DNA of 64,000 bases from Streptomyces scabiei 87.22 (GTDB taxonomy: Bacteria; Actinomycetota; Actinomycetes; Streptomycetales; Streptomycetaceae), in contig NC_013929.1 of assembly GCF_000091305.1 (NCBI RefSeq), forward strand, positions 2,790,001 through 2,854,000, in the 5' to 3' direction. Positions within the stretch are counted from its first letter, which is position 1, and each line of letters starts with the position of its first letter. Shown in pieces: positions 1 to 64,000 of the stretch. A program made the position numbers and the translations under genes. The notes under the pieces are model-generated. The model was not told the DNA's origin, did not search any database, and saw only the letters and a list, made by a program, of their open reading frames with translations.

Positions 1-1
1 C

Positions 2-523
2 CTGTCCAGCACGTCCTCCGTGGCACACCAGCTGATGGCGCTGGAGCGCAAGGGCTTCCTGCGGCGCGACCCGCACCGCCCGCGTGCGTACGAGGTCCGC
101 GGCTCCGACCAGGCCTCGGCCCAGCCGACGGACACCGCGGGCAAGCCGGCCGCCTCGTACGTGCCGCTCGTGGGCCGGATCGCCGCCGGTGGCCCGATCC
201 TCGCCGAGGAGTCCGTCGAGGACGTGTTCCCGCTGCCCCGCCAGCTGGTGGGTGACGGCGAGCTCTTCGTCCTCAAGGTCGTGGGCGACTCCATGATCGA
301 GGCCGCCATCTGTGACGGGGACTGGGTGACGGTCCGCCGTCAGCCCGTCGCCGAGAACGGCGACATCGTGGCCGCCATGCTGGACGGCGAGGCCACGGTC
401 AAGCGCTTCAAGCGCGAGGACGGCCACGTCTGGCTGCTCCCGCACAACGCCGCCTACGAGCCCATCCCGGGTGACGACGCGACCATCCTCGGCAAGGTGG
501 TGGCCGTTCTGCGCCGCGTCTGA
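2..523 (+). CDS. lexA: LexA repressor, 5'-truncated by window edge
   Basis: SOS repressor that binds operators of DNA-repair genes and self-cleaves when RecA filaments form. The reading frame is already open at the first base, so the N-terminal part of the winged helix is outside the window; the visible part opens with [20 protein letters not shown], the end of the DNA-binding domain. The S24 peptidase half is complete: the Ala-Gly cleavage site in RIAAGGPI, the catalytic serine in GDSMIEA and the catalytic lysine in GEATVKRF. It ends with TGA at 521-523 and converges on the helicase gene. The first in-frame GTG, at base 20, lies inside the domain and is not the true start. recA, its co-protease, is about 32 kb away in the same window. 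Confidence 0.96.
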
Positions 524-569
524 CCCACCGCGGCGGACGGCCCGTGCCCGTCCCCGCCCCTGATCCGGG

Positions 570-617
570 CCCCGGAATCCACTGCGCCGGTTCCGGGGTC
601 CTGGGCTGTCCAGGACC
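570..617. terminator. two small hairpins 3' of lexA
   Basis: Two adjacent inverted repeats follow lexA. Arms CCCCGGAA (570-577) and TTCCGGGG (591-598) have a 13-base loop. Arms GGTCCTGG (597-604) and CCAGGACC (610-617) have a 5-base loop. No U-tract follows, as is usual in Streptomyces. They probably assist the larger hairpin immediately downstream. Confidence 0.45.
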
Positions 618-658
618 CGCCGAGAGCATGCATGCTGCGGGCCCGACACCGTGCGCGG

Positions 659-706
659 AACGGCCGGCGGCCCGACCCGATGGTTCGGGTCGGGCCGCCG
701 GCCGTT
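659..706. terminator. bidirectional terminator between lexA and the helicase gene
   Basis: Bases 659-680 and 685-706 form a perfect 22-bp inverted repeat with a TGGT tetraloop. It lies between two convergent genes and ends two bases before the helicase stop codon (709-711). The perfect stem, tight loop and position support a factor-independent terminator working in both directions. Confidence 0.85.
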
Positions 707-708
707 GG

Positions 709-2745
709 TCACGCTTCCGCCGTCTCGGCTTCCGCCTCTTCTGCCCTGTCTTCCGCCTTGTCTTCCGCCTTGTCTTCCGCCTTGTCCTTCGCCGCGCTGT
801 CGATCGCGGCGAGCGACCTGCGGACCTGGTTGCGGTCCGTCGTGTACCAGAAGTCGGGCAGGGATGCCTTCAGATAGCTGCCGTACCGCGCGGTCGCCAG
901 CCGCTGATCCAGGACGGCGACCACACCACGGTCGCCTTGCGCCCGTACGAGGCGGCCGGCGCCCTGGGCCATCAGCAGGGCCGCGTGGGTGGCGGCGACG
1001 GCCATGAAGCCATTGCCGCCCGCCTCCTCGACGGCCTTCTGCCGGGCGCTCATCAGAGGATCGTCGGGGCGCGGGAACGGGATCTTGTCCATGACGACCA
1101 GCTGGCAGCTGGGGCCGGGCACGTCCACGCCCTGCCAGAGCGACAGCGTGCCGAAGAGGCAGGTTCTCGGGTCGGCCGCGAAGCCCTTGATCAGCTCGCC
1201 GAGGGTCTCCTCACCCTGGAGCAGGATCGGGTACTCCGGGATCCGGACCCGCAGCTCCTCCGCGGCCAGCTGGGCGGCCCGCATCGACGAGAACAGACCG
1301 AGGGTCCGACCGCCCGCCGCCTGGATCAGCTCCGTCAGCTCGTCCAGCATGTCCGCCCGGTCGCCGTCCCGCGCGGGCCGCGACAGATGCTTGGCGACGT
1401 AGAGAATGCCCTGCCGCGGGTAGTCGAACGGCGATCCGACGTCCACGCCCTTCCACTGCGGGAGGTCGTCCCCTTCGGTGCCCTCCGGCGCCAGCCCCAG
1501 GGACGCGCCCACGCCGTTGAAGTCGCCGCCCAGCTTGAGCGTGGCCGAGGTCAGGGTGACCGACCGGTCCGCGAAGAGCTTCTCCCGCAGAAGTCCCGAC
1601 ACGGACATCGGGGCGACACGCAGGGACGCGCCGAACCGGTCATGGCGTTCGTACCAGACGACGTCCCACTCGGAGCCGTTGCTGATCCGCTCCGCCACGT
1701 CGTGCACACTCTCCACGGCCGCCAGCGCCTGCTTGCGCACGGCGTCCTCGTCCTGGACAGACTTGTCCCGCGTGCTGCCGATCGCCGAGATCACCGTACG
1801 GGCGGCGTCCCGCAGCGCCATCAGCACGTAGGCGAGATCCTCGGGGACCTCCTCCAGACGGCCCGGCAGGGCCAGCTCCATGACCCGCTCGAACCCCTCG
1901 GCAGCGGTCAGGAGCTGGTCGGCGGCCTTCTCGTTCACCAGCTTCGCCGCCCGCTTCACCGCGCGGTTGACCTGGCCCGGCGTGAGCTCGCCGGTCGCCA
2001 CACCCGTCACGCGCGACACGAGTTCATGCGCCTCGTCCACGATCAGCACCTCGTGCTGCGGAAGCACCGGCGCGCCCTCGATGGCGTCGATCGCGAGCAG
2101 CGCGTGGTTGGTGACGACCACTTCGGCGAGCTTGGCCCGCTCCCGGGCCATCTCGGCGAAGCACTCGGCGCCGTACGCGCACTTCGATGCGCCCAGGCAC
2201 TCCCGGGACGACACCGAGATCTGTGACCATGCCCGGTCGGAGACACCCGGGGTGAGGTCGTCCCGATCGCCCGTCTCGGTCTCCTGGGACCAGTCCCGCA
2301 GCCGCAGCAGGTCCTGGCCCAGCTTGCTGGAGGGCGCGGCCGCCTCGAACTGGTCGAAGAGGCCCTCCTCCTCGTCCTGCGGCACGCCTTCGTGCAGGCG
2401 GTGCAGGCAGAGGTAGTTCGACCGACCCTTGAGCATGGCGAACTCGGGGCGGCGGCGCAGCAGCGGATGCAGCGCGTCGACCGTTCTCGGCAGGTCCCGC
2501 TCCACGAGCTGGCGCTGCAGGGCCAAGGTCGCCGTCGCGACGACGACGCGCTCCCCCTGGGCGAGCGCGGGCACCAGGTAGCCGAGCGACTTTCCGGTGC
2601 CGGTGCCCGCCTGGACCAGCAGATGGGAGCCGTCGTCGATCGCCTCCGCGACGGCTTCGGCCATGGTCACCTGGCCGGGGCGCTCCGTACCGCCGACGGC
2701 GGCGACGGCGGCGTGCAGGAGTTCGTGGAGTGAGGGCTTCGTCAT
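709..2745 (-). CDS. ATP-dependent DNA helicase, DinG/XPD family
   Basis: Superfamily 2 helicase of 678 residues, expected to unwind DNA 5' to 3' during repair. Near the N terminus (about residues 45-52) is the Walker A motif AGTGTGKS; a DEAH box appears in VDEAHEL. Four cysteines lie between them (NYLC, then ECLGASKC and AECF), the spacing expected for the XPD/DinG iron-sulphur cluster. C-terminal helicase motifs include GAGRLVR. The last ~25 residues are a charged repeat of KAED units ending in Glu/Ala, unlikely to be catalytic. It is convergent with lexA and has a damage-type promoter a few bases upstream of its ATG. The family assignment is firm; dinG is not used as a symbol because Actinobacteria carry several paralogues. 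Confidence 0.93.
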   Translation of the reverse strand: MTKPSLHELLHAAVAAVGGTERPGQVTMAEAVAEAIDDGSHLLVQAGTGTGKSLGYLVPALAQGERVVVATATLALQRQLVERDLPRTVDALHPLLRRRPEFAMLKGRSNYLCLHRLHEGVPQDEEEGLFDQFEAAAPSSKLGQDLLRLRDWSQETETGDRDDLTPGVSDRAWSQISVSSRECLGASKCAYGAECFAEMARERAKLAEVVVTNHALLAIDAIEGAPVLPQHEVLIVDEAHELVSRVTGVATGELTPGQVNRAVKRAAKLVNEKAADQLLTAAEGFERVMELALPGRLEEVPEDLAYVLMALRDAARTVISAIGSTRDKSVQDEDAVRKQALAAVESVHDVAERISNGSEWDVVWYERHDRFGASLRVAPMSVSGLLREKLFADRSVTLTSATLKLGGDFNGVGASLGLAPEGTEGDDLPQWKGVDVGSPFDYPRQGILYVAKHLSRPARDGDRADMLDELTELIQAAGGRTLGLFSSMRAAQLAAEELRVRIPEYPILLQGEETLGELIKGFAADPRTCLFGTLSLWQGVDVPGPSCQLVVMDKIPFPRPDDPLMSARQKAVEEAGGNGFMAVAATHAALLMAQGAGRLVRAQGDRGVVAVLDQRLATARYGSYLKASLPDFWYTTDRNQVRRSLAAIDSAAKDKAEDKAEDKAEDRAEEAEAETAEA
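748..783. repeat. 12-bp tandem repeat encoding KAED units
   Basis: Three perfect consecutive copies of GTCTTCCGCCTT (748-759, 760-771, 772-783), followed by a degenerate fourth, lie in the 3' end of the helicase gene. On the coding strand they give Lys-Ala-Glu-Asp repeats. Such a repeat can change copy number by slippage without breaking the frame. Confidence 0.8.
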
Positions 2746-2754
2746 AGCGCGACC

Positions 2755-2777
2755 ACCCTACGGGTCACCACTGACAA
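2755..2777 (-). promoter_or_regulatory. RecA-NDp/PafBC-type damage promoter of the helicase gene
   Basis: On the minus strand TTGTCAGTG (2777-2769) is followed by 8 bases and TAGGGT (2760-2755). This matches the actinobacterial LexA-independent damage promoter TTGTCRGTG-N8-TANNNT, recognised by PafBC in mycobacteria. The -10 hexamer ends 9 bases before the ATG at 2745, so the transcript should start within a few bases of the start codon, giving an almost leaderless mRNA. The motif match is direct; regulation by a PafBC orthologue is inferred. Confidence 0.8.
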
Positions 2778-2991
2778 ACGGGTTATCAAGGCGGAGTCAC
2801 GGGGCGTGAGGGGCGGATTCAAGGGCGTTTCTCTTCGTCTTCTCTTCGTCGGAGCGGGCGGATTCCCCGGGGGCCGGAAATCGCGTCGGCGCGAACCGGG
2901 AACCGATCCGGCGCGGGCGGTGTACCAAAAATGACGGCACCGCAGCGGATCCACGTCGGACCCGGGTCGGATCCACGACGGACCGTCGGAT

Positions 2992-3756
2992 CTACATCAA
3001 GTCGCGCAGGAGTCGGTCTCTGATCATGAGGGCGGCCCGCTTGTCGGGCAGGTCGGCCTCCGCGGAGAACCGGAATCCCGCGCTCAGGAACGCGGAGACG
3101 GAGGGAAAGTTGCGAAGGTCGGGTTCCGCCACGACGCGGGCACAGGAAGGTCTTCTGTCGAGGATGAGATCGGCGACGGAGCGGAGCAGGATGGCGCCGA
3201 GACCGCGCCCCCGCTCGGCCACGGGGCCGATGAGGAGATGGACTCCCGTGTCGTGCGGACGGGCGGGGTAGTGGCGGGCGAGGGGGTCGAGGTCCGCCCG
3301 GTAGATCTCCCAGTAGCTCATCGGGGTGCCGTCCAGCACGCCGAGGCAGGGCACGCTGCGGCCGTCCCCGGCGAGCTGGGTCCGCAGGTGGTCCGCGGTC
3401 ACGTCCTCGGGTCCGGCCAGCTTCCAGTAGGAGGCCACGGTCGAGTCGTTCATCCAGTGGGAGATCAGCGGTAGCTCCCGTTCGAGGCGAACGGGGACGA
3501 GGTGCAGAGTGCCCGCCGGGGTGACGACCGGCCCCCAGTCGGCGAGGTGGTCGAGCAGTTCGCCCTTGGCCGGCGAGCTTTGCTGGCCCGCCTCGGTCTC
3601 CCCGACGCGTGCGTCGCCGTCCTCGGACAGCAGTGCCAGGAAGTCGTCGGTCAGGCGCAGTTCCAGCGTGTCCTCATTGCACGTCGGGGTCGAGGCGGGG
3701 CCGGTGTGCATGCTCGCTCCGGTGCTCGCGTGGGTGCTCGCGTCTGTGGGAGCCAC
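2992..3756 (-). CDS. GNAT acetyltransferase of siderophore biosynthesis (RhbD/IucB-like)
   Basis: A 254-residue protein whose C-terminal ~170 residues match the IucB/RhbD/AlcB siderophore acyltransferase family: a region rich in aromatic and acidic residues around MNDSTVASYWKL, the RGRGLGAILLRSVADL acetyl-CoA loop, and a closing FRFSAEADLPDKRAALM block. The family acylates an amine or hydroxylamine of a siderophore building block. The first ~60 residues are low-complexity and poorly conserved. The GTG start at 3756 is supported by an upstream GAGAGGA. It lies 98 bp downstream of the IucA/IucC gene in the same direction and is the last gene of the locus. Confidence 0.88.
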   Translation of the reverse strand: MAPTDASTHASTGASMHTGPASTPTCNEDTLELRLTDDFLALLSEDGDARVGETEAGQQSSPAKGELLDHLADWGPVVTPAGTLHLVPVRLERELPLISHWMNDSTVASYWKLAGPEDVTADHLRTQLAGDGRSVPCLGVLDGTPMSYWEIYRADLDPLARHYPARPHDTGVHLLIGPVAERGRGLGAILLRSVADLILDRRPSCARVVAEPDLRNFPSVSAFLSAGFRFSAEADLPDKRAALMIRDRLLRDLM

Positions 3757-3854
3757 GGCGACGTTCCTCTCAGGAGATCGGGTGGGTCATGTTCCTCGGG
3801 GCTGAAGGGAGGCGCATCGACGCGGACGAGCGGGCCGTGCGGCGGCCGGGCCGG

Positions 3855-6206
3855 TCAGCGGTGGAGGGGGTTGGTGATCGTGACGTAGACGGACTGGGTG
3901 TCGACGGGGCCCACGAGTTCGTCCAGGCCGTGGAGACGGGTCAGGAGGTTTGCCTTGCAGCGCAGGACAGGTGAGTCGAGCAGCCGGGCCGGCAGGCTGG
4001 TGTTCAACCGGGCAGGGCCGGTGGCGATGTGCGTGAGGAAGCGGCGGAAGGCAGCCAGCAGGAGTCGCTCGTCGCCGAGGCCCTGCGAGCCGAACGCACC
4101 GATCAGGCCGAGCACGTTGTTGATACCGAGGTAGTACGCGAAGCGTTCGTCTGCGACCTCGTCGGAGACGAAGGTGTCACTGCGCTCGCCGATGCCGGGC
4201 AGTCGGGCTGCGAGATCCGCGCGGCGGGACTCACGGAAGTAGTAGCCCTGGTTGTCCCGGTACCGGCCCCCGACGGGCCAGCCGTCGGGGTCAAGGAGGA
4301 CGAGCGTGTTCTGCTGGTGCGCTTCGAGGGCGATCCCGGCCTCGCTGTCCAGCCACAGCACGGGCCGCACGACCTGCTCCAGATAGCGCAGGAACCACTC
4401 GACGGCGACGGCTCCTCGGGGACGGCCGGTGCGCACGGTGAGACGGGTGAGGACGTCGGCGAGTCGTGACCGCATGAGGAGGTGTACATCAGCAGGGGCG
4501 TCGACTCCGTGGTGGACGACGCCGTCGGCGGGCCGCGTCGGATGAGCCGAGGCGTACGGCCTCGGTGAGACGAGTCCCGCGACGCAGGACACGTCGTCCG
4601 CCGCGCCGAAGGGGTTGTGCCGGACGATCACGTCCAGACCGGGCAGGGGGCCGCCCTCGGGTGTGGTGACCCCCAGCCACGCCGGGTCGCGAACGATGTC
4701 GAAGCAGGGGTGGGCCGCCTGCCACTGGGCGGTCAGGCCGGAGCGGAGCAGGCGGTGGACCTCGACACCGCGGTGGAGTTCCTTGCGGAGGTTCTCGCGA
4801 CGGGAGTTGGTGATGCACAGGCCCAGCGAGAGCTTCAGCATCGCGGGGGTGTCGGTCCGGTGAACGGTACGCAGGGAGGAGGTTGGATGCCACGGGTCAC
4901 CGTGCGGACCCAGGTCCCTGATCAGGCCGGCGTCGAACAGCGCGGCGACGGCCGTACGGCGTCGGACTTCACGGAGTTGCCAGGGATGCACGGGCAGGGC
5001 GCCGTGGCCCTCCGGCAACGGCAGTCCCGGACCGGCCAGCCGGGCGGTCAGCTGGTCGGCGGGGACGACACGACCGCGCTCGGTCCAGGCCGAGTCGGCG
5101 GACAGGACGGAGGGAGCGACCGCCAGCCAGTTCAGCGGAAAGGAGCCGCGCGACTCCGGTGAGTAGAGCCGGGCCTCGATCTCCGAGAGACCGTCCCGGC
5201 TCTTGGGGGTGGGGTGCAGGGGGTGACCGAGGAGGAGCCCCTGCTCGGCGGCACGGAACCGGTCCGGACCGTCGGCGGGCGCGGCCCGACGCTCGGCGAG
5301 GAACATGGCCACGCGGCGGGCGGAGTCGGCGACCCGTCCGATCAGATCGCAGGGGTCGGTCTGATCGAGCGTGTCGGGGTGGTCGAGCGGCTCGGGGTGG
5401 TCCGGTGCGCTCGTGGTGAGGGGCGTGGGGGCGTGCGTTGCGGTGGGCCGCGGCGCCTGGGTGCCCGTCAGGCGTGAACCTCGCGTGGTCGGTCCACCCA
5501 CCAGCAGGGCCGCCACCGCGGCCGCGTCGAGAGGCGGTGTGTTCTCGGGGGTGCCGGCAAGGTACGGCGGGCCGAAGCGGTGCCAGCCGGTGAGGGACCA
5601 GTAGTGCACCGGGACATGGAGTGCTGTGCCCGAAGTGGGGAGGGGGATGTGGAGGGTGCCGTCGTGGGGGCAGGTGAGGTTGTGTTCGCGAACCCAGCAG
5701 CGCAACAGGTTCTCGGTCGCCGCCGCCTGGGCCGCGGTGTGCGGGTCGGGGTGGTGCAGGGGGTCGGTGGACGGGGCGTGCGGCGGCTCGACGATCCGGA
5801 TCCTGTCGGCGTGGCCAAGGGCCGGCTGGTGGTGCTCTTGGCCTGGCTCGGCAGGTGGCTGAGCGGGTGCGGCTTGGCGAGGGACCGGCAGGACCTGACC
5901 GGGCGATGGCTCGGTGTCACGGGACTCCGCCGCAGGCCGCATGGGCCTCTGTACGACCGAGACGGCCCCTCTCTCGGACCGGCCGGGCGTCGGGGTGGCC
6001 GGGCCGCGCCCAGGGGCCGCCGGGTCGGAGGCGAGGGCATGAGAGTCGGGGCCGATGGCGGTCGAGCCGGAGGCCGGGGCGGGAGAGCCCGGGGCCAGGG
6101 TGGTCGGGCCGGAGGCCAGGAGCGCGCGCTCCGGGACAGGGGTGGCGGGCACGCCGGAACGCGGCGCAACCCGATCGAACCGCGGCCCGAGTTGGCCGAC
6201 CCTCAT
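3855..6206 (-). CDS. IucA/IucC-family NRPS-independent siderophore synthetase
   Basis: ATP-dependent synthetase that joins a carboxylate such as citrate to an amine or hydroxylamine. Recognisable family sequence starts at ENLLRCWVREH and includes the His-rich HPTPKSRDG and PVHPWQLREV motifs, KLSLGLCITNSRR, and the EAHQQNTLVLLD and RDNQGYYFRESR active-site blocks, then a FhuF-like C-terminal region. The frame is open to 6602, which would give 915 residues, but the extra sequence is Pro/Ala-rich. Third-position GC falls clearly upstream of about 6280, so I place the start at the ATG at 6206 (783 residues); 5942 is another candidate. Family members are usually about 600 residues, so a non-conserved N-terminal extension remains. 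A second Thr/Pro/Asp-rich insertion follows LLVGGPTTRG. Function is certain, start is not. Confidence 0.88.
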   Translation of the reverse strand: MRVGQLGPRFDRVAPRSGVPATPVPERALLASGPTTLAPGSPAPASGSTAIGPDSHALASDPAAPGRGPATPTPGRSERGAVSVVQRPMRPAAESRDTEPSPGQVLPVPRQAAPAQPPAEPGQEHHQPALGHADRIRIVEPPHAPSTDPLHHPDPHTAAQAAATENLLRCWVREHNLTCPHDGTLHIPLPTSGTALHVPVHYWSLTGWHRFGPPYLAGTPENTPPLDAAAVAALLVGGPTTRGSRLTGTQAPRPTATHAPTPLTTSAPDHPEPLDHPDTLDQTDPCDLIGRVADSARRVAMFLAERRAAPADGPDRFRAAEQGLLLGHPLHPTPKSRDGLSEIEARLYSPESRGSFPLNWLAVAPSVLSADSAWTERGRVVPADQLTARLAGPGLPLPEGHGALPVHPWQLREVRRRTAVAALFDAGLIRDLGPHGDPWHPTSSLRTVHRTDTPAMLKLSLGLCITNSRRENLRKELHRGVEVHRLLRSGLTAQWQAAHPCFDIVRDPAWLGVTTPEGGPLPGLDVIVRHNPFGAADDVSCVAGLVSPRPYASAHPTRPADGVVHHGVDAPADVHLLMRSRLADVLTRLTVRTGRPRGAVAVEWFLRYLEQVVRPVLWLDSEAGIALEAHQQNTLVLLDPDGWPVGGRYRDNQGYYFRESRRADLAARLPGIGERSDTFVSDEVADERFAYYLGINNVLGLIGAFGSQGLGDERLLLAAFRRFLTHIATGPARLNTSLPARLLDSPVLRCKANLLTRLHGLDELVGPVDTQSVYVTITNPLHR

Positions 6207-6567
6207 GTCCCTGTGGGCAGGCGATGGCTCGGCGTCGGGTCGGCTCGGGGACAGGGAGGCGCATGCCTTCGTGTCGTGATCGTGAGTGTGGGCCTCGGGG
6301 TCGGGCTGCGGCTTCAAGGCGGTTCCTGGGGTTGCTCGTGCGGAGGGCAGTCGCGGGGTGCCCGCGGTCCGGCGTGGCCGGGGCAAGTGCGGGGGCTGTG
6401 GGGCTGTGAGTTGTGGAGCTGCGGAAGGGGGCGGGGTGTCGGTGCTTCGAGGACATGTCCGGCTCGGTCGTGGGCTGGTGGCCGGATGGGTCGGTGCCCG
6501 GGGTGCGTGGCTGGTCCGGGGACGGGGTGGAGGCCGCGCCGGGCGGTATGGCGGGTCGGCTCGCTGC
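6207..6567. other. spacer between aminotransferase and synthetase genes
   Basis: This stretch separates the aminotransferase stop from the preferred synthetase start. The synthetase frame stays open across it, reading a Pro/Arg-rich sequence with poor third-position GC bias. I see no independent gene, no terminator hairpin and no clear promoter. It may be untranslated leader or an N-terminal extension of the synthetase. Confidence 0.4.
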
Positions 6568-8061
6568 TCAGCCGCCGGGCGGGTCTCCCGGGCCTCCGGC
6601 ACGCTCGGGCACCGGCCGCACCGAATGGCGCTCGTCGGCGGTGGCGGCCACCGAGGCGATCGCGTCCGTCAGGCGGTCGAGTACGGCCTCCGCCTGCTCG
6701 TCGGTGATCGTGAGGGGTGGGAGGAGGCGGACGACGCCGGCCTGGCCGCCACTCAGATCGACGATCAGGCCGCGACGGAGGCATGCACGCTGGACGGCGG
6801 TGGCCAGGCTGGGGGCGGGCGGGGGCGGACCCGTGCCCTCGGGAGGAGAGCACACTCCGGGGATGACCATCTCGATACCGAGCATCAGCCCACGGCCGCG
6901 CACATCACCGACACAGGCGAAATGATCCGCGAGGCCCCGGAGTTGCGTGAGCATTCGGGTGCCCAGCAGCTCGGCACGTGCGGCGAGGCCGTTCTCACGG
7001 ACGTGGGCGAGGGTGGCGGTACCGGCGGCCATGGCCAGCTGGTTGCCACGGAAGGTGTCCGCGGGGGCGCCCGGTTGCCAGACGTCGAGGTCGTCGCGGT
7101 GGACCACGACGGAGAGCGGGAGGCTGCCGCCGATGGCTTTGGACAGGACCATCACGTCGGGGACGATGCCGCTGTGTTCGACGGCCCAGAACCGGCCGGT
7201 GCGGCCCACTCCCGTCTGGACCTCGTCGGCGATCAGCGGGATCGAGCGGGCCGCGGTGATCTCGCGCATGCGGCGGAACCAGCCGTCCGGGGCGGGAACG
7301 ACTCCTCCCTCGCCCTGGACCGGTTCGAGGATCATGCCCGCCGGCCGGGGTACGCCGTGCCTGACGTCGTCGAGGACCGACTCGGTCGCGCGGGCGGCGA
7401 GTTCGGCGCCGCGTTCGCCGCCCGTGCCGAAGGGACAGCGGTAGTCCTGCGGGTAGGGCAGACGTGTCAGCCGCGCGCCCTGGGAGCCTCCGGCCACGTC
7501 CAGTGCCCCGGTGGTCGTGCCGTGGCAGGCGCCGGTGAAGGCGAGCATCCCTGTGCGTCCGGTCGCCGCACGGACCAGGGCGCAGGCCGCCTCGACCGCG
7601 TCCGTGGCGGCGGGTCCGCAGAACTGGACGCGTGCGCGGTCCGCGAGCCCTGGGGGAAGGGTGCGGAACAGTTCGGTGACGAAGGCGTCCTTCACCGGAG
7701 TGGCCAGGTCGAGGACCTGAAGGGGAGCGCCCGAGTCGAGCACCTTCCGGATGGCTTCGAGGACGACCGGATGGTTGTGGCCGAGGGCGAGGGTGCCGGC
7801 GCCGGACAGACAGTCGAGGTAGCGGCGGCCGTCGGCGCCTTCGATGGTCAGCCCTCGTGCGCGGACGGGCACGAGGGGCAGGGTGTGCGCATAGGTGCGC
7901 GCCGCCGGCTCGCGGGCTGCCTGCCGCCGCAGGATCCTCTCGTGCGCCCGGGCCGGTCCGTCGTCTTCCCGTCGTGTGCGGGCCCGTTCGTCCTCGTGTC
8001 CCGAACGTGTTCGCCCGGGCTCGTGGCCCGTCGGCGTCACAGCAGACTCGGTCACCGCCAC
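6568..8061 (-). CDS. diaminobutyrate-2-oxoglutarate aminotransferase family protein
   Basis: Class III PLP-dependent aminotransferase of 497 residues, like RhbA of rhizobactin synthesis and the DABA aminotransferases. It should transfer an amino group to aspartate semialdehyde to make L-2,4-diaminobutyrate, the amine for the siderophore. Visible features: DCLSGAGTLALGHNHP near residue 90, the PLP-binding ACHGTTTGALDV, the aspartate in LIADEVQTGVGRTG, the Schiff-base lysine in MVLSKAIGGSLPLS, and the TFRGNQLAMAAG block. The first ~45 residues are unconserved and charged. The GTG start is preceded by GGGAGGA 8-9 bases upstream. It is the first gene of the siderophore locus. Confidence 0.9.
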   Translation of the reverse strand: MAVTESAVTPTGHEPGRTRSGHEDERARTRREDDGPARAHERILRRQAAREPAARTYAHTLPLVPVRARGLTIEGADGRRYLDCLSGAGTLALGHNHPVVLEAIRKVLDSGAPLQVLDLATPVKDAFVTELFRTLPPGLADRARVQFCGPAATDAVEAACALVRAATGRTGMLAFTGACHGTTTGALDVAGGSQGARLTRLPYPQDYRCPFGTGGERGAELAARATESVLDDVRHGVPRPAGMILEPVQGEGGVVPAPDGWFRRMREITAARSIPLIADEVQTGVGRTGRFWAVEHSGIVPDVMVLSKAIGGSLPLSVVVHRDDLDVWQPGAPADTFRGNQLAMAAGTATLAHVRENGLAARAELLGTRMLTQLRGLADHFACVGDVRGRGLMLGIEMVIPGVCSPPEGTGPPPPAPSLATAVQRACLRRGLIVDLSGGQAGVVRLLPPLTITDEQAEAVLDRLTDAIASVAATADERHSVRPVPERAGGPGDPPGG

Positions 8062-8492
8062 GACTGCACTTCCTCCCGCTGTCCGAAGGCGAGTTGGCAG
8101 GGGTCACCGAGCACCGGCGGGTCCCCGCACCTTCCAACGACGGGACTCGCACGGGGAAGCGGGTGGGACGAAGATCCTTGCCGTGACGGAACCGTTGCCC
8201 TTCCCTCGGATGTCCCTCACAACGACCGCATAGGGTGTGGTGCCGTTCCGAAGGACGCGGATCGGCGAATCCGTGGCAGGCCGCGCAGACGGCTGCCGGG
8301 TACGTCTCCCGAGTACGGCGACCGTGCCGGACGGCCACGGTCGAGGCAGACGACCGCGTACGAAGAAACTGAGGTACGGAGCCGCGCGATGCCGTGTCGG
8401 TTACGTACAAGGAGGCGGTGGGCGCGCGGGGGACCGTGCGTGACCCGCCTCGGCAGCACAGAGTTCTCAACCGCCCCAGGGGAGTTCAGACC
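8062..8492. promoter_or_regulatory. divergent control region, siderophore locus / protease
   Basis: Region between two divergent genes that should hold both promoters. I looked for the Streptomyces DmdR1/IdeR iron box (TTAGGTTAGSCTAACCTAA-like) on both strands and saw no convincing match. An imperfect inverted repeat GACCGTG (8320-8326) / CACGGTC (8336-8342) is present. The open frames crossing the region lack family similarity and look accidental. No sigma-factor site is clear enough to mark. Confidence 0.35.
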
Positions 8493-9722
8493 ATGCGACC
8501 CATACGACCGCTCTTCGCCGCCCGTCGTGGGAGGAGCACGCGCCGCAGAACCTCCCCGGTGGTGGCCGCGGTCGGCCTTGCCACGGTTCTGTCGTTGACC
8601 GCCACCGCCTGCGGCTCGGGCGACACCACGGCGAACGCCGACGCGTCGGCGTCCGCTCAGGACAGCGGCAGCCCGGGCGACGGTAAGATCCGTATTCCGG
8701 ACGACATCAAGGACAAGCTGAAGGAACACGGGATCGACCTCGACAAGTGGCGGGGCGGTGCCTGGAAGAACTGGGACAAGGACGACTGGCTGCGCGAGGC
8801 CGAGGACTACGTCAACCCGGTCATCAAGGACCTGTGGGACCCGGACCGGATGCGGGACGCCGAGGAGCCGGAGAAGGAGGTCGACGAGAGCGACCTCACC
8901 GGTGACCAGGGCGTGACCGACCCGACCCCGCGGGCCGTCGACGCCACGGCGGTGTCGGCGAGGTACCACGCGAACGTGCCCGTGGCGGGCAAGGTGTTCT
9001 TCGACGCGCCCGAGGGCACCATGGTCTGCTCCGCGACCGTGGTGCAGGACCCGGCCAACCCGGGGAAGTCCAACATGGTGTGGACGGCCGGCCACTGCGT
9101 GCACGCCGGCAAGGCGGGCGGCTGGTACCGCAACATCGCCTTCGTACCCTCGTACAACGACAGTGGCAGGTCGGCGTCGGACCTGAAGACCGCCACCAAG
9201 GAAGAGGTCGCTCCGTACGGCGTCTGGTGGGGCGACTGGGCACAGACCTCGGACCAGTGGATCGAGCAGGGCGGCCAGACCGGCGGTGACGGAGCGCCGT
9301 ACGACTTCGCGGTGATCCATGTGACGCCGGAGGGGGGCAGCGGGGGCAAGTCGCTGGAGGAGACGGTCGGTTCGGCGCTGCCGGTGGACTTCGACGCGCC
9401 CGCCGTGCCGCAGGTGAAGAGCATCACGGCGACGGGCTACCCGGCCGGAGCTCCGTACGACGGCGAGACGATGTACCAGTGCCAGGACAAGCCCGGACGG
9501 TTCTCGCTCGTCGCGTCCGACCCGACGATGTACCGCATCGGCTGCTCCATGACCGGCGGCTCGTCCGGCGGTGGCTGGGTGGCGACCGGTTCGGACGGTC
9601 GGCCCGCGCTGGTGTCCAACACCTCCATCGGCCCGGCGAGCGCCGGCTGGCTCGCGGGCCCGCGGTTGGGCAAGGAGGCCGAGGGCGTGTACCAGGCGGT
9701 GAGCGACAAGTTCGCGCAGTGA
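8493..9722 (+). CDS. trypsin-like serine protease, predicted lipoprotein
   Basis: A 409-residue secreted S1-fold peptidase. The N terminus has an Arg-rich n-region, a hydrophobic stretch VVAAVGLATVLSLTATA and a lipobox-like TATAC, so it is probably lipid-anchored outside the membrane. A charged linker of ~130 residues precedes the catalytic part. The triad is visible: His in WTAGHCVHAG, Asp in PYDFAVIHV, Ser in GSSGGGWV. The ATG at 8493 is preferred over an upstream start because GGGGAG sits 8-12 bases before it and the signal peptide begins there. It is a single gene ended by a strong hairpin; its substrate is unknown. Confidence 0.9.
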   Translation: MRPIRPLFAARRGRSTRRRTSPVVAAVGLATVLSLTATACGSGDTTANADASASAQDSGSPGDGKIRIPDDIKDKLKEHGIDLDKWRGGAWKNWDKDDWLREAEDYVNPVIKDLWDPDRMRDAEEPEKEVDESDLTGDQGVTDPTPRAVDATAVSARYHANVPVAGKVFFDAPEGTMVCSATVVQDPANPGKSNMVWTAGHCVHAGKAGGWYRNIAFVPSYNDSGRSASDLKTATKEEVAPYGVWWGDWAQTSDQWIEQGGQTGGDGAPYDFAVIHVTPEGGSGGKSLEETVGSALPVDFDAPAVPQVKSITATGYPAGAPYDGETMYQCQDKPGRFSLVASDPTMYRIGCSMTGGSSGGGWVATGSDGRPALVSNTSIGPASAGWLAGPRLGKEAEGVYQAVSDKFAQ

Positions 9723-9740
9723 CGCCGGCCGGGCGCTGAC

Positions 9741-9788
9741 GACGGCGGAGGGCGCGTGGGATCGACAGACCACGCGCCCTCTGCCGTC
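9741..9788. terminator. terminator of the protease gene
   Basis: Arms 9741-9759 (GACGGCGGAGGGCGCGTGG) and 9770-9788 pair over 19 bp with one G-T wobble and a 10-base loop. It begins 18 bases after the protease stop. A strong factor-independent terminator, possibly acting on both convergent genes. Confidence 0.8.
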
Positions 9789-9846
9789 CCCCTGGGGGCT
9801 TGACGCGCGGCTGCGTGTGTCGTACGACCACGACACACGCATGCCG

Positions 9847-9880
9847 GAGGCCCGCTCCCTCGGTGGAGGGGACGGGCCTC
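9847..9880. terminator. hairpin facing the hflX 3' end
   Basis: GAGGCCCG (9847-9854) pairs with CGGGCCTC (9873-9880), and the stem extends imperfectly inward. It lies between the protease and hflX, which converge, and could serve as the hflX terminator. Confidence 0.55.
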
Positions 9881-9948
9881 TGGGTGTGCACGCGTGCGGG
9901 TGACCCGGGGGTTCCCGCGCTGCCGTCAGGTCCCGGGCCGTGGGACCG

Positions 9949-11445
9949 TCAGACCGTCGCCGCCGGAACGTACGGCGCCAGGTCGGCCGCCAGCTCCTCG
10001 TGGACCCGGGCCTTGAGCAGGGTGCCCTCCGGGGTGTGCTCCTCGGAGATCACCTCGCCCTCGGTGTGGGTGCGGGCGACGAGCTTGCCGTGCGTGTACG
10101 GCACGAGTGCCTCGATCTCGACCGAGGGGCGCGGCAGCTCGTTGTCGATCAGGGCGAGCAGTTCCTGGATGCCCTGGCCGGAACGGGCGGAGACCGCGAT
10201 GGAGCGCTTCTCGACCCGCAGCAGCCGCTGCAGTGTCAGCGGATCGGCCGCGTCCGCCTTGTTGATCACCACGATCTCGGGGACCTTGGTCGCGCCCACG
10301 TCACGGATGACCTCGCGCACGGCGGCCAGCTGCTCCTCCGGGGCGGGGTGCGAGCCGTCGACCACGTGCAGGATCAGGTCGGCGTCGCCGACCTCCTCCA
10401 TCGTGGAGCGGAACGCCTCGACGAGGTGGTGCGGCAGGTGACGGACGAAGCCGACGGTGTCCGCCAGCGTGTACAGCCGACCGCTCGGTGTCTCGGCCCG
10501 GCGCACGGTCGGGTCGAGGGTCGCGAACAGCGCGTTCTCCACCAGGACGCCCGCGCCCGTGAGGCGGTTGAGCAGGGAGGACTTGCCGGCGTTGGTGTAG
10601 CCGGCGATGGCGACCGAGGGCACCTTGTTCCGGCGGCGCTCCTGGCGCTTGATCTCGCGGCCGGTCTTCATCTCCGCGATCTCCCGGCGCATCTTCGCCA
10701 TCTTCTCGCGGATCCGCCGCCGGTCCGTCTCGATCTTCGTCTCACCGGGACCACGGGTGGCGAGGCCGCCGCCCTTGCCGCCGCCCATCTGACGGGACAG
10801 CGACTGACCCCAGCCGCGGAGCCTCGGCAGCATGTACTGCATCTGCGCGAGCGCGACCTGTGCCTTGCCCTCGCGGGACTTGGCGTGCTGGGCGAAGATG
10901 TCGAGGATCAAGGCCGTACGGTCGATGACCTTGACCTTGACGACGTCTTCGAGATGGATGAGCTGGCCGGGGCTCAGCTCACCGTCGCAGATGACGGTGT
11001 CCGCGCCCGATTCGAGGACGACGTCCCGCAGCTCGTTGGCCTTGCCGGAGCCGATGTAGGTGGCCGCGTCCGGCTTGTCGCGACGCTGGATCACGCCGTC
11101 GAGCACGAGCGCGCCCGCGGTCTCCGCGAGGGCGGCCAGCTCCGCCAGCGAGTTCTCCGCGTCCCGCACGGTTCCCGTGGTCCAGACACCGACGAGTACG
11201 ACGCGCTCCAGGCGGAGCTGTCGGTACTCGACCTCGGTGACGTCCTCGAGTTCGGTGGAGAGGCCCGCGACGCGGCGCAGAGCCGCGCGGTCGGAGCGGT
11301 CGAACTGGTCGCCGTCCCGCTCTCCGTCGATCTCGAAGCTCCAGGCGACGTCCTCTTCCATCAGGGCATCGGCCCGAAGGTTCTCGGGGTTGTTCTGCGC
11401 GAAGGCGCTCTGTGCGGCCTGGGAAGGGGAAGAAGAGGAGGTCAT
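9949..11445 (-). CDS. hflX: GTPase HflX
   Basis: Ribosome-associated GTPase of 498 residues that splits stalled 70S ribosomes. The N-terminal domain contains the HflX signature around YIGSGKANEL and GELSPGQLIHLED. A Gly-rich linker RQMGGGKGGGLATRGPGE and a coiled-coil arm precede the G domain: G1 GYTNAGKSSLLN, G3 DTVGFVRHLP, G4 NKADAADPL. The start at 11445 is chosen because AAGGA lies 6-10 bases before its ATG, whereas an in-frame start 54 bases upstream has no such site. Transcribed alone, convergent with the protease. Confidence 0.95.
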   Translation of the reverse strand: MTSSSSPSQAAQSAFAQNNPENLRADALMEEDVAWSFEIDGERDGDQFDRSDRAALRRVAGLSTELEDVTEVEYRQLRLERVVLVGVWTTGTVRDAENSLAELAALAETAGALVLDGVIQRRDKPDAATYIGSGKANELRDVVLESGADTVICDGELSPGQLIHLEDVVKVKVIDRTALILDIFAQHAKSREGKAQVALAQMQYMLPRLRGWGQSLSRQMGGGKGGGLATRGPGETKIETDRRRIREKMAKMRREIAEMKTGREIKRQERRRNKVPSVAIAGYTNAGKSSLLNRLTGAGVLVENALFATLDPTVRRAETPSGRLYTLADTVGFVRHLPHHLVEAFRSTMEEVGDADLILHVVDGSHPAPEEQLAAVREVIRDVGATKVPEIVVINKADAADPLTLQRLLRVEKRSIAVSARSGQGIQELLALIDNELPRPSVEIEALVPYTHGKLVARTHTEGEVISEEHTPEGTLLKARVHEELAADLAPYVPAATV

Positions 11446-11683
11446 TGGGTCCTTACGTCGATAGGGATACCGAAGGCGACGCATCACGGCACGAACCACG
11501 ATCCGTCACTGGCGACAACGCCCGGGGCTTCCGGGAGATTCCCGTCGCCGACCCGATGATGGTCGCACGGCACGCCCCGTCTCGTCACCCGGGTTATTTC
11601 CCGTCCGCACCGGGGCCACACCCCGACGGAGCCGGCCACCGCCCGCCCCGTGCTCCCACCGCCGGCGCCCCTCCCGCCGCCCG

Positions 11684-13165
11684 CTACCGCTTGGCCGGTG
11701 CCGCCGCCGGGACCGGCTTCCAGTCGGGGTGCCCCGGCATGGGCGGCGTCCGCAGCTCGTACAGCCAGGCGTGGAAGAAGGCGCCCAGGTCACGGCCCGC
11801 GATGACGGACGCGAGGTCCCGGAAGTCGGAAGTCGAGGCGACACCGTCGCGGTGGACGGTGACCCAGGCCCGCTGCAGCCGGTCGAAGGCGGGCGCTCCG
11901 ATCTCCTGGCGCAGGGCGTAGAGGAAGAGCGCGGCGCCGTCGTAGACGTTGGCGCGGAAGATGCCGATCTTCTGGCCGTCCTTGGGCGCCTTGGGTGCGG
12001 CGGGAGGTCCCCCGGCGGCGCGCCAGCGGTCGGAGGCGCCGTACGCGGCCTTCATCCGCGCCTCAAGGGTCCTGCCCGCGACCTCCTCGGCGTACAGGGC
12101 CTCGTACCAGGTGGCGTGTCCCTCGTTGAGCCACAGGTCGGACCAGGTGCGGGGGCTGACGCTGTTGCCGAACCACTGATGGGCCAGCTCGTGCACCATG
12201 ATCGACTCGACGTACCACCGGGGGTACTCGGGGCGCACGAACAGCTCCCGCTCGAAGAGGGAGAGGGTCTGCGTCTCCAGCTCGAACCCGGTCTGCGCCT
12301 CGGCGATCAGCACGCCGTACGTCTCGAAGGGGTAGGGGCCGACCTTGTCCTCCATCCACTCGATCTGTGCCGGGGTCTTCGCGAGCCACGGTTCGAGCTT
12401 CTCGCGGTCCTTCGCGGGAACCACGTCACGCACCGGCAGACCGTGCGGTCCCATCCGGCGCACGACCGCGGAGCGGCCGATGGAGACCTGGGCCAGTTCG
12501 GTGGCCATGGGGTGCTGGGTGCGGTAGGTCCAGGTGGTGGTGCCGGCGGCGCGGTCCGTACGGGTGGCGAGGCCGTTGGAGACGGCCGTGTAGCCGTCGG
12601 GCACGGTGACGCGGACGGTGAACATGGCCTTGTCGGAGGGGTGGTCGTTGCAGGGGAAGACCACGTGCGCCGCGTCGGCCTGGTTGGCCATCGCGAGCCC
12701 GTCGGCGGTCTGCAGCCAGCCGCCCTCCACGCCCTGCGGGTACACGGGGTCGCTGGTGTGCCGCACGGTGATACGGGTCCGGCTGCCCTCGGACAGCGGC
12801 TCCCGGGGCGTGATCACCAGGTCCTCGCCCGCGCTCGTGAAGGCGGCGGGTTCCCCGTCGACGTCGACGGAGCCGACCTTTCCGTGCGAGAAGTCGAGAT
12901 TGATCCGTTCCAGCCGGGAGGTCGTCCGGGCGTCGATCGTGGTGACGGCCGTGAGCGGCTCCCGGTTGCCGCCGGGGTAGCTGAGGGTGAGGTCGTACGA
13001 CCGCACGTCGTACCCGGGGTTGCCGAGGTGCGGGAAGAGGCGGTCGCCGACGCCCAGGGGCACGGCGGGTGAGGGGGCGCTCGCGGCGATCAGGCAGACG
13101 GAGACGGCGGAGGCGAGCAGCGCGGCCTGGACGCGGCGGCTCCCGGAGCGTGGGGTGAGCGGCAT
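11684..13165 (-). CDS. secreted M1-family metallopeptidase
   Basis: A 493-residue zinc aminopeptidase-like protein. Residues ~10-35 form a signal peptide (VQAALLASAVSVCLIAA). The N-terminal beta-domain is followed by the M1 substrate motif in the variant form GFELETQT, then the zinc site HELAHQWFG and NEGHATWYE further on. The length is close to a short M1 enzyme lacking the large C-terminal helical domain of PepN. It is probably extracellular and cleaves N-terminal residues from peptides. The start at 13165 is the only one that preserves the signal peptide. Confidence 0.9.
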   Translation of the reverse strand: MPLTPRSGSRRVQAALLASAVSVCLIAASAPSPAVPLGVGDRLFPHLGNPGYDVRSYDLTLSYPGGNREPLTAVTTIDARTTSRLERINLDFSHGKVGSVDVDGEPAAFTSAGEDLVITPREPLSEGSRTRITVRHTSDPVYPQGVEGGWLQTADGLAMANQADAAHVVFPCNDHPSDKAMFTVRVTVPDGYTAVSNGLATRTDRAAGTTTWTYRTQHPMATELAQVSIGRSAVVRRMGPHGLPVRDVVPAKDREKLEPWLAKTPAQIEWMEDKVGPYPFETYGVLIAEAQTGFELETQTLSLFERELFVRPEYPRWYVESIMVHELAHQWFGNSVSPRTWSDLWLNEGHATWYEALYAEEVAGRTLEARMKAAYGASDRWRAAGGPPAAPKAPKDGQKIGIFRANVYDGAALFLYALRQEIGAPAFDRLQRAWVTVHRDGVASTSDFRDLASVIAGRDLGAFFHAWLYELRTPPMPGHPDWKPVPAAAPAKR

Positions 13166-13313
13166 GGACCACCGCTACCAGCGCGTCCGCGCCGCGCGTG
13201 GCCGACGCGCGGCGGGCCCACCCGAACGAGCGGCCGACGGTCCGCCCGGCCCCCTTCACCCTCGGGGGTCACACGGCGGCCGCCCGCTGACGTCGGCGGA
13301 CGGCCGGCCCGGC

Positions 13314-15467
13314 TCACTCGGCGGCCACGGCCTGGTGCTGGGCGCGGCCCACGTCGTACACGCCGGGCACGTTCCGCATGGCCCGCATCAGCTCGGGGAG
13401 GTGGGCGGCGTCCGGGAGTTGCAGCGTGTAGGTGTGGTGCACGCGCTGCTGGGTCGGCGGCTCGACGGTGGCGGAGACGATGGCGACGCCCTCCAGGGCG
13501 ATGGCCTCGGTGAGGTCGGCGAGCAGGTGGGGCCGCTGGAAGGACTCGGCGACGAGGGTGACCCGGAACTCGGTGGTGTCCCCCCAGCGCACCTCGATCT
13601 CGGGGCGCCCGAGGTTCTTCATGCGCGTGACGGCGGGACAGGCGACGCGGTGCACGGTCACCACTCCCCCGCGGACGGCGAAGCCGGTGACCTCGTCGGG
13701 CGGTACGGGCGTACAGCAGCCCGCGAGACGTACCGTCGCCCCGGGCCGGTCGACGACGACCGCGGCGCCGACGGAGTCGGAGGTGGCGGCGGGCTCGTCG
13801 ATGGCCGGGCGCAGGGCCGGTGTGCCGTCCTTGCGCGCGCCGTCGCCCTCTTCGGGCCGCTCGTCGGCGGCGGGCGAGGGGTGGGTGGCGATCCAGCGCT
13901 GGATGGCGATGCGCGCGCCGGGTGTGTGGGCGTGCTCCAGCCACTCCCTGGAGGGCTCGGAGGCCGGGTCCTGGCCCATCAGGAGCTGGACGGTGTCGCC
14001 GTCCTTCAGGACGGTGCTCAGCCGCACCAGACGGCCGTTGACCCGGGCGCCGATGCAGGCGTGCGCGTCCTCGCCGTACTGCGCGTACGCCGCGTCGACG
14101 CAACTGGCGCCCTCGGGCAGCCCCAACGTGCCCCCGTCGGGCCGGAACACGGTGATCTCGCGGTCCTGGGCGAGGTCCTCGCGCAGGGTGGACCAGAACA
14201 TGTCCGCGTCCGGCGCCGCCTCCTGCCAGTCGAGGAGCCGGGAGAGCCAGCCGGGGCGGGTGGGGTCGATGCGCTCACCCTCCCCGTCGGTCTGTTCCTC
14301 CGCGGGGGCGGCGTAGGGATTACCCAGCGCGATGACGCCGGCCTCGGCGACCTTGTGCATCTGGTGGGTGCGCACGAGGACTTCGGCGACCTGGCCGTCG
14401 CCGCGGGCGACGGCGGTGTGCAGCGACTGGTAGAGGTTGAACTTCGGTACGGCGATGAAGTCCTTGAACTCCGAGACCACGGGCGTCAGACAGGTGTGCA
14501 GTTCGCCGAGGACCGCGTAGCAGTCGGCGTCCTCGCCCACGAGGACCAGGAGCCTGCCGAAGTCGGAGCCGCGCAACTGACCGCGCTTTCGCGAGACCCG
14601 GTGCAGGGAGACGAAGTGGCGCGGCCTTATGAGGACTTCGGCCTGGATGCCCGCCTCGCGCAGGACTCCGCGCACCTCGTCGGCGATCTCCGCGAGCGGG
14701 TCGCTCGGGCGGGCCGCGTTCTCGGCGATGAGCTCGCGGGTGTGGGCGTACTCCTCGGGGTGGAGGATCGCGAAGACGAGGTCTTCCAGTTCGGTCTTGA
14801 GTGCCTGGACGCCGAGCCGTTCGGCGAGCGGGATGAGAACGTCCTTGGTGACCTTGGCGATGCGTTCCTGCTTCTCGGGGCGCATCACGCCGAGGGTGCG
14901 CATGTTGTGCAGCCGGTCGGCGAGTTTGATCGACATCACGCGGACGTCGTTGCCGGTGGCGACAAGCATCTTGCGGAAGGTCTCGGGCTCGGCGGCGGCC
15001 CCGTAGTCGACCTTCTCCAGCTTGGTGACGCCGTCGACGATGTACCGCACCTCCTCGCCGAACTCCTCGCGCACCTGATCGAGGGTCACATCCGTGTCCT
15101 CGACGGTGTCGTGGAGCAGCGAGGCCGTCAAGGTCGTGGTCTCCGCGCCCAGTTCGGCGAGGATGAGGGTCACGGCGAGCGGGTGCGTGATGTACGGCTC
15201 CCCGCTCTTGCGCATCTGACCGCGGTGCGAGGATTCGGCGAGGACGTACGCCCGGCGCAGCGGCTCCAGGTCGGCGTCGGGGTGGTGGGCGCGGTGGGCC
15301 TCGGCGACGTGGCTGATCGCGTCGGGCAACCGGTCGCGTGTCGTCGGACCCAGGAGTGCGGCGCGGCCCAGACGGCGCAGGTCGATACGAGGTCGGCCCT
15401 TCCTGCGGTGCGCTGGCGGCGGCGCAGGGGCGGGCGATACGGCGGGGTTCGTGGCCTCCGCGCTCAT
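13314..15467 (-). CDS. rshA: RelA/SpoT-homologue (RSH) protein, hydrolase domain intact
   Basis: A 717-residue RSH protein, probably the orthologue of S. coelicolor RshA. The HD (p)ppGpp hydrolase domain is intact: YITHPL, LLHDTVED and KLADRLHNMRT keep the residues needed for Mn binding and catalysis. The synthetase domain keeps KFNLYQSLHTAV and EVLVRT, but the segment equivalent to the GTP-binding aspartate block (EIYDLVGIRV in typical Rel) reads GRLLVLVGEDA, so the catalytic Asp appears to be lost. TGS (around TLGLPEGASCVDAAYAQYG) and a C-terminal ACT domain follow. The ATG at 15467 is chosen over a GTG six bases upstream that overlaps the GGAGGT ribosome site. Probably acts mainly in ppGpp breakdown or sensing. 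Confidence 0.9.
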   Translation of the reverse strand: MSAEATNPAVSPAPAPPPAHRRKGRPRIDLRRLGRAALLGPTTRDRLPDAISHVAEAHRAHHPDADLEPLRRAYVLAESSHRGQMRKSGEPYITHPLAVTLILAELGAETTTLTASLLHDTVEDTDVTLDQVREEFGEEVRYIVDGVTKLEKVDYGAAAEPETFRKMLVATGNDVRVMSIKLADRLHNMRTLGVMRPEKQERIAKVTKDVLIPLAERLGVQALKTELEDLVFAILHPEEYAHTRELIAENAARPSDPLAEIADEVRGVLREAGIQAEVLIRPRHFVSLHRVSRKRGQLRGSDFGRLLVLVGEDADCYAVLGELHTCLTPVVSEFKDFIAVPKFNLYQSLHTAVARGDGQVAEVLVRTHQMHKVAEAGVIALGNPYAAPAEEQTDGEGERIDPTRPGWLSRLLDWQEAAPDADMFWSTLREDLAQDREITVFRPDGGTLGLPEGASCVDAAYAQYGEDAHACIGARVNGRLVRLSTVLKDGDTVQLLMGQDPASEPSREWLEHAHTPGARIAIQRWIATHPSPAADERPEEGDGARKDGTPALRPAIDEPAATSDSVGAAVVVDRPGATVRLAGCCTPVPPDEVTGFAVRGGVVTVHRVACPAVTRMKNLGRPEIEVRWGDTTEFRVTLVAESFQRPHLLADLTEAIALEGVAIVSATVEPPTQQRVHHTYTLQLPDAAHLPELMRAMRNVPGVYDVGRAQHQAVAAE

Positions 15468-15765
15468 GGGCACCTCCGGCTGCGTGGACCGGCGGACGGG
15501 TGCCCCATGGCGTGCGGCGGCTCAGGGGATCGTGTCGTTCCCCCGTCCGTGCCGGTGCTTGATGCTACCGAGCCCATCACGCCCGTCCGACCGCCTCTCG
15601 CCGAGCGTGAAACGGATCACCCATTCGAGGGATGGTGCCGGGGCTTGCGGTTTCGGGCCGCCCCTCCTGGGGTGCGCCATGGATTCGCACCCCTGACCGC
15701 GCGGCAGGCTTGGATATGCACGGCGTCCATGGCCTGGACACCATCAAGTCAAGCCCTACCACACA

Positions 15766-16635
15766 TCAACGGGCCGCCGTTTCAAGCCACTTGGCGTCGA
15801 TCTCGCCTTCGGCGACGATCACCGCCGGACCGGTCATCTCGATCTCGCCGTCGGCCCGTTCGGTGATCACCAGCGTGCCGCCGGGCACGTCGACGGTGTA
15901 GGTGGCCGGGGTGCCGGTGATCGCCGGATCGACGCCGTCCCTGCGGGCGGCGGCCACGGCGACGGCGCACGCGCCGGTGCCGCACGAGCGGGTCTCGCCG
16001 GAGCCGCGCTCGTGGACGCGCATCGCGACGTGCCGGGGGCCGCGGTCCACGACGAACTCGACGTTGACGCCGTCCGGGTAGGCCGAGGCGGGGCTGAAGG
16101 GGGGCGGGGAGAGCAGGTCGCCCGCCTGCGCGAGGTCGTCCACGAAGGCGACCGCGTGCGGGTTGCCCATGTTCACGTTGCGCGCGGGCCAGCTGCGCTC
16201 GCCGACGCTCACCGTGACGTCGCCCTCGGGGAGGCGCGCGCCGCCCATACCGACCGTGACGTCACCGTCCTTGTCGATGTGGACCCGCTTCACGCCCCCG
16301 CGCGTGGCGACGGTGAGGTCGCCCTCGGCGACGTGACCGGCGTGCAGCAGGTACCGGGCGAAGACGCGGACGCCGTTGCCGCACATCTCGGCGACGGAGC
16401 CGTCGCCGTTGCGGTAGTCCATGAACCATTCCGCTTCGGCCGCCAGTTCCCGCGCCTCGGGGTGCGCGGCGGACCGTACGACATGGAGCACGCCGTCGCC
16501 CCCGATGCCCGCGCGACGGTCGCACAGCGCCGCGACGGCGGCCGGGGAGAGGTCGATGGCGTTCTCGGGGTCCGGGACGATCACGAAGTCGTTCTCGGTC
16601 CCGTGTCCCTTGAGGAAGGCGATCCGCGTGCTCAT
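15766..16635 (-). CDS. dapF: diaminopimelate epimerase
   Basis: Converts LL- to meso-diaminopimelate in lysine and peptidoglycan synthesis. The two catalytic cysteines are visible in MCGNGVRVFARY and RSCGTGACAVAVA, and the N-terminal FLKGHGTENDFVIV is typical. Its 289 residues fit the family. It lies in a minus-strand run after miaA and the small membrane-protein gene, and before rshA; a 292-bp gap with no recognisable gene separates it from rshA, which probably has its own promoter there. Confidence 0.96.
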   Translation of the reverse strand: MSTRIAFLKGHGTENDFVIVPDPENAIDLSPAAVAALCDRRAGIGGDGVLHVVRSAAHPEARELAAEAEWFMDYRNGDGSVAEMCGNGVRVFARYLLHAGHVAEGDLTVATRGGVKRVHIDKDGDVTVGMGGARLPEGDVTVSVGERSWPARNVNMGNPHAVAFVDDLAQAGDLLSPPPFSPASAYPDGVNVEFVVDRGPRHVAMRVHERGSGETRSCGTGACAVAVAAARRDGVDPAITGTPATYTVDVPGGTLVITERADGEIEMTGPAVIVAEGEIDAKWLETAAR

Positions 16636-16696
16636 TCCTCGATCGTACGGGAGCGCTCGGCGCAGGGCGGAACGGTCTTCACCGGGCTTCGGGGCT

Positions 16697-17221
16697 CTAG
16701 CGGAGCCGCGCCACCCGCCACACGGCCAGGGCCACCACGGCGGCGACGATCAGGAGGTAGAGCAGGGCCATCCGCCAGTCCGGGCGGCGGCCGGAGCCCC
16801 GGGCGGGCAGGCCGGGCCACGTGTAACCGACGCGGCGGGCGGCCATCATGCCCCAGCCCGCCGCGGTGGCGCAGATCAGCAGGCCGAGCATGGCGACCAC
16901 GGCACCGCCGTCGCCGAACTCGAAGGCGAGCGGGAAGGCGAACATCAGGGAGCCGACGGCGGCGAGGCCCACGATGGGCGCGAGCTGCCAGAGCCGGAGC
17001 CTGCGCTGGGGGCGCAGCTCGACCTCGACCTCCGGACCGGTCATCTCGTCCGGTTCCGGTCCGTCGTCGCTCACACCACCGGGAGTCTGGTCGTCGGGAC
17101 CGTCGGGGCTCAGCGGGTCGTCGTCGGGATCCAGTGCGTACCCCTCGGTAACCAGCTGTTCCACGTCCTCCGCGGCGCCGCGCTCCGCGCCTTGTGCGGT
17201 GTCACGAGGGCCGGCCTCCAT
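16697..17221 (-). CDS. three-helix membrane protein of unknown function
   Basis: I do not recognise a characterised family. The predicted 174-residue protein has an acidic N-terminal half (about residues 5-65) and three hydrophobic segments: WQLAPIVGLAAVGSLMFAF, VAMLGLLICATAAGWGMMAA, and ALLYLLIVAAVVALAVW, separated by a short basic loop. The tail is Arg-rich, consistent with a cytoplasmic end. GGGAGGG precedes two possible starts, GTG at 17227 and ATG at 17221; the ATG is chosen for spacing. It lies between miaA and dapF on the same strand, with 107 and 61 bp gaps. Confidence 0.75.
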   Translation of the reverse strand: MEAGPRDTAQGAERGAAEDVEQLVTEGYALDPDDDPLSPDGPDDQTPGGVSDDGPEPDEMTGPEVEVELRPQRRLRLWQLAPIVGLAAVGSLMFAFPLAFEFGDGGAVVAMLGLLICATAAGWGMMAARRVGYTWPGLPARGSGRRPDWRMALLYLLIVAAVVALAVWRVARLR

Positions 17222-17328
17222 CGCCACGCGCCCTCCCACTCGGACTCCACTTGGTCGATCGAAGCTCGATGATGGCACGCCCCCGCAAGCCGGGATGACC
17301 GCCGGGGCGACCCGATGCCATGACGTGA

Positions 17329-18267
17329 TCAGGCTGTGACCGGTCGTTCGATCAACGCCAGTGCGAGCTGCGGGAGTTCCGCCAGGTCGGCGAGGCCCCC
17401 CTTGAGCCAATGCACCCGCGGGTCGCGTCTGAACCATGAATCCTGGCGGCGCGCGAAGCGTTTGGTGGCACGTACGGTCTCGGCTCGCGCCTCGTCCATG
17501 GTGCACTGCCCCGCCAGCGCCGCGAGGACCTGCTGGTAGCCGAGCGCACGCGACGCCGTACGCCCCTCGCGCAACCCCTGCGCCTCCAGTGCGCGCACTT
17601 CTTCGACCAGCCCGGCGTCCCACATGCGGTCGACCCGGCGGGTGATGCGCTCGTCGAGTTCGGGACGCGCCACGTCGACACCGATCTGGACGGTGTCGTA
17701 GACGGAGTCGTGGCCCGGCAGATTCGCCGTGAAGGGCTTTCCGGTGATCTCGATCACTTCGAGGGCGCGCACGATCCGGCGGCCGTTGCTCGGCAGGATC
17801 GCCTGGGCGGCCTCGGGGTCGGCGGCGGCGAGCCGGGCGTGCAGCGCGCCGGACCCGCGCAGGGTCAGCTCCTCCTCCAGGCGGGCCCGGACCTCGGGGT
17901 CGGTGCCGGGGAACTCCAGGTTGTCGACGGCCCCCCTCACGTACAGCCCGGAACCGCCGACGAGGATCGGCCAGCGGCCCTCGGCGAGCAGGGCGTCGAT
18001 GCGCGCGCGGGCCAGCCGCTGGTACTCGGCGACGCTGGCGGCGGCCGTGACCTCCCAGATGTCCAGGAGGTGGTGCGGGACTCCGTCGCGCTCCAGGGGC
18101 GTCAGCTTGGCGGTGCCGATGTCCATCCCCCGGTAGAGCTGCATGGAATCGGCGTTGACGACCTCGCCGCCCAGACGCTGGGCGAGGAAGACGCCGAGAT
18201 CGGACTTTCCGGCCGCGGTCGGTCCGACGACGGCGATGACCCGCGAAGGGGGAACTGCGCTACTCAC
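17329..18267 (-). CDS. miaA: tRNA dimethylallyltransferase
   Basis: Transfers a dimethylallyl group to N6 of A37 in tRNAs reading UNN codons. The 312-residue protein starts with the P-loop GPTAAGKSDLGVFLAQ, then shows NADSMQLYRGMDIGTAKL, PHHLLDIWE and the QSLHARLA-type insertion region, ending with RFARRQDSWFRRDPRVHWL, the tRNA-binding motif. MiaB, which methylthiolates the product of this enzyme, lies 1.7 kb upstream on the same strand with three genes between them. GTG start. Confidence 0.96.
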   Translation of the reverse strand: MSSAVPPSRVIAVVGPTAAGKSDLGVFLAQRLGGEVVNADSMQLYRGMDIGTAKLTPLERDGVPHHLLDIWEVTAAASVAEYQRLARARIDALLAEGRWPILVGGSGLYVRGAVDNLEFPGTDPEVRARLEEELTLRGSGALHARLAAADPEAAQAILPSNGRRIVRALEVIEITGKPFTANLPGHDSVYDTVQIGVDVARPELDERITRRVDRMWDAGLVEEVRALEAQGLREGRTASRALGYQQVLAALAGQCTMDEARAETVRATKRFARRQDSWFRRDPRVHWLKGGLADLAELPQLALALIERPVTA

Positions 18268-18448
18268 CGCCCCAGTCTCGCAAATGTCGGTGCCTCATCT
18301 CGAACGAGCTACGTGACGCGAGGGAGCCGGCGTCGTTGCGTGTTGCGAGTTCGTAGCGCCGGACGCGAGTTCCGGCGGCCCGGATGACGCAATGGGACGC
18401 TCCGGGAGAGCGCGGGAATTAGCCCGCATGATTAGCATTGAGGTTGAT

Positions 18449-18721
18449 ATGGGCGTTTTTTCGATGTTTCGGCGCAAGGCGAAGAACGCGGACGACGCCG
18501 TCGTGACGGCGGCCGCACCGGGCGCCGATACCGAGGCGGAGGAGTCGGAGGCGAAGGGATCCACCGAGGCCGCCCGGCCCGAGGAGGAGGCCACGACCGG
18601 GAGCGAACCGGCCGAGCCCGCGGCGGAGACCGTCGAGGCGGCGGACGACGTGGAGATCCCCAAGCAGCAGACCGCCGACCAGGCGGCCGACAACGAGGCC
18701 GGCGAGGGCGCCCGCACATGA
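18449..18721 (+). CDS. small acidic protein of unknown function
   Basis: A 90-residue protein starting MGVFSMFRRKAKNADDAV, then a long Glu/Ala/Thr-rich tail with no predicted fold. The ATG at 18449 has GAGG 6-9 bases upstream; an earlier in-frame start lacks one. It is 24 bp upstream of an antitoxin-like gene and probably cotranscribed with it, on the strand opposite to its neighbours. Its composition suggests a disordered protein; I assign no function. Confidence 0.6.
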   Translation: MGVFSMFRRKAKNADDAVVTAAAPGADTEAEESEAKGSTEAARPEEEATTGSEPAEPAAETVEAADDVEIPKQQTADQAADNEAGEGART

Positions 18722-18745
18722 CTGCCCCGCGCGGAAAGGTGAACC

Positions 18746-19069
18746 ATGAGTCTGCTGCATAACCTGAAGGCCAAACTCTCCCCGGCCAAGGACAAGGTCG
18801 CGCACCTCGCGCAGAAGCACGAGGACAAGATCCACCACGGTCTCGACAAGGCCGCGCACACGGTCGACAGGAAGACCAAGGGCAAGTACAGCGACCGGAT
18901 CCAGTCGGGCACGGGCAAGGCGAAGCACGCCATGGGCCGACTCGCGCACACGGACGACGGCGGGCGCACCTCGCCGCCGGCGGGCGGCGGACACGCCCCT
19001 CCGCCCGCGGACAGCGGTCCCACGCCCCCGCCTCCGGGTGGCGGCACCACGCCGCCGCCGGCTTCCTGA
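18746..19069 (+). CDS. MT0933/Rv0909-like antitoxin family protein
   Basis: A 107-residue protein with a Lys-rich amphipathic N-terminal region. DKAAHTVDRKTKGKYSDRI matches the core of the MT0933 antitoxin family, named for mycobacterial Rv0909. The last ~40 residues are a Gly/Pro low-complexity tail not seen in the core family. A GGAAAGG site precedes the ATG. No toxin gene is adjacent: the upstream neighbour is an acidic protein and the downstream gene converges. The antitoxin label is a family name and its function here is unproven; a stress-related DNA- or membrane-associated role is equally possible. Confidence 0.75.
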   Translation: MSLLHNLKAKLSPAKDKVAHLAQKHEDKIHHGLDKAAHTVDRKTKGKYSDRIQSGTGKAKHAMGRLAHTDDGGRTSPPAGGGHAPPPADSGPTPPPPGGGTTPPPAS

Positions 19070-19083
19070 ACGGTTCACATCGC

Positions 19084-19119
19084 CGGACGGCCGCGGAGCA
19101 CCCCGCTCCCGGCCGTCCG
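19084..19119. terminator. bidirectional terminator after the antitoxin-like gene
   Basis: CGGACGGCCG (19084-19093) pairs with CGGCCGTCCG (19110-19119), and inside it GGAGC pairs with GCTCC after a one-base bulge. It is centred between two convergent stop codons (19069 and 19131). Confidence 0.8.
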
Positions 19120-19130
19120 CCGTGTCCGGC

Positions 19131-19835
19131 CTACGACCAGGCGGCCACCAGATACCCCACGCCGTAAGGCGCGTCGTCGTACAGCAGGCTGCCGCCCAGG
19201 CCCGCGTCCTCCGCGGCGCCGGCGAGCACCTGCCAGGGGGCCCGGCCGCCGGCCCGCAGCTCGCGCGCGAGGCCGGGATCCAGCGCCCGCAGCGCCGCGA
19301 GGTCGGCGGCGCCCAGCGCCCGGGCGATCTCCGCGTCGAAGCCGGCCGCGCGGGCGTCCAGGTACCCCGGGGCCTTCAGCGTCCGGCAGGCGCTGCCGTC
19401 CCCCATCACCAGCAGGGCCACCCGGCCGGCCCGCCCCGCGAGGTCGCGTCCGGTACGGACACAGCTCTCGACGGGGAGCGCTTCCGCCACGCCGAGCCCT
19501 TCCACGGGCGCGTCGGCCCAGCCGGTGCGGTCGAGCAGCCAGGCGGCCACGGCGAGGGAGGCGGGCAGCGTGGCGGGCGCGCTCTCCGCCCCGCGTCCCA
19601 GCCGGACGTCGAGGTCCACACCGAAGCCACGGAAGGAGCCGCGCGCGCCTTCCGGATACGAGGCGTCCCGCCCGCCGGGTCCCACGACGACCAGCCGGTC
19701 GGGCCGGGCCGCGGCGAGCACCCCGAGCGCGTCCGCGCAGGCGTCCCGCGCCGGGTCCAGCTCGGGCGCGGCGCCCGCGGCGACGTCCGGTACGAGCAGC
19801 GGGGGGCAGGGGCACACGGCGGCGGCTACAAGCAT
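19131..19835 (-). CDS. class III extradiol dioxygenase-like protein
   Basis: A 234-residue protein resembling the class III extradiol ring-cleavage dioxygenase (LigB-like) fold seen in many Actinobacteria. The N terminus MLVAAAVCPCPPLLVPDVA and the segment RLVVVGPGG are typical, as is the ALLVMGDGSACRT block. No clear set of Fe-binding His residues is visible, so an enzymatic ring-cleavage role is doubtful. The ATG at 19835 is preferred to an upstream start because similarity begins there. It lies just downstream of miaB on the same strand, 105 bp away. Confidence 0.75.
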   Translation of the reverse strand: MLVAAAVCPCPPLLVPDVAAGAAPELDPARDACADALGVLAAARPDRLVVVGPGGRDASYPEGARGSFRGFGVDLDVRLGRGAESAPATLPASLAVAAWLLDRTGWADAPVEGLGVAEALPVESCVRTGRDLAGRAGRVALLVMGDGSACRTLKAPGYLDARAAGFDAEIARALGAADLAALRALDPGLARELRAGGRAPWQVLAGAAEDAGLGGSLLYDDAPYGVGYLVAAWS

Positions 19836-19940
19836 GATCCGCAGGGTAACTTCCGCGACGGGCGCGAGGGCGGGCGGCCTGTTCAGGGAGCCCGCCCCGT
19901 TCACCGCCTGCCGGTGCGGCCGACGCTCATGGTGCGCCGG

Positions 19941-21464
19941 TCAGTGGCTGCCGCAGCCGCCCGTGGCGGCCGCCGGCAGCGGCTCCGGGACCCCGATCTT
20001 CGGCAGCCCCAGCATCACGCCCGCCGGAGTCTGCGCGGGCGCGGCGTTGCGCTTCTCCCAGGCGTCCCCCGCCCGGGTGCGGCGCACGTCGAGGACCGCG
20101 CCCTCGGCGAGGAGGTGGTGCGGGGCGGCGTACGTGATCTCGACGGTCACGACGTCACCCGGGCGGACCTCCTGGTCCGGCTTGGTGAAGTGGACCAGCC
20201 GGTTGTCGGCGGCGCGGCCGGAGAGGCGGTGGGTGGCGCCGTCCTTGCGGCCCTCGCCCTCGGCGACCATCAGCTCCAGGGTGCGGCCGACCTGCTTCTT
20301 GTTCTCGTCCCAGGAGATCTCCTCCTGGAGGGCGACGAGGCGCTCGTAGCGGGCCTGCACGACCTGCTTGGGGATCTGGTTCTCCATGGTGGCGGCGGGC
20401 GTGCCGGGCCGCTTGGAGTACTGGAAGGTGAACGCCTGGGTGAACCGGGCCTCGCGGACCACATGCATGGTCTGCTCGAAGTCCTCCTCGGTCTCGCCGG
20501 GGAAGCCCACGATGATGTCGGTGGTGATGGCCGCGTGCGGGATCGAGGCGCGGACCTTCTCGATGATCCCGAGGTAGCGCTCCTGGCGGTACGAGCGGCG
20601 CATGGCCTTGAGGACCGTGTCCGAACCGGACTGGAGCGGCATGTGCAGCTGCGGCATCACGTTCGGGGTCTCGGCCATCGCGGCGATCACGTCGTCGGTG
20701 AAGTCGCGGGGGTGGGGCGAGGTGAAGCGGACGCGCTCCAGGCCCTCGATCTTTCCGCAGGCCCGCAGCAGCTTGCTGAACGCCTCGCGGTCGCCGATGT
20801 CGGAGCCGTACGCGTTCACGTTCTGGCCGAGCAGGGTGATCTCGGAGACGCCCTCGGCGACCAGGGCCTCGATCTCGGCGAGGATGTCGCCGGTGCGGCG
20901 GTCCTTCTCCTTGCCGCGCAGGGCCGGGACGATGCAGAACGTGCAGGTGTTGTTGCAGCCGACGGAGATGGAGACCCAGGCGGCGTAGGCGCTCTCGCGG
21001 CGGGTCGGCAGGGTGGAGGGGAAGGCCTCCAGGGACTCGGCGATCTCGACCTGGGCCTCGTCCTGGACGCGGGCGCGCTCCAGCAGGACGGGGAGCTTGC
21101 CGATGTTGTGCGTGCCGAAGACGACGTCCACCCAGGGCGCCTTCTTGACGATGGTGTCCCGGTCCTTCTGGGCCAGGCAGCCGCCGACGGCGATCTGCAT
21201 ACCGGGGCGGGCGGTCTTCATCGGGGCGAGGCGGCCGAGGTTGCCGTAGAGGCGGTTGTCGGCGTTCTCCCGTACGGCGCAGGTGTTGAAGACGACGACG
21301 TCGGCGTTGCCCTCGCCGGCGTCCTCGGGTGCGCGGACGTACCCGGCGTCCTCCAGCAGACCGGACAGGCGTTCGGAGTCATGGACGTTCATTTGACATC
21401 CATAAGTACGCACTTCGTATGTCTTGACGCCCACTGCCTGACTCCGGTCGCTGCTGTTGGTCAC
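19941..21464 (-). CDS. miaB: tRNA-2-methylthio-N6-dimethylallyladenosine synthase
   Basis: Radical-SAM methylthiotransferase that adds a methylthio group to i6A37 made by MiaA. The N-terminal UPF0004 domain ([28 protein letters not shown]) supplies three cysteines for the auxiliary cluster. The radical-SAM motif is CNNTCTFC within [17 protein letters not shown], and a TRAM domain follows near residue 400. The length of 507 residues is normal for Streptomyces. The GTG start has only a weak ribosome site; similarity begins about 14 residues in, so a later start is possible. MiaA is encoded 1.7 kb downstream. Confidence 0.95.
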
Positions 21465-21503
21465 TCCGTAAGCCTAAGGCAGCGGCCGGGGCCCGCTCGT
21501 CGG

Positions 21504-21908
21504 TCAGGACGTCCCGCCGGTCCACCCCTGCCGGCGCAGCACCGCGGAGACGTCGGGCGCCCGGTAGTGGTCCCCCTTGAGCACCTTGCCGTCCTCCCGG
21601 CGGGCGACCCGTCCGTCCGGGCCCAGCTTGGTCATGTTGGAGCGGTGGATCTCGGCGATGACCGGGTCGAGGTCGATGCCGTGGACGAGGGCCGTGCCGT
21701 ACGCCACGTACACGACGTCGGCCAGCTCGTGGGCCAGCCGGTCGAGCGGCCCGTCGACCGCCACCTCGGCCACCTCCGCGGCCTCCTCGGCCAGCAGCTC
21801 GCCACGGTGGGCGGCCAGCTCGGGCGACACCTCGGTGGGCGCGGTCCGGGTGTCGAGGCCGAAGGCCCGGTGGAACTCGCGGACCAGGTGTGCGGGAGAG
21901 GAACTCAT
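21504..21908 (-). CDS. MazG-like nucleotide pyrophosphohydrolase family protein
   Basis: A 134-residue all-alpha NTP pyrophosphohydrolase-like protein. The metal-binding pattern is visible as EEAAEVAEVA followed by HELADVVYVAYGTA, giving the paired Glu and the E-x3-D. The C-terminal HRSNMTKLGPDGRVARREDG is a common ending in this group. Members hydrolyse (d)NTPs or phosphoribosyl-ATP. It is 39 bp upstream of miaB on the same strand, so the two may be cotranscribed; the natural nucleotide is unknown. Confidence 0.82.
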   Translation of the reverse strand: MSSSPAHLVREFHRAFGLDTRTAPTEVSPELAAHRGELLAEEAAEVAEVAVDGPLDRLAHELADVVYVAYGTALVHGIDLDPVIAEIHRSNMTKLGPDGRVARREDGKVLKGDHYRAPDVSAVLRRQGWTGGTS

Positions 21909-22061
21909 CCGGCGACCCTATCGACCGGCCGTCGGGGCGGACCCCTCTGCACCCGCGCCCGAGCGGCACGCGGGAGGAGAAGGCGGTGGGCGAGGTCACA
22001 GCCTCGCACCGGATGGGTCCGGTCCTGGCCGCCCGTCCGGTGACCTGGCAGGATTTCGCGC

Positions 22062-23060
22062 ATGGTCCAGGTACTCCCACGCATCGGCACGCGGCAGGCG
22101 CTGCTGGGCTCGGTGGCCGCGCTGGTGGTCCTCGGGCTGCTCGCGTGGTGGCTGTGGCCGCGCGAGGAGCCGCCGAGCGGGACGATCACGCTCAGCACCG
22201 GGGCCGAGAGCGGTGTCTACCAGCAGTACGGCCAGCAGATGAAGACCGCCATCGCCCGGGACATGCCCCGCCTGACGATCGACCTGAAGTCCAGCGACGG
22301 CTCCCAGGAGAACGTCGAACGGGTCGCCACCGGCGAATCCGACTTCGCCATCGCCGCGGCCGACGCCGTGCAGACGTACCTGGACGAGAACAGGCCCGGC
22401 GCCGGGAAGCTGCGGGGCCTGGCACGGCTGTACGACGACTATGTGCAGGTGGTCGTCCCGGTCACCTCGCCGATCCAGACCGTCGCGGACCTGAAGGGCA
22501 AACGCGTGGCCGTCGGGCCCGAGGGCTCCGGCGTACGGCTCATAGCGGGGCGCGTGCTGGCCGCGGAGGGGCTGGACATCGACAAGGACATCCGGTCCCG
22601 ACCCGACACCATCCGCACCAGCCCCGGCGAGCTCCGCCGCGGCCGGATCGACGCCTTCTTCTGGTCGGGCGGGCTGCCCACGAAGGGCCTCTCCGATCTG
22701 GCGAAGACGGGGTACGAATTCCGGTTCATCCCCATCGGGAGCGAGCTGGTGGCGAAGCTGCACGGCGAGGACGACTCCTTCGTGCACTACCGGGCCGCCG
22801 TGATGCCCGCCGACGCCTACCCGGCCATCCTGCGGAACTCCACCGTGCCCACCATCACGGTGGCGAACCTGCTCATCACCCGCGAGGACATGGATCCCCG
22901 GCTGACGGAGTGGCTGACCCGCATGGTCATCAAGAGCCGGGACCGGATCGGCAAGGAAGTGCACGCGGCGCAGCTGGTGGACCTGCGCACCGCCATCTAC
23001 ACGGACCCGCTGTACCTGCAGAAGGGCGCCAAGGAGTACTACCGGTCGGTCAAGCCGTAG
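22062..23060 (+). CDS. TAXI-family TRAP transporter solute-binding protein
   Basis: A 332-residue binding protein of the TAXI type. A single N-terminal hydrophobic segment (about residues 11-29, LGSVAALVVLGLLAWWLW) anchors it. GTITLSTGAESGVYQQYGQQ is the classic TAXI opening, with LRGLARLYDDYVQVVVP and DLKGKRVAVGPEGSG following. No TRAP permease (DctQ/DctM type) is encoded nearby. It ends three bases before the end of the convergent gluK gene, so the two overlap in termination. Ligand unknown; TAXI proteins have been linked to glutamate and other carboxylates, which would fit the neighbourhood. Confidence 0.88.
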   Translation: MVQVLPRIGTRQALLGSVAALVVLGLLAWWLWPREEPPSGTITLSTGAESGVYQQYGQQMKTAIARDMPRLTIDLKSSDGSQENVERVATGESDFAIAAADAVQTYLDENRPGAGKLRGLARLYDDYVQVVVPVTSPIQTVADLKGKRVAVGPEGSGVRLIAGRVLAAEGLDIDKDIRSRPDTIRTSPGELRRGRIDAFFWSGGLPTKGLSDLAKTGYEFRFIPIGSELVAKLHGEDDSFVHYRAAVMPADAYPAILRNSTVPTITVANLLITREDMDPRLTEWLTRMVIKSRDRIGKEVHAAQLVDLRTAIYTDPLYLQKGAKEYYRSVKP

Positions 23061-23063
23061 CTC

Positions 23064-24479
23064 TCAGTGGGTCGGGCGGGTCCTGGGCACCGTCACGGTC
23101 ACCTTCAGGCCGTGGGGTTCGTGGTGGGCATAGGCGATGGCGCCGCCGCCCGCCACGATCAGTGCCCGCGAGATGGAGAGGCCGAGCCCGGACCCCTTGA
23201 TGTTCTGGTGTGCGGTACTGCGCCAGAAGCGGTCGCCGACCCGTTCCAGCTCCTCGTCGCTGAGACCCGGCCCGGCGTCGGTGACGACGACCGTGGAGAC
23301 CTGCCCGTTCGAGGCGACCCTGACCTCGACGCTCTCCCCGGCAGGGGTGAACTTCAGCGCGTTGTCGATCACCGCGTCCAGGGCGCTGGACAGCGCGACC
23401 GGGTCGGCCCAGGCGGTGGTGGCGGGACATTCGCCGATCAGCGTCACCCCCTTGTCGTCGGCCAGCGGCGACCAGGAGGCGACCCGCTCGGCGGCCAGCT
23501 CGCCGATGTCGGTGAGCCGCAGATCGGCCTCGACGTGTTCGGCCAAGGCCAGGTCGAGCAGGTCGTCGAGGACCTGAGCGAGCCGCTTGCCCTCGGTGCG
23601 CACGGAGGCGATCTCCTCGTTGCCCTCGGGCAGTTCGAGCGCGAGGAGGTCGATGCGCAGCAACAACGCCGCCAGTGGATTGCGCAGTTGGTGCGAGGCG
23701 TCGGCGACGAAGGCGCGCTGCTGCTCCAGCACGTCCTCGACGTTGTCGGCCATCTCGTTGAACGACCGTGCCAGACGCCGGAGTTCGGGTGGTCCACTGG
23801 CCACGGCGACCCGGGACTTCAGCCGCCCCGAGGCGATGGCGTGAGTGGTGGTGTCGAGGACGCGTACCGGCTTGAGGACCCAGCCGGTCAGCTGCAGCGC
23901 GGCGCCGACGGCGAGGAGCATCGCGGCGAACTCGCCGGCGCCGATGACCAGCCAGCCTCGCAGGATCTTGGACCGCATCTGGCCGGTGGGCGAGTCGGTG
24001 ACGACGACGGCGATCACGTCGCCGTCGTGGATGACCGGCGAGGCGACGACGAGCCGGCCGCGCTGCCAGGGCCACACCTGGTCCGGGTTGTGCGGGCGGC
24101 GCCCCAGCAGCGCCTCGTCGAACGCGGCGAGTCCCTCGCCCTCGTCGGGGACCGCCCAGTTGTAGGGGGCATTGGCCATGGTCCGGCCGTTCCCGGCGCG
24201 GTAGAAGACACCGGCCTTGATGCCGTAGACGCGGAAGTACTGATCGAGTTCGTGCTGCAACGTCTCCCGGCGGCCGTCGGTCGCGCCGTCGGTCCGGGAC
24301 CCGCTCGGCGCCTCGGTGACGAACTGGGCCAGCGCCGCGAAGCGTGCGGTGTCGTCGATGCGGTCGACGACCACCTCCTGCTGCCGCGCCGCCGCGAGGC
24401 TCACCGCCAGCGGAACGCCGAGGGCGAGCAGCACGGCGGCCATCAGGACGATGAGCAGCGGAAGAAGACGAGTGCGCAC
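23064..24479 (-). CDS. gluK: sensor histidine kinase GluK
   Basis: A 471-residue membrane kinase. TM1 (LLPLLIVLMAAVLLALGVPLAV, about residues 5-26) and TM2 (about residues 150-175, GAGEFAAMLLAVGAALQL) flank an extracellular sensor domain. HAMP, the phosphorylated His in DASHQLRNPLAALLLRI, the N box DNALKFTPAG and the G boxes DAGPGLSDEE and [12 protein letters not shown] follow. It is encoded 9 bp after the response regulator. From its position next to gluABCD it corresponds to GluK, described in S. coelicolor as the glutamate sensor controlling glutamate uptake. GTG start. Confidence 0.9.
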   Translation of the reverse strand: MRTRLLPLLIVLMAAVLLALGVPLAVSLAAARQQEVVVDRIDDTARFAALAQFVTEAPSGSRTDGATDGRRETLQHELDQYFRVYGIKAGVFYRAGNGRTMANAPYNWAVPDEGEGLAAFDEALLGRRPHNPDQVWPWQRGRLVVASPVIHDGDVIAVVVTDSPTGQMRSKILRGWLVIGAGEFAAMLLAVGAALQLTGWVLKPVRVLDTTTHAIASGRLKSRVAVASGPPELRRLARSFNEMADNVEDVLEQQRAFVADASHQLRNPLAALLLRIDLLALELPEGNEEIASVRTEGKRLAQVLDDLLDLALAEHVEADLRLTDIGELAAERVASWSPLADDKGVTLIGECPATTAWADPVALSSALDAVIDNALKFTPAGESVEVRVASNGQVSTVVVTDAGPGLSDEELERVGDRFWRSTAHQNIKGSGLGLSISRALIVAGGGAIAYAHHEPHGLKVTVTVPRTRPTH

Positions 24480-24488
24480 GCGGGCACG

Positions 24489-25175
24489 CTACGGCGTCGG
24501 GGCGACCAGCCGGTACCCGACCCCGCGCACCGTCTCGATCAGGGCGGGCATCCGCAGCTTGGACCGCAGGGAGGCGACGTGCACCTCCAGGGTGCGGCCG
24601 GTCCCTTCCCAGCTGGTCCGCCACACCTCGCTGATGATCTGCTCGCGGCGGAACACCACCCCGGGCCGCTGCGCCAGCAGCGCCAGCAGGTCGAACTCCT
24701 TGCGGGCCAGCTGGACGGGCGTGCCGTCCACGCTGACCTGGCGGGTGGGCAGCTCGATGAGCACGGGGCCGAGGCGCAGCCCGCTGTCACCGGGCGTTGC
24801 GGCCTCGTCCGGGGCCCGGCGGCGGGCGACGGCGTGGATACGGGCGAGGAGCTCGCCGGTGTCGTACGGCTTGACCACGTAGTCGTCGGCGCCGAGGTTC
24901 AGGCCGTGGATCCGGGAGCGGACGTCGGAGCGGGCCGTCACCATGATCACCGGGGTGCTGGTGCGCTTGCGGATCTTGCCGCAGACCTCGTAGCCGTCCT
25001 GGTCGGGCAGGCCGAGGTCGAGCAGGACGACGCCGAAGCCGTTCCCCTCCGGGACGAGAGCCTGGAGGGCCTCCTCGCCGCTGCGGGCATGGGTGACGTC
25101 GAAGCCGTGCCGGGCCAGGACCGCGGACAGGGCGGCGGCGACGTGGTTGTCGTCCTCGACGAGGAGCAGCCTCAT
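24489..25175 (-). CDS. gluR: OmpR-family response regulator GluR
   Basis: A 228-residue response regulator. The receiver domain shows VEDDNHVAAALSAVL, the phospho-acceptor Asp in VVLLDLGLPDQDGYE, and the lysine in DDYVVKPYDTGELL. The C-terminal winged helix includes RKEFDLLALLAQRPGVVFRR and GRTLEVHVASLRSKL. It is cotranscribed with gluK and divergent from gluA, matching the GluR-GluK pair of S. coelicolor, which controls the gluABCD transporter. The ATG has GGAAGG upstream. A tandem repeat array starts 18 bp before the start codon. Confidence 0.92.
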   Translation of the reverse strand: MRLLLVEDDNHVAAALSAVLARHGFDVTHARSGEEALQALVPEGNGFGVVLLDLGLPDQDGYEVCGKIRKRTSTPVIMVTARSDVRSRIHGLNLGADDYVVKPYDTGELLARIHAVARRRAPDEAATPGDSGLRLGPVLIELPTRQVSVDGTPVQLARKEFDLLALLAQRPGVVFRREQIISEVWRTSWEGTGRTLEVHVASLRSKLRMPALIETVRGVGYRLVAPTP

Positions 25176-25192
25176 TCGGCCCCTTCCGGTTC

Positions 25193-25342
25193 GATCAGTC
25201 TTTCGGGTCAGATCAGTTTTTCGGCTTCGGTCGGTTTCCCGGGATTCAGCCGTTCTTTCGGGTTTCGGTCGTTTTCCCGAGGTTCAGTCGGTCTTTCGGG
25301 GTTCGCTCGGTCCTTTGAGGCTCAACCGGTTTTCCGACTCGC
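25193..25342. repeat. array of eight degenerate 18-19 bp tandem repeats upstream of gluR
   Basis: Eight consecutive units: two of 18 bp (25193-25210, 25211-25228) then six of 19 bp (25229-25247, 25248-25266, 25267-25285, 25286-25304, 25305-25323, 25324-25342). The consensus is close to GGTCGGTCTTTCGGGGTTC, with the core TCGGTYTTTCGGG best kept. The array is richer in T and lower in GC than its surroundings and lies directly in front of gluR, in what should be its leader or promoter. No coding sense is evident. It could be a binding-site array, an RNA element or an unstable minisatellite. Confidence 0.8.
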
Positions 25343-25481
25343 GTCAGTCTGCCGAGTTCGGTCATGTGTACGCCTCGGCTGCCACACATTACGCGGATCC
25401 GCATCCCAGGCACGGGCGCATCGCTCTCTTGCCGGTCACACTGATGAGTGAGGACGCCGTCAAGGCCGTACGAGTTCCGAA

Positions 25482-25508
25482 CGGGTTCCGCCGCTCTGCC
25501 GGAACCCG
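25482..25508. promoter_or_regulatory. inverted repeat in the gluR-gluA control region
   Basis: CGGGTTCCG (25482-25490) and CGGAACCCG (25500-25508) form a perfect 9-bp inverted repeat with a 9-bp spacer. It lies about 135 bp upstream of gluA. One-turn half-site spacing suggests a dimeric regulator operator, with GluR the obvious candidate, but a transcription-stopping hairpin cannot be excluded. Confidence 0.45.
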
Positions 25509-25581
25509 CCCCCGCGAGCCCGTCACGTGCAGTGATCGTCCGGCTACCAGATCGTTATGCTCAATTCTCGCTCAGATGTAA

Positions 25582-25610
25582 TGACGCTGGTCGTCGCGGG
25601 TCACTACTGT
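25582..25610 (+). promoter_or_regulatory. candidate gluA promoter
   Basis: TGACGC (25582-25587), a 17-base spacer and TACTGT (25605-25610) resemble a HrdB-type promoter. It is 34 bases upstream of the gluA ATG at 25645, leaving room for a GGAG ribosome site. The rest of the 469-bp gluR-gluA region holds the repeat array, the inverted repeat above and no credible gene. Confidence 0.45.
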
Positions 25611-25644
25611 CCTCCGAAACCGAGGAGGACGGAGCCTTAAAGCG

Positions 25645-26421
25645 ATGACCGAAGTTTCGGTGGTCAAGGACGCGGTGCCCGCGGCCGACGACCTGGTCGT
25701 CCTGAAGAGCGTCAACAAGCACTTCGGCGCGTTGCACGTACTCCAGGACATCGATCTGACGATCACCAGGGGCGAGGTCGTCGTGGTGATCGGACCCTCC
25801 GGGTCCGGCAAGTCCACCTTGTGCCGCACCATCAACCGGCTGGAGTCGATCGACTCCGGCGACATCCGGATCGACGGCAAGCCGCTGCCCGCCGAGGGCA
25901 AGGCGCTCGCCCGGCTGCGCGCGGACGTCGGCATGGTGTTCCAGTCGTTCAATCTCTTCGCGCACAAGACCGTGCTCGAGAACGTGATGCTGGGGCAGAT
26001 CAAGGTCCGCAAGGCCGACAAGAAGCAGGCCGCGGAGAAGGCCCGCAACCTGCTGGACCGGGTCGGCGTGGGCACCCAGGCGGACAAGTACCCCGCACAG
26101 CTCTCGGGCGGTCAGCAGCAGCGCGTCGCCATCGCACGGGCGCTGGCCATGGACCCCAAGGTCATGCTCTTCGACGAGCCGACCTCGGCGCTCGACCCCG
26201 AGATGATCAACGAGGTCCTTGAGGTCATGCAGCAGCTGGCCCGGGACGGCATGACCATGGTCGTGGTCACCCACGAGATGGGCTTCGCCCGTTCGGCCGC
26301 CAACAGGGTGGTGTTCATGGCCGACGGCCGCATCGTCGAAGAGGCTGTGCCGGACCAGTTCTTCAGCAACCCCCGCAGCGACCGGGCCAAGGACTTCCTG
26401 TCGAAGATCCTGCACCACTGA
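25645..26421 (+). CDS. gluA: glutamate ABC transporter ATP-binding protein
   Basis: ATPase subunit of the glutamate importer, 258 residues. Walker A is [15 protein letters not shown], the Q-loop [12 protein letters not shown], the signature [15 protein letters not shown], Walker [14 protein letters not shown] and the switch His lies in [10 protein letters not shown]. It belongs to the polar amino acid transporter ATPases (HisP/GlnQ type). First gene of gluABCD, divergent from gluRK. A short leader with the candidate promoter at 25582 precedes it. Confidence 0.95.
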
Positions 26422-26503
26422 CGGCCCTGCCGACGCCGCGTACGGCCACCGGCACCCGCACCATGACGGTCCGCATCTGTTCACCAGTCAAAGGATGTTC
26501 ACC

Positions 26504-27355
26504 ATGAAGCTCCGCAAGGTCTCCGCCGCAGCCGCCACCGCCCTCGTCCTCGCCCTGACCGCGACCGCCTGCGGTGGCGACGACAGCAGCAACAAGGAGG
26601 GTGGCTCGGGCTCCGGTTCCGGTGGCGGCGACAAGATCAAGGTCGGTATCAAGTACGACCAGCCAGGTCTCGGCCTGAAGAACCCCGACGGTTCCTTCTC
26701 CGGCTTCGACGTGGACGTGGCAACGTACGTGGCCAAGGAGCTCGGCTACGACCCCAAGCAGATCGAGTTCGTCGAGACCAAGAGCGCCGACCGCGAGAAC
26801 GCGCTGGCCCGTGGCGACGTCAAGTTCATCGCGGCCACCTACTCGATCAACCCCGAGCGCGCGAAGCTGGTCGACTTCGCCGGCCCGTACCTGCTGGCCC
26901 ACCAGGACCTGCTGGTGAAGGCCGACTCCGACATCAGCAAGGGCACCGACCTCAACGGCAAGACCCTCTGCTCGGTGACCGGCTCCACCTCGGCCGAGAA
27001 CGTCAAGAAGGACATCGCTCCGAAGGCCCAGCTGAAGGAGTACGGCGGCTACTCGGAGTGCATCGCCGGTCTGCAGAGCGGCGCCGTGGACGCGGTCACC
27101 ACCGACGACTCGATCCTCGCGGGCTTCGCCGCGCAGGACAACTACAAGGGCCAGTTCAAGCTCGCGGGCCTGAAGCTCAGCAACGAGAACTACGGCATCG
27201 GTGTCAAGAAGGGCGACAAGGCGACCGTCGACAAGATCAACGCCGCCCTGGAGAAGATGGTCAGCGACGGCGCCTGGGAGACCGCGGTCAAGGAGAACTT
27301 CGGCCCGGCGGACTACAAGAACGAGCCCGCCCCGAAGATCGGCGACATCAAGTAA
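26504..27355 (+). CDS. gluB: glutamate ABC transporter substrate-binding lipoprotein
   Basis: A 283-residue SBP family 3 protein. The signal peptide ends in a lipobox (ALTATAC, Cys near residue 26) followed by a Gly/Ser linker, so it is tethered outside the membrane. IKVGIKYDQPGLGLKNPDG, FDVDVATYVAKELGY and FIAATYSINPERAKLVDFAGP are typical of polar amino acid binders. The ATG at 26504 is preferred to the one at 26495 because AAAGGA sits 9 bases before it; at 26495 there would be no spacing. A stem-loop follows before gluC. Confidence 0.94.
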   Translation: MKLRKVSAAAATALVLALTATACGGDDSSNKEGGSGSGSGGGDKIKVGIKYDQPGLGLKNPDGSFSGFDVDVATYVAKELGYDPKQIEFVETKSADRENALARGDVKFIAATYSINPERAKLVDFAGPYLLAHQDLLVKADSDISKGTDLNGKTLCSVTGSTSAENVKKDIAPKAQLKEYGGYSECIAGLQSGAVDAVTTDDSILAGFAAQDNYKGQFKLAGLKLSNENYGIGVKKGDKATVDKINAALEKMVSDGAWETAVKENFGPADYKNEPAPKIGDIK

Positions 27356-27389
27356 GCGGACATCCGCACCCAGCGCGGTTCTCGTAGTC

Positions 27390-27430
27390 GCGCCGTCGCC
27401 CGCCGCTCCGCGCGGTAGAGGCGGCGGCGC
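27390..27430 (+). terminator. intercistronic stem-loop between gluB and gluC
   Basis: GCGCCGTCGCC (27390-27400) pairs with GGCGGCGGCGC (27420-27430), 10 of 11 positions, around a 19-base loop. In ABC importer operons such stem-loops often protect or partly terminate the transcript after the binding-protein gene, keeping that subunit in excess. Confidence 0.5.
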
Positions 27431-27478
27431 GGTGCGTCGCCTGCCTCGTACGCCACACACCCGGAAGCGCGGGAGACT

Positions 27479-28156
27479 GTGTTCGACTTCCTTTCAAACT
27501 ACAACGACCCAACCTTCTTGGGTGCGTTCTGGATGACGGTCAAGCTCACCGTCTTCTCAGCCATCGGCTCCCTGATCTGGGGGACAGTGCTCGCGGCCAT
27601 GCGCGTGAGCCCGGTACCCCTGATGCGCGGCTTCGGCACCGTCTATGTGAACGTCGTGCGGAACATTCCGCTGACCGTCATCATCGTCTTCAGCTCGCTC
27701 GGCCTCGCCGACATCTTCCGGGTGACGATGGGCGCGGGCAACGACGTCAAGGCCACGGCCTTCCGGCTCGCCATTCTCGGTTTCGTGGCCTACACGGCGG
27801 CATTCGTCTGCGAGGCGCTGCGCTCGGGCATCAACACCGTGCCCGTCGGCCAGGCGGAGGCGGCGCGCGCCATCGGACTGAACTTCACCCAGGTCCTCGG
27901 CCTCATCGTGCTGCCGCAGGCGTTCCGGGCCGTCATCGGACCGCTGGCCAACGTGCTGATCGCGCTGACCAAGAACACGACCGTGGCCGCGGCGATCGGC
28001 GTGTGGGAAGCCGCCTATCTCATGAAGGGCATGATCGAGAAAGAGGCGCAGACCCTGCTCATCGGCGCGATCTTCGCCTTCGGATTCGTGGTTCTGACCC
28101 TTCCCACCGGCCTGATCCTCGGCTGGCTGAGCAAGCGACTGGCGGTGAAGCGATGA
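27479..28156 (+). CDS. gluC: glutamate ABC transporter permease
   Basis: A 225-residue inner-membrane permease of the HisM family. About five hydrophobic segments are visible, starting with FWMTVKLTVFSAIGSLIWGT. The EAA loop reads EAARAIGLNFTQVLGLIVLP, which contacts GluA. The GTG start is preceded by GGGAGA. Its stop overlaps the gluD start (ATGA), implying translational coupling. Confidence 0.94.
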   Translation: MFDFLSNYNDPTFLGAFWMTVKLTVFSAIGSLIWGTVLAAMRVSPVPLMRGFGTVYVNVVRNIPLTVIIVFSSLGLADIFRVTMGAGNDVKATAFRLAILGFVAYTAAFVCEALRSGINTVPVGQAEAARAIGLNFTQVLGLIVLPQAFRAVIGPLANVLIALTKNTTVAAAIGVWEAAYLMKGMIEKEAQTLLIGAIFAFGFVVLTLPTGLILGWLSKRLAVKR

Positions 28157-29040
28157 GTTCCGTTCTCTACGACGCCCCCGGCCCCCGGGCCAAACGGCGC
28201 AACGTGATCCTCACGGTGGTCTTCGTCGTCCTGCTGGCCCTCCTCGCGTGGTGGCTCTGGGGAGCGCTGGACAGCAGGAACCAGCTGGAGTGGAAGCTCT
28301 GGAAGCCGTTCTTCACCTCCGAGGCCTGGACGACGTATCTGCTGCCCGGTCTCGCCAACACGCTCAAGGCCATGGCGATCTCCGTCGTGATCGCCCTGCC
28401 CCTCGGTGCGCTGTTCGGCATCGCACGTCTCTCCGACCACCTGTGGGTCCGCGTCCCGGCCGGTGCGGTGGTCGAGTTCTTCCGCGCCATCCCGGTCCTG
28501 CTGCTGATGCTGTTCGCCAACGAGGTCATCGCCCGCTCGATGAACGTCACCACCGAGCAACGGCAGCTCTGGGCGGTCGTCGCCGGTCTGGTGCTGTACA
28601 ACGCCTCGGTCCTCGCCGAGGTCGTACGGGCCGGCATCCTCGCCCTGCCCAAGGGGCAGACGGAGGCCGCCCAGGCGATCGGTCTGCGCAAGGGCCAGAC
28701 GATGTCCTTCATCCTGCTGCCGCAGGCCGTCACGGTGATGCTGCCGGCCATCGTCAGCCAGCTCGTGGTCATCGTGAAGGACACCGCGCTCGGCGGCGTG
28801 ATGATCGGTTTCACCGAACTGCTCAGCGGACGCGCGACGCTGGCTGCCGTGTACGCCAACGTGGTGCCCAGCTTCGTCGTCGTCGCGATCATCTACATCA
28901 TCCTGAACTTCATCATCACCAGCTTCGCGAGCTGGCTGGAGCAGCGGCTGCGGCGGGGCAAGAAGTCGACCGGCGCCGTTCTCGCTCCCGAGACGGTCCA
29001 GGGCACCGCGGCGACCGGCGCGGGCGGCGGCGGGACCTGA
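28153..29040 (+). CDS. gluD: glutamate ABC transporter permease
   Basis: Second permease subunit, 295 residues, forming a heterodimer with GluC. The first TM is near residues 17-38 (VILTVVFVVLLALLAWWLWG), followed by a periplasmic loop and the transport domain from about residue 65. The EAA loop is EAAQAIGLRKGQTMSFILLP. The C-terminal ~40 residues are a charged and Gly-rich cytoplasmic tail. The ATG at 28153 overlaps the gluC stop codon; an upstream in-frame start would lie inside gluC and is rejected. Confidence 0.94.
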   Translation: MSSVLYDAPGPRAKRRNVILTVVFVVLLALLAWWLWGALDSRNQLEWKLWKPFFTSEAWTTYLLPGLANTLKAMAISVVIALPLGALFGIARLSDHLWVRVPAGAVVEFFRAIPVLLLMLFANEVIARSMNVTTEQRQLWAVVAGLVLYNASVLAEVVRAGILALPKGQTEAAQAIGLRKGQTMSFILLPQAVTVMLPAIVSQLVVIVKDTALGGVMIGFTELLSGRATLAAVYANVVPSFVVVAIIYIILNFIITSFASWLEQRLRRGKKSTGAVLAPETVQGTAATGAGGGGT

Positions 29041-29087
29041 CAGATGATCAGGTGACGTCCGCCCAGGATGTCCCCCGTTTCACTCCT

Positions 29088-29121
29088 CGGAGGGCAGTGG
29101 CATGATCGCCACTGCCCTCCG
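29088..29121 (+). terminator. terminator of the gluABCD operon
   Basis: CGGAGGGCAGTGGC (29088-29101) and its exact complement (29108-29121) form a perfect 14-bp stem with a 6-base loop, 48 bp after the gluD stop. It separates the operon from the downstream monooxygenase gene. Confidence 0.85.
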
Positions 29122-29125
29122 TCAC

Positions 29126-29155
29126 TTGACGCAAGCACCGGCAATGGGTTGCATA
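29126..29155 (+). promoter_or_regulatory. candidate promoter of the FAD monooxygenase gene
   Basis: TTGACG (29126-29131), an 18-base spacer and TGCATA (29150-29155) lie just after the glu terminator. Initiation near 29162 would exclude the earliest in-frame ATG at 29068 and fits the GTG start at 29239. Confidence 0.4.
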
Positions 29156-29238
29156 CGTTCTGTGATCGCGCACCCTGCTCCAACTTTCTGTTCACCCACG
29201 TCCGCCTGGACGTCACGTCGGGCAGGGGGCGCCGCGCC

Positions 29239-30930
29239 GTGGACCCGGTGATCATCGTCGGAGCGGGGCCCGTGGGGCTCACGCTCGCCCTTGCGCTGGC
29301 ACGGCAGCAGGTGCCGTCCGTGGTCCTCGACGAGGGACCGGGGAAGGACGAGCAGCGGCTCGCCCGGACGGTGGTGCTGAACGAGGACACGGCCGCACTG
29401 CTGGAACGATTGTCCGGAGTCCCGCTCTCCCGGGCCGGCTGCCGTTGGGCCGGATGGCGGTCGATGCGGCGCAAGCAGGTGATGCGTCAGGTCCGGTTCG
29501 GGGACGGCGGCCTCGACGAGCAGGACACCCCGCCCCGGGAGGGCCCGACAGCGGGGCGCGGCGGCCCGGAGGAGGTCGTCGAGGGTTCCGCGGGCCTCCC
29601 TCCGCTCCACATCGCCCAGCACGTCCTGACCGCCGCTCTGCGCGAGGCCATCATCGGCGAACCGCTCGTCAAGGTCGCCGTGGAGAGCCGTCTCGACGCG
29701 ATCGAGCAGGAGAAGTCCGGCGTCACGGCCCACACACGCGGGCCCAAGAGCACCTGGTGGCGCGGCAGTTACCTGGTGGGCTGCGACGGCCCGCGCTCGA
29801 CGGTCCGCAAGCTCCAGGACATCCGCTTCCCCGGCCGCACCGCGGTGGAGCGGCACGCGGTCGCCGCACTGCGCGCCGAACTTCCCTGGCCCGGCGAGGC
29901 GTTGCTGCACCGCATGCCGCCGTGGCGCACGTCGGGCCCCTCCGGCGGCGAGATCACCGCCCGGCCGCTCGACGGAGGGGTCTGGCGGCTGGACTGGCTC
30001 CTGCCTCCGGGCAAGGACCTCGTGACGCCCGAGCTGCTCGTGGCCCGCGTCCGGGAGACCCTGGCCGGCTGGACGGGCGGCTCCACCCCGCCGTACGACC
30101 TGCTGGACACCGGCGTCCACACGGTGCACCACCGGCTCGCCCGGCGGTGGCGGGTCGGCCGGGTCTTCCTGGCCGGGGACGCCGCGCACCTGCTCGGGGC
30201 GCTCGGCACCCAGGGTCTCGACGAGGGCCTGCGGGACGCCGACAACCTCGCCTGGAAACTCGCTCTGGCCTGGCACCACGGCCCGCACGAGGCACTGCTG
30301 GACAGCTACCAGGCGGAGCGGCGCGCGGTCGTCGCCACCCGTCTGCGCGCCGCCGACCAGGTACTTCCCCTGCTGCGCGGCGCCAAGGGGCTGCGCTCGT
30401 ACGTCCCCGGCTCCTCCCGGGGTCATGACGCGCTGCTCTCCGACGGGCATCTGGGGCGCGGAGCGCTGGGTGCGCCGGGGGCGTACACCGACTCCCCGCT
30501 CATGCCTGCGCACTCCGACGCGGAGACCCCGATCGACACCTTGCCGGGCACTCAGGTCGTGGACGTGGAGGTGACCGCGGAGGACGGCTCCTTCGTACCG
30601 CTGCGGGACCGGCTCGGGCGCGGGGCGCTGCTGGTGGTGCTGATCGCGCCGGGTACCGGTGTGTGGGCGCGCAAGCACTGGATGAGCGCCGGGATCATGC
30701 CGCGCCTGGCCGCCGCCGTCTCCGCCCTGCCGCGTCCGGCCGAGCTGCTGGTCGCCGAGTCCTATCCGGGTGCGGGCGCCCACACCGTCCTCCTCGTCCG
30801 GCCCGACGGATACCTCGTCACAGCTTTGAGCGGTGTGCGCCCGGCCGACCTGTACACGGCGGCAGCGGCGACGCTGGGCGGGGCGGAACAGCGGTCCGAG
30901 GCGACCGGGGCGGCTTCGAGCACCCGGTGA
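29239..30930 (+). CDS. FAD-dependent monooxygenase (PheA/TfdB type)
   Basis: Group A flavoprotein hydroxylase of 563 residues. The Rossmann motif VIIVGAGPVGLTLALALA opens the protein, the DG motif is in LVGCDGPRSTVRKLQ, and the GD motif is FLAGDAAHLLGALGTQGLDE, followed by NLAWKLALA. A thioredoxin-like C-terminal domain probably spans the last ~150 residues. The GTG at 29239 is chosen because the dinucleotide fold begins right after it; the frame is open upstream to 29068 but that part reads like non-coding sequence. It stands between the glu operon and cysteine dioxygenase, with terminators on both sides. The substrate is unknown. Confidence 0.85.
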   Translation: MDPVIIVGAGPVGLTLALALARQQVPSVVLDEGPGKDEQRLARTVVLNEDTAALLERLSGVPLSRAGCRWAGWRSMRRKQVMRQVRFGDGGLDEQDTPPREGPTAGRGGPEEVVEGSAGLPPLHIAQHVLTAALREAIIGEPLVKVAVESRLDAIEQEKSGVTAHTRGPKSTWWRGSYLVGCDGPRSTVRKLQDIRFPGRTAVERHAVAALRAELPWPGEALLHRMPPWRTSGPSGGEITARPLDGGVWRLDWLLPPGKDLVTPELLVARVRETLAGWTGGSTPPYDLLDTGVHTVHHRLARRWRVGRVFLAGDAAHLLGALGTQGLDEGLRDADNLAWKLALAWHHGPHEALLDSYQAERRAVVATRLRAADQVLPLLRGAKGLRSYVPGSSRGHDALLSDGHLGRGALGAPGAYTDSPLMPAHSDAETPIDTLPGTQVVDVEVTAEDGSFVPLRDRLGRGALLVVLIAPGTGVWARKHWMSAGIMPRLAAAVSALPRPAELLVAESYPGAGAHTVLLVRPDGYLVTALSGVRPADLYTAAAATLGGAEQRSEATGAASSTR

Positions 30931-30951
30931 CACCCCCGCGGCCGTCGGGGC

Positions 30952-30983
30952 GACCGTCACTGTGTGTCCACATAGTGACGGTC
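30952..30983 (+). terminator. terminator of the monooxygenase gene
   Basis: GACCGTCACTGTGTG (30952-30966) pairs with CACATAGTGACGGTC (30969-30983) with one mismatch and a very short apical loop. It ends three bases before the -35 box of the leader-peptide promoter, insulating it from read-through. Confidence 0.7.
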
Positions 30984-30985
30984 GG

Positions 30986-31014
30986 TTGACCGGTCCGCGC
31001 CGTCATGGTCTACT
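30986..31014 (+). promoter_or_regulatory. promoter giving a leaderless Cys leader-peptide mRNA
   Basis: TTGACC (30986-30991), a 17-base spacer and TCTACT (31009-31014) fit a HrdB promoter. Seven bases separate the -10 box from the GTG at 31022, so transcription should begin at or next to that start codon. Confidence 0.7.
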
Positions 31015-31021
31015 CCGGACC

Positions 31022-31108
31022 GTGACCGACACCTCGACGCGCCTGTGGCGGAGGGTCCATATGGACCTCGTCCGCTACGCGGGCTGCGTGTGTCGTCCGT
31101 CCTGCTGA
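31022..31108 (+). CDS. Cys-rich leader peptide upstream of cysteine dioxygenase
   Basis: A 28-codon ORF starting GTG ACC GAC and ending TGA at 31106-31108. The C terminus is YAGCVCRPSC, with three Cys codons among the last seven. Small peptides with this kind of ending before sulphur genes are known as putative leader peptides in Streptomyces, and polycysteine leaderless ORFs act as cysteine-responsive attenuators in mycobacteria. The promoter position makes a leaderless mRNA likely. An internal ATG could give a 15-residue peptide with the same end. It probably senses Cys-tRNA charge and sets expression of the downstream gene; this is inference. Confidence 0.75.
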   Translation: MTDTSTRLWRRVHMDLVRYAGCVCRPSC

Positions 31109-31130
31109 ACTCGCATCCCTCGGCATCCTT

Positions 31131-31178
31131 TCGCCCTCCGCGCGCGCCTTCCGTGTGCCGCCGCGCGCTTCGGGGCGA
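31131..31178 (+). promoter_or_regulatory. candidate attenuator hairpin before cysteine dioxygenase
   Basis: TCGCCC (31131-31136) can pair with GGGCGA (31173-31178), and inside it GCGCGCG (31140-31146) with CGCGCGC (31162-31168). The hairpin lies between the leader stop and the AGGA ribosome site of the next gene (31188-31191), where a ribosome stalled on the leader could alter folding. No U-run follows, so control of translation is more likely than termination. Confidence 0.4.
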
Positions 31179-31199
31179 ACGCACTTCAGGACGGTACCC

Positions 31200-31745
31200 G
31201 TGTCTGTGTCTCCCGTTGTTCCCCCCACCCCCGCCCCCGTCCCGCCCCTCTCCGCCCCCACGCAGGCCGAACTGCTCGACTTCGCGCGCCGTACGGCCGC
31301 CGACGCGGAACTGATCGCCTCGCTCCCGCTCGACCCCGAGGGCCGCACGTGGGTGCGGCTCGAAGGCCCCGGTGGCAGCGAGGCCTGGCTCATCGGCTGG
31401 CCGCCCGGCACCGGCACCGGCTGGCACGACCACGCCGACTCGGTCGGCGCCTTCGTGACCGCCGCGGGCGCACTCAAGGAGTACTCACTCGCCGCCCGGC
31501 TGCCCACCGACGGCTGGAAGACCCTCGAACTCACCGAAGGCGTCGACCGTGAACGTCGGTTGTCCGCCGGCAAGGGCCGCTCCTTCGGGCGCCACCATAT
31601 CCACGAGGTGCTCAACGAGTCCACCGAGGAGCACGCGGTGTCGGTCCACGCCTACTACCCGCCCCTCCCGCGCATCCGCCGCTACAGCCGCACAGGACAG
31701 GTGCTGCGTCTGGAGCACGTGGAGCGTCCGACCGACTGGCAGTGA
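31200..31745 (+). CDS. cysteine dioxygenase (cupin)
   Basis: Mononuclear iron enzyme of 181 residues that oxidises cysteine to cysteine sulphinate, the first step in cysteine breakdown. The three iron ligands are visible: two His in GWHDHADSVGAF and a third in RHHIHEVLNES, within a cupin fold; SVHAYYPPLPRIRRY is a typical ending. The first ~20 residues are Pro/Val-rich. The GTG at 31200 is chosen because CAGGA is 9-13 bases upstream. A Cys-rich leader peptide 91 bp upstream suggests that its expression tracks cysteine supply. It converges on recX. Confidence 0.9.
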   Translation: MSVSPVVPPTPAPVPPLSAPTQAELLDFARRTAADAELIASLPLDPEGRTWVRLEGPGGSEAWLIGWPPGTGTGWHDHADSVGAFVTAAGALKEYSLAARLPTDGWKTLELTEGVDRERRLSAGKGRSFGRHHIHEVLNESTEEHAVSVHAYYPPLPRIRRYSRTGQVLRLEHVERPTDWQ

Positions 31746-31750
31746 TCCCG

Positions 31751-31774
31751 GCTCGGGGCCGGCCGGGCCCGAGC
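31751..31774. terminator. weak hairpin between cysteine dioxygenase and recX
   Basis: GCTCGGG (31751-31757) and CCCGAGC (31768-31774) form a 7-bp stem with a GC-rich 10-base loop, six bases after the dioxygenase stop, in a 148-bp gap between convergent genes. Confidence 0.45.
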
Positions 31775-31893
31775 GAGGGTCCGGGCGTCCCGAACGCCGT
31801 GGGTCGACGCGGGAATCGCCTCTCGTCGCTCGGCCCGGTACTCCGCCTCGCCGTCCCTCGTCCCATGGCCGCGTCCGTAGCCGCGGCCGCAGC

Positions 31894-32871
31894 TCAGAAC
31901 CCCTCGCCCTCCAGCCCTTCCGTGTCCTCCCCCTCTTCCTCCAGCGCCTGACGGACCACACGGAGGGCCAAGCCCTCGGAGTAGCCCTTGCGGGCGAGCA
32001 TGCCTGCGAGACGGCGGAGACGTCTGTCGCGGTCGAGACCTCGCGTGGAGCGCAGCTTGCGGGCGACGAGCTCGCGCGCGGTGGTCTCCTCCTGCTCGGA
32101 GTCGAGCTGGGAGACGGCCTCGTCGATCAGTGTCGAGTCGACGCCCTTGGCGCGCAGCTCCCGGGCGAGCGCTCGCCCGGCCAGGCCCCGGCCGTGGTGC
32201 CGGGACTCCACCCATGCCTCCGCGAACGCGCCGTCGTTGATCAGACCGACCTCCTCGAACCGCGACAGCACCGCGTCCGCCACGTCCTCGGGGATCTCTC
32301 GTTTGCGCAGGGCGTCCGCGAGTTGCTTGCGGGTGCGCGGGGTCCCGGTGAGCAGGCGCAGGCAGATGGCGCGCGCCCGCTCAGCCGGGTCCCCTGAGGA
32401 TTCCTCTTTCTCGGCCCTCGACGAGAAAGACGAACCCCCGTCCTGTGGCCCCCCGCCGTCCGGGCCGTCGCCCGATTCCCCGAAGCCACGCCGCCGCTCG
32501 CCCCGGCCGCCGCGTCTGCCCCGCGTGCCACGTGCGTCACCGCCGCCGCGCCGACGGGTGCCGGCGGCCGAACCCGCACCGGAGCGCGAGTCGTCCGCCC
32601 GCGGACCGGCGTCACCGCCCCCTAGGCCTTCGCCGTCGAAAAAACGGTCGCCGTACGACCGATCGTCGTCCGGCCTATCGTCGTACGGTCGGTCGTCGTA
32701 GGGCTCACCGTCCCCGGGCCCGTCCGTGCCGTACGACGGTGGGTCGTCGTACGGTCCACGTCCGTGCCCGTCCGCGGTGACTGCCCCGGTGCCCTCACCG
32801 CTTCCCCCGCGCCCCCGGCCCTCGGGGGCTTGGGGGGATGCGTACTCGCCCCAGTCCGTTCTGCGTGTCAC
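31894..32871 (-). CDS. recX: RecX regulatory protein with long N-terminal extension
   Basis: Modulator of RecA filaments, 325 residues. The RecX fold of three-helix repeats spans about residues 160-315: AICLRLLTGTPRTRKQLADA, DVADAVLSRFEEVGLINDGA, FAEAWVESRHHGRGLAGRAL and the closing RKGYSEGLALRVVRQAL. The first ~155 residues are disordered, with acidic YDDRPYDDRPDDDRSYGDR repeats followed by a Gly/Arg tract (GGRGERRRG). Typical RecX proteins are about 150-200 residues, so this extension is unusual and may bind DNA or partners. The GTG start is 3 bp after the recA stop, consistent with cotranscription. Confidence 0.92.
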   Translation of the reverse strand: MTRRTDWGEYASPQAPEGRGRGGSGEGTGAVTADGHGRGPYDDPPSYGTDGPGDGEPYDDRPYDDRPDDDRSYGDRFFDGEGLGGGDAGPRADDSRSGAGSAAGTRRRGGGDARGTRGRRGGRGERRRGFGESGDGPDGGGPQDGGSSFSSRAEKEESSGDPAERARAICLRLLTGTPRTRKQLADALRKREIPEDVADAVLSRFEEVGLINDGAFAEAWVESRHHGRGLAGRALARELRAKGVDSTLIDEAVSQLDSEQEETTARELVARKLRSTRGLDRDRRLRRLAGMLARKGYSEGLALRVVRQALEEEGEDTEGLEGEGF

Positions 32872-32874
32872 GGA

Positions 32875-34002
32875 CTAGCTCTTCGCCGCCGCGGCCTTGG
32901 TCTTGGCGGTCTTGGCAGCCGACGCCGGAGCCGCCTTCGCGGTGTCGTCCGCGGGTGTGGCGGAGACCGCCGCGTCCGCGCCCGGCTGTCCGGTGGGCTC
33001 CTCGGGCCGGACGCCGACGCCCAGCTTCTCCTTGATCTTCTTCTCGATCTCGTTGGCGAGGTCGGGGTTGTCCTTCAGGAAGTTGCGGGCGTTCTCCTTG
33101 CCCTGACCGAGCTGGTCGCCCTCGTAGGTGTACCAGGCACCCGCCTTGCGGACGAAGCCGTTCTCCACACCCATGTCGATCAGGCCGCCCTCGCGGCTGA
33201 TGCCCTGTCCGTACAGGATGTCGAACTCGGCCTGCTTGAAGGGCGGCGCGACCTTGTTCTTGACGACCTTGACGCGGGTGCGGTTGCCCACGGCGTCGGT
33301 GCCGTCCTTCAGGGTCTCGATGCGACGGATGTCGAGGCGCACCGAAGCGTAGAACTTGAGCGCGCGGCCACCGGTCGTGGTCTCCGGGGAGCCGAACATC
33401 ACTCCGATCTTCTCGCGGAGCTGGTTGATGAAGATGGCGGTGGTCTTGGACTGGTTGAGCGCGCTGGTGATCTTCCGCAGGGCCTGGCTCATCAGACGGG
33501 CCTGCAGACCCACGTGGCTGTCGCCCATCTCGCCCTCGATCTCCGCGCGCGGGACGAGCGCGGCGACGGAGTCGATGACGATGAGGTCGAGGGCGCCGGA
33601 GCGGACCAGCATGTCCACGATCTCCAGGGCCTGCTCGCCGTTGTCCGGCTGCGACAGGATGAGGTTGTCGATGTCGACGCCGAGCTTCTTGGCGTACTCG
33701 GGGTCGAGGGCGTGCTCGGCGTCCACGAAGGCCACCTGGCCGCCGGCCCGCTGTGCGTTGGCCACCGCGTGCAGGGTCAGGGTCGTCTTACCGGAGGACT
33801 CCGGGCCGTACACCTCGATCACCCGGCCGCGCGGGAGGCCGCCGACACCGAGGGCGACGTCGAGTGCGGTCGACCCGGTGGGGATGACCTCGATGGGCTC
33901 GTTCGGCCGCTCGCCCAGGCGCATCACCGCACCCTTGCCGAACTGCCGTTCAATTTGTGCGAGCGCGGCGTCGAGCGCCTTCTCGCGGTCGGTTCCTGCC
34001 AT
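32875..34002 (-). CDS. recA: recombinase RecA
   Basis: DNA-dependent ATPase for homologous recombination and LexA cleavage, 375 residues. It starts [20 protein letters not shown] and shows Walker [36 protein letters not shown], Walker [21 protein letters not shown], and the loop-2 region [21 protein letters not shown] Lys/Ala-rich C-terminal tail follows [14 protein letters not shown]. The ATG at 34002 matches the family start; the frame continues upstream to 34164 only through control sequence. Two damage-responsive promoters are visible upstream. recX follows after 3 bp. Confidence 0.97.
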
Positions 34003-34045
34003 GGGTTCCACCCGATTTGCTTGAGTCGTTCGCTTCACGTGAAAG

Positions 34046-34068
34046 ACGCTAACGCCTGCCACTGACAA
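34046..34068 (-). promoter_or_regulatory. RecA-NDp/PafBC-type proximal promoter of recA
   Basis: On the minus strand TTGTCAGTG (34068-34060), 8 bases and TAGCGT (34051-34046) match TTGTCRGTG-N8-TANNNT exactly. It is the known LexA-independent recA promoter type of Actinobacteria. Initiation near 34039 leaves a leader of about 37 bases. Confidence 0.85.
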
Positions 34069-34162
34069 TGGGCCCCGACGTCCGCCCGGCCTGTGGATAA
34101 CTCGGGCGCTTCTCCACGAAAACCCTGCCGAACTCCGGCCGAGATCCTTCGCCGGAGCCTCC

Positions 34163-34192
34163 ATAAGAATGGATGTTCGAATTTAGTGTCAA
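34163..34192 (-). promoter_or_regulatory. distal recA promoter with LexA-type SOS box
   Basis: Minus strand: TTGACA (34192-34187), an 18-base spacer and TCTTAT (34168-34163). The sequence GAACATCCATTC (34178-34167) overlaps the spacer and -10 box and matches the actinobacterial LexA box GAACNNNNGTTC in 7 of 8 fixed positions. Binding there would block polymerase, giving classical SOS control in addition to the proximal promoter. Confidence 0.75.
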
Positions 34193-34329
34193 GCGCACCA
34201 CGCGGCACCCGGAGCACTTCCGGGAGAGCGGGTGACACGGGACGGCCCACTGGAGACCCGGGGGCCGCGGCCGAGAGGAAGGCCCGGCGCCGGGTGGCGG
34301 CAGCGGGCGGGGGTACCGCGGCAGCAGCC

Positions 34330-35727
34330 CTACGGGGCGGTGCCGTCCTCGTCCCCGCGCGTGTCCGTGGAGTCGTCGCCGTCCCCGCGGGCCTGCGTGG
34401 AATCGTCCGCCGACGGTCTCGTGCCGCGCCTGTGGCCGAGCCTGTCCTTCAGCCGCCTGCGCATACGGGTCAGGACGTCGCCGTCGGCCCCGTCCTCGTC
34501 CTCCTCCGTCCGGAGCGGGCGTCCGCGCAGCCTGGCGACGAGGTTTCCCGTGCCGCGTCTGCGATGCCCGTGCACACGGGGGTCGTCCGTGACGTCGTAC
34601 CGCTTCACGTACGCGCCCAGGAAGGCTTGCAGGGTGGCGACGGCGGGGATGGCGATGAGCGCGCCCACGGCGCCGAGGAGCGCGGTGCCCGCGATGACCG
34701 AGCCGAACGCGACGGCCGGATGGATGTCCACGGTCTTGGCGGTCAGCTTGGGCTGCAGCACGTAGTTCTCGAACTGCTGGTAGATGACCACGAAGACGAG
34801 GACCCACAGCGCGTACCACGGGTTGACCGTGAAGGCGATCAGCATCGGCAGGGCACCGGCCAGGTAGGTGCCGATCGTGGGGATGAACTGCGAGACCAGG
34901 CCGACCCAGACCGCGAGCGCGGGCGCGTAGGGCACGTCGAGGTATTCCAGCAGGACGTAGTGCGCCGCTCCGGAGATCAGTGCCATCAGGCCGCGGGAGT
35001 ACAGATAGCCGCCGGTCTTGTCGACCGCGATCTCCCACGCGCGCAGCACCTCGGCCTGCTTGGAGGGCGGCAGGACGGAACACAGCGCGCGGCGCAGCCG
35101 GGGGCCGTCGGCGGCGAAGTAGAACGAGAACAGCGCGATCGTCAGGAGCTGGAAGAGGCCGCCCAGCACCTGCGCGGAGACGTCGAGGACCCCCGTGGCG
35201 CTGTTCTGCACGTACTTCTGCAGCCAGTCGGAGCGGAGCAGCCCCTCCTGGATGTCGACGCGTCTGAGCTCGGTGTGGAAGCTCGTGTTGATCCAGCTGA
35301 TGACGGAGTCGAGGTACGCCGGGAAGTCCTCGACCATCTTGATGATCTGGCCGGCGAGCATCGAACCGAGCAGGGTGACGAATCCGGCGGCCCCGATCAG
35401 CGTGATCAGGAAGACCAGGAACGAGGCGAAGCCCCGGCGCATCCCCTTGGAGGCCATCCAGCTCACCGCGGGCTCGATCGCGAGCGCCAGGAAGAACGCG
35501 ATGAGGATGTTGACCAGCAAGCCGATGAGCTGATGGAACGCCCAGCTGCCGAACTGGAAGACCGCGATGAGGGAGAGCGCCAGCACCATCGCGCGCGGCA
35601 GCCAGCGGGGCATGCGTCCGTCCGACGCGGCACCGGGTCCCGGGCCGGCCGGCGGGCCCGGGGGCGGTGTCGTGCCGGACGGGGGTGTCTGGTGCCGGTA
35701 CTGCGCGGTCTCGTCAGTGGGTGCCAC
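34330..35727 (-). CDS. AI-2E-type membrane transporter family protein
   Basis: A 465-residue integral membrane protein of the PerM/AI-2E family. About eight hydrophobic segments are seen, including LPRAMVLALSLIAVFQFG, LIGLLVNILIAFFLALAI and FLVFLITLIGAAGFVTLL; the conserved WVGLVSQFIPTIGTYLAGALP and the YVLQPKL-TAKTVDIHPAVAF region follow. A ~90-residue acidic cytoplasmic tail ends the protein. The GTG at 35727 is preferred, as sequence further upstream reads like non-coding DNA. Most family members have unknown substrates, so quorum-signal export should not be assumed. It lies between recA and the DUF3046 gene, all on the minus strand. Confidence 0.88.
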   Translation of the reverse strand: MAPTDETAQYRHQTPPSGTTPPPGPPAGPGPGAASDGRMPRWLPRAMVLALSLIAVFQFGSWAFHQLIGLLVNILIAFFLALAIEPAVSWMASKGMRRGFASFLVFLITLIGAAGFVTLLGSMLAGQIIKMVEDFPAYLDSVISWINTSFHTELRRVDIQEGLLRSDWLQKYVQNSATGVLDVSAQVLGGLFQLLTIALFSFYFAADGPRLRRALCSVLPPSKQAEVLRAWEIAVDKTGGYLYSRGLMALISGAAHYVLLEYLDVPYAPALAVWVGLVSQFIPTIGTYLAGALPMLIAFTVNPWYALWVLVFVVIYQQFENYVLQPKLTAKTVDIHPAVAFGSVIAGTALLGAVGALIAIPAVATLQAFLGAYVKRYDVTDDPRVHGHRRRGTGNLVARLRGRPLRTEEDEDGADGDVLTRMRRRLKDRLGHRRGTRPSADDSTQARGDGDDSTDTRGDEDGTAP

Positions 35728-35821
35728 GGACCAAGTCTCGCCCACGACACCGACAATCAGACGCCGCCCCCGGTCCTTCCGGGCCGACGGGTGGCGTCCG
35801 TTCGGTGAAGTGCGTTGCTTT

Positions 35822-36016
35822 TCAGCGGTTTTCCGCCGGAACACCCATGGTCGCGCACACCACACGCCACACGTCCTTGGCCTCCCAGCCGGCGTCGAGC
35901 GCCTCGCTCACCGTGCGCCCGCCCAGGCCGGACATCACATGATCGCGCGCGAAGGTGTCGGCGTACCCCTCACCGAAGTGATCCGCCATCCGCTGCCAGA
36001 AGACCGTCAACCGCAT
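35822..36016 (-). CDS. DUF3046 protein
   Basis: A 64-residue protein beginning MRLTVFWQRMADHFGEGYA and ending VCATMGVPAENR, matching DUF3046, a small actinobacterial family often encoded near recA. The central VMSGLGGRTVSEALDAGW is the conserved part. The ATG at 36016 is chosen; the frame is open further upstream only through the divergent gene. Its function is unknown; conservation next to recA hints at DNA metabolism. It is separated by 79 bp from the divergent prenyltransferase-fold gene. Confidence 0.88.
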   Translation of the reverse strand: MRLTVFWQRMADHFGEGYADTFARDHVMSGLGGRTVSEALDAGWEAKDVWRVVCATMGVPAENR

Positions 36017-36095
36017 GAGTCCAGTATCCCGCCCCAGGGGGTGGGCCTGGCCGGGACGGCTTGCCGATACCGCTTTCCGCCCTACGGTCGGAGCC

Positions 36096-37040
36096 ATGTC
36101 CGAAACCGGAGCATCCCCCCTCCCCCTGTCGTCCCCGGCGCAGACCCCGCTGGCTCGCGCCGAACAGTTCGTCTGGCTGACCGCGCGCGTACTGGAGCAG
36201 CGGCGCTTCGCGTACCACTTCCTGGACGGGGGAGCCGACGCGGTGGAGACCGCGCTGTCCGCGTACCGCAATGCCGACGACGGCTACGGTCACGCGCTCG
36301 AACCCGATCTGCGCGGACCCGTGAGCCAGCCGCTGCACACCGCGCACGCGCTGCGGGTGCTGGACTCGATCGGCCGCTGCGGCGGACAGCGGGTGGAGCG
36401 TGTGTGCCGCTATCTGACGTCGGTGTCGACGCGGGACGGTGCCCTTCCCGCCGTGCATCCCGGCCAGCGCGGCTACCCGGTGGCCCCGTTCGTGCCGATC
36501 GTCGACGACCCGCCCAGTGATCTGCTGGCCACCGGGCCCGTGGTGGGTCTGCTGCACCGCAACCAGGTGTGGCACGCGTGGCTGTTCCGGGCCACCGACT
36601 TCTGCTGGCAGGCGATCGAGTCCCTGCAGAAGTCACACCCCTACGAGGTGCACGCCGCCGTGGCGTTCCTGGAGTCCGCGCCCGACCGCGCGCGTGCCCG
36701 GGCCGCCGCCGACCGGCTCGGGCGCCTGGTGCGCGAACACCGGCTCGCCACGCTGGATCCGGGACGGCCGGACGACTACCCGGTGTCCGCCGGTTACGCG
36801 CCGGGTGAGCACCACTACCCGCACGACTTCGCGCCCACCCCGGAATCGCCGGCACGCGCGTGGTTCACCGACGAGGAGATGTCGCGCTCCCTCGACTTCC
36901 TGGCGAGCGAACAGGCGGAGGACGGTGGCTGGCCGGTCCGCTGGCGCCAGTGGGCACCGAGCACCGCGATGGAGAGCCGTCCGACCGTGACGATCGAGGC
37001 GCTGCGGACGTTGCGTGCGTATGGACGGCCGATCGGCTGA
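36096..37040 (+). CDS. prenyltransferase/squalene-oxidase-repeat protein
   Basis: A 314-residue alpha/alpha-barrel-like protein. Terpenoid-cyclase/prenyltransferase repeat motifs are visible as YRNADDGYGHALEPDLRGP near residue 55 and LASEQAEDGGWPVRW near residue 278. No cyclase DDTA or DxDD catalytic motif is seen, so an enzymatic role is uncertain. Trp- and His-rich segments lie in the centre. The ATG at 36096 fits the start of conserved sequence and is preferred over the earlier ATG at 36015, which overlaps the divergent gene. It is monocistronic and converges with azlD. Confidence 0.8.
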   Translation: MSETGASPLPLSSPAQTPLARAEQFVWLTARVLEQRRFAYHFLDGGADAVETALSAYRNADDGYGHALEPDLRGPVSQPLHTAHALRVLDSIGRCGGQRVERVCRYLTSVSTRDGALPAVHPGQRGYPVAPFVPIVDDPPSDLLATGPVVGLLHRNQVWHAWLFRATDFCWQAIESLQKSHPYEVHAAVAFLESAPDRARARAAADRLGRLVREHRLATLDPGRPDDYPVSAGYAPGEHHYPHDFAPTPESPARAWFTDEEMSRSLDFLASEQAEDGGWPVRWRQWAPSTAMESRPTVTIEALRTLRAYGRPIG

Positions 37041-37079
37041 GACCGGACGCCACGACGCGCGGGGGCACGGCTGGGCGCG

Positions 37080-37388
37080 TCAGCCCGCCAGCGCCCGCAC
37101 CCCCGCCGTCACGATCACCGCCGCGGCCACGACGACCAGGAACGGGGCCCGCAGGAGCAGTGCCACGGCGGCGGCGGTGAGCCCGGCGGCCCTCGCGTCG
37201 AGCACCAGGGCGTGCCCGTCGGCGAAGGTCTGCTGGGCCGTGAGGGCGGCGAGGAGGGCCACGGGCAGCAGGGCGGCGAGCCGCTGGACGATCGGACGTT
37301 CGAGCACGCCCTCGGGGACGAGCAGACCGATGAGCTTGACGGCGTAACAGCCGACGGCGGTGCCGATGATCGCGACCCAGACGTTCAT
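37080..37388 (-). CDS. azlD: AzlD-family small branched-chain amino acid export subunit
   Basis: A 102-residue membrane protein with about four hydrophobic segments: WVAIIGTAVGCYAVKLIGLL, RLAALLPVALLAALTA, AAGLTAAAVALLLR and APFLVVVAAAVIVTAG. It pairs with AzlC to export amino acids. Its ATG overlaps the azlC stop (ATGA), showing translational coupling. An upstream in-frame start would extend into azlC and is rejected. Confidence 0.92.
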   Translation of the reverse strand: MNVWVAIIGTAVGCYAVKLIGLLVPEGVLERPIVQRLAALLPVALLAALTAQQTFADGHALVLDARAAGLTAAAVALLLRAPFLVVVAAAVIVTAGVRALAG

Positions 37389-38167
37389 CGGTCGCCGCCT
37401 TCCAGGTCGTGGCCTTCCAGGTCCCCGCGCTCCGGGTCTCCGCCTTCCGGGTCGTCGGCCCGGCGGCGGCCCTCCGCCCAGAGGACGGCCGGGGCGGCCA
37501 CCGCGGCGACGAGGACCGGGACCCCGGCGGGCAGGAAGGGCAGCAGGCCGAGTCCCAGGACGACGGCGATGCCGGCGACGGCCCGTTCCGCGGTGGTCCG
37601 CAGCATGGGCGCGAGGAGGGCCAGGAAGACGGCGGGCCCGGCCGCGTCGAGCCCCCACGTGTCGGTGTCGCCGATGGCCTCGGCGCCGAGCGCGCCGAGC
37701 AGCGTGGTGAGGTTCCACAGGACGTACAGGCTGAGCCCGGTGACCGTGAAGCCGATGCGGGCGGCTCGGCGGGTGGGCTGGGCGAGGGTGACGGCCGTGG
37801 TCTCGTCGATGACCCACTGGGCGGCGAACGGCCGCACCGTGCGCGGGAGGGCCAGCACCTGGGACAGACGCAGCCCGTAGAACGCGTTGCGCACGCCCAG
37901 GAAGAACGCTCCGGCCGCCGCGGTGAACGGATTGCCACCGGCCGCGAGCGCGCCCACCAGCGCGAACTGGGAGGCCCCGGTGAACACCAGGAGGCTCAGC
38001 GCGCAGGTCTGGAGCAGGCTGAGCCCGCTGCCGGCCGAGGTCACTCCGAACGCGAACCCGGACAGACCGACGGCGACCCCGACGCCGAGGGCGTCCCTGA
38101 CCACGGCTTTGTCGGGTTTCGCGCCGGCATGTTCTTGCGTCTCCACGAGACCAGTCTGTTCAGTCAC
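37385..38167 (-). CDS. azlC: AzlC-family branched-chain amino acid permease
   Basis: Large subunit of an AzlCD exporter, about 260 residues. The family signature runs through ALGVGVAVGLSGFAFGVTSA, LVFTGASQFALVGALAAGG and GAFFLGVRNAFYGLRLSQVL, then five or so further hydrophobic segments. The start is uncertain: GTG at 38167 or at 38200, with neither having a strong ribosome site; the later one is given. It lies upstream of azlD and downstream of the AraC-type regulator gene, same strand. Direct tandem repeats lie just upstream of the start. Confidence 0.9.
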   Translation of the reverse strand: MTEQTGLVETQEHAGAKPDKAVVRDALGVGVAVGLSGFAFGVTSAGSGLSLLQTCALSLLVFTGASQFALVGALAAGGNPFTAAAGAFFLGVRNAFYGLRLSQVLALPRTVRPFAAQWVIDETTAVTLAQPTRRAARIGFTVTGLSLYVLWNLTTLLGALGAEAIGDTDTWGLDAAGPAVFLALLAPMLRTTAERAVAGIAVVLGLGLLPFLPAGVPVLVAAVAAPAVLWAEGRRRADDPEGGDPERGDLEGHDLEGGDR

Positions 38168-38212
38168 CACGCCCGGGACGGTACGCGCGGGTGTGTACAC
38201 GGGTCTTGTACG

Positions 38213-38285
38213 TTCTTGCGCACGCCCGCGTTCCTCCGCACATCCGGCGTTCTAGCGCACGCCCGCGTTCTTCCGCGCGCCCGCG
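38213..38285. repeat. four 18-19 bp tandem repeats upstream of azlC
   Basis: Units 38213-38230, 38231-38249, 38250-38267 and 38268-38285 follow the consensus TTCTTGCGCACGCCCGCG with two to five changes each. They fill most of the space between azlC and the 3' end of the AraC-type gene, where the azlC promoter would lie if azlCD are transcribed separately. The ~18 bp period is compatible with a repeated operator, or with slippage. Confidence 0.7.
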
Positions 38286-38315
38286 CCGGCCGCCGCGCCC
38301 CCGCCGTCCCGCCGC

Positions 38316-39182
38316 TCACGAACGGCGTGCCCGGCCCCGCGGTGCGTCGTCGATCCGGCCGCTCGCGCGTTCCCGCTGGTACGCGCCCGGCGGCACACCC
38401 ACGATGCGACTGAAGTGGCGGTTGAGGTGCGGCTGGTCCGTGAAGCCGACGGCGACGGCGGCCTCGGCGGGAGACGTACCCGTGTCGAGCAGGCCGCGCG
38501 CCCGGCGCACGCGCGCGTCGGTCAGCCAGGCGTGCGGCGGCATGCCGTAGGCCGTGCGGAAGGCCCGCAGGATGGCGAAGGGGCTGGTGCCGAGGTCGGC
38601 GGCGAGCCGCTCCAGGGTCGGCGGGTCGGTCATCCGCTCCTCGAGCACGGCACGCGCGCGTGCCGCGACGGTCGCCCCCGCCGTGCGGACGGTGCGCTGG
38701 GGCAGCGGCCCGCCGTTCAGGCGCAGCAGCCGGGTCACTGCCACGCGCAGCAGGGTGTCCGCCGCCAGCGCGTTGCCCTCGTCGACGGCCCGCAGCACCT
38801 GGTGGACGAGGCCCGCGGCGTACGGGTCCTGGAGCACGGGGTTCACGAAGCCGGGGGTGCCACGGATCGCGGTGGTCTCGGCGGCGATCTCGGCCACCAC
38901 GTCCGGCGACGGGTAGACGGCGCCGTACCGCCAGCCCTCGGGCACGCCCGCGCGGCCGGTGTGCGGGGTGTCGGGGTTGACCAGGGCCAGGGCTCCCGGG
39001 CCCGCGTACCGGTCGGCGCCCCCGTGGTGGAACACCTCGACCCCGTCGGTGATCGCCGCGATCACGAAGTGCTCGTGGGTGTGCCGTACGAACTTCTTCT
39101 CGACGTACCTCGCCCGCAGCAGATCGACACCGGGCAGCTCCTCGTAGCGCCAGTGCCTCGCCCGCTCCGCCGAACCCGCCAT
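38316..39182 (-). CDS. AraC-family transcriptional regulator
   Basis: A 288-residue regulator. The N-terminal cupin-like sensing domain spans about residues 10-150 (FVRHTHEHFVIAAITDGVE, HGGADRYAGPGALALVNPD). Two helix-turn-helix motifs follow: LERLAADLGTSPFAILRAF and EAAVAVGFTDQPHLNRHF, ending in VGVPPGAYQRERA. The ATG at 39182 is the first of the conserved region; a much longer frame upstream is antisense to lhr. It lies upstream of azlCD on the same strand and probably controls amino acid export, perhaps through the tandem repeats at 38213. Confidence 0.9.
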   Translation of the reverse strand: MAGSAERARHWRYEELPGVDLLRARYVEKKFVRHTHEHFVIAAITDGVEVFHHGGADRYAGPGALALVNPDTPHTGRAGVPEGWRYGAVYPSPDVVAEIAAETTAIRGTPGFVNPVLQDPYAAGLVHQVLRAVDEGNALAADTLLRVAVTRLLRLNGGPLPQRTVRTAGATVAARARAVLEERMTDPPTLERLAADLGTSPFAILRAFRTAYGMPPHAWLTDARVRRARGLLDTGTSPAEAAVAVGFTDQPHLNRHFSRIVGVPPGAYQRERASGRIDDAPRGRARRS

Positions 39183-39361
39183 GTCCCCAGTGTGCGGGGT
39201 GGCCGGTCCCGGCGGCGAAGTGCACGGATGCGGGGACGTGGTCACCGCTGCGGAGGCGTGACGGCAGCGCCGTGCCGCGCCAGTGGACGGAGGAACGGAG
39301 GAGGTGACGGCCCGATCGGCGAACCGGACCGCCGCCCCTGCGTCTTCGCAGGTCCGGGCCA

Positions 39362-39384
39362 TTGTCAGTGGTCGGGTGCAGGAT
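39362..39384 (+). promoter_or_regulatory. RecA-NDp/PafBC-type promoter of lhr
   Basis: TTGTCAGTG (39362-39370), 8 bases and CAGGAT (39379-39384) match the damage-promoter motif except for C instead of T at the first -10 position. Only six bases separate the -10 box from the ATG at 39391, so the mRNA should start at the ATG itself. This supports both the start and damage induction. Confidence 0.7.
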
Positions 39385-39390
39385 GGTGGC

Positions 39391-42300
39391 ATGGTCAGCT
39401 CCGCAGATCGAGCCCTCGACGGCTTCTCCCCCGCGACCCGCGGCTGGTTCACGGGGGCGTTCTCCGCGCCCACCGCGGCCCAGGCCGGGGCGTGGCGGGC
39501 GATCGGCGAGGGCTCGGACGTGCTGGTGGTCGCCCCGACCGGTTCCGGCAAGACGCTGGCCGCGTTCCTCGCCGCGCTGGACCAGCTGACGTCGAGCCCG
39601 CCCCCGGCCGACCCGAAGAAGCGCTGCCGGGTCCTGTACGTGTCACCGCTGAAGGCGCTCGCGGTGGACGTGGAGCGGAACCTGCGCAGTCCGCTGACCG
39701 GTATCCGCCAGGAATCGGTGCGGCTGGGACTGCCCGAGCCCGAGGTGAAGGTGGGCATCCGCTCCGGGGACACCCCGCCCGCCGAGCGCCGGGCCCTGGC
39801 CACCCGGCCGCCGGACATCCTGATCACCACGCCCGAGTCCCTGTTCCTGATGCTGACGTCGGCCACGCGTGACGCGCTCACGGGCGTGGAGACGGTCATT
39901 CTCGACGAGGTGCACGCGGTCGCGGGCACCAAACGCGGCGCCCATCTGGCCCTCACCCTGGAGCGCCTGGACGAGTTGCTGCCCCGGCCGGCCCGCCGCA
40001 TCGGCCTGTCCGCCACCGTGCGTCCCGTCGACGAGGTCGCGCGCTACCTCTCCCCGCGCCGCAGGGTGGAGATCGTCCAGCCTCCGTCCGGCAAGGAGTT
40101 CGACCTGTCGGTGGTCGTGCCGGTGAAGGACCTGGGAGAGCTGGGCGGCTCCCCGGTCGCCGACGGCAACGAGGGTGCGGAACGCCCGTCGATCTGGCCG
40201 CACGTCGAGGAGCGGATCGCCGACCTCGTGCAGGCCCACCGCTCCACGATCGTGTTCGCCAACTCCCGCCGCCTCGCCGAGCGGCTGTGCAACCGGCTCA
40301 ACGAGATCGCGTACGAGCGGGCCACCGGTGAGCCCCTGGACGAACACCACGGGCCGGCGGAGCTGATGGGCGGTTCCGGCGCGGCCCAGGGGGCGCCCCC
40401 GGTGCTGGCCAGGGCCCACCACGGCTCGGTCTCCAAGGAGCAGCGCGCCCTGGTCGAGGAGGATCTCAAGGCGGGCCGGCTGCCGGCGGTGGTCGCCACC
40501 TCCAGCCTCGAACTGGGCATCGACATGGGCGCGGTGGACCTCGTCGTCCAGGTGGAGTCACCGCCCTCGGTCGCCTCCGGACTGCAGCGCGTGGGCCGCG
40601 CGGGCCACCAGGTGGGCGCGGTCTCGACGGGCGTGGTCTTCCCCAAGTACCGCGGCGATCTCGTCCAGTCGGCCGTCGTCACCGAACGGATGCGCAGCGG
40701 CGCCATCGAGTCCATGAGGATCCCCGGCAATCCCCTGGACGTCCTGGCGCAGCAGGTCGTCGCCATGACCTCGATGGACACCTGGCAGTTCGACGATCTC
40801 CTGGCCACCGTCCGGCGCGCGGCGCCCTTCGCCGCCCTTCCCGAGTCCGCTTTCACGGCCGTCCTCGACATGCTGGCGGGCCGCTATCCGTCCGACGCGT
40901 TCGCGGAGCTGCGCCCGCGCGTGGTCTGGGACCGGGTCGCGGGCACGATCACGGGACGGCCCGGCGCCCAGCGGCTCGCGGTGACGTCCGGGGGCACGAT
41001 CCCGGACCGCGGCCTCTTCGGGGTCTTCCTCGTCGGCTCCGACCCCAAGAAGGGCGGCGGCCGGGTCGGGGAGCTCGACGAGGAGATGGTGTACGAGTCC
41101 CGGGTCGGGGACGTCTTCACCCTCGGCACCAGTTCCTGGCGGATCGAGGACATCACCCGCGACCGGGTGCTGGTCTCCCCCGCGCCCGGCGTCCCGGGGC
41201 GCCTGCCGTTCTGGAAGGGCGATCAGCTCGGCCGCCCGCTCGAACTGGGGCGCGCGGTGGGCGCGTTCCTGCGCGAGGTCGGCGCCCTTTCCGAGGAGGA
41301 CGCCCGGCTGCGTCTGCTGGCCGCCGGACTCGACGCCTGGGCCGCCGACAACGTCCTGTCCTACCTGGCCGAACAGCGCGAGGCCTGCGGCCACGTCCCC
41401 GACGACCGCACGATCGTCGTCGAGCGCTTCCGCGACGAGCTGGGCGACTGGCGGGTCGTCGTCCACTCCCCCTTCGGCGCACAGGTCCACGCCCCCTGGG
41501 CCCTTGCCCTGGGGGCGAAGCTCGCCGAGCGGTACGGCATGGACGCCCAGGTCATGCACGCGGACGACGGCATCGTGCTCCGCCTGCCCGACGCCGATCT
41601 GATGGGCCTGGACCTGCTCGACATGGAGCCCATGAAGACGGGCACCCCCTTGGACACGGCGGCCGACACGGAGCAGGCCCCGCTCGGCGCGGCGGACGTC
41701 GCCTTCGACAAGGGCGAGGTCGACCAGATCGTCACCGACCAGGTGGGCGGATCGGCGCTGTTCGCGTCCCGCTTCCGCGAGTGCGCCGCCCGCGCGCTGC
41801 TGCTGCCCCGCCGCAATCCGGGCAGGCGCACGCCCCTGTGGCAACAGCGTCAGCGCGCCGCCCAACTGCTTCAGGTGGCCAGCGAGTTCGGCTCGTTCCC
41901 GATCGTCCTGGAGGCGGTCCGCGAATGCCTGCAGGACGTGTTCGACGTCCCCGGTCTCAGCGAGCTGATGGGCGACATCGAGTCCCGCAAGGTCCGCCTC
42001 GTCGAGGTGACCACCCCGGAGCCCTCCCCCTTCGCCCGCTCCCTCCTCTTCGGATACGTCGCCCAGTTCCTGTACGAGGGCGACTCCCCGCTCGCCGAGC
42101 GCCGCGCCGCCGCCCTGTCGCTGGACTCCCGGCTGCTGGCCGAGCTGCTGGGTCAGGCGGAGCTGCGCGAACTGCTCGACGCCGAGGTGCTGGCCGAGCT
42201 GGAGCGGGAGCTCCAGTGGCGCACAGACGACCGGCGGGCCAAGGACGCCGAGGGTGTGGCGGACCTGCTCCGGCTCCTCGGCCCGCTCACGGACGCCGAG

Positions 42301-44286
42301 CTGGCCGAGCGCGGCGCCGAGCCGGGGTGGGCGCAGGAGCTGGCCGGGGCCCGCCGCGCCATCCGTGTCCGTATCGCCGGCACCGACCACTGGGCGGCGG
42401 TCGAGGACGCGGGCCGGCTGCGGGACGCGCTCGGCACGGCCCTGCCGGTGGGTGTCCCGGAAGCCTTCACCGAGCCCGTCAAGGATCCCCTCGGCGACCT
42501 GCTCGCCCGGTTCGCCCGCACCCACGGCCCGTTCACCTCGGCCACGGCCGCCGCCCGCTTCGGCCTCGGCGTGGCCGTCACGGACGGGGCGCTCCATCGC
42601 CTGGCGGCGAACGGCCGTGTCGTCCAGGGTGAGTTCCATCCGGCGGGCATCGGCCAGGAGTGGTGCGACGCGGCCGTGCTGCGCCGCCTGCGCCGCCGCT
42701 CGCTGGCGGCCCTTCGGCACGAACTGGAGCCGGTGCCGCCCGCCGCGCTCGCCCAGTTCCTGCCCCAGTGGCAGCACGTGGGCGGCGGTCACGGACTGCG
42801 CGGCATCGACGGACTGGTGCGTGCGATCGAGCAACTGCAGGGGGCCTCCGTGCCCGCCTCCGCGTTGGAGAAGCTGGTCCTGCCGTCCCGGGTCGCAGGC
42901 TACGCCCCCGCGATGCTCGACGAGCTCACCGCGGCCGGCGAGGTCGTCTGGGCGGGCGCCGGCGCACTCCCCGGCAAGGACGGCTGGGTCTCGCTGTATC
43001 TGGCGGACGCGGCCCCGCTCCTCCTTCCACCGCCGCACCCCCTGGAGCAGACCGCACTGCATGAGTCGATCATGACCAGCCTCTCGGGCGGCTACGGCCT
43101 CTTCTTCCGCCAGATCGCCGACCAGATCCGCGCGACCACCCACCCCGACGTCACCGATCCCCAACTGGCCGATGCCGTATGGGATCTCGCCTGGTCCGGA
43201 CGGCTCACCAACGACACGCTCACCCCCATGCGCTCCCTCCTGGGCTCGGGCCGCACCGCGGGTTCCACCGCCCACCGTGCCAAGCGCACGATCCCGCGCG
43301 GCCGGTACGGATCCCTGACCGCCGCCGCCCGGCCCCAGTCCCGTACGGGCCCGCCCACGGTCGCCGGCCGCTGGTCCCTCCTGCCGACCCACGAACCCGA
43401 CGCCACCGTCCGCGCCCACGCCCGGGCCCGCACACTCCTCGACCGCCACGGCGTGGTGACCCGTGGCGCGGTGGGCGCCGAGGGTGTCGAGGGCGGTTTC
43501 TCCGCCGTGTACCGCGTCCTGTCCGTCTTCGAGGAGAGCGGCCAGGCCCGCCGCGGCTACGTCGTCGAGGGTCTGGGCGCCGCCCAGTTCGCGATGGACG
43601 GCGCCGTGGACCGCCTCCGCGCGGTGTCCAACGCCCGCGACCGCGGCGAGCCCCTGGGAAACCCCGCGCCGAACGGCTCGGCACCCGACGGCTCGGCACC
43701 CAACGGCCCGGCCGAGACCCCCGGCACACTCCCGGCCCACACCCCCTGGGACGACTTCCCCGACGTACCCGGCCTCCGCGCCCCCGGCCCGGACGAGCCG
43801 TACGCCGCTGCCGCCTTCCCCGCCCCGGCGGCCTTCGAGGCCGGCCCCCGCGCCCGCGCCGGCCGGGACCCGCACCGCACCCGCAGCGCACCCTCCCCCC
43901 GAGCCGTCGTCCTGGCCGCGGCCGACCCCGCGAACGCCTACGGCGCCGCCCTCCCCTGGCCCGATCCGCCCACGGAGGCCGGACACAAGCCGGGCCGCAA
44001 GGCGGGCTCCCTGGTCGTCCTGGTCGACGGCGAGCTGACCGTGTACATGGAGCGCGGCGGCAAGACACTCCTGGCCTGGCCCGCCGACCCGGACGCCAGG
44101 CCCCTGGACGACCCGCGCCTCCGCCCGGCCGCCGAAGCCCTGGCGGGAGCCGCCCGCGCGGGCTCCCTCGGCACGGTCACGGTGGAGCGCGTGAACGGCG
44201 CCTCCGCCCTCACCTCCCCCCACGGCCCCCTCCTGGAAGCGGCGGGCTTCATCGCGACCCCGCGCGGCCTGCGCATCCGAGCATGA
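39391..44286 (+). CDS. lhr: large ATP-dependent helicase Lhr
   Basis: A 1631-residue superfamily 2 helicase, the long Lhr form typical of Actinobacteria, moving 3' to 5' on single-stranded DNA and favouring DNA:RNA duplexes. RecA-like domain 1: Walker A APTGSGKTLAAFLAALD, DEVH in VILDEVHAVAGTKRG, SATV in IGLSATVRPVDEV. Domain 2: TIVFANSRRLAERL, TSSLELGIDMGAVDLV and QRVGRAGHQVG. Winged-helix and Lhr core domains follow to about residue 850. The C-terminal half (about 900-1631) is the Lhr-CTD with winged-helix-like parts and a Pro/Ala-rich region. The ATG at 39391 sits directly after a damage promoter. It is followed by a His-rich ORF and nei; in M. tuberculosis lhr also sits beside a nei gene. 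Confidence 0.95.
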   Translation: MVSSADRALDGFSPATRGWFTGAFSAPTAAQAGAWRAIGEGSDVLVVAPTGSGKTLAAFLAALDQLTSSPPPADPKKRCRVLYVSPLKALAVDVERNLRSPLTGIRQESVRLGLPEPEVKVGIRSGDTPPAERRALATRPPDILITTPESLFLMLTSATRDALTGVETVILDEVHAVAGTKRGAHLALTLERLDELLPRPARRIGLSATVRPVDEVARYLSPRRRVEIVQPPSGKEFDLSVVVPVKDLGELGGSPVADGNEGAERPSIWPHVEERIADLVQAHRSTIVFANSRRLAERLCNRLNEIAYERATGEPLDEHHGPAELMGGSGAAQGAPPVLARAHHGSVSKEQRALVEEDLKAGRLPAVVATSSLELGIDMGAVDLVVQVESPPSVASGLQRVGRAGHQVGAVSTGVVFPKYRGDLVQSAVVTERMRSGAIESMRIPGNPLDVLAQQVVAMTSMDTWQFDDLLATVRRAAPFAALPESAFTAVLDMLAGRYPSDAFAELRPRVVWDRVAGTITGRPGAQRLAVTSGGTIPDRGLFGVFLVGSDPKKGGGRVGELDEEMVYESRVGDVFTLGTSSWRIEDITRDRVLVSPAPGVPGRLPFWKGDQLGRPLELGRAVGAFLREVGALSEEDARLRLLAAGLDAWAADNVLSYLAEQREACGHVPDDRTIVVERFRDELGDWRVVVHSPFGAQVHAPWALALGAKLAERYGMDAQVMHADDGIVLRLPDADLMGLDLLDMEPMKTGTPLDTAADTEQAPLGAADVAFDKGEVDQIVTDQVGGSALFASRFRECAARALLLPRRNPGRRTPLWQQRQRAAQLLQVASEFGSFPIVLEAVRECLQDVFDVPGLSELMGDIESRKVRLVEVTTPEPSPFARSLLFGYVAQFLYEGDSPLAERRAAALSLDSRLLAELLGQAELRELLDAEVLAELERELQWRTDDRRAKDAEGVADLLRLLGPLTDAELAERGAEPGWAQELAGARRAIRVRIAGTDHWAAVEDAGRLRDALGTALPVGVPEAFTEPVKDPLGDLLARFARTHGPFTSATAAARFGLGVAVTDGALHRLAANGRVVQGEFHPAGIGQEWCDAAVLRRLRRRSLAALRHELEPVPPAALAQFLPQWQHVGGGHGLRGIDGLVRAIEQLQGASVPASALEKLVLPSRVAGYAPAMLDELTAAGEVVWAGAGALPGKDGWVSLYLADAAPLLLPPPHPLEQTALHESIMTSLSGGYGLFFRQIADQIRATTHPDVTDPQLADAVWDLAWSGRLTNDTLTPMRSLLGSGRTAGSTAHRAKRTIPRGRYGSLTAAARPQSRTGPPTVAGRWSLLPTHEPDATVRAHARARTLLDRHGVVTRGAVGAEGVEGGFSAVYRVLSVFEESGQARRGYVVEGLGAAQFAMDGAVDRLRAVSNARDRGEPLGNPAPNGSAPDGSAPNGPAETPGTLPAHTPWDDFPDVPGLRAPGPDEPYAAAAFPAPAAFEAGPRARAGRDPHRTRSAPSPRAVVLAAADPANAYGAALPWPDPPTEAGHKPGRKAGSLVVLVDGELTVYMERGGKTLLAWPADPDARPLDDPRLRPAAEALAGAARAGSLGTVTVERVNGASALTSPHGPLLEAAGFIATPRGLRIRA

Positions 44287-44495
44287 CCACCGAAGCCCAG
44301 GCCCAGGCCCACGCCCACGCCCACGCCCACGCCCACGCCCACGCCCACGCCCACGCCCACGCCCACGCCCACGCCCACGCCCACGCCCACAGCCACAGCC
44401 ACAGCCACAGCCACAGCCAGCTTCCCGCCCCCGGCCGCCCGACGCCTGCCCGCGCTCCCGAACCCGTGCCACCCTTGACCCATGCCCGAAGGTGA
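44283..44495 (+). CDS. His-rich repeat mini-ORF between lhr and nei
   Basis: A 70-codon frame whose ATG overlaps the lhr stop (ATGA) and whose stop lies 14 bases inside nei. It encodes a short head, 14 Ala-His and 4 Ser-His dipeptides, then a Pro-rich tail. The overlaps at both ends suggest translational coupling through the set, but the sequence is a simple hexanucleotide repeat and no relatives are known to me. If made, the peptide should bind Zn, Ni or Cu; the next gene encodes a zinc-finger enzyme. It may equally be non-functional expansion that only looks coding. Confidence 0.35.
   Translation: MTTEAQAQAHAHAHAHAHAHAHAHAHAHAHAHAHAHSHSHSHSHSQLPAPGRPTPARAPEPVPPLTHARR
44307..44390. repeat. 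perfect (GCCCAC)14 microsatellite
   Basis: Fourteen perfect hexanucleotide units, followed by four AGCCAC units to 44414. Any change of copy number preserves the reading frame, so this is a candidate slippage locus. Confidence 0.95.
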
Positions 44496-45336
44496 CACCG
44501 TCTGGCAAGCGGCGAGGCGACTGGACACCGCCCTCGCCGGCCAGATGCTGTCCCGCTCCGACCTTCGTGTGCCGAAGTACGCCACGGCCGACCTCACCGG
44601 CCGTACCGTCCTGGACGTCACCCCGCGCGGCAAGCACCTCCTCACCCGCGTCGAAGGCGGCCTGACGCTGCACTCGCATCTGCGGATGGACGGTTCCTGG
44701 AAGGTGTACGCCAGCGGTGAGCGCTGGCGCGGGGGCCCGACGCACCAGATCCGCGCCATCCTCGGCACCACCGAGCGCACGGCCGTCGGTTACCGCCTGC
44801 CCGTACTGGAGCTGATGCGCACCGCCGACGAACACCGTGCCGTCGGCCACCTCGGCCCCGACCTGCTCGGCCCGGACTGGGACCCCGAACTCGCTCTCGC
44901 CAACCTCCTCGGCGACCCGGGCCGGGCGCTCGGGGAGGCGCTCCTGGACCAGCGCAACCTCGCCGGTATCGGCAACGTGTACAAGAGCGAGCTGTGCTTC
45001 CTGCTCAGGGTCACCCCGTGGATCCCCGTGGGCGCCCTCCCGGCGGAGGTCGCCGCGCGGCTGCCCGACCTCGCCAAGAAGGTGCTCGAAGCCAACCGCG
45101 ACCGCCCGATCCGCAACACGACGGGCCACCGCCGCCATGACCTGTTCGTGTACGGCCGGGCCCCCCGCCCGTGTCTGCGCTGCCACACCCCCGTGCGCGC
45201 GGCCGACCAGGGGGACGGCTCCCGCGAACGCCCCACCTACTGGTGCCCGACCTGCCAGCCGGGCCCGGCCCCACTCCCGGGAGCCACGCGAACGCCCCGC
45301 TCGCATAGCCGAGTTCAGCGCCGCACGACTAATTGA
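44482..45336 (+). CDS. nei: Fpg/Nei-family DNA glycosylase
   Basis: Base-excision repair glycosylase/AP lyase of 284 residues. The catalytic Pro-Glu pair starts the mature protein (MPEGDTVWQAARRL). The H2TH domain lies around LLDQRNLAGIGNVYKSELCF, and a C-terminal zinc finger of the CxxC-CxxC type is visible in CLRCHTPV and YWCPTCQPG. The combination favours oxidised pyrimidines or hydantoins (Nei2-like). It follows lhr in the same direction, with the mini-ORF overlapping its start, so it is probably part of a damage-induced lhr operon. Confidence 0.92.
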   Translation: MPEGDTVWQAARRLDTALAGQMLSRSDLRVPKYATADLTGRTVLDVTPRGKHLLTRVEGGLTLHSHLRMDGSWKVYASGERWRGGPTHQIRAILGTTERTAVGYRLPVLELMRTADEHRAVGHLGPDLLGPDWDPELALANLLGDPGRALGEALLDQRNLAGIGNVYKSELCFLLRVTPWIPVGALPAEVAARLPDLAKKVLEANRDRPIRNTTGHRRHDLFVYGRAPRPCLRCHTPVRAADQGDGSRERPTYWCPTCQPGPAPLPGATRTPRSHSRVQRRTTN

Positions 45337-45368
45337 CGGACCGTTAGAAACGCTCGTACCGTCGAGTC

Positions 45369-46133
45369 ATGCCCCTCCCGGCGTACGACCTCAGCGGCCG
45401 CACCGCGTTCGTCACCGGCGCCGGCAGCGGTATCGGCCGCGCGACGGCGGTCCTGCTCGCCGAGGCGGGCGCGGCCGTGCACTGCGCGGACCTCGACGCG
45501 GCCGGCCTGCACGAGACGGCGACCCTCATCAAGGCCAGGAACGCCACCGCCCACACCCACCATGTCGACGTCACCGACCGCGCCCGGCTCACGCGGGCCG
45601 TAGCCGCCTGCGAGCGGCTCCACGTGATGGCGGCGATCGCCGGGATCATGCACAGCAGCCCGGTTCTGGAGACCCGGGACGAGGACCTGGAACGGGTGTG
45701 GAGCGTCAACTTCAAGGGTGTCCTGCACGCCTGCCAGGCGGCGGCCGCCCGGATGATCGCCGACGGGACCCGCGGCAGCATCGTCACCATGGCCTCGGGC
45801 GCGGTCGACACCGGCGGGCCGGGGCTGCTCTGCTACGGCGTGACCAAGGCGGCGGTGGTCCAGCTGACGAAGACCCTGGCCACCGAGGTCGGCACCCACG
45901 GCATCCGCGTCAACGCGGTGGCCCCGGGCTGGGTCCGTACGCCCATGACCGACCGCCACGACGGCGAGGCGCAGGCGCGCACGGAGTCCTTCATGGCGCG
46001 GCTGTCACCGCTGAGCCGGGTCGGCGAGCCCGAGGACATCGCGCACGCCGTGCTGCATCTCGCCTCCGACGCCTCGGCGTTCACGACGGGTCAGATTCTC
46101 CGCCCGAACGGCGGGGTGGCCATGCCCTGGTGA
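45369..46133 (+). CDS. short-chain dehydrogenase/reductase
   Basis: NAD(P)-dependent oxidoreductase of 254 residues in the classical SDR fold. The nucleotide motif is VTGAGSGIGRATAVLLAEAG, with CADLDAAG after beta-2 suggesting NAD preference. NAG-equivalent IAGIMHSS, the Ser in VTMASGAVDTGG, and Tyr-Lys in CYGVTKAAVVQL complete the active site. It lies 32 bp after nei on the same strand and may be cotranscribed. Its end overlaps the 3' end of a convergent small gene by 53 bp. Substrate unknown. Confidence 0.93.
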   Translation: MPLPAYDLSGRTAFVTGAGSGIGRATAVLLAEAGAAVHCADLDAAGLHETATLIKARNATAHTHHVDVTDRARLTRAVAACERLHVMAAIAGIMHSSPVLETRDEDLERVWSVNFKGVLHACQAAAARMIADGTRGSIVTMASGAVDTGGPGLLCYGVTKAAVVQLTKTLATEVGTHGIRVNAVAPGWVRTPMTDRHDGEAQARTESFMARLSPLSRVGEPEDIAHAVLHLASDASAFTTGQILRPNGGVAMPW

Positions 46134-46374
46134 TCGCGGCCCCCACCGCGTCCTCCAGAACCGGACCACCCCTCGCGCCCCCTGACGCGCCCCCCGGCCG
46201 TCCCGGTGCCCGTCCCTTCGGTACGCAGTGCACAGGCAGGAGGCTCAGCCCCCACCCCCCGGCCGCGACGGCCCCCTCCACCGCGCCGGCGTCCGGCACC
46301 AGCGCGAGCCGCAGCACACCCCACCACCACAGCGCACCGAGCCCCAGAGCCGCCCCCCAGCGAACTATCCGCAT
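46081..46374 (-). CDS. small membrane protein of unknown function
   Basis: A 97-residue protein with a clear hydrophobic stretch near the N terminus (WGAALGLGALWWWGVLRLALV) and a second one around AVAAGGWGLSLLPVHCV, then a Gly/Pro-rich tail. The ATG at 46374 is preferred over one 15 bases upstream. Its 3' end runs 53 bp into the convergent SDR gene, so the tail may be inaccurate or the real protein may end earlier. Similar small proteins occur in Streptomyces, but I know no function. Confidence 0.55.
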   Translation of the reverse strand: MRIVRWGAALGLGALWWWGVLRLALVPDAGAVEGAVAAGGWGLSLLPVHCVPKGRAPGRPGGASGGARGGPVLEDAVGAAITRAWPPRRSGGESDPS

Positions 46375-46631
46375 GGCCGCCACCTCCAAGGCCTCCGGGC
46401 CCCCGACACGACGCTAGAGGGCCCTCGTCGCGGCCGGAGAGGGCGCACCACCGGCACAGGGACGCACGCCCCTCTCACGCGAACCGCGCACCCGGCGCAC
46501 ACGAGCGCCCCGGGGCCATGCACCGCCGTCCGCACGCCCCCGCCGCGCCCACCGGCGCCGGGGCGCACGGCCCACCGGACCGGAGGCGCGCGGAAGAACG
46601 GCACGGGTCCGCGCCGTGGGGCGACGTCGCG

Positions 46632-47102
46632 CTAACCGTTCTCCGCCTGGAACATCCAGTGGTGCTTCTCAAGATCGGCCGTGATCTGGATGAAGATGTC
46701 CTGGCTCACGGGATCCGCCTCCGCGGTGCTCTCCACCCGCGTCCGCATGCGGGTGATCACCGCGCCGAGCGCCTCCACCAGGGTGCCCACCGCGTCCGCG
46801 TCCTTGACCCAGCCGTCCGGGACCGTGCCGATGCCGCTGCTCCCGGCCACCGTCCCGGCCCGCCCGTCCGGCGGGACACCCAGGGTGGAGGCCCGTTCGG
46901 CGACCGTGTCGGAGTGCAGCCGTGCGGTGTCCACGACCTCGTCGAGCTGGAGATGGACCGAGCGGAAGCGCGGCCCGACCACGTTCCAGTGGATCTGCTT
47001 GGCCACCAGGGAGAGGTCGACGAGATCGACGAGGGCGCCCTGCAGCGCCTCGGAGACGGTCCTGAGGTCGGCCTCGGACAGCGGGCTCTTCACCACGTAC
47101 AT
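46632..47102 (-). CDS. Dps-family DNA-binding ferritin
   Basis: A 156-residue miniferritin forming 12-subunit shells that store iron and condense DNA. The ferroxidase site is visible in AKQIHWNVVGPRFRSVHLQLD and EVVDTARLH, and the C-terminal helix ends TADLEKHHWMFQAE. The short N terminus (MYVVKSPLSEADLRT) has no Lys-rich DNA-binding tail. It corresponds by position to the third Dps of S. coelicolor (DpsC). Monocistronic, 242 bp from the nearest upstream-strand neighbour's start. Confidence 0.92.
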   Translation of the reverse strand: MYVVKSPLSEADLRTVSEALQGALVDLVDLSLVAKQIHWNVVGPRFRSVHLQLDEVVDTARLHSDTVAERASTLGVPPDGRAGTVAGSSGIGTVPDGWVKDADAVGTLVEALGAVITRMRTRVESTAEADPVSQDIFIQITADLEKHHWMFQAENG

Positions 47103-47415
47103 CAGCGCAGCTCCGGATTCTTGAGACGACCGTACGACCCCGTGCGCCCGCACATGTGTACGCGTCGCGCGCAGGTCCCCGTTCCGCCTCTCCACCATGA
47201 CCGCACACCACCACCCCGGCAAACGGGACGCCACCGGCCCCCGATCCGGGCCCCGGCCCCGCTCCCTGCCTCGGCCTCGATCCCGCGGCAGGGGTGACGC
47301 GAAAGCCCCGGCCGGCGCCCCCAGGTCTCCCTGGAGGCCCCGACCGGGGCTCCACTGCGCTTCTTTCACTGCTTCACCGGCACGCGCCTCACAGCACGCA
47401 CACCTTCGCGGCAGG
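47103..47415. other. dps promoter region and clgR terminator
   Basis: This gap holds the dps promoter (minus strand), whose elements I cannot define, and the clgR terminator at 47304-47351. The open frames that cross it are Arg/Pro-rich and have no family similarity. No RNA gene is apparent. Confidence 0.5.
47304..47351 (-). terminator. clgR terminator
   Basis: Bases 47304-47325 and 47330-47351 form a 22-bp stem with three imperfect positions and a TCTC loop, 65 bp beyond the clgR stop. A very stable factor-independent terminator. Confidence 0.8.
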
Positions 47416-47793
47416 TCAGGCCGCGACGACGTCCACCGCTTCGGCGGGTGCCTTGATCGTGACCCGCTCCGGCGGCACACCGGCCACCGAGACGGAGTTG
47501 AGCATCGGTCGACGCACTGGTGCTGGCACCGGCTCGGTGGCCGCTGCGGACTGGGCCAGCTCGGCAAGGGCGAGCTCGTCACTCACTTCCCGCATGAGCT
47601 CGGACATCCGTACGTCCAACGCGTCGCAAATGGCGGAGAGCAGCTCGGAGGACGCCTCCTTCTGCCCCCGCTCCACCTCGGAGAGATAGCCGAGTGAGAC
47701 TCGGGCGGACGAGGAGACTTCGCGCAGAGTACGGCCCTGGCGCTGGCGCTGCCGACGCAGCACGTCACCCAGCAGGCGACGGAGCAGAATCAT
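47416..47793 (-). CDS. clgR: ClgR-type transcriptional activator of Clp proteolysis
   Basis: A 125-residue XRE-type regulator activating clp and lon protease genes. The helix-turn-helix spans about residues 20-60: [26 protein letters not shown], written here in two parts as [16 protein letters not shown] and [12 protein letters not shown]. The C terminus is AEAVDVVAA; the paired Ala end is the ClpP degron by which ClgR is turned over. The ATG at 47793 has GAGGGAG upstream. It follows cinA by 109 bp on the same strand. Confidence 0.93.
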
Positions 47794-47902
47794 CGGTGGC
47801 TCCCTCCTCGGACCGCGTAGCCGCATCCTTCACGCCCCACCGTACCGCCTTGCGCTGCGGCCGTGCGGGGAGCGCTGTTGTGTTCACTCAGGGCTGCAAA
47901 CA

Positions 47903-48448
47903 TCAGGTCCCCCCGTTCTGTTCCGTATCCTGTGCCCGCTCATTTCCGGTCTGTTCGCCCGCAAGCTCCTCGAGAAGCAGTGCGAGTACGCTCCGTACAC
48001 TCTCCATACGGATTTCCGCCCGGCCGCCGTTCAACCGCAACGACGACACTTTCCCGCCACGTGATACGCCGGAATCGGAGGCGGACGGCCCGGTGACGGC
48101 CACGTAGACGGTGCCGACGGCTTGGCCGTCCTGCGGTTCGGGACCCGCCACTCCGGTGGTCGAAATTCCCCAGTCGGCGCCGAGCGCCTTACGGACACCC
48201 TCGGCCATCTGGGCCGCGACCTGCGGATCCACCGCCCCCCGCTGCTCCAGGAGGGTGGCGTCGACATCGAGCAACTGGTGCTTGAGCTGCGTGGCGTATG
48301 CGGTGACGGAGCCACGGAACGCCTGGGAGGAGCCGGGGGCCGCGGTGAGCGCGGCCGCGACCAGACCACCGGTCAGCGACTCGGCGACGGCGAGCGTCTC
48401 ACCCCTCACCGTCAGTAGTCGCAGCACTTCGGCGGCCGTGGACGTCAA
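47903..48448 (-). CDS. CinA-family nicotinamide-nucleotide amidohydrolase
   Basis: A 181-residue protein corresponding to the CinA C-terminal (PncC) domain only, which deamidates NMN. Typical motifs: TLAVAESLTGGLVAAALTAAPG, cut here as AVAESLTGGLVAAAL, then FRGSVTAYATQLKHQLL and ISTTGVAGPEPQDGQAVGTV. The start is a TTG at 48448 that overlaps the pgsA stop (TTGA), with AGGGAG upstream; the frame extends further but only antisense to nothing conserved. Third gene of the rimO-pgsA-cinA run. Confidence 0.9.
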   Translation of the reverse strand: MTSTAAEVLRLLTVRGETLAVAESLTGGLVAAALTAAPGSSQAFRGSVTAYATQLKHQLLDVDATLLEQRGAVDPQVAAQMAEGVRKALGADWGISTTGVAGPEPQDGQAVGTVYVAVTGPSASDSGVSRGGKVSSLRLNGGRAEIRMESVRSVLALLLEELAGEQTGNERAQDTEQNGGT

Positions 48449-49191
48449 TGTTCCGCTCCCTCCGCCGAGGCTCGGCGTTCGGCGGTTCCCTGTCGGCGCA
48501 GCACAATGGCCTGTCTCACATAGTCGATTCCGGTGACCACTGTCAGAATGACGGCCGCGGCCATCACCCACCACCGCAGAGTGGCCAGCGGACCCTCCAG
48601 TACCAGGACGTACATCCCGACGGCGATGCCCTGGGTCAGGGTCTTCAGCTTGCCGCCGCGGCTCGCCGGGATGACTCCGTACCGGATGACGACGAAGCGC
48701 AGCAGTGTGATCCCGAGTTCGCGGCCGAGGATGACGCCGGTCACCCACCACGGCAGGTCACCGAGGTAGGACAGACAGATCAGCGCGGCCCCCATGATCG
48801 CCTTGTCGGCGATGGGGTCGGCGATCTTGCCGAAGTCGGTGACGAGGTCGTAGGTCCGGGCCAGATGGCCGTCGAAGACGTCGGTGATCATGGCGACGGC
48901 GAAGGCGGCCCACGCCCAGGCCCGCCAGACCGGGTCGTATCCGCCGTCCATGAGCATCAGCACGACGAAGCCCGGCACGAGGACCAGGCGGACCATGGTC
49001 AGGATGTTCGCGATGTTCCAGAGGCTGGCCTGGTTGACGGCGGCGGCTCCCAGCTTCCCGCCACGCACGGCCCGCGCCTCCCCGGCATCACTGGAGGCGG
49101 CGGCGCCCGGGGCGCCGGGAACGCCCGGGGCGCTCGTCGTGCCCTTGGCGCCGGAGGTGCCGCCCGCCGCGGATGCCGGGACTCCCGTCAT
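48445..49191 (-). CDS. pgsA: CDP-diacylglycerol-glycerol-3-phosphate phosphatidyltransferase
   Basis: Membrane enzyme making phosphatidylglycerol phosphate, 248 residues. The CDP-alcohol phosphotransferase motif D-x2-DG-x2-AR-x8-G-x3-D-x3-D is complete in [17 protein letters not shown] followed by [10 protein letters not shown]. Four or more TM segments follow [20 protein letters not shown]. The ~45-residue Ala/Gly-rich N terminus is atypical. It overlaps rimO upstream (ATGA) and cinA downstream (TTGA), indicating a coupled operon. Confidence 0.94.
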
Positions 49192-50669
49192 CTGGCCGCC
49201 TCCTCAGTACACGCGTGGGAGCCGTGCGAGCCCGGAAGCACCTCGGCCACCAGATCGACGCCTTCCGTGCCGACCACCTTCGCCTCGACCATAAGGCCGA
49301 CGCTCAGTTCCTCGCCGCTCGTGAAGAGCACCTGACCGTCGGTCTCGGGTGCCTGGTGGGCGGCCCGGCCGTACGCGCCCTCCTCGCCGTCGACGGACTC
49401 GACCAGCACGCGCACGGTCTGTCCGACGCGCTCCTCGGCACGCTGCGAGACCAGTTCCTCGGCCAGCCGCGAGACCCGTGCGAGCCGCTCGGCCACGACG
49501 TCCTCGGGCAGCTTGTTCTCGTACGTCGCCGCTTCCGTGCCGTCCTCGTCGGAGTAGCCGAAGACACCGATCGCGTCCAGTCTCGCGCCGTTCAGGAAGC
49601 GCTCCAGCTCGGCGAGGTCGTCCTCGCTCTCGCCGGGGAAGCCGACGATGAAGTTGGACCGCACGCCGGCTTCGGGTGCCTTGCCGCGGATGGTGTCGAG
49701 CAGTTCCAGGAAGCGGTCGGTGTCGCCGAAGCGGCGCATGGAGCGCAGCACGGCCGGGGCGGAGTGCTGGAAGGAGAGGTCGAAGTAGGGCACGACCTTG
49801 GGTGTGGAGGTGAGCACGTCGATGAGGCCGGGCCGCATCTCGGCGGGCTGGAGGTAGCTGACGCGCACCCGCTCGATGCCGTCGACCTCGGCCAGCTCGG
49901 GCAGCAGGGACTCCAGCAGCCGGATGTCGCCCAGGTCCTTGCCGTACGAGGTGTTGTTCTCGGAGACCAGCATGACCTCCTTGACGCCCTGCTCGGCCAG
50001 CCAGCGGGTCTCGTTCAGGACGTCGGAGGGGCGGCGGGAGATGAAGGAGCCGCGGAAGGAGGGGATGGCGCAGAAGGAGCAGCGGCGGTCGCAGCCGGAG
50101 GCGAGCTTCACGGAGGCCACGGGCGAGCCGTCCAGGCGGCGGCGCAGCGGCGAACGCGGCCCGGAAGCCGGAGCGAGCCCTTCCGGAAGATCGACCGGGG
50201 CGTGGCCCGGGAGCGCGACCTCGGCCGCCGACTCCTGGCGCTGGGCCGGGCTGATCGGCAACAGCTTGCGGCGGTCCCGCGGGGTGTGCGAGGCGTGGAT
50301 GCCGCCGTTCAGGATGGTCTGGAGGCGGTCGGAGATGTCCGCGTAGTCGTCGAAGCCGAGCACGCCGTCGGCCTCGGGCAGCGCCTCGGCCAGCTCCTTG
50401 CCGTACCGCTCGGCCATGCAGCCGACCGCCACGACGGCCTGGGTTCTGCCGTGGCCCTTGAGGTCGTTGGCCTCCAGGAGCGCGTCGACGGAGTCCTTCT
50501 TGGCGGCTTCGACGAAGCCACAGGTGTTGACGACGGCGACGTCCGCTTCCTCGGCGTCCTCGACGAGCTCCCAGCCGTCCGCCTCCAAGCGGCCTGCGAG
50601 CTCCTCCGAGTCCACCTCGTTACGGGCGCAGCCAAGAGTGACGAGTGCGACGGTACGGCGTTCAGGCAT
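49188..50669 (-). CDS. rimO: ribosomal protein S12 methylthiotransferase RimO
   Basis: Radical-SAM methylthiotransferase of 493 residues that modifies an aspartate of ribosomal protein S12. N-terminal cysteines lie in [32 protein letters not shown] and [18 protein letters not shown]; the radical-SAM motif is CDRRCSFC in [19 protein letters not shown]-terminal TRAM domain follows. The CARN form distinguishes RimO from MiaB, which is also in the window. Its stop overlaps the pgsA start. The ATG at 50669 is chosen as the family start. Confidence 0.95.
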
Positions 50670-50791
50670 GGGCTCAAGACTACTTCGTCCCAGTGACGGC
50701 CCACGTCGACGGGGTTGGCCGATCTTGGCCAACCCCGTCCCTCACGTTCTTCGCAGCGTCCGGAGGTGCGTGGCCCGGACCCGGCGGGCGC

Positions 50792-51646
50792 TCAGCCGAC
50801 CTCGGGGTCGCCCTTCGTGTACGTCAGTCGTTCGACCTGGCCGGGCCGGAAGTCGTCCTGGATCTTCTTGCCGTTGACGTAGAGCTGGACGGCGCCGGCG
50901 TCGCCGAGGACGAGGTCGATCTTGGACCCGTCCTGGAAGGTCTTGGACTCGCCCTGCTTGAGGAGGCCGTCCCACAGGAGCCGGCCGTTGTGGTCCTTGG
51001 CGGAGATCCAGCTGCGCCCGTCGGAGGCGCTGACCCGCACGGTCACCTTGTCGCGGGGCGCTGCCGCGATGGCGCTGTCGGTCGGGTCGGCCTTGGGGTC
51101 GGCGTCGGGCTTGTCGGTCTTGGGCTTGGACGGGGCGGGCTTGCTGGTCGTGGGCGTGGAGCCCTCGGCGACCCGGGCGGAGGAGCCGTCGTCGTCCCCG
51201 CGGTCGAAGGCGGTGAAGCCGACGAAGCCGATCACCGCGACGATCGCGGCGACCATGGCGGCGGTCCAGTTGGGGCCGCGCCGCTCGGGCCGGATCCGTT
51301 CCGCCTCGAACAAGGGGGCCGCGGGCGTCGGCGCGGGCCGTCCGCCGTGGGCCTCGTCGTACTGTTCGAGCAGCGGGGCGGGGTCGGTGCGCACCGCACG
51401 CGCGAGGGTGCGGAGGTGACCGCGCGCGTAGACGTCGCCACCGCAGGGGGCGAAGTCGTCCTGCTCGATCGCGTGCACGATGGCGATGCGGACCCGGGTG
51501 GCGTTGCTGACGTCGTCGACGGTCAGCCCGGCCGCGATGCGTGCCTGCTGGAGGGCACGACCGATCGAGGGGCGTTCGTCACGGTCGTCTTCGAACGGAC
51601 GCTCGTCTTCGGGGAAGTTGCCGTCAGGGGAGTTGCCGATGGACAC
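50792..51646 (-). CDS. RodZ-like helix-turn-helix membrane protein
   Basis: A 284-residue protein with the RodZ layout: an N-terminal XRE-type HTH around IGRALQQARIAAGLTVDDVS and VYARGHLRTLARAV, a Pro/Ala linker, one TM segment (NWTAAMVAAIVAVIGFVGF), a Pro/Lys/Ser-rich linker and a C-terminal DUF4115 beta domain from DKVTVRVSASDGRSWISAKD. RodZ links MreB to the membrane. The GTG at 51646 has GAAAGG 8 bases upstream; a start 27 bases earlier is possible. It lies between ftsK and rimO on the same strand. Confidence 0.88.
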   Translation of the reverse strand: MSIGNSPDGNFPEDERPFEDDRDERPSIGRALQQARIAAGLTVDDVSNATRVRIAIVHAIEQDDFAPCGGDVYARGHLRTLARAVRTDPAPLLEQYDEAHGGRPAPTPAAPLFEAERIRPERRGPNWTAAMVAAIVAVIGFVGFTAFDRGDDDGSSARVAEGSTPTTSKPAPSKPKTDKPDADPKADPTDSAIAAAPRDKVTVRVSASDGRSWISAKDHNGRLLWDGLLKQGESKTFQDGSKIDLVLGDAGAVQLYVNGKKIQDDFRPGQVERLTYTKGDPEVG

Positions 51647-51970
51647 GGGGGCGCCTTTCGAGCGTGTAGCCACCTGTGCTGGAGGTTCAGTCTAGGGGGG
51701 GTACGAAAGGGTGGGGCAACCGGGCGGTGGGACTTTGTACGCCATCAGAATGGCCGGTCATCCTGCTGGTGGTGAGGGTGGGGCACGGGGCTGTCCCCTC
51801 GTCCAACTTGACGTACGCCGAAGGGAAACGGTTGCTCACCATTTCCTTACGGGTGAGTCACGTTCGAATACCCGGATGCCGTAGTCGCATCCGCGTTCAG
51901 CCCGCCGGACAACCGGTTTCTTTCTGCCGTGCGCCCTTCTCGCGCCCCTCCGCGGTCCCGCCCGCGGCCC
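51647..51970. promoter_or_regulatory. region between ftsK and the RodZ-like gene
   Basis: Should contain the ftsK 3' untranslated sequence and the RodZ-like gene's promoter. A TAGACT (51694-51689, minus strand) is a possible -10 box, but the nearest -35-like TTGCCC is 19 bases away, so I give it little weight. CTCACC and GGTGAG form an imperfect inverted repeat near 51836-51856. No ORF is convincing. Confidence 0.4.
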
Positions 51971-54709
51971 CTACGCCTCAGTCTCCCCCCGGATCACGGC
52001 CAGCACTCCGTCCAGCTCGTCGGGTTTCACAAGAACGTCACGTGCCTTGGAGCCTTCGCTCGGCCCCACGATGCCCCGCGACTCCATGAGGTCCATGAGC
52101 CGTCCGGCCTTGGCGAAGCCGACGCGCAGTTTGCGCTGGAGCATCGAGGTCGAGCCGAACTGGGTGGAGACGACCAGCTCGGCCGCCTGGCACAACAGGT
52201 CGAGGTCGTCGCCGATCTCCTCGTCGATCTCCTTCTTCTGCTTGGTGCCCACGGTGACGTCGTCCCGGAAGACCGGCGCCATCTGGTCCTTGCAGTGCTG
52301 CACGATCGCCGCGACCTCGTCCTCGGTCACGAACGCGCCCTGCATACGGGTCGGCTTGTTCGCCCCCATCGGCAGGAACAGCCCGTCGCCCTTGCCGATC
52401 AGCTTCTCGGCACCGGGCTGGTCGAGGATGACGCGGGAGTCGGCGAGCGAGGAGGTGGCGAAGGCGAGCCGGGAGGGCACGTTCGCCTTGATCAGACCGG
52501 TGACGACGTCCACCGACGGCCGCTGTGTGGCGAGCACCAGGTGGATGCCGGCCGCACGCGCCAGCTGCGTGATCCGCACGATCGCGTCCTCGACGTCGCG
52601 CGGCGCGACCATCATCAGGTCGGCCAGCTCGTCCACGATCACCAGCAGGTACGGGTACGGCGACAGCTCCCGCTCGCTGCCCTCGGGCAGCTTGACCTTG
52701 CCGTTGCGGATGGCCTCGTTGAAGTCGTCGATGTGCCGGTAGCCGAACGCGGCCAGATCGTCGTAGCGCAGGTCCATCTCGCGCACGACCCACTGCAGTG
52801 CCTCGGCGGCCCGCTTGGGGTTGGTGATGATCGGCGTGATGAGGTGCGGGATCCCCTCGTACGCCGTCAGTTCCACGCGCTTGGGGTCGACGAGGACCAT
52901 GCGGACGTCCTCGGGGGTCGCGCGGACCATGACCGAGGTGATCAGGCAGTTGATGCACGACGACTTGCCGGAGCCGGTCGCGCCCGCGACGAGCACGTGC
53001 GGCATCTTCGCCAGGTTGGCCATCACATAGCCGCCCTCGACGTCCTTGCCGAGCGCGACCAGCATCGGATGGTCGTCCTCGGCCGCGTCCGCGAGACGCA
53101 GGACGTCGCCCAGGTTGACCATCTCGCGGTCGGTGTTGGGGATCTCGATGCCGACGGCCGACTTGCCGGGGATCGGGCTGATGATCCGCACGTCCGGGCT
53201 GGCGACGGCGTAGGCGATGTTCTTGGTCAGCGCGGTGATCCGCTCGACCTTCACCGCCGGGCCCAGCTCGACCTCGTACCGGGTGACCGTCGGGCCGCGG
53301 GTGAAGCCGGTGACGGCGGCGTCGACCTTGAACTCCGAGAACACGTTCGACAGGGAGGCCACTATGGCGTCGTTGGCGGCGCTGCGGGTCTTTCCGGGGC
53401 CGCCCCGCTCCAGGAGGTCGAGCGAGGGCAGGGAGTAGGTGATGTCGCCGGAGAGCTGCAGCTGCTCGGCGCGCGCCGGCAGCTCGCGGGGCTCGTCCGG
53501 GGCCTTCTTGGTCAGGTCCGGCACCAGGGCGTCCTGCCGGGCGCCCTTGGGCGGCCTGGTGGCGGGGGGTGCCTCCTTGGCCGGCTTGCTGCGCGCTGCC
53601 GGGACGGGCGTGGTCTCCTCCCGGTCGCCGACGCTCACGCCCTGGGTGAGGTCCGCGACGACCGGCGAGGGCGGCATTCCGTGCAGCACCGCCCCGTCGA
53701 GCGCGGCGGCGGCCGCCGCCGCGACGTCCACGGCGTCCATCGGCCGGTTCGGGTCCGGCTGCCGTACCGCGGAACGCCTCGGGCGACGCCGGGTGAGGGC
53801 CTCCTGCTCGGCGCCGTCGGGGTCGTACGGATCGGGGGCGGCGCCGCGCCCGCGGGGGCGTGCGGGCAGCGCGTCACGCCACTGCTCGTCGTAGCGGGCG
53901 TCGTCCTCGCCGTACTCGGCGACATCGTCCTCGTCGTCGGCGATGATGCCCAGCTTCTGCCCGAGCAGCCGCAGCCGCTGCGGGATCGCGTTGACCGGTG
54001 TCGCCGTGACGACGAGCAGTCCGAAGACGGTGAGCAGCACGAGCATGGCCACGGCCAGGGCCTCGCCCATGGTGTAGGTCAGCGGGGTGGCCGTGCCCCA
54101 GCCGATGAGCCCCCCGGCGTCCCTTATCGCCTGCATCCCGGCGCTGCGCGCGGGCGAGCCGCACGCGAGGTGGACCTGGCCGAGGATGCCGATGACGAGC
54201 GCGGACAGCCCGATGACGATGCGGCCGTTGGCGTCGGGCTTCTCGGGATGCCGAATGAACCGCACGGCGATGACCGCGAGCAGTATCGGCACGAGCAGGT
54301 CGAGGCGTCCGAAGGCGCCGGTGACGAGCATCTCGACGAGATCGCCGACCGGACCGCGCAGGTTGGACCAGGTACCGGCGGCGACGATCAGGCTGAGGGC
54401 GAGCAGCAGGAGCGCGACGCCGTCCTTGCGGTGCGCCGGGTCGAGACCCTTCGCGCCCTGCCCTATGCCGCGGAAGACGGCGCCGACGGCGTGCGCGGCA
54501 CCGAGCCAGACGGCGCGTACGAGGCGGTACACGCCTCCGGTGGGACTGGGCGCCGGCTTCGGAGGGGCCGTCTTCCTCGCCGCCGCCCTCTTGGCGGGTG
54601 CCTTCTTGGCGGCGGCTTTCTTCGCGGGGGCCTTCTTCGCCGGAGCCTTCGTCGGAGCGGCCGCCTTCTTCGCGGGCGGCTTCTTCGCTGCGGACTGACG
54701 TGAGGCCAT
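51971..54709 (-). CDS. ftsK: DNA translocase FtsK
   Basis: Chromosome-segregating translocase at the septum, 912 residues. After a Lys/Ala-rich start (about residues 1-50) come four or five TM segments within residues 75-230 (VALLLLALSLIVAAGTW; LDLLVPILLAVIAVRFI). A ~200-residue disordered linker precedes the motor: Walker A LVAGATGSGKSSCINCL, Walker B LLVIVDELADLMM, and the C-terminal gamma winged helix QRKLRVGFAKAGRLMDLMES that reads chromosome-orienting sequences. The ATG at 54709 starts MASRQSAAKK. It has no operon partner; 232 bp separate it from osaB. Confidence 0.96.
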   Translation of the reverse strand: MASRQSAAKKPPAKKAAAPTKAPAKKAPAKKAAAKKAPAKRAAARKTAPPKPAPSPTGGVYRLVRAVWLGAAHAVGAVFRGIGQGAKGLDPAHRKDGVALLLLALSLIVAAGTWSNLRGPVGDLVEMLVTGAFGRLDLLVPILLAVIAVRFIRHPEKPDANGRIVIGLSALVIGILGQVHLACGSPARSAGMQAIRDAGGLIGWGTATPLTYTMGEALAVAMLVLLTVFGLLVVTATPVNAIPQRLRLLGQKLGIIADDEDDVAEYGEDDARYDEQWRDALPARPRGRGAAPDPYDPDGAEQEALTRRRPRRSAVRQPDPNRPMDAVDVAAAAAAALDGAVLHGMPPSPVVADLTQGVSVGDREETTPVPAARSKPAKEAPPATRPPKGARQDALVPDLTKKAPDEPRELPARAEQLQLSGDITYSLPSLDLLERGGPGKTRSAANDAIVASLSNVFSEFKVDAAVTGFTRGPTVTRYEVELGPAVKVERITALTKNIAYAVASPDVRIISPIPGKSAVGIEIPNTDREMVNLGDVLRLADAAEDDHPMLVALGKDVEGGYVMANLAKMPHVLVAGATGSGKSSCINCLITSVMVRATPEDVRMVLVDPKRVELTAYEGIPHLITPIITNPKRAAEALQWVVREMDLRYDDLAAFGYRHIDDFNEAIRNGKVKLPEGSERELSPYPYLLVIVDELADLMMVAPRDVEDAIVRITQLARAAGIHLVLATQRPSVDVVTGLIKANVPSRLAFATSSLADSRVILDQPGAEKLIGKGDGLFLPMGANKPTRMQGAFVTEDEVAAIVQHCKDQMAPVFRDDVTVGTKQKKEIDEEIGDDLDLLCQAAELVVSTQFGSTSMLQRKLRVGFAKAGRLMDLMESRGIVGPSEGSKARDVLVKPDELDGVLAVIRGETEA

Positions 54710-54941
54710 GGGTGTGAGGTTACCGGTGGAGACCACAGCCGACACGTGTGCCCACTGCTTCACCCGTTCGTGTCGCGAACTCCGGGCCCCGAAGCTGACG
54801 CGATGTGACACGGCCTCGGCCCGCACAGGGACCGCACGAAACGGGCGCGGCCCGAGGTCACTTGTCCGACCCCGCCCGCGCCCGACAACCCACCGGTTCA
54901 CGCACCCGGGATTCCCCGGCGGAACATGCCCGGGAACCCAC

Positions 54942-55625
54942 TCAGTTCTGCGACGGCAGCGACGGCGGACCGCCCGTGCCCGGCTCCAACGCGTCCAGCG
55001 CCCGGCGCAGGCCGGTGAGTTTGCGTTCGAGATGCGCCGCGGTGGCGACCGCCGCGGCGTCCGCCGAGTCGTCGTCGAGCTGTTTGGACAGCGCCTCCGC
55101 CTGCTCCTCGACGGCCGCGAGCCGCGCGGACAGCTCGGCGAGAATGCCGCCGGAAGGCTCCTTCGCACCGCCCGCGGCGCCCTTGCCGCCGCCCTCCAAC
55201 TGAAGCCGCAGCAGCGCCGCCTGCTCCCTGAGCTGGCAGTTCTTCATATACAGCTCGACGAAAACCGAGACCTTGGCGCGCAGCACCCAGGGGTCGAACG
55301 GTTTCGAGATGTAGTCGACCGCACCCGCCGCATACCCGCGGAACGTGTGGTGCGGTCCGTGGTTGATGGCGGTGAGGAAGATGATCGGGATGTCCCGGGT
55401 CCGTTCCCGCCGCTTGATGTGCGCGGCCGTCTCGAAGCCGTCCATGCCCGGCATCTGGACGTCCAGCAGGATGACCGCGAAGTCGTCCGTCAACAGCGCC
55501 TTGAGCGCTTCCTCCCCGGACGATGCCCGCACCAGTGTCTGATCGAGCGCGGAGAGGATGGCCTCCAGCGCCAACAGATTCTCCGGCCGGTCATCGACCA
55601 GGAGGATCTTGGCCTTCTGCACCAT
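54942..55625 (-). CDS. osaB: response regulator OsaB with coiled-coil output
   Basis: A 227-residue two-part regulator. The receiver domain shows KILLVDDRPENLLALEAI, the phospho-acceptor Asp in FAVILLDVQMPGMDGF and the lysine in AVDYISKPFDPWVLRAK. There is no DNA-binding domain: the C-terminal half is Ala/Glu-rich and predicted coiled coil (LRLQLEGGGKGAAGG, then EEQAEALSKQLDDD). It corresponds by position and type to OsaB of S. coelicolor, needed for aerial growth under osmotic stress, partner of OsaA encoded next to it. The ATG at 55625 is the family start. Confidence 0.88.
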   Translation of the reverse strand: MVQKAKILLVDDRPENLLALEAILSALDQTLVRASSGEEALKALLTDDFAVILLDVQMPGMDGFETAAHIKRRERTRDIPIIFLTAINHGPHHTFRGYAAGAVDYISKPFDPWVLRAKVSVFVELYMKNCQLREQAALLRLQLEGGGKGAAGGAKEPSGGILAELSARLAAVEEQAEALSKQLDDDSADAAAVATAAHLERKLTGLRRALDALEPGTGGPPSLPSQN

Positions 55626-55922
55626 GGCCCGTCCTCCTCGCCCCGGCTTGGGGCCTCCCCTGTCCGCAGGACTCGGCGCGACACCGGTCGGTGTCACCCC
55701 AGGGGACGACTCCCTCGCGCCACCCGTCCTTGTGCCGGTCATCGTAGCCGCACCCCGCCCGTCGCCACACCCTGTCACCGTGATGTCACTGTGCTCGTAG
55801 CAGAAACGCAAGCGGGGACCAGAAGGTTCCCCGAATCGCGGGCTCCTACACGGCTTCGGCGACACTCAGTCAGCAACTCCGCACGCCTTTCGACGGATTG
55901 TGACCGCGGACCGCACCACCTG

Positions 55923-58900
55923 TCACTCACTTCGCATCCACTGCTCCATGACCCCCAGCAGATGATCCGGATCCACGGGCTTCGTCACATAGTCCGAGGC
56001 CCCCGAGTCGATCGCCTTCTCCCGGTCGCCCTTCATCGCCTTGGCCGTCAGCGCGATGATCGGCAGCCCGGCGAACTGCGGCATCCGGCGGATCGCCGTC
56101 GTCGTCGCATAACCGTCCATCTCCGGCATCATGATGTCCATCAGGACGACCGTCACATCGTCGTGCTGCTCCAGGACCTCGATGCCCTCACGGCCGTTCT
56201 CGGCGTACAGCACCGACAGGCCGTGCTGCTCCAGGACGCTGGTGAGCGCGAAGACGTTACGGATGTCGTCGTCGACGATGAGCACCTTCTCGCCCTCGAA
56301 GCGGACGGTCCGGCGCGGCTGCGCCGCCGCCTGCTGCGCCCAGTGCTCCTGCGGCTGCCCGTTGCCCTGCTGGACCAGGTCGGAGCCGGAGCTCGCCGGG
56401 ACGGACCTGCGACGCCGGCGGAAGAGCGCCGCGGCCCCGTTCTGGGTCTCGCGGTACGACTTCACCTCCGCCGGTGTCTCGCTGCGTTCGGCCAGTTCGT
56501 TCTCGGAGGCCAGCAACTCTCCCGCTTCCAGCGCGGCCGGGGCGGCCTGGGCGTAGCCCTGCGGAGGCAGTTCGCTCGGGTGCAGCGGCAGGTACAGCGT
56601 GAACGTGGACCCGCGTCCCGGCTCGCTCTGTGCGTGGATCTCACCGCCCAGCAGCCGGGCGATCTCCCGCGAGATGGACAGCCCGAGGCCCGTACCGCCG
56701 TACTTGCGGCTCGTGGTGCCGTCCGCCTGCTTGAACGCCTCGAAGATGACCCGCATCTTGCTGGCCGCGATCCCGATGCCGGTGTCCGTCACCGAGAACG
56801 CGATCATGTCGGCGTCCGCGTCCCGCAGCGAACCGGCCTCCAGCAGCTGTTCCTTGATGGCCACCGGCACGTCCGCGCCGGCCGGCCGGATGACCAGTTC
56901 CACGGCCCCGGAGTCCGTGAACTTCACCGCGTTGGACAGCAGGTTCCGCAGCACCTGCAGCAGGCGCTGTTCGTCCGTGTGCAGCGTGGCGGGCAGCTCC
57001 GGCGAGACCCGTACGGAGAAGTCGAGGCCCTTCTCCGCCGTCAGCGGCCGGAAGGTGGCCTCCACGTAGTCGACGAGCTGGACGAGGGCGATACGGGTCG
57101 GCGAGACGTCCATCTTGCCCGCCTCGACCTTCGACAGGTCCAGGATGTCGTTGATCAGCTGGAGCAGGTCCGAGCCCGCCCCGTGGATCGTCTCGGCGAA
57201 CTCGACCTGCTTGGGCGTCAGGTTCGACTCGGCGTTGTCCGCGAGCAGCTTGGCGAGGATCAGCAGCGAGTTGAGCGGAGTGCGCAGCTCGTGCGACATG
57301 TTCGCCAGGAACTCGCTCTTGTAGCGCATGGAGACCGCGAGCTGCTCGGCACGCTCCTCCAGGACCTGCCGCGCCTCCTCGATCTCGGTGTTCTTGACCT
57401 CGATGTCACGGTTCTGCCGGGCCAGCAGCTCGGCCTTCTCCTCCAGCTCGGCGTTGGACGCCTGGAGGGCCTCCTGCCGGTTCTCCAACTCGTCCGACCG
57501 CTCCCGCAGTTGCTCGGTCAGCTCCTGCGACTGCTTCAGCAGCACCTCGGTCTTGGTGTTGACGGAGATGGTGTTGACGCTGGTCGCGATCATCTCCGCG
57601 ATCTGGTTCAGGAAGTCCTTCTGGATCTGCGTGAACGGCGTGAACGACGCCAGCTCGATCACACCGAGCACGGTCCCCTCGAAGAGCACCGGCAACACGA
57701 TGACCTGCGCCGGGGGCGCCTCGCCCAGCCCGGAGGAGATCTTCAGATAACCGCTCGGGGCGTTCTCCACCAGGATCGTGCGCTTCTCCTTCGCGGCCGT
57801 CCCCACCAGCGCCTCACCCGGCCGGAACGACGCCGGCATGGACCCCATGGAGTAGCCGTACGAGCCCAGCATGCGCAGCTCGTACTGTTCGTCGTTGTCC
57901 GGCGCCAGGTCCTTGCCGTCGAGGAACGGCAGCGCGAGGAAGAACGCGCCGTGCTGCGCGGACACCACCGGCGTCAGCTCGCTCATGATCAGCGAGGCCA
58001 CGTCGTCCAGGTCCCGGCGGCCCTGCATCAGCGCCGAGATCCGGGCGAGGTTGCCCTTGAGCCAGTCCTGCTCCTGGTTGGCGATCGTGGTGTCCCGCAG
58101 GTTGGCGATCATCTTGTTGATGTAGTCCTGCAGCTCCTTGATCTCGCCGGACGCGTCGACGTCGATCTTGAGGTTCAGGTCGCCCCGGGTCACCGCGGTG
58201 GCCACGCGCGCGATGGCGCGCACCTGCCGGGTCAGGTTCCCGGCCATCTCGTTCACCGACTCGGTGAGGTCCCGCCAGGTGCCGTCGACGTCCCGCACGC
58301 GCGCGAGGCCGCCGAGCTGGCCCTCGGTGCCCACCTCGCGGGCCACGCGGGTGACCTCCTCGGCGAAGGACGACAGCTGGTCGACCATCGTGTTGATGGT
58401 CGTCTTCAGCTCCAGGATCTCGCCACGGGCATCGATGTCGATCTTCTTGGTCAGGTCGCCCTTGGCGATGGCGGTCGTCACCATCGCGATGTTGCGGACC
58501 TGTCCGGTGAGGTTGGAGGCCATCGAGTTCACGGACTCGGTGAGGTCCTTCCACGTGCCCGCCACACCGGGCACGTGCGCCTGGCCGCCCAGGATGCCGT
58601 CCGTGCCCACCTCACGGGCCACCTTGGTGACCTGGTCGGCGAACGAACTGAGCGTCTTCACCATGCTGTTGAAGGTGTCGGCCAGCTCCGCGACCTCGCC
58701 GGCCGCCTCGATCGTCACCGTACGGGTCAGGTCGCCGTTGGCGACGGCGGCCGCCACCTGGGAGATGTTCCGCACCTGCATGGTGAGGTTCTTGGCCATC
58801 AGGTTCACATTGCCGCTGAGGTCCTTCCAGATGCCGGTGATGCCCGGCACGTGGGCCTGGCCGCCCAGGATGCCCTCGGTGCCCACCTCACGGGCCACCC

Positions 58901-61409
58901 GGGTCACCTGCTCGGCGAAGGACGACAGCTGGTCCACCATCGTGTTGACGGTGGTGACGAGTTCGAGGATCTCGCCCTTGGCGTCGACGGTGATCTTCTT
59001 CGACAGGTCGCCCTTGGCGACGGCGGTAGTGACCTCGGCGATCTGGCGCACCTGGATCGTCAGGTTGTTCGCCATGAAGTTCACCGACTGCGTGAGGTCC
59101 TTCCAGGTGCCGGAGACGCCCTGCACCTCGGCCTGACCGCCGAGCTGGCCCTCCGTACCCACCTCGCGGGCGACCCGGGTGACCTCCTCCGCGAACGACG
59201 ACAGCTGGTCCACCATCGTGTTCAGCGTGTTCTTCAGCTCCAGGATCTCGCCGCGCGCGTCCACGGTGATCTTCTGGGACAGGTCGCCGCGGGCCACCGC
59301 CGTGGCGACCTGCGCGATGTTGCGGACCTGGCCGGTCAGGTTGCCGGCCATGCCGTTCACCGACTCGGTCAGGTCCCGCCACACACCGGCGACCCCGGGC
59401 ACCTGCGCCTGACCGCCGAGCCGGCCCTCCGTACCCACGTCCCGGGCCACCCGGGTCACCTGGTCGGCGAAGGAGGAGAGCTGGTCGACCATCGTGTTGA
59501 TGGTGTTCTTCAGTTCCAGAATCTCGCCGCGCGCGTCTACGTCGATCTTCTGCGACAGGTCGCCCCGCGCCACCGCCGTCGTCACCTGCGCGATGTTGCG
59601 CACCTGCGAGGTGAGGTTGCCGGCCATCGAGTTGACGGAGTCGGTGAGTTCCTTCCACGTCCCCGACACACCGTCAACCCGGGCCTGACCACCGAGCCGC
59701 CCCTCGGTGCCCACGTCCCGGGCCATCCGCGTCACCTGGTCGGCGAAGGACGACAGCTGGTCCACCATCGTGTTCACGGTGTTCTTCAGTTCGAGCATCT
59801 CGCCCGCGACATCGACGGTGACCTTCTGCGAGAGGTCGCCGTTGGCCACGGCCGTGGTCACCGCCGCGATGTTCCTCACCTGTCCGGTGAGGTTCCGGAA
59901 CGCCGTGTTGACGGAGTCGGTGAGGTCCTTCCACGTCCCCGCCGCGCCCGGCACCTGCGCCTGACCGCCCAGCCGGCCCTCGGCCCCCACCTCGTTCGCC
60001 ACCCGCGTGACCTCGTCACCGAAGGAGGAGAGCTGGTCGACCATCCCGTTGACGGTGTTCTTCAGCTCCAGCATCTCCCCGGCCACGTCCACGGTGACCT
60101 TCTGCGAGAGATCGCCGTCGGCGACCGCCGTGGTCACCGCCGCGATGTCCCGCACCTGGATCGTGAGGTTCCGGAAGACCGTGTTGACGGAGTCGGTGAG
60201 GTCCTTCCACGTCCCCGCCGCGCCCGGCACCTGCGCCTGACCGCCCAGCCGGCCCTCGGCACCCACCTCGTTCGCCACCCGCGTGACCTCGTCGGCGAAG
60301 ATCCGCAGCGTCTCGGTCATCTGGTTGATGGTCTCGGCGAGCTTGGCGACCTCACCGCGTGCGGGCACGGTGACCTTCTGCGACAGATCACCGTTGGCGA
60401 CCGCCGTGGTGACCTGGGCGATCCCCCGCACCTGCGCGGTGAGATTGCCGGCCATGGTGTTCACCGAATCGGTGAGTTCCTTCCACACACCCGCCACACC
60501 CGGCACCTCGGCCTGCCCGCCGAGCTGCCCGTCGGTGCCCACCTCCCGGGCGACCCGGGTCACCTCGGAGGAGAACGCCGAGAGCTGGTCGACCATCGTG
60601 TTGACGGTCTCCTTCAGCTCCAGCATCTCGCCGGCCACGTGCACGGTGACCTTGCGCGACAGATCACCCTTCGCGACCGCGGTCGTCACCAGCGCGATGT
60701 CCCTCACCTGCGCGGTGAGCCGGTGCGCCATGGTGTTGACGGACTCCGTCAGGTCCTTCCACGAACCGGACATCCCCCGCACCTTGGCCTGCCCGCCCAG
60801 TTTGCCCTCGGTGCCCACCTCGCTGGCCACGCGCGTGACCTCGTCCGTGAACGTCGACAGCTGGTCGACCAGGTTGTTGACCGTACGTCCGACCTTCAGG
60901 AACTCACCGCGCAGCGGATGCCCCGTCCCGTCCGGCCCCTGCGACCGCAGCTCCATACGGGGCGACAGATCCCCCTCCGCGACCGCCGACAGCACCCGGC
61001 TGACTTCGGAGACAGGCCGTACGAGGTCGTCGACCAGCGCGTTCGACGCGTCGATCGCGGCCGCCCAGGACCCCTCGGTGGCGCCCGTCTCCAGCCGCTC
61101 GGTGAGCTTGCCCTCACGCCCCACCACGCGCCGCACCCGCGACAGCTCGCCCGTCAGATGCAGGTTCCGGTCCGCCACCTCGTTGTACACGGCGGCGATC
61201 TCGGACATCACCCCGTCGCCCGACACCGTCAGCCGCTTGCGGAAGTTGCCGTCCCGCATCGCTTCCAACGCCGTGAGCAGCCGGTTCAGGGCAGCGGTGT
61301 CCACAGTGGTGGTCCCATTGCGCGATTTGCGTGCTTTGCGCTGCTCACTCAGGGACGGTCCGCCTTTCGCGCGCGCCTTCGTGCCTCGCGTCGCTGCGCC
61401 AGACTCCAC
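55923..61409 (-). CDS. osaA: poly-HAMP hybrid sensor histidine kinase OsaA
   Basis: An 1828-residue soluble hybrid kinase, orthologous to S. coelicolor OsaA. No TM segment is seen. Residues ~45-1130 consist of about 12 HAMP-type units in ~92-residue repeats; eleven show A-x-GDL-x2-K-like cores ([11 protein letters not shown] and so on) and ten share a W-(K/R)-(D/E)-L-(T/S) block. A GAF domain follows near residues 1175-1330 and a coiled coil. The phosphorylated His is in [22 protein letters not shown] boxes include [11 protein letters not shown] and [15 protein letters not shown]-terminal receiver has Asp in [18 protein letters not shown] start with GGGAGGGA upstream. Osmotic or envelope signals are inferred to act through the HAMP array. 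Confidence 0.93.
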
Positions 61410-61815
61410 TGTGTCCCTCCCGCAAGGGTCGACCGGTCCTACTGGACGTACTACGCCGCATTCGAACGCTTCATATCGCTCACACCACTCGTACCACTCG
61501 TACCGCTTCGTACGCGGGTACTCACACCCGGCGGACCGGCTGACGCCCTCCGCCGCACCGGAAAGGCACTCGGACCCGCCCGGCCTGCTCCTGGGAGCCT
61601 GCCCAGTGTTTCACCATGGCCGAACCAGGCCATAACAGTTCGGCAGCTTCGCACACGGTCCGCACACCTCCGGACGGAAACACAGACGACCGGCATCCGC
61701 ATGGACGGCGAAGGTAAGTAACCTTGCATGCGGCTGTCCAGCCATGCCGGTCCCGTCCGGCCTGGACGGTGGCGCACGAGCACGAGCGGGCAGGCATCGG
61801 AGGGGCGGCCTCACC
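61410..61815. promoter_or_regulatory. divergent region between osaA and the SpoIIE-type gene
   Basis: Holds both divergent promoters. I see a repeated CACTCGTAC-like element around 61491-61515 and a short inverted repeat AAGGT-N5-ACCTT near 61710, roughly 100 bp before the phosphatase gene, either of which may be an operator. The short Arg/Ser-rich frames here have no similarity to known proteins. No promoter is clear enough to mark. Confidence 0.4.
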
Positions 61816-64000
61816 ATGACCACCGGACTGCATCCCGGGGAGACCCCCCAGGACCCCAGGCCGACGGAGAACCAGCCCCTGCCCCGGCAGGAGGCCGTCC
61901 CAGGATCCCCCCACACCGAGAACCGGACAAGGAGTGCTGTGATCACCGCGCGCGCGGCCGCCAGCTTCGCTGCCGTCTCACGATCCGTCGCGACCGCCCG
62001 CTCGTTCGTCCGCGACACCCTCCAGGGCTGGGGCTTCGCCGACATCGTCGACGACGCGGTCGTCCTCACCAGCGAACTCGTCACCAACGCGGTCGTCCAC
62101 GCGGGCACCTCCGCCGACGTCCTGTGCCTGCGGGCCGACGACGGCGTACGCATCGAGGTCGCGGACAGATATCCCGAGCGTGAGATCCCCCTCCAGGGCA
62201 GCCACGTCAACATGGGCAGCCCGGACCGCGAAGGCGGCCGCGGACTGCAGCTGTGCGCGGCGATGGCCTCCCGCTGGGGCGTGGAGTACACCTCCACCCA
62301 CAAGCAGGTCTGGTTCCAACTCGACCTCCCCGACCGCCCGGTGGGCACTCGCTCGGCCGGCCCGGCCCTGCCCCCCGACCTGCTCCCGCTCGCCGACGGC
62401 CGGGTCCGCGTCGCGGTCGTCCAGATCGACCGCGCGGGCGCGATCGGCGCCTGGAACGAGGACGCCGAGGAACTCTTCGGATACGCCCCGGACCACGTCA
62501 TCGGCAAGCCCCTCACCGACCTCGCCGCCTGGCCGCACACCCCCGGCACCAGCACCGGCGTCGCCGAGGCCCTCCAACTCTCCCGCTGGGAAGGCAGTTA
62601 CGGCATCCGCGGCGCCAGCGGCCGTGTGATTCCGGTCTACGCCTCCCACCTCCGGGTCCGCGACACCGCCGGCGACCCCTCCACGGTCTGCCTCCTCGTC
62701 CGCGACCACGAGCGCGCCGTCCTGCAGACTCCGCTGCGCATGTCCGCCGGCGACGGCTCCGGCGAGGGCCAGGCCACGGACCCCTTCGAGGTCTTCATCG
62801 GCTCCCCCGCGCCCGACGACCTGGACGGCCTCCTCCAGCGCACGGTCGAGCGCGCCCGCGACATGCTCGACGGGGACTCGGCCTTCCTCCTCCTCGCGAC
62901 CGACGACGAGACGGAGCTGGAGGTCCGGGCCTCCACCGGCCTCCCCTCCGCCCGCCAACGCTTCGCCCGCGTCCCCGTGGACGCCGGCCCCGGCCGCTAC
63001 GGCTCCGCCCGGATGCCCGCCGTCCACGACGACCTCATGGCCGTCCCCGGAGCCGTCCCCCTGCTCAACGGCACCGGCATGCGCTCCGTCGTCACGGTCC
63101 CCCTCAAGGTCGAGGGCCGCCTCACGGGCTCCCTGGGCGTCGCCGCGGAGTCCCACGGCCGGTACTCCAACGAGGAAGCCCTGCGCCTGCAGTTCGCCGC
63201 CGACCGCATCGCGCTGGCCGTCGAGTCCGCCCGGCTCGGTGAGCTGGAACGCCTGCGCCGCGGCTCGCTGAGCTTCCTGGTCGAGGCATCCGACCTCCTC
63301 GCGGGCACCCTCGACCGCGACCAGACCCTGGCCCTCATGGCCCAGATGACGATCCCGACACTGGCCACCTGGTGCGCCGTCTACACGATCGCCGACCAGG
63401 CATCGGACCCGTACCTCAGTTACGTCCTGCACGAGGACGAGGACCTCATCGACGGCCTCAAGGCCCTCCTGTCCAAGATCCGCCCGCCCGAGCCCATCCC
63501 GACCCCGGGAGCCCGCGTCTGGACGGCCCCCGCCGAAGCGGCCCACCAGGCGGCCCTGCGCACCTCCATGCGCAGCCTCGGCCTCGGCGAGCCCGCCACG
63601 GTCAGCTCCGGCATCGGCACGACACTGGCGACCGCCTCGGCGGTCGGCGGCGAGACCGTCGTCCTGCCCCTCGTGGCCCGCAACCGCGTCATCGGCATGC
63701 TGACCCTCGGCAAGCCCACCGACGAACACTTCCGCCAGGAGATCCTGGAACTGGCCGAGGATCTCTCCCGCCGCGCGGCCCTGGCCCTGGACAACGCCCG
63801 CCTGTACTCGGAGCGCGTGGCCATCAGCCAGTCCCTCCAGCGCAGCCTCCTCCCGCCCGAGCTCCCGCAGATCGACGGCGTCGAGGTCGAGGTCATCTAC
63901 CGCGCGGCCGGCGAGGGCAACGAGGTCGGCGGTGACTTCTACGACCTCTTCCCCATCCGCGACGGCGCGTACGGCTTCGCCATCGGCGACGTCTGCGGCA
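61816..64000 (+). CDS. SpoIIE-family phosphatase with kinase-like, PAS and GAF domains, 3'-truncated
   Basis: The frame opens at ATG 61816 with GGAGGGG 10 bases upstream and runs off the window without a stop; 728 codons are visible. Order: a ~40-residue linker; a HATPase/anti-sigma-like domain (residues ~45-180; SELVTNAVVHAG and GGRGLQLCAAMASRWG); a PAS domain (about 205-310; GAIGAWNEDAEELFGYAPDH); two GAF domains (about 340-475 and 490-650); and the start of the PP2C domain with SLQRSLLPPELP and GGDFYDLF. Such proteins phosphatase anti-anti-sigma factors and set sigma-factor partner switching. It is divergent from osaA. Confidence 0.92.
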   Translation, partial: MTTGLHPGETPQDPRPTENQPLPRQEAVPGSPHTENRTRSAVITARAAASFAAVSRSVATARSFVRDTLQGWGFADIVDDAVVLTSELVTNAVVHAGTSADVLCLRADDGVRIEVADRYPEREIPLQGSHVNMGSPDREGGRGLQLCAAMASRWGVEYTSTHKQVWFQLDLPDRPVGTRSAGPALPPDLLPLADGRVRVAVVQIDRAGAIGAWNEDAEELFGYAPDHVIGKPLTDLAAWPHTPGTSTGVAEALQLSRWEGSYGIRGASGRVIPVYASHLRVRDTAGDPSTVCLLVRDHERAVLQTPLRMSAGDGSGEGQATDPFEVFIGSPAPDDLDGLLQRTVERARDMLDGDSAFLLLATDDETELEVRASTGLPSARQRFARVPVDAGPGRYGSARMPAVHDDLMAVPGAVPLLNGTGMRSVVTVPLKVEGRLTGSLGVAAESHGRYSNEEALRLQFAADRIALAVESARLGELERLRRGSLSFLVEASDLLAGTLDRDQTLALMAQMTIPTLATWCAVYTIADQASDPYLSYVLHEDEDLIDGLKALLSKIRPPEPIPTPGARVWTAPAEAAHQAALRTSMRSLGLGEPATVSSGIGTTLATASAVGGETVVLPLVARNRVIGMLTLGKPTDEHFRQEILELAEDLSRRAALALDNARLYSERVAISQSLQRSLLPPELPQIDGVEVEVIYRAAGEGNEVGGDFYDLFPIRDGAYGFAIGDVCG

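Follow-up and report, generated by a model that had tools for sequence, protein, structure and literature searches.

A cysteine dioxygenase (CDO) gene of Streptomyces scabiei 87.22, here called CDO1, lies downstream of a short open reading frame that ends in a cluster of cysteine codons, and the question raised by this locus is whether ribosomes on that reading frame govern how much of the enzyme is made, and in which direction. We analysed it within a window of 64,000 nucleotides (the whole stretch of DNA under study), which sits in a 10.1-Mb chromosome. The answer may help to explain the joint rise of a cysteine-oxidising enzyme and cysteine biosynthesis genes under peroxide and, if our reading is true, Streptomyces cysteine oxidation would be coupled through ribosome position to cysteine supply. 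In that reading, a leaderless leader peptide forms a translational gate on CDO1 that is opened by stalling at its Cys codons; we give this whole chain a probability of roughly one half.

A Cys-ended leader upstream of a cysteine dioxygenase gene

The product of CDO1 matches PF05995 with 166.6 bits against a gathering score of 23, and the cysteine dioxygenases of the PDB with a best E of 6.5e-14. Arg49, His76, His78, His135, Ser148, His150 and Tyr152 are invariant in 7 aligned sequences (that of the window and 6 relatives), and we take these 3-His, Arg and Ser-His-Tyr residues to have catalytic roles. By family score and kept residues, it would be a cysteine dioxygenase of type I with cysteine as its predicted substrate; a search for an alternative substrate turned up nothing useful. 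A crude motif for recX downstream of CDO hit in 18 of 77 cases, an uninformative outcome from which we draw nothing.

The upstream reading frame is read as VTDTSTRLWRRVHMDLVRYAGCVCRPSC, with 28 codons followed by TGA, Cys at codons 22, 24 and 28, and GCVCRPSC as the C-terminus, so that three Cys codons fall within seven residues as the sequence-only reading had described. Among the best 80 of 470 confirmed CDO loci (78 from Streptomyces, 1 from Kitasatospora aureofaciens and 1 from "Actinobacteria bacterium OV320"), the same leader peptide stands 5' of CDO in 79. At the sole exception, L035, the C-terminal part MDLARYAGCVCRPSC is kept and the promoter and N-terminus are replaced by other DNA, presumably an IS insertion. 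The 79 loci with the leader and the window itself make up the 80 rows used below, in which Cys22 is retained as TGC in 78, Cys24 as TGT in all 80 and Cys28 in 73. A fourth Cys codon occurs in 37 of the 80 rows, always as codon 5, where the window has Ser. Leader conservation across these alignments exceeds chance; many codons are near-invariant at synonymous positions too, and constraint on the peptide and on the RNA is therefore inseparable within this set. As a possible internal start, ATG14 follows a GGAGG and is ATG in 77/80 rows, yet we preferred the upstream start because family leaders without this ATG still have the R and H that precede it.

Table 1. Features of the CDO1 locus in window coordinates, and the second CDO gene of the genome
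Feature	Position	Strand	Remarks
Near-palindrome GTCACTGTGTGTCCACATAGTGAC	30956..30979	none	immediately 5' of -35 box; possible transcription-factor site
-35 box TTGACC	30986..30991	+	identical placement in 69/80 rows
-10 box TCTACT	31009..31014	+	17-base spacer after -35 box; 7 bases to GTG
Leader peptide ORF MTDTSTRLWRRVHMDLVRYAGCVCRPSC	31022..31108	+	inferred leaderless GTG start; NF042934 match; 79/80 CDO loci
Anti-Shine-Dalgarno CCGTCCTG	31097..31104	+	within leader codons 26-28
G+C-rich hairpin	31130..31179	+	between leader stop and CDO ribosome site
CDO Shine-Dalgarno region CAGGACGG	31187..31194	+	pairs with leader 3' end in predicted minimum free energy (MFE) fold
Cysteine dioxygenase gene CDO1, 181 aa	31200..31745	+	GTG start; PF05995 E 4.8e-49
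CDO2, own genome (L267)	G000:C1:6122347-6122826	-	fetched set L253-L282

The promoter with 17-base spacing that had been noted earlier is likewise present, and the comparison adds a fixed distance to the leader start. A T[GC]TA[CA]T box lies exactly 7 bases 5' of the GTG or ATG in 79/80 rows (-10 variants: TGTACT 61, TCTACT 15, TGTAAT 3, other 1; start codons: GTG 68, ATG 12), and the distance is kept even in the 6/80 rows with two extra N-terminal codons. A leaderless start would require such constancy, and from the conserved spacing we infer that transcription initiates on the leader GTG itself. A generic sigma-70 scan called 0 promoters at this site because the -10 box has no A at position 2, which the scan demands. 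The idea of a Cys-ended, probably leaderless leader placed to control CDO is supported by its presence at 79 of the best 80 loci, the fixed spacing and the retained Cys codons. The near-palindrome 5' of the -35 box is weakly conserved: of its 12 palindromic pairs, 9 or more are kept in 23/80 rows versus 3/80 control stretches (means 6.4 versus 6.1), and a scan of the own genome for a regulon, allowing up to 3 mismatches, gave no second site.

Leader families before sulfur genes and cysteine dioxygenase genes

Cysteine attenuation by leaderless short ORFs has been described in M. smegmatis (Canestrari et al. 2020, as relayed in PMC9031893, PMC9094748, PMC4633059 and PMC13236596; also cited in PMC7790235). 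The leader of CDO1 resembles the mycobacterial poly-Cys short ORFs Ms5788A and Ms4527A, as these sources present them, in being a short ORF, here probably leaderless, that has a cluster of Cys codons and a sulfur gene downstream, a comparison that covers layout, target and family score; the clustering of Cys codons near the ORF end is that of cysteine-responsive leaderless attenuators. It differs from them in that its target is a cysteine-oxidising enzyme, in that its last codons hold a direct anti-Shine-Dalgarno, and in that it scores only 20.4 bits against NF042933 (Ms5788A family Cys-rich leader peptide), below the curated cut-off of 45. A match over the cut-off was found instead to NCBIfam NF042934 (cis_reg_atten, "putative leader peptide"), a model of a 19-residue motif that aligns to residues 7-24 with 37.3 bits (curated cut-off 27), and this kind of object is therefore already on record. 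The relation to the mycobacterial type proposed from the sequence alone is supported by the NF042934 match, with the score for the Ms5788A family staying below its cut-off.

NF042934 matches occur in 41/41 genomes sampled from the organism's own family. In its own genome (NF042934 loci L001, L003-L006 and L008-L010), leaders over the cut-off stand 5' of CysO-CysM, of a sulfite reductase, of an FMN reductase and of a rhodanese gene; weaker matches, below the cut-off, lie 5' of genes for a ROK protein, a flavin reductase, a 2OG-Fe(II) oxygenase and a periplasmic binding protein. The CDO leader shares a family with leaders of cysteine biosynthesis genes. An R-x-H-x-D-L-x-R segment, ahead of the Cys codons in the CDO leader, is largely kept in these own-genome leaders before different genes and with different codons, so that peptide and RNA constraint become separable at the level of the family. 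A plain reading in terms of three Cys codons may therefore be incomplete, since codon starvation alone would not require R-x-H-x-D-L to recur.

To see how far Cys leaders recur before CDO genes, we surveyed 148 genomes class-wide and obtained CDO matches at E <= 1e-10 in 56 of them. Briefly, 59 upstream regions were taken with the own locus left out and 58 were scanned, L118 being too short, alongside 112 control regions, for which we used the other strand of these upstream regions and stretches inside or after the gene. By fixed criteria, a Cys leader was called in 18/58 upstream regions versus 2/112 controls, and the 18 may be an underestimate because some CDO matches begin inside the gene (e.g., L112). 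Eight of the positives belong to CDO1 of the own genus and 3 to CDO2, and the other 7 are L113, L114, L115, L119, L123, L226 and L236. Judged from such predicted ORFs, Cys leaders precede CDO genes recurrently.

CDO2, the second CDO of the genus (58/61 genomes), would fit SCO3035 by synteny alone, and it adjoins a gene that we take to be WhiB-like. A poly-Cys ORF lies upstream of CDO2 in 30/30 fetched loci, with TTGACA 36 or 37 bases before the ATG. These leaders, which are unrelated to that of CDO1, are either MLAN...- or MPAT...-like, and MLANLALTSTRSAGSLGAARCSCRCCCPSC is the one in the own genome; the one variant that we compared with NCBIfam had no match. If our reading is true, two unrelated leader kinds before two CDO paralogs should respond to the same signal.

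Two further arrangements were seen in the survey. L226 and L236, from one genus, have a near-identical promoter before CDO that is followed by a predicted five-residue MRCCC leader in the former and by MQASALVLVMRRHIDLKRTCTAICR in the latter (36.7 bits against NF042936, below its cut-off of 45), an apparent natural swap of leader types. L114 may have tandem leaders: after a poly-Cys ORF with an MRCRCCA end comes a second ORF, containing YRRIHLDLLLTQGSVCPRMCC, which extends toward the CDO start.

A leader peptide before a cysteine dioxygenase gene is the subject of nothing relevant in the open-access literature that we searched, and Table 4 of an S. lividans re-annotation (PMC8079986) has eight leader peptides, none of them before a CDO gene. 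The same table contains the metNIQ leader metL, MSTTSDRTPATEATTTPGARCMCRRMCAF, whose end carries three closely spaced Cys and which may be cysteine- rather than methionine-responsive. The device at CDO1 is of a known kind, and the controlled gene and the wiring look new.

Predicted pairing of the leader end with the CDO ribosome site

Between the stop of the leader and the start of CDO1 lie 91 bases that contain the hairpin which the sequence-only reading had placed before the ribosome site. It is two-tiered, with 31130-31137 facing 31172-31179 and 31140-31146 facing 31162-31168. Among the relatives, 86/87 have a TCGC/GCGA closing stem, which is paired in the MFE fold of 81/87; the hairpin segment has a mean z-score of -1.63 across these relatives, with values below -2 in 27/87. 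In the window, the fold from leader to CDO exceeds its shuffles in stability by a moderate margin only (z -1.71, and -0.29 when the 3' part is taken alone). No riboswitch or T-box of Rfam 15 was found in 30700-31400 up to E 1, or window-wide at gathering scores. We also considered a transcription attenuator with an intrinsic terminator (hairpin and T run) and rejected it on finding 0 terminator-like sites in 30900-31260.

The last leader codons contain CCGTCCTG, the exact complement of the CDO ribosome site CAGGACGG. With G-U pairs allowed, this anti-Shine-Dalgarno (anti-SD) forms all 8 pairs in 71/88 loci and 7 or more in 80/88, and no locus falls below 6 (one or two pairs are lost in 17/88), and when folded from leader codon 21 onward, the MFE structure pairs the CDO SD with the leader end in 85/88 loci. 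Because a MAFFT alignment yielded no useful consensus with RNAalifold, probably owing to register shifts of the hairpin, we folded each sequence separately. We then aligned the helices in 53 of 61 non-redundant sequences, leaving out eight with long or extra hairpins. For the anti-SD helix together with a TTCGC/GCGAA stem, 96.8% of cells were paired, compared with 31-45% when the two sides were slid. No pair of the anti-SD helix changed on both sides in these 53 rows, the one double-sided change in the two helices lying outside it, and the covariation score was equalled or exceeded by 44/500 letter shuffles. As far as these alignments tell, the anti-SD helix is conserved, without covariation. 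Under synonymous recoding of the leader (16 loci, 40 recodings each), the native site was more closed than the recoded mean in 15/16, and the tail averaged 0.18. This signal is modest: ordinary codon use for such a peptide is fairly likely to produce this anti-SD.

We modelled ribosome masking by blocking the RNA under a 31-base footprint and computing the opening cost of the CDO SD. This cost had a mean of 7.8 kcal/mol without a ribosome and dropped by a mean of 3.1 kcal/mol with the first Cys codon in the A-site, and 4.4 with the second (80 rows). The drop reached 5.2 both with the third Cys codon there (71 rows) and with the ribosome at the leader stop codon (80 rows). For leaders before CysO (20), sulfite reductase (10), sulfurtransferase (9) and CDO2 (30), the mean change was at most 0.5 in size, with gene starts and ribosome sites of the first three groups assigned by motif. 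Unlike the CDO1 leader, the NF042934 leaders before CysO, sulfite reductase and sulfurtransferase thus lack a gate from leader to SD in the folding model.

We varied the leading edge of the footprint (16, 12 or 9 bases) and counted a drop of more than 1 kcal/mol as an effect. A ribosome at Cys22 then had an effect in 17/80 rows with the 12-base edge and 18/80 with the 9-base edge, and one at Cys24 in 61/80 and 16/80, respectively. At codon 28, the corresponding counts were 76/80 and 77/80, and at the stop codon 72/80 and 73/80. Under all three footprints, these two positions had an effect in 72-77 of the 80 rows. Codon 12, as a control, gave 14/80 with the longest, 11/80 with the middle and 37/80 with the shortest footprint. 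In these folding simulations, ribosome position changes access to CDO, and the leader end is the position from which a ribosome opens it most consistently. We consider it likely that the leader end gates CDO directly through the anti-SD.

In the general scheme of translation attenuators, as set out in PMC13236596, a segment of an upstream ORF masks the Shine-Dalgarno and a ribosome on that ORF unmasks it. The CDO1 leader is alike in that a leader segment is predicted to pair downstream and hide the SD until a ribosome on the upstream ORF unmasks it; it differs in standing before a cysteine dioxygenase gene and in having no known drug or metabolite ligand. We file it as an NF042934 member that would act like a Cys-responsive translational attenuator, with the direct anti-SD gate as a variant feature.

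Sign of control and competing explanations

That the leader controls CDO output in some manner seems to us very probable. In the proposed mechanism, transcription would start on the GTG and ribosomes would load without a Shine-Dalgarno, while the transcript folds so that, by computation, the last leader codons close the CDO ribosome site. Scarce charged Cys-tRNA would slow ribosomes at Cys codons 22, 24 and 28, longer occupancy at the leader end would keep the site open as in the folding model, and CDO would rise when cysteine is short or oxidised, alongside biosynthesis genes that bear leaders of the same family. The leader would probably tune the amount of enzyme to cysteine supply. Anatomy alone does not fix the sign of this control, which in the model is set by the position of the halted ribosome and the reach of its masking.

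Expression data from S. coelicolor speak to the sign, if the leader is present at SCO5772 there, as we assume from its presence in relatives. SCO5772 is named a putative cysteine dioxygenase in PMC3087709, a nitrogen-regulator study that tabulates it among the affected genes, and is entered merely as a hypothetical protein in an H2O2 transcriptome (PMC4991794). Table 1 of the latter, which gives RNA-seq transcript levels under H2O2, a condition different from cysteine starvation, has SCO5772 up 8.00-fold; the same data set has cysH at 17.03, cysI at 9.32, cysA at 8.34, cysM at 8.46 and SCO3035 at 6.54. The rise of SCO5772 with cysteine biosynthesis genes favours the conventional sign, by which low cysteine gives more CDO, and is no proof of it; a cysteine increase following induction could also raise CDO. 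No up-regulated gene is reported in that account for a mutant without HbpS-SenS-SenR, a loss of induction that points to a protein regulator as well, and these biosynthesis genes are under further regulators, too (PMC4340878). On balance, we lean slightly toward the conventional sign.

The opposite sign, which the sequence-only reading put forward as a possibility (high cysteine raising CDO), uses the same gate: a starvation stall at Cys22, short of the anti-SD, would keep CDO closed, and with ample cysteine the leader would be finished and the site opened at codon 28 and the stop. This would suit a catabolic enzyme, it agrees with the rarity of opening from Cys22 under the 12- and 9-base edges next to its consistency at codon 28 and the stop, and the extra Cys at codon 5 lies far 5' of the anti-SD. 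Against it stand the rise of SCO5772 with the biosynthesis genes under H2O2 (PMC4991794), by which this part of the earlier proposal is not supported, and the opening of the site by stalls at Cys28 itself and, with the two longer footprints, at Cys24; we hold the reversed sign to be unlikely. Similarly doubtful is its extension to the whole family, in which one kind of leader would set cysteine making and oxidising with opposite signs by wiring alone: a stall would mean ON for the biosynthetic genes, and CDO would be an overflow valve that opens at plentiful cysteine because the anti-SD lies past the first conserved Cys codon and the leader must be finished.

Somewhat less probable still is an arrest peptide, in which RxHxDL-R in the exit tunnel pauses the ribosome at the Cys codons on cysteine or a related metabolite, so that the nascent chain, and not Cys-tRNA charging alone, is the sensor. 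The recurrence of R, H and DL among own-genome leaders with differing codons and downstream genes would fit such a peptide, as would the ubiquity of NF042934 in the sampled family; however, poly-Cys leaders without this segment (CDO2, L113 and L115) and the predicted five-residue leader of L226 hold the same place before CDO. Finally, the leader could be a bystander of little effect, with CDO set by an upstream operator, the promoter and protein regulators, as the near-palindrome and the loss of H2O2 induction without HbpS-SenS-SenR (PMC4991794) might suggest, but we think this very improbable given a peptide kept at 79/80 loci, a palindrome clear in only 23/80 rows and the recurrence of unrelated Cys leaders before other CDO genes.
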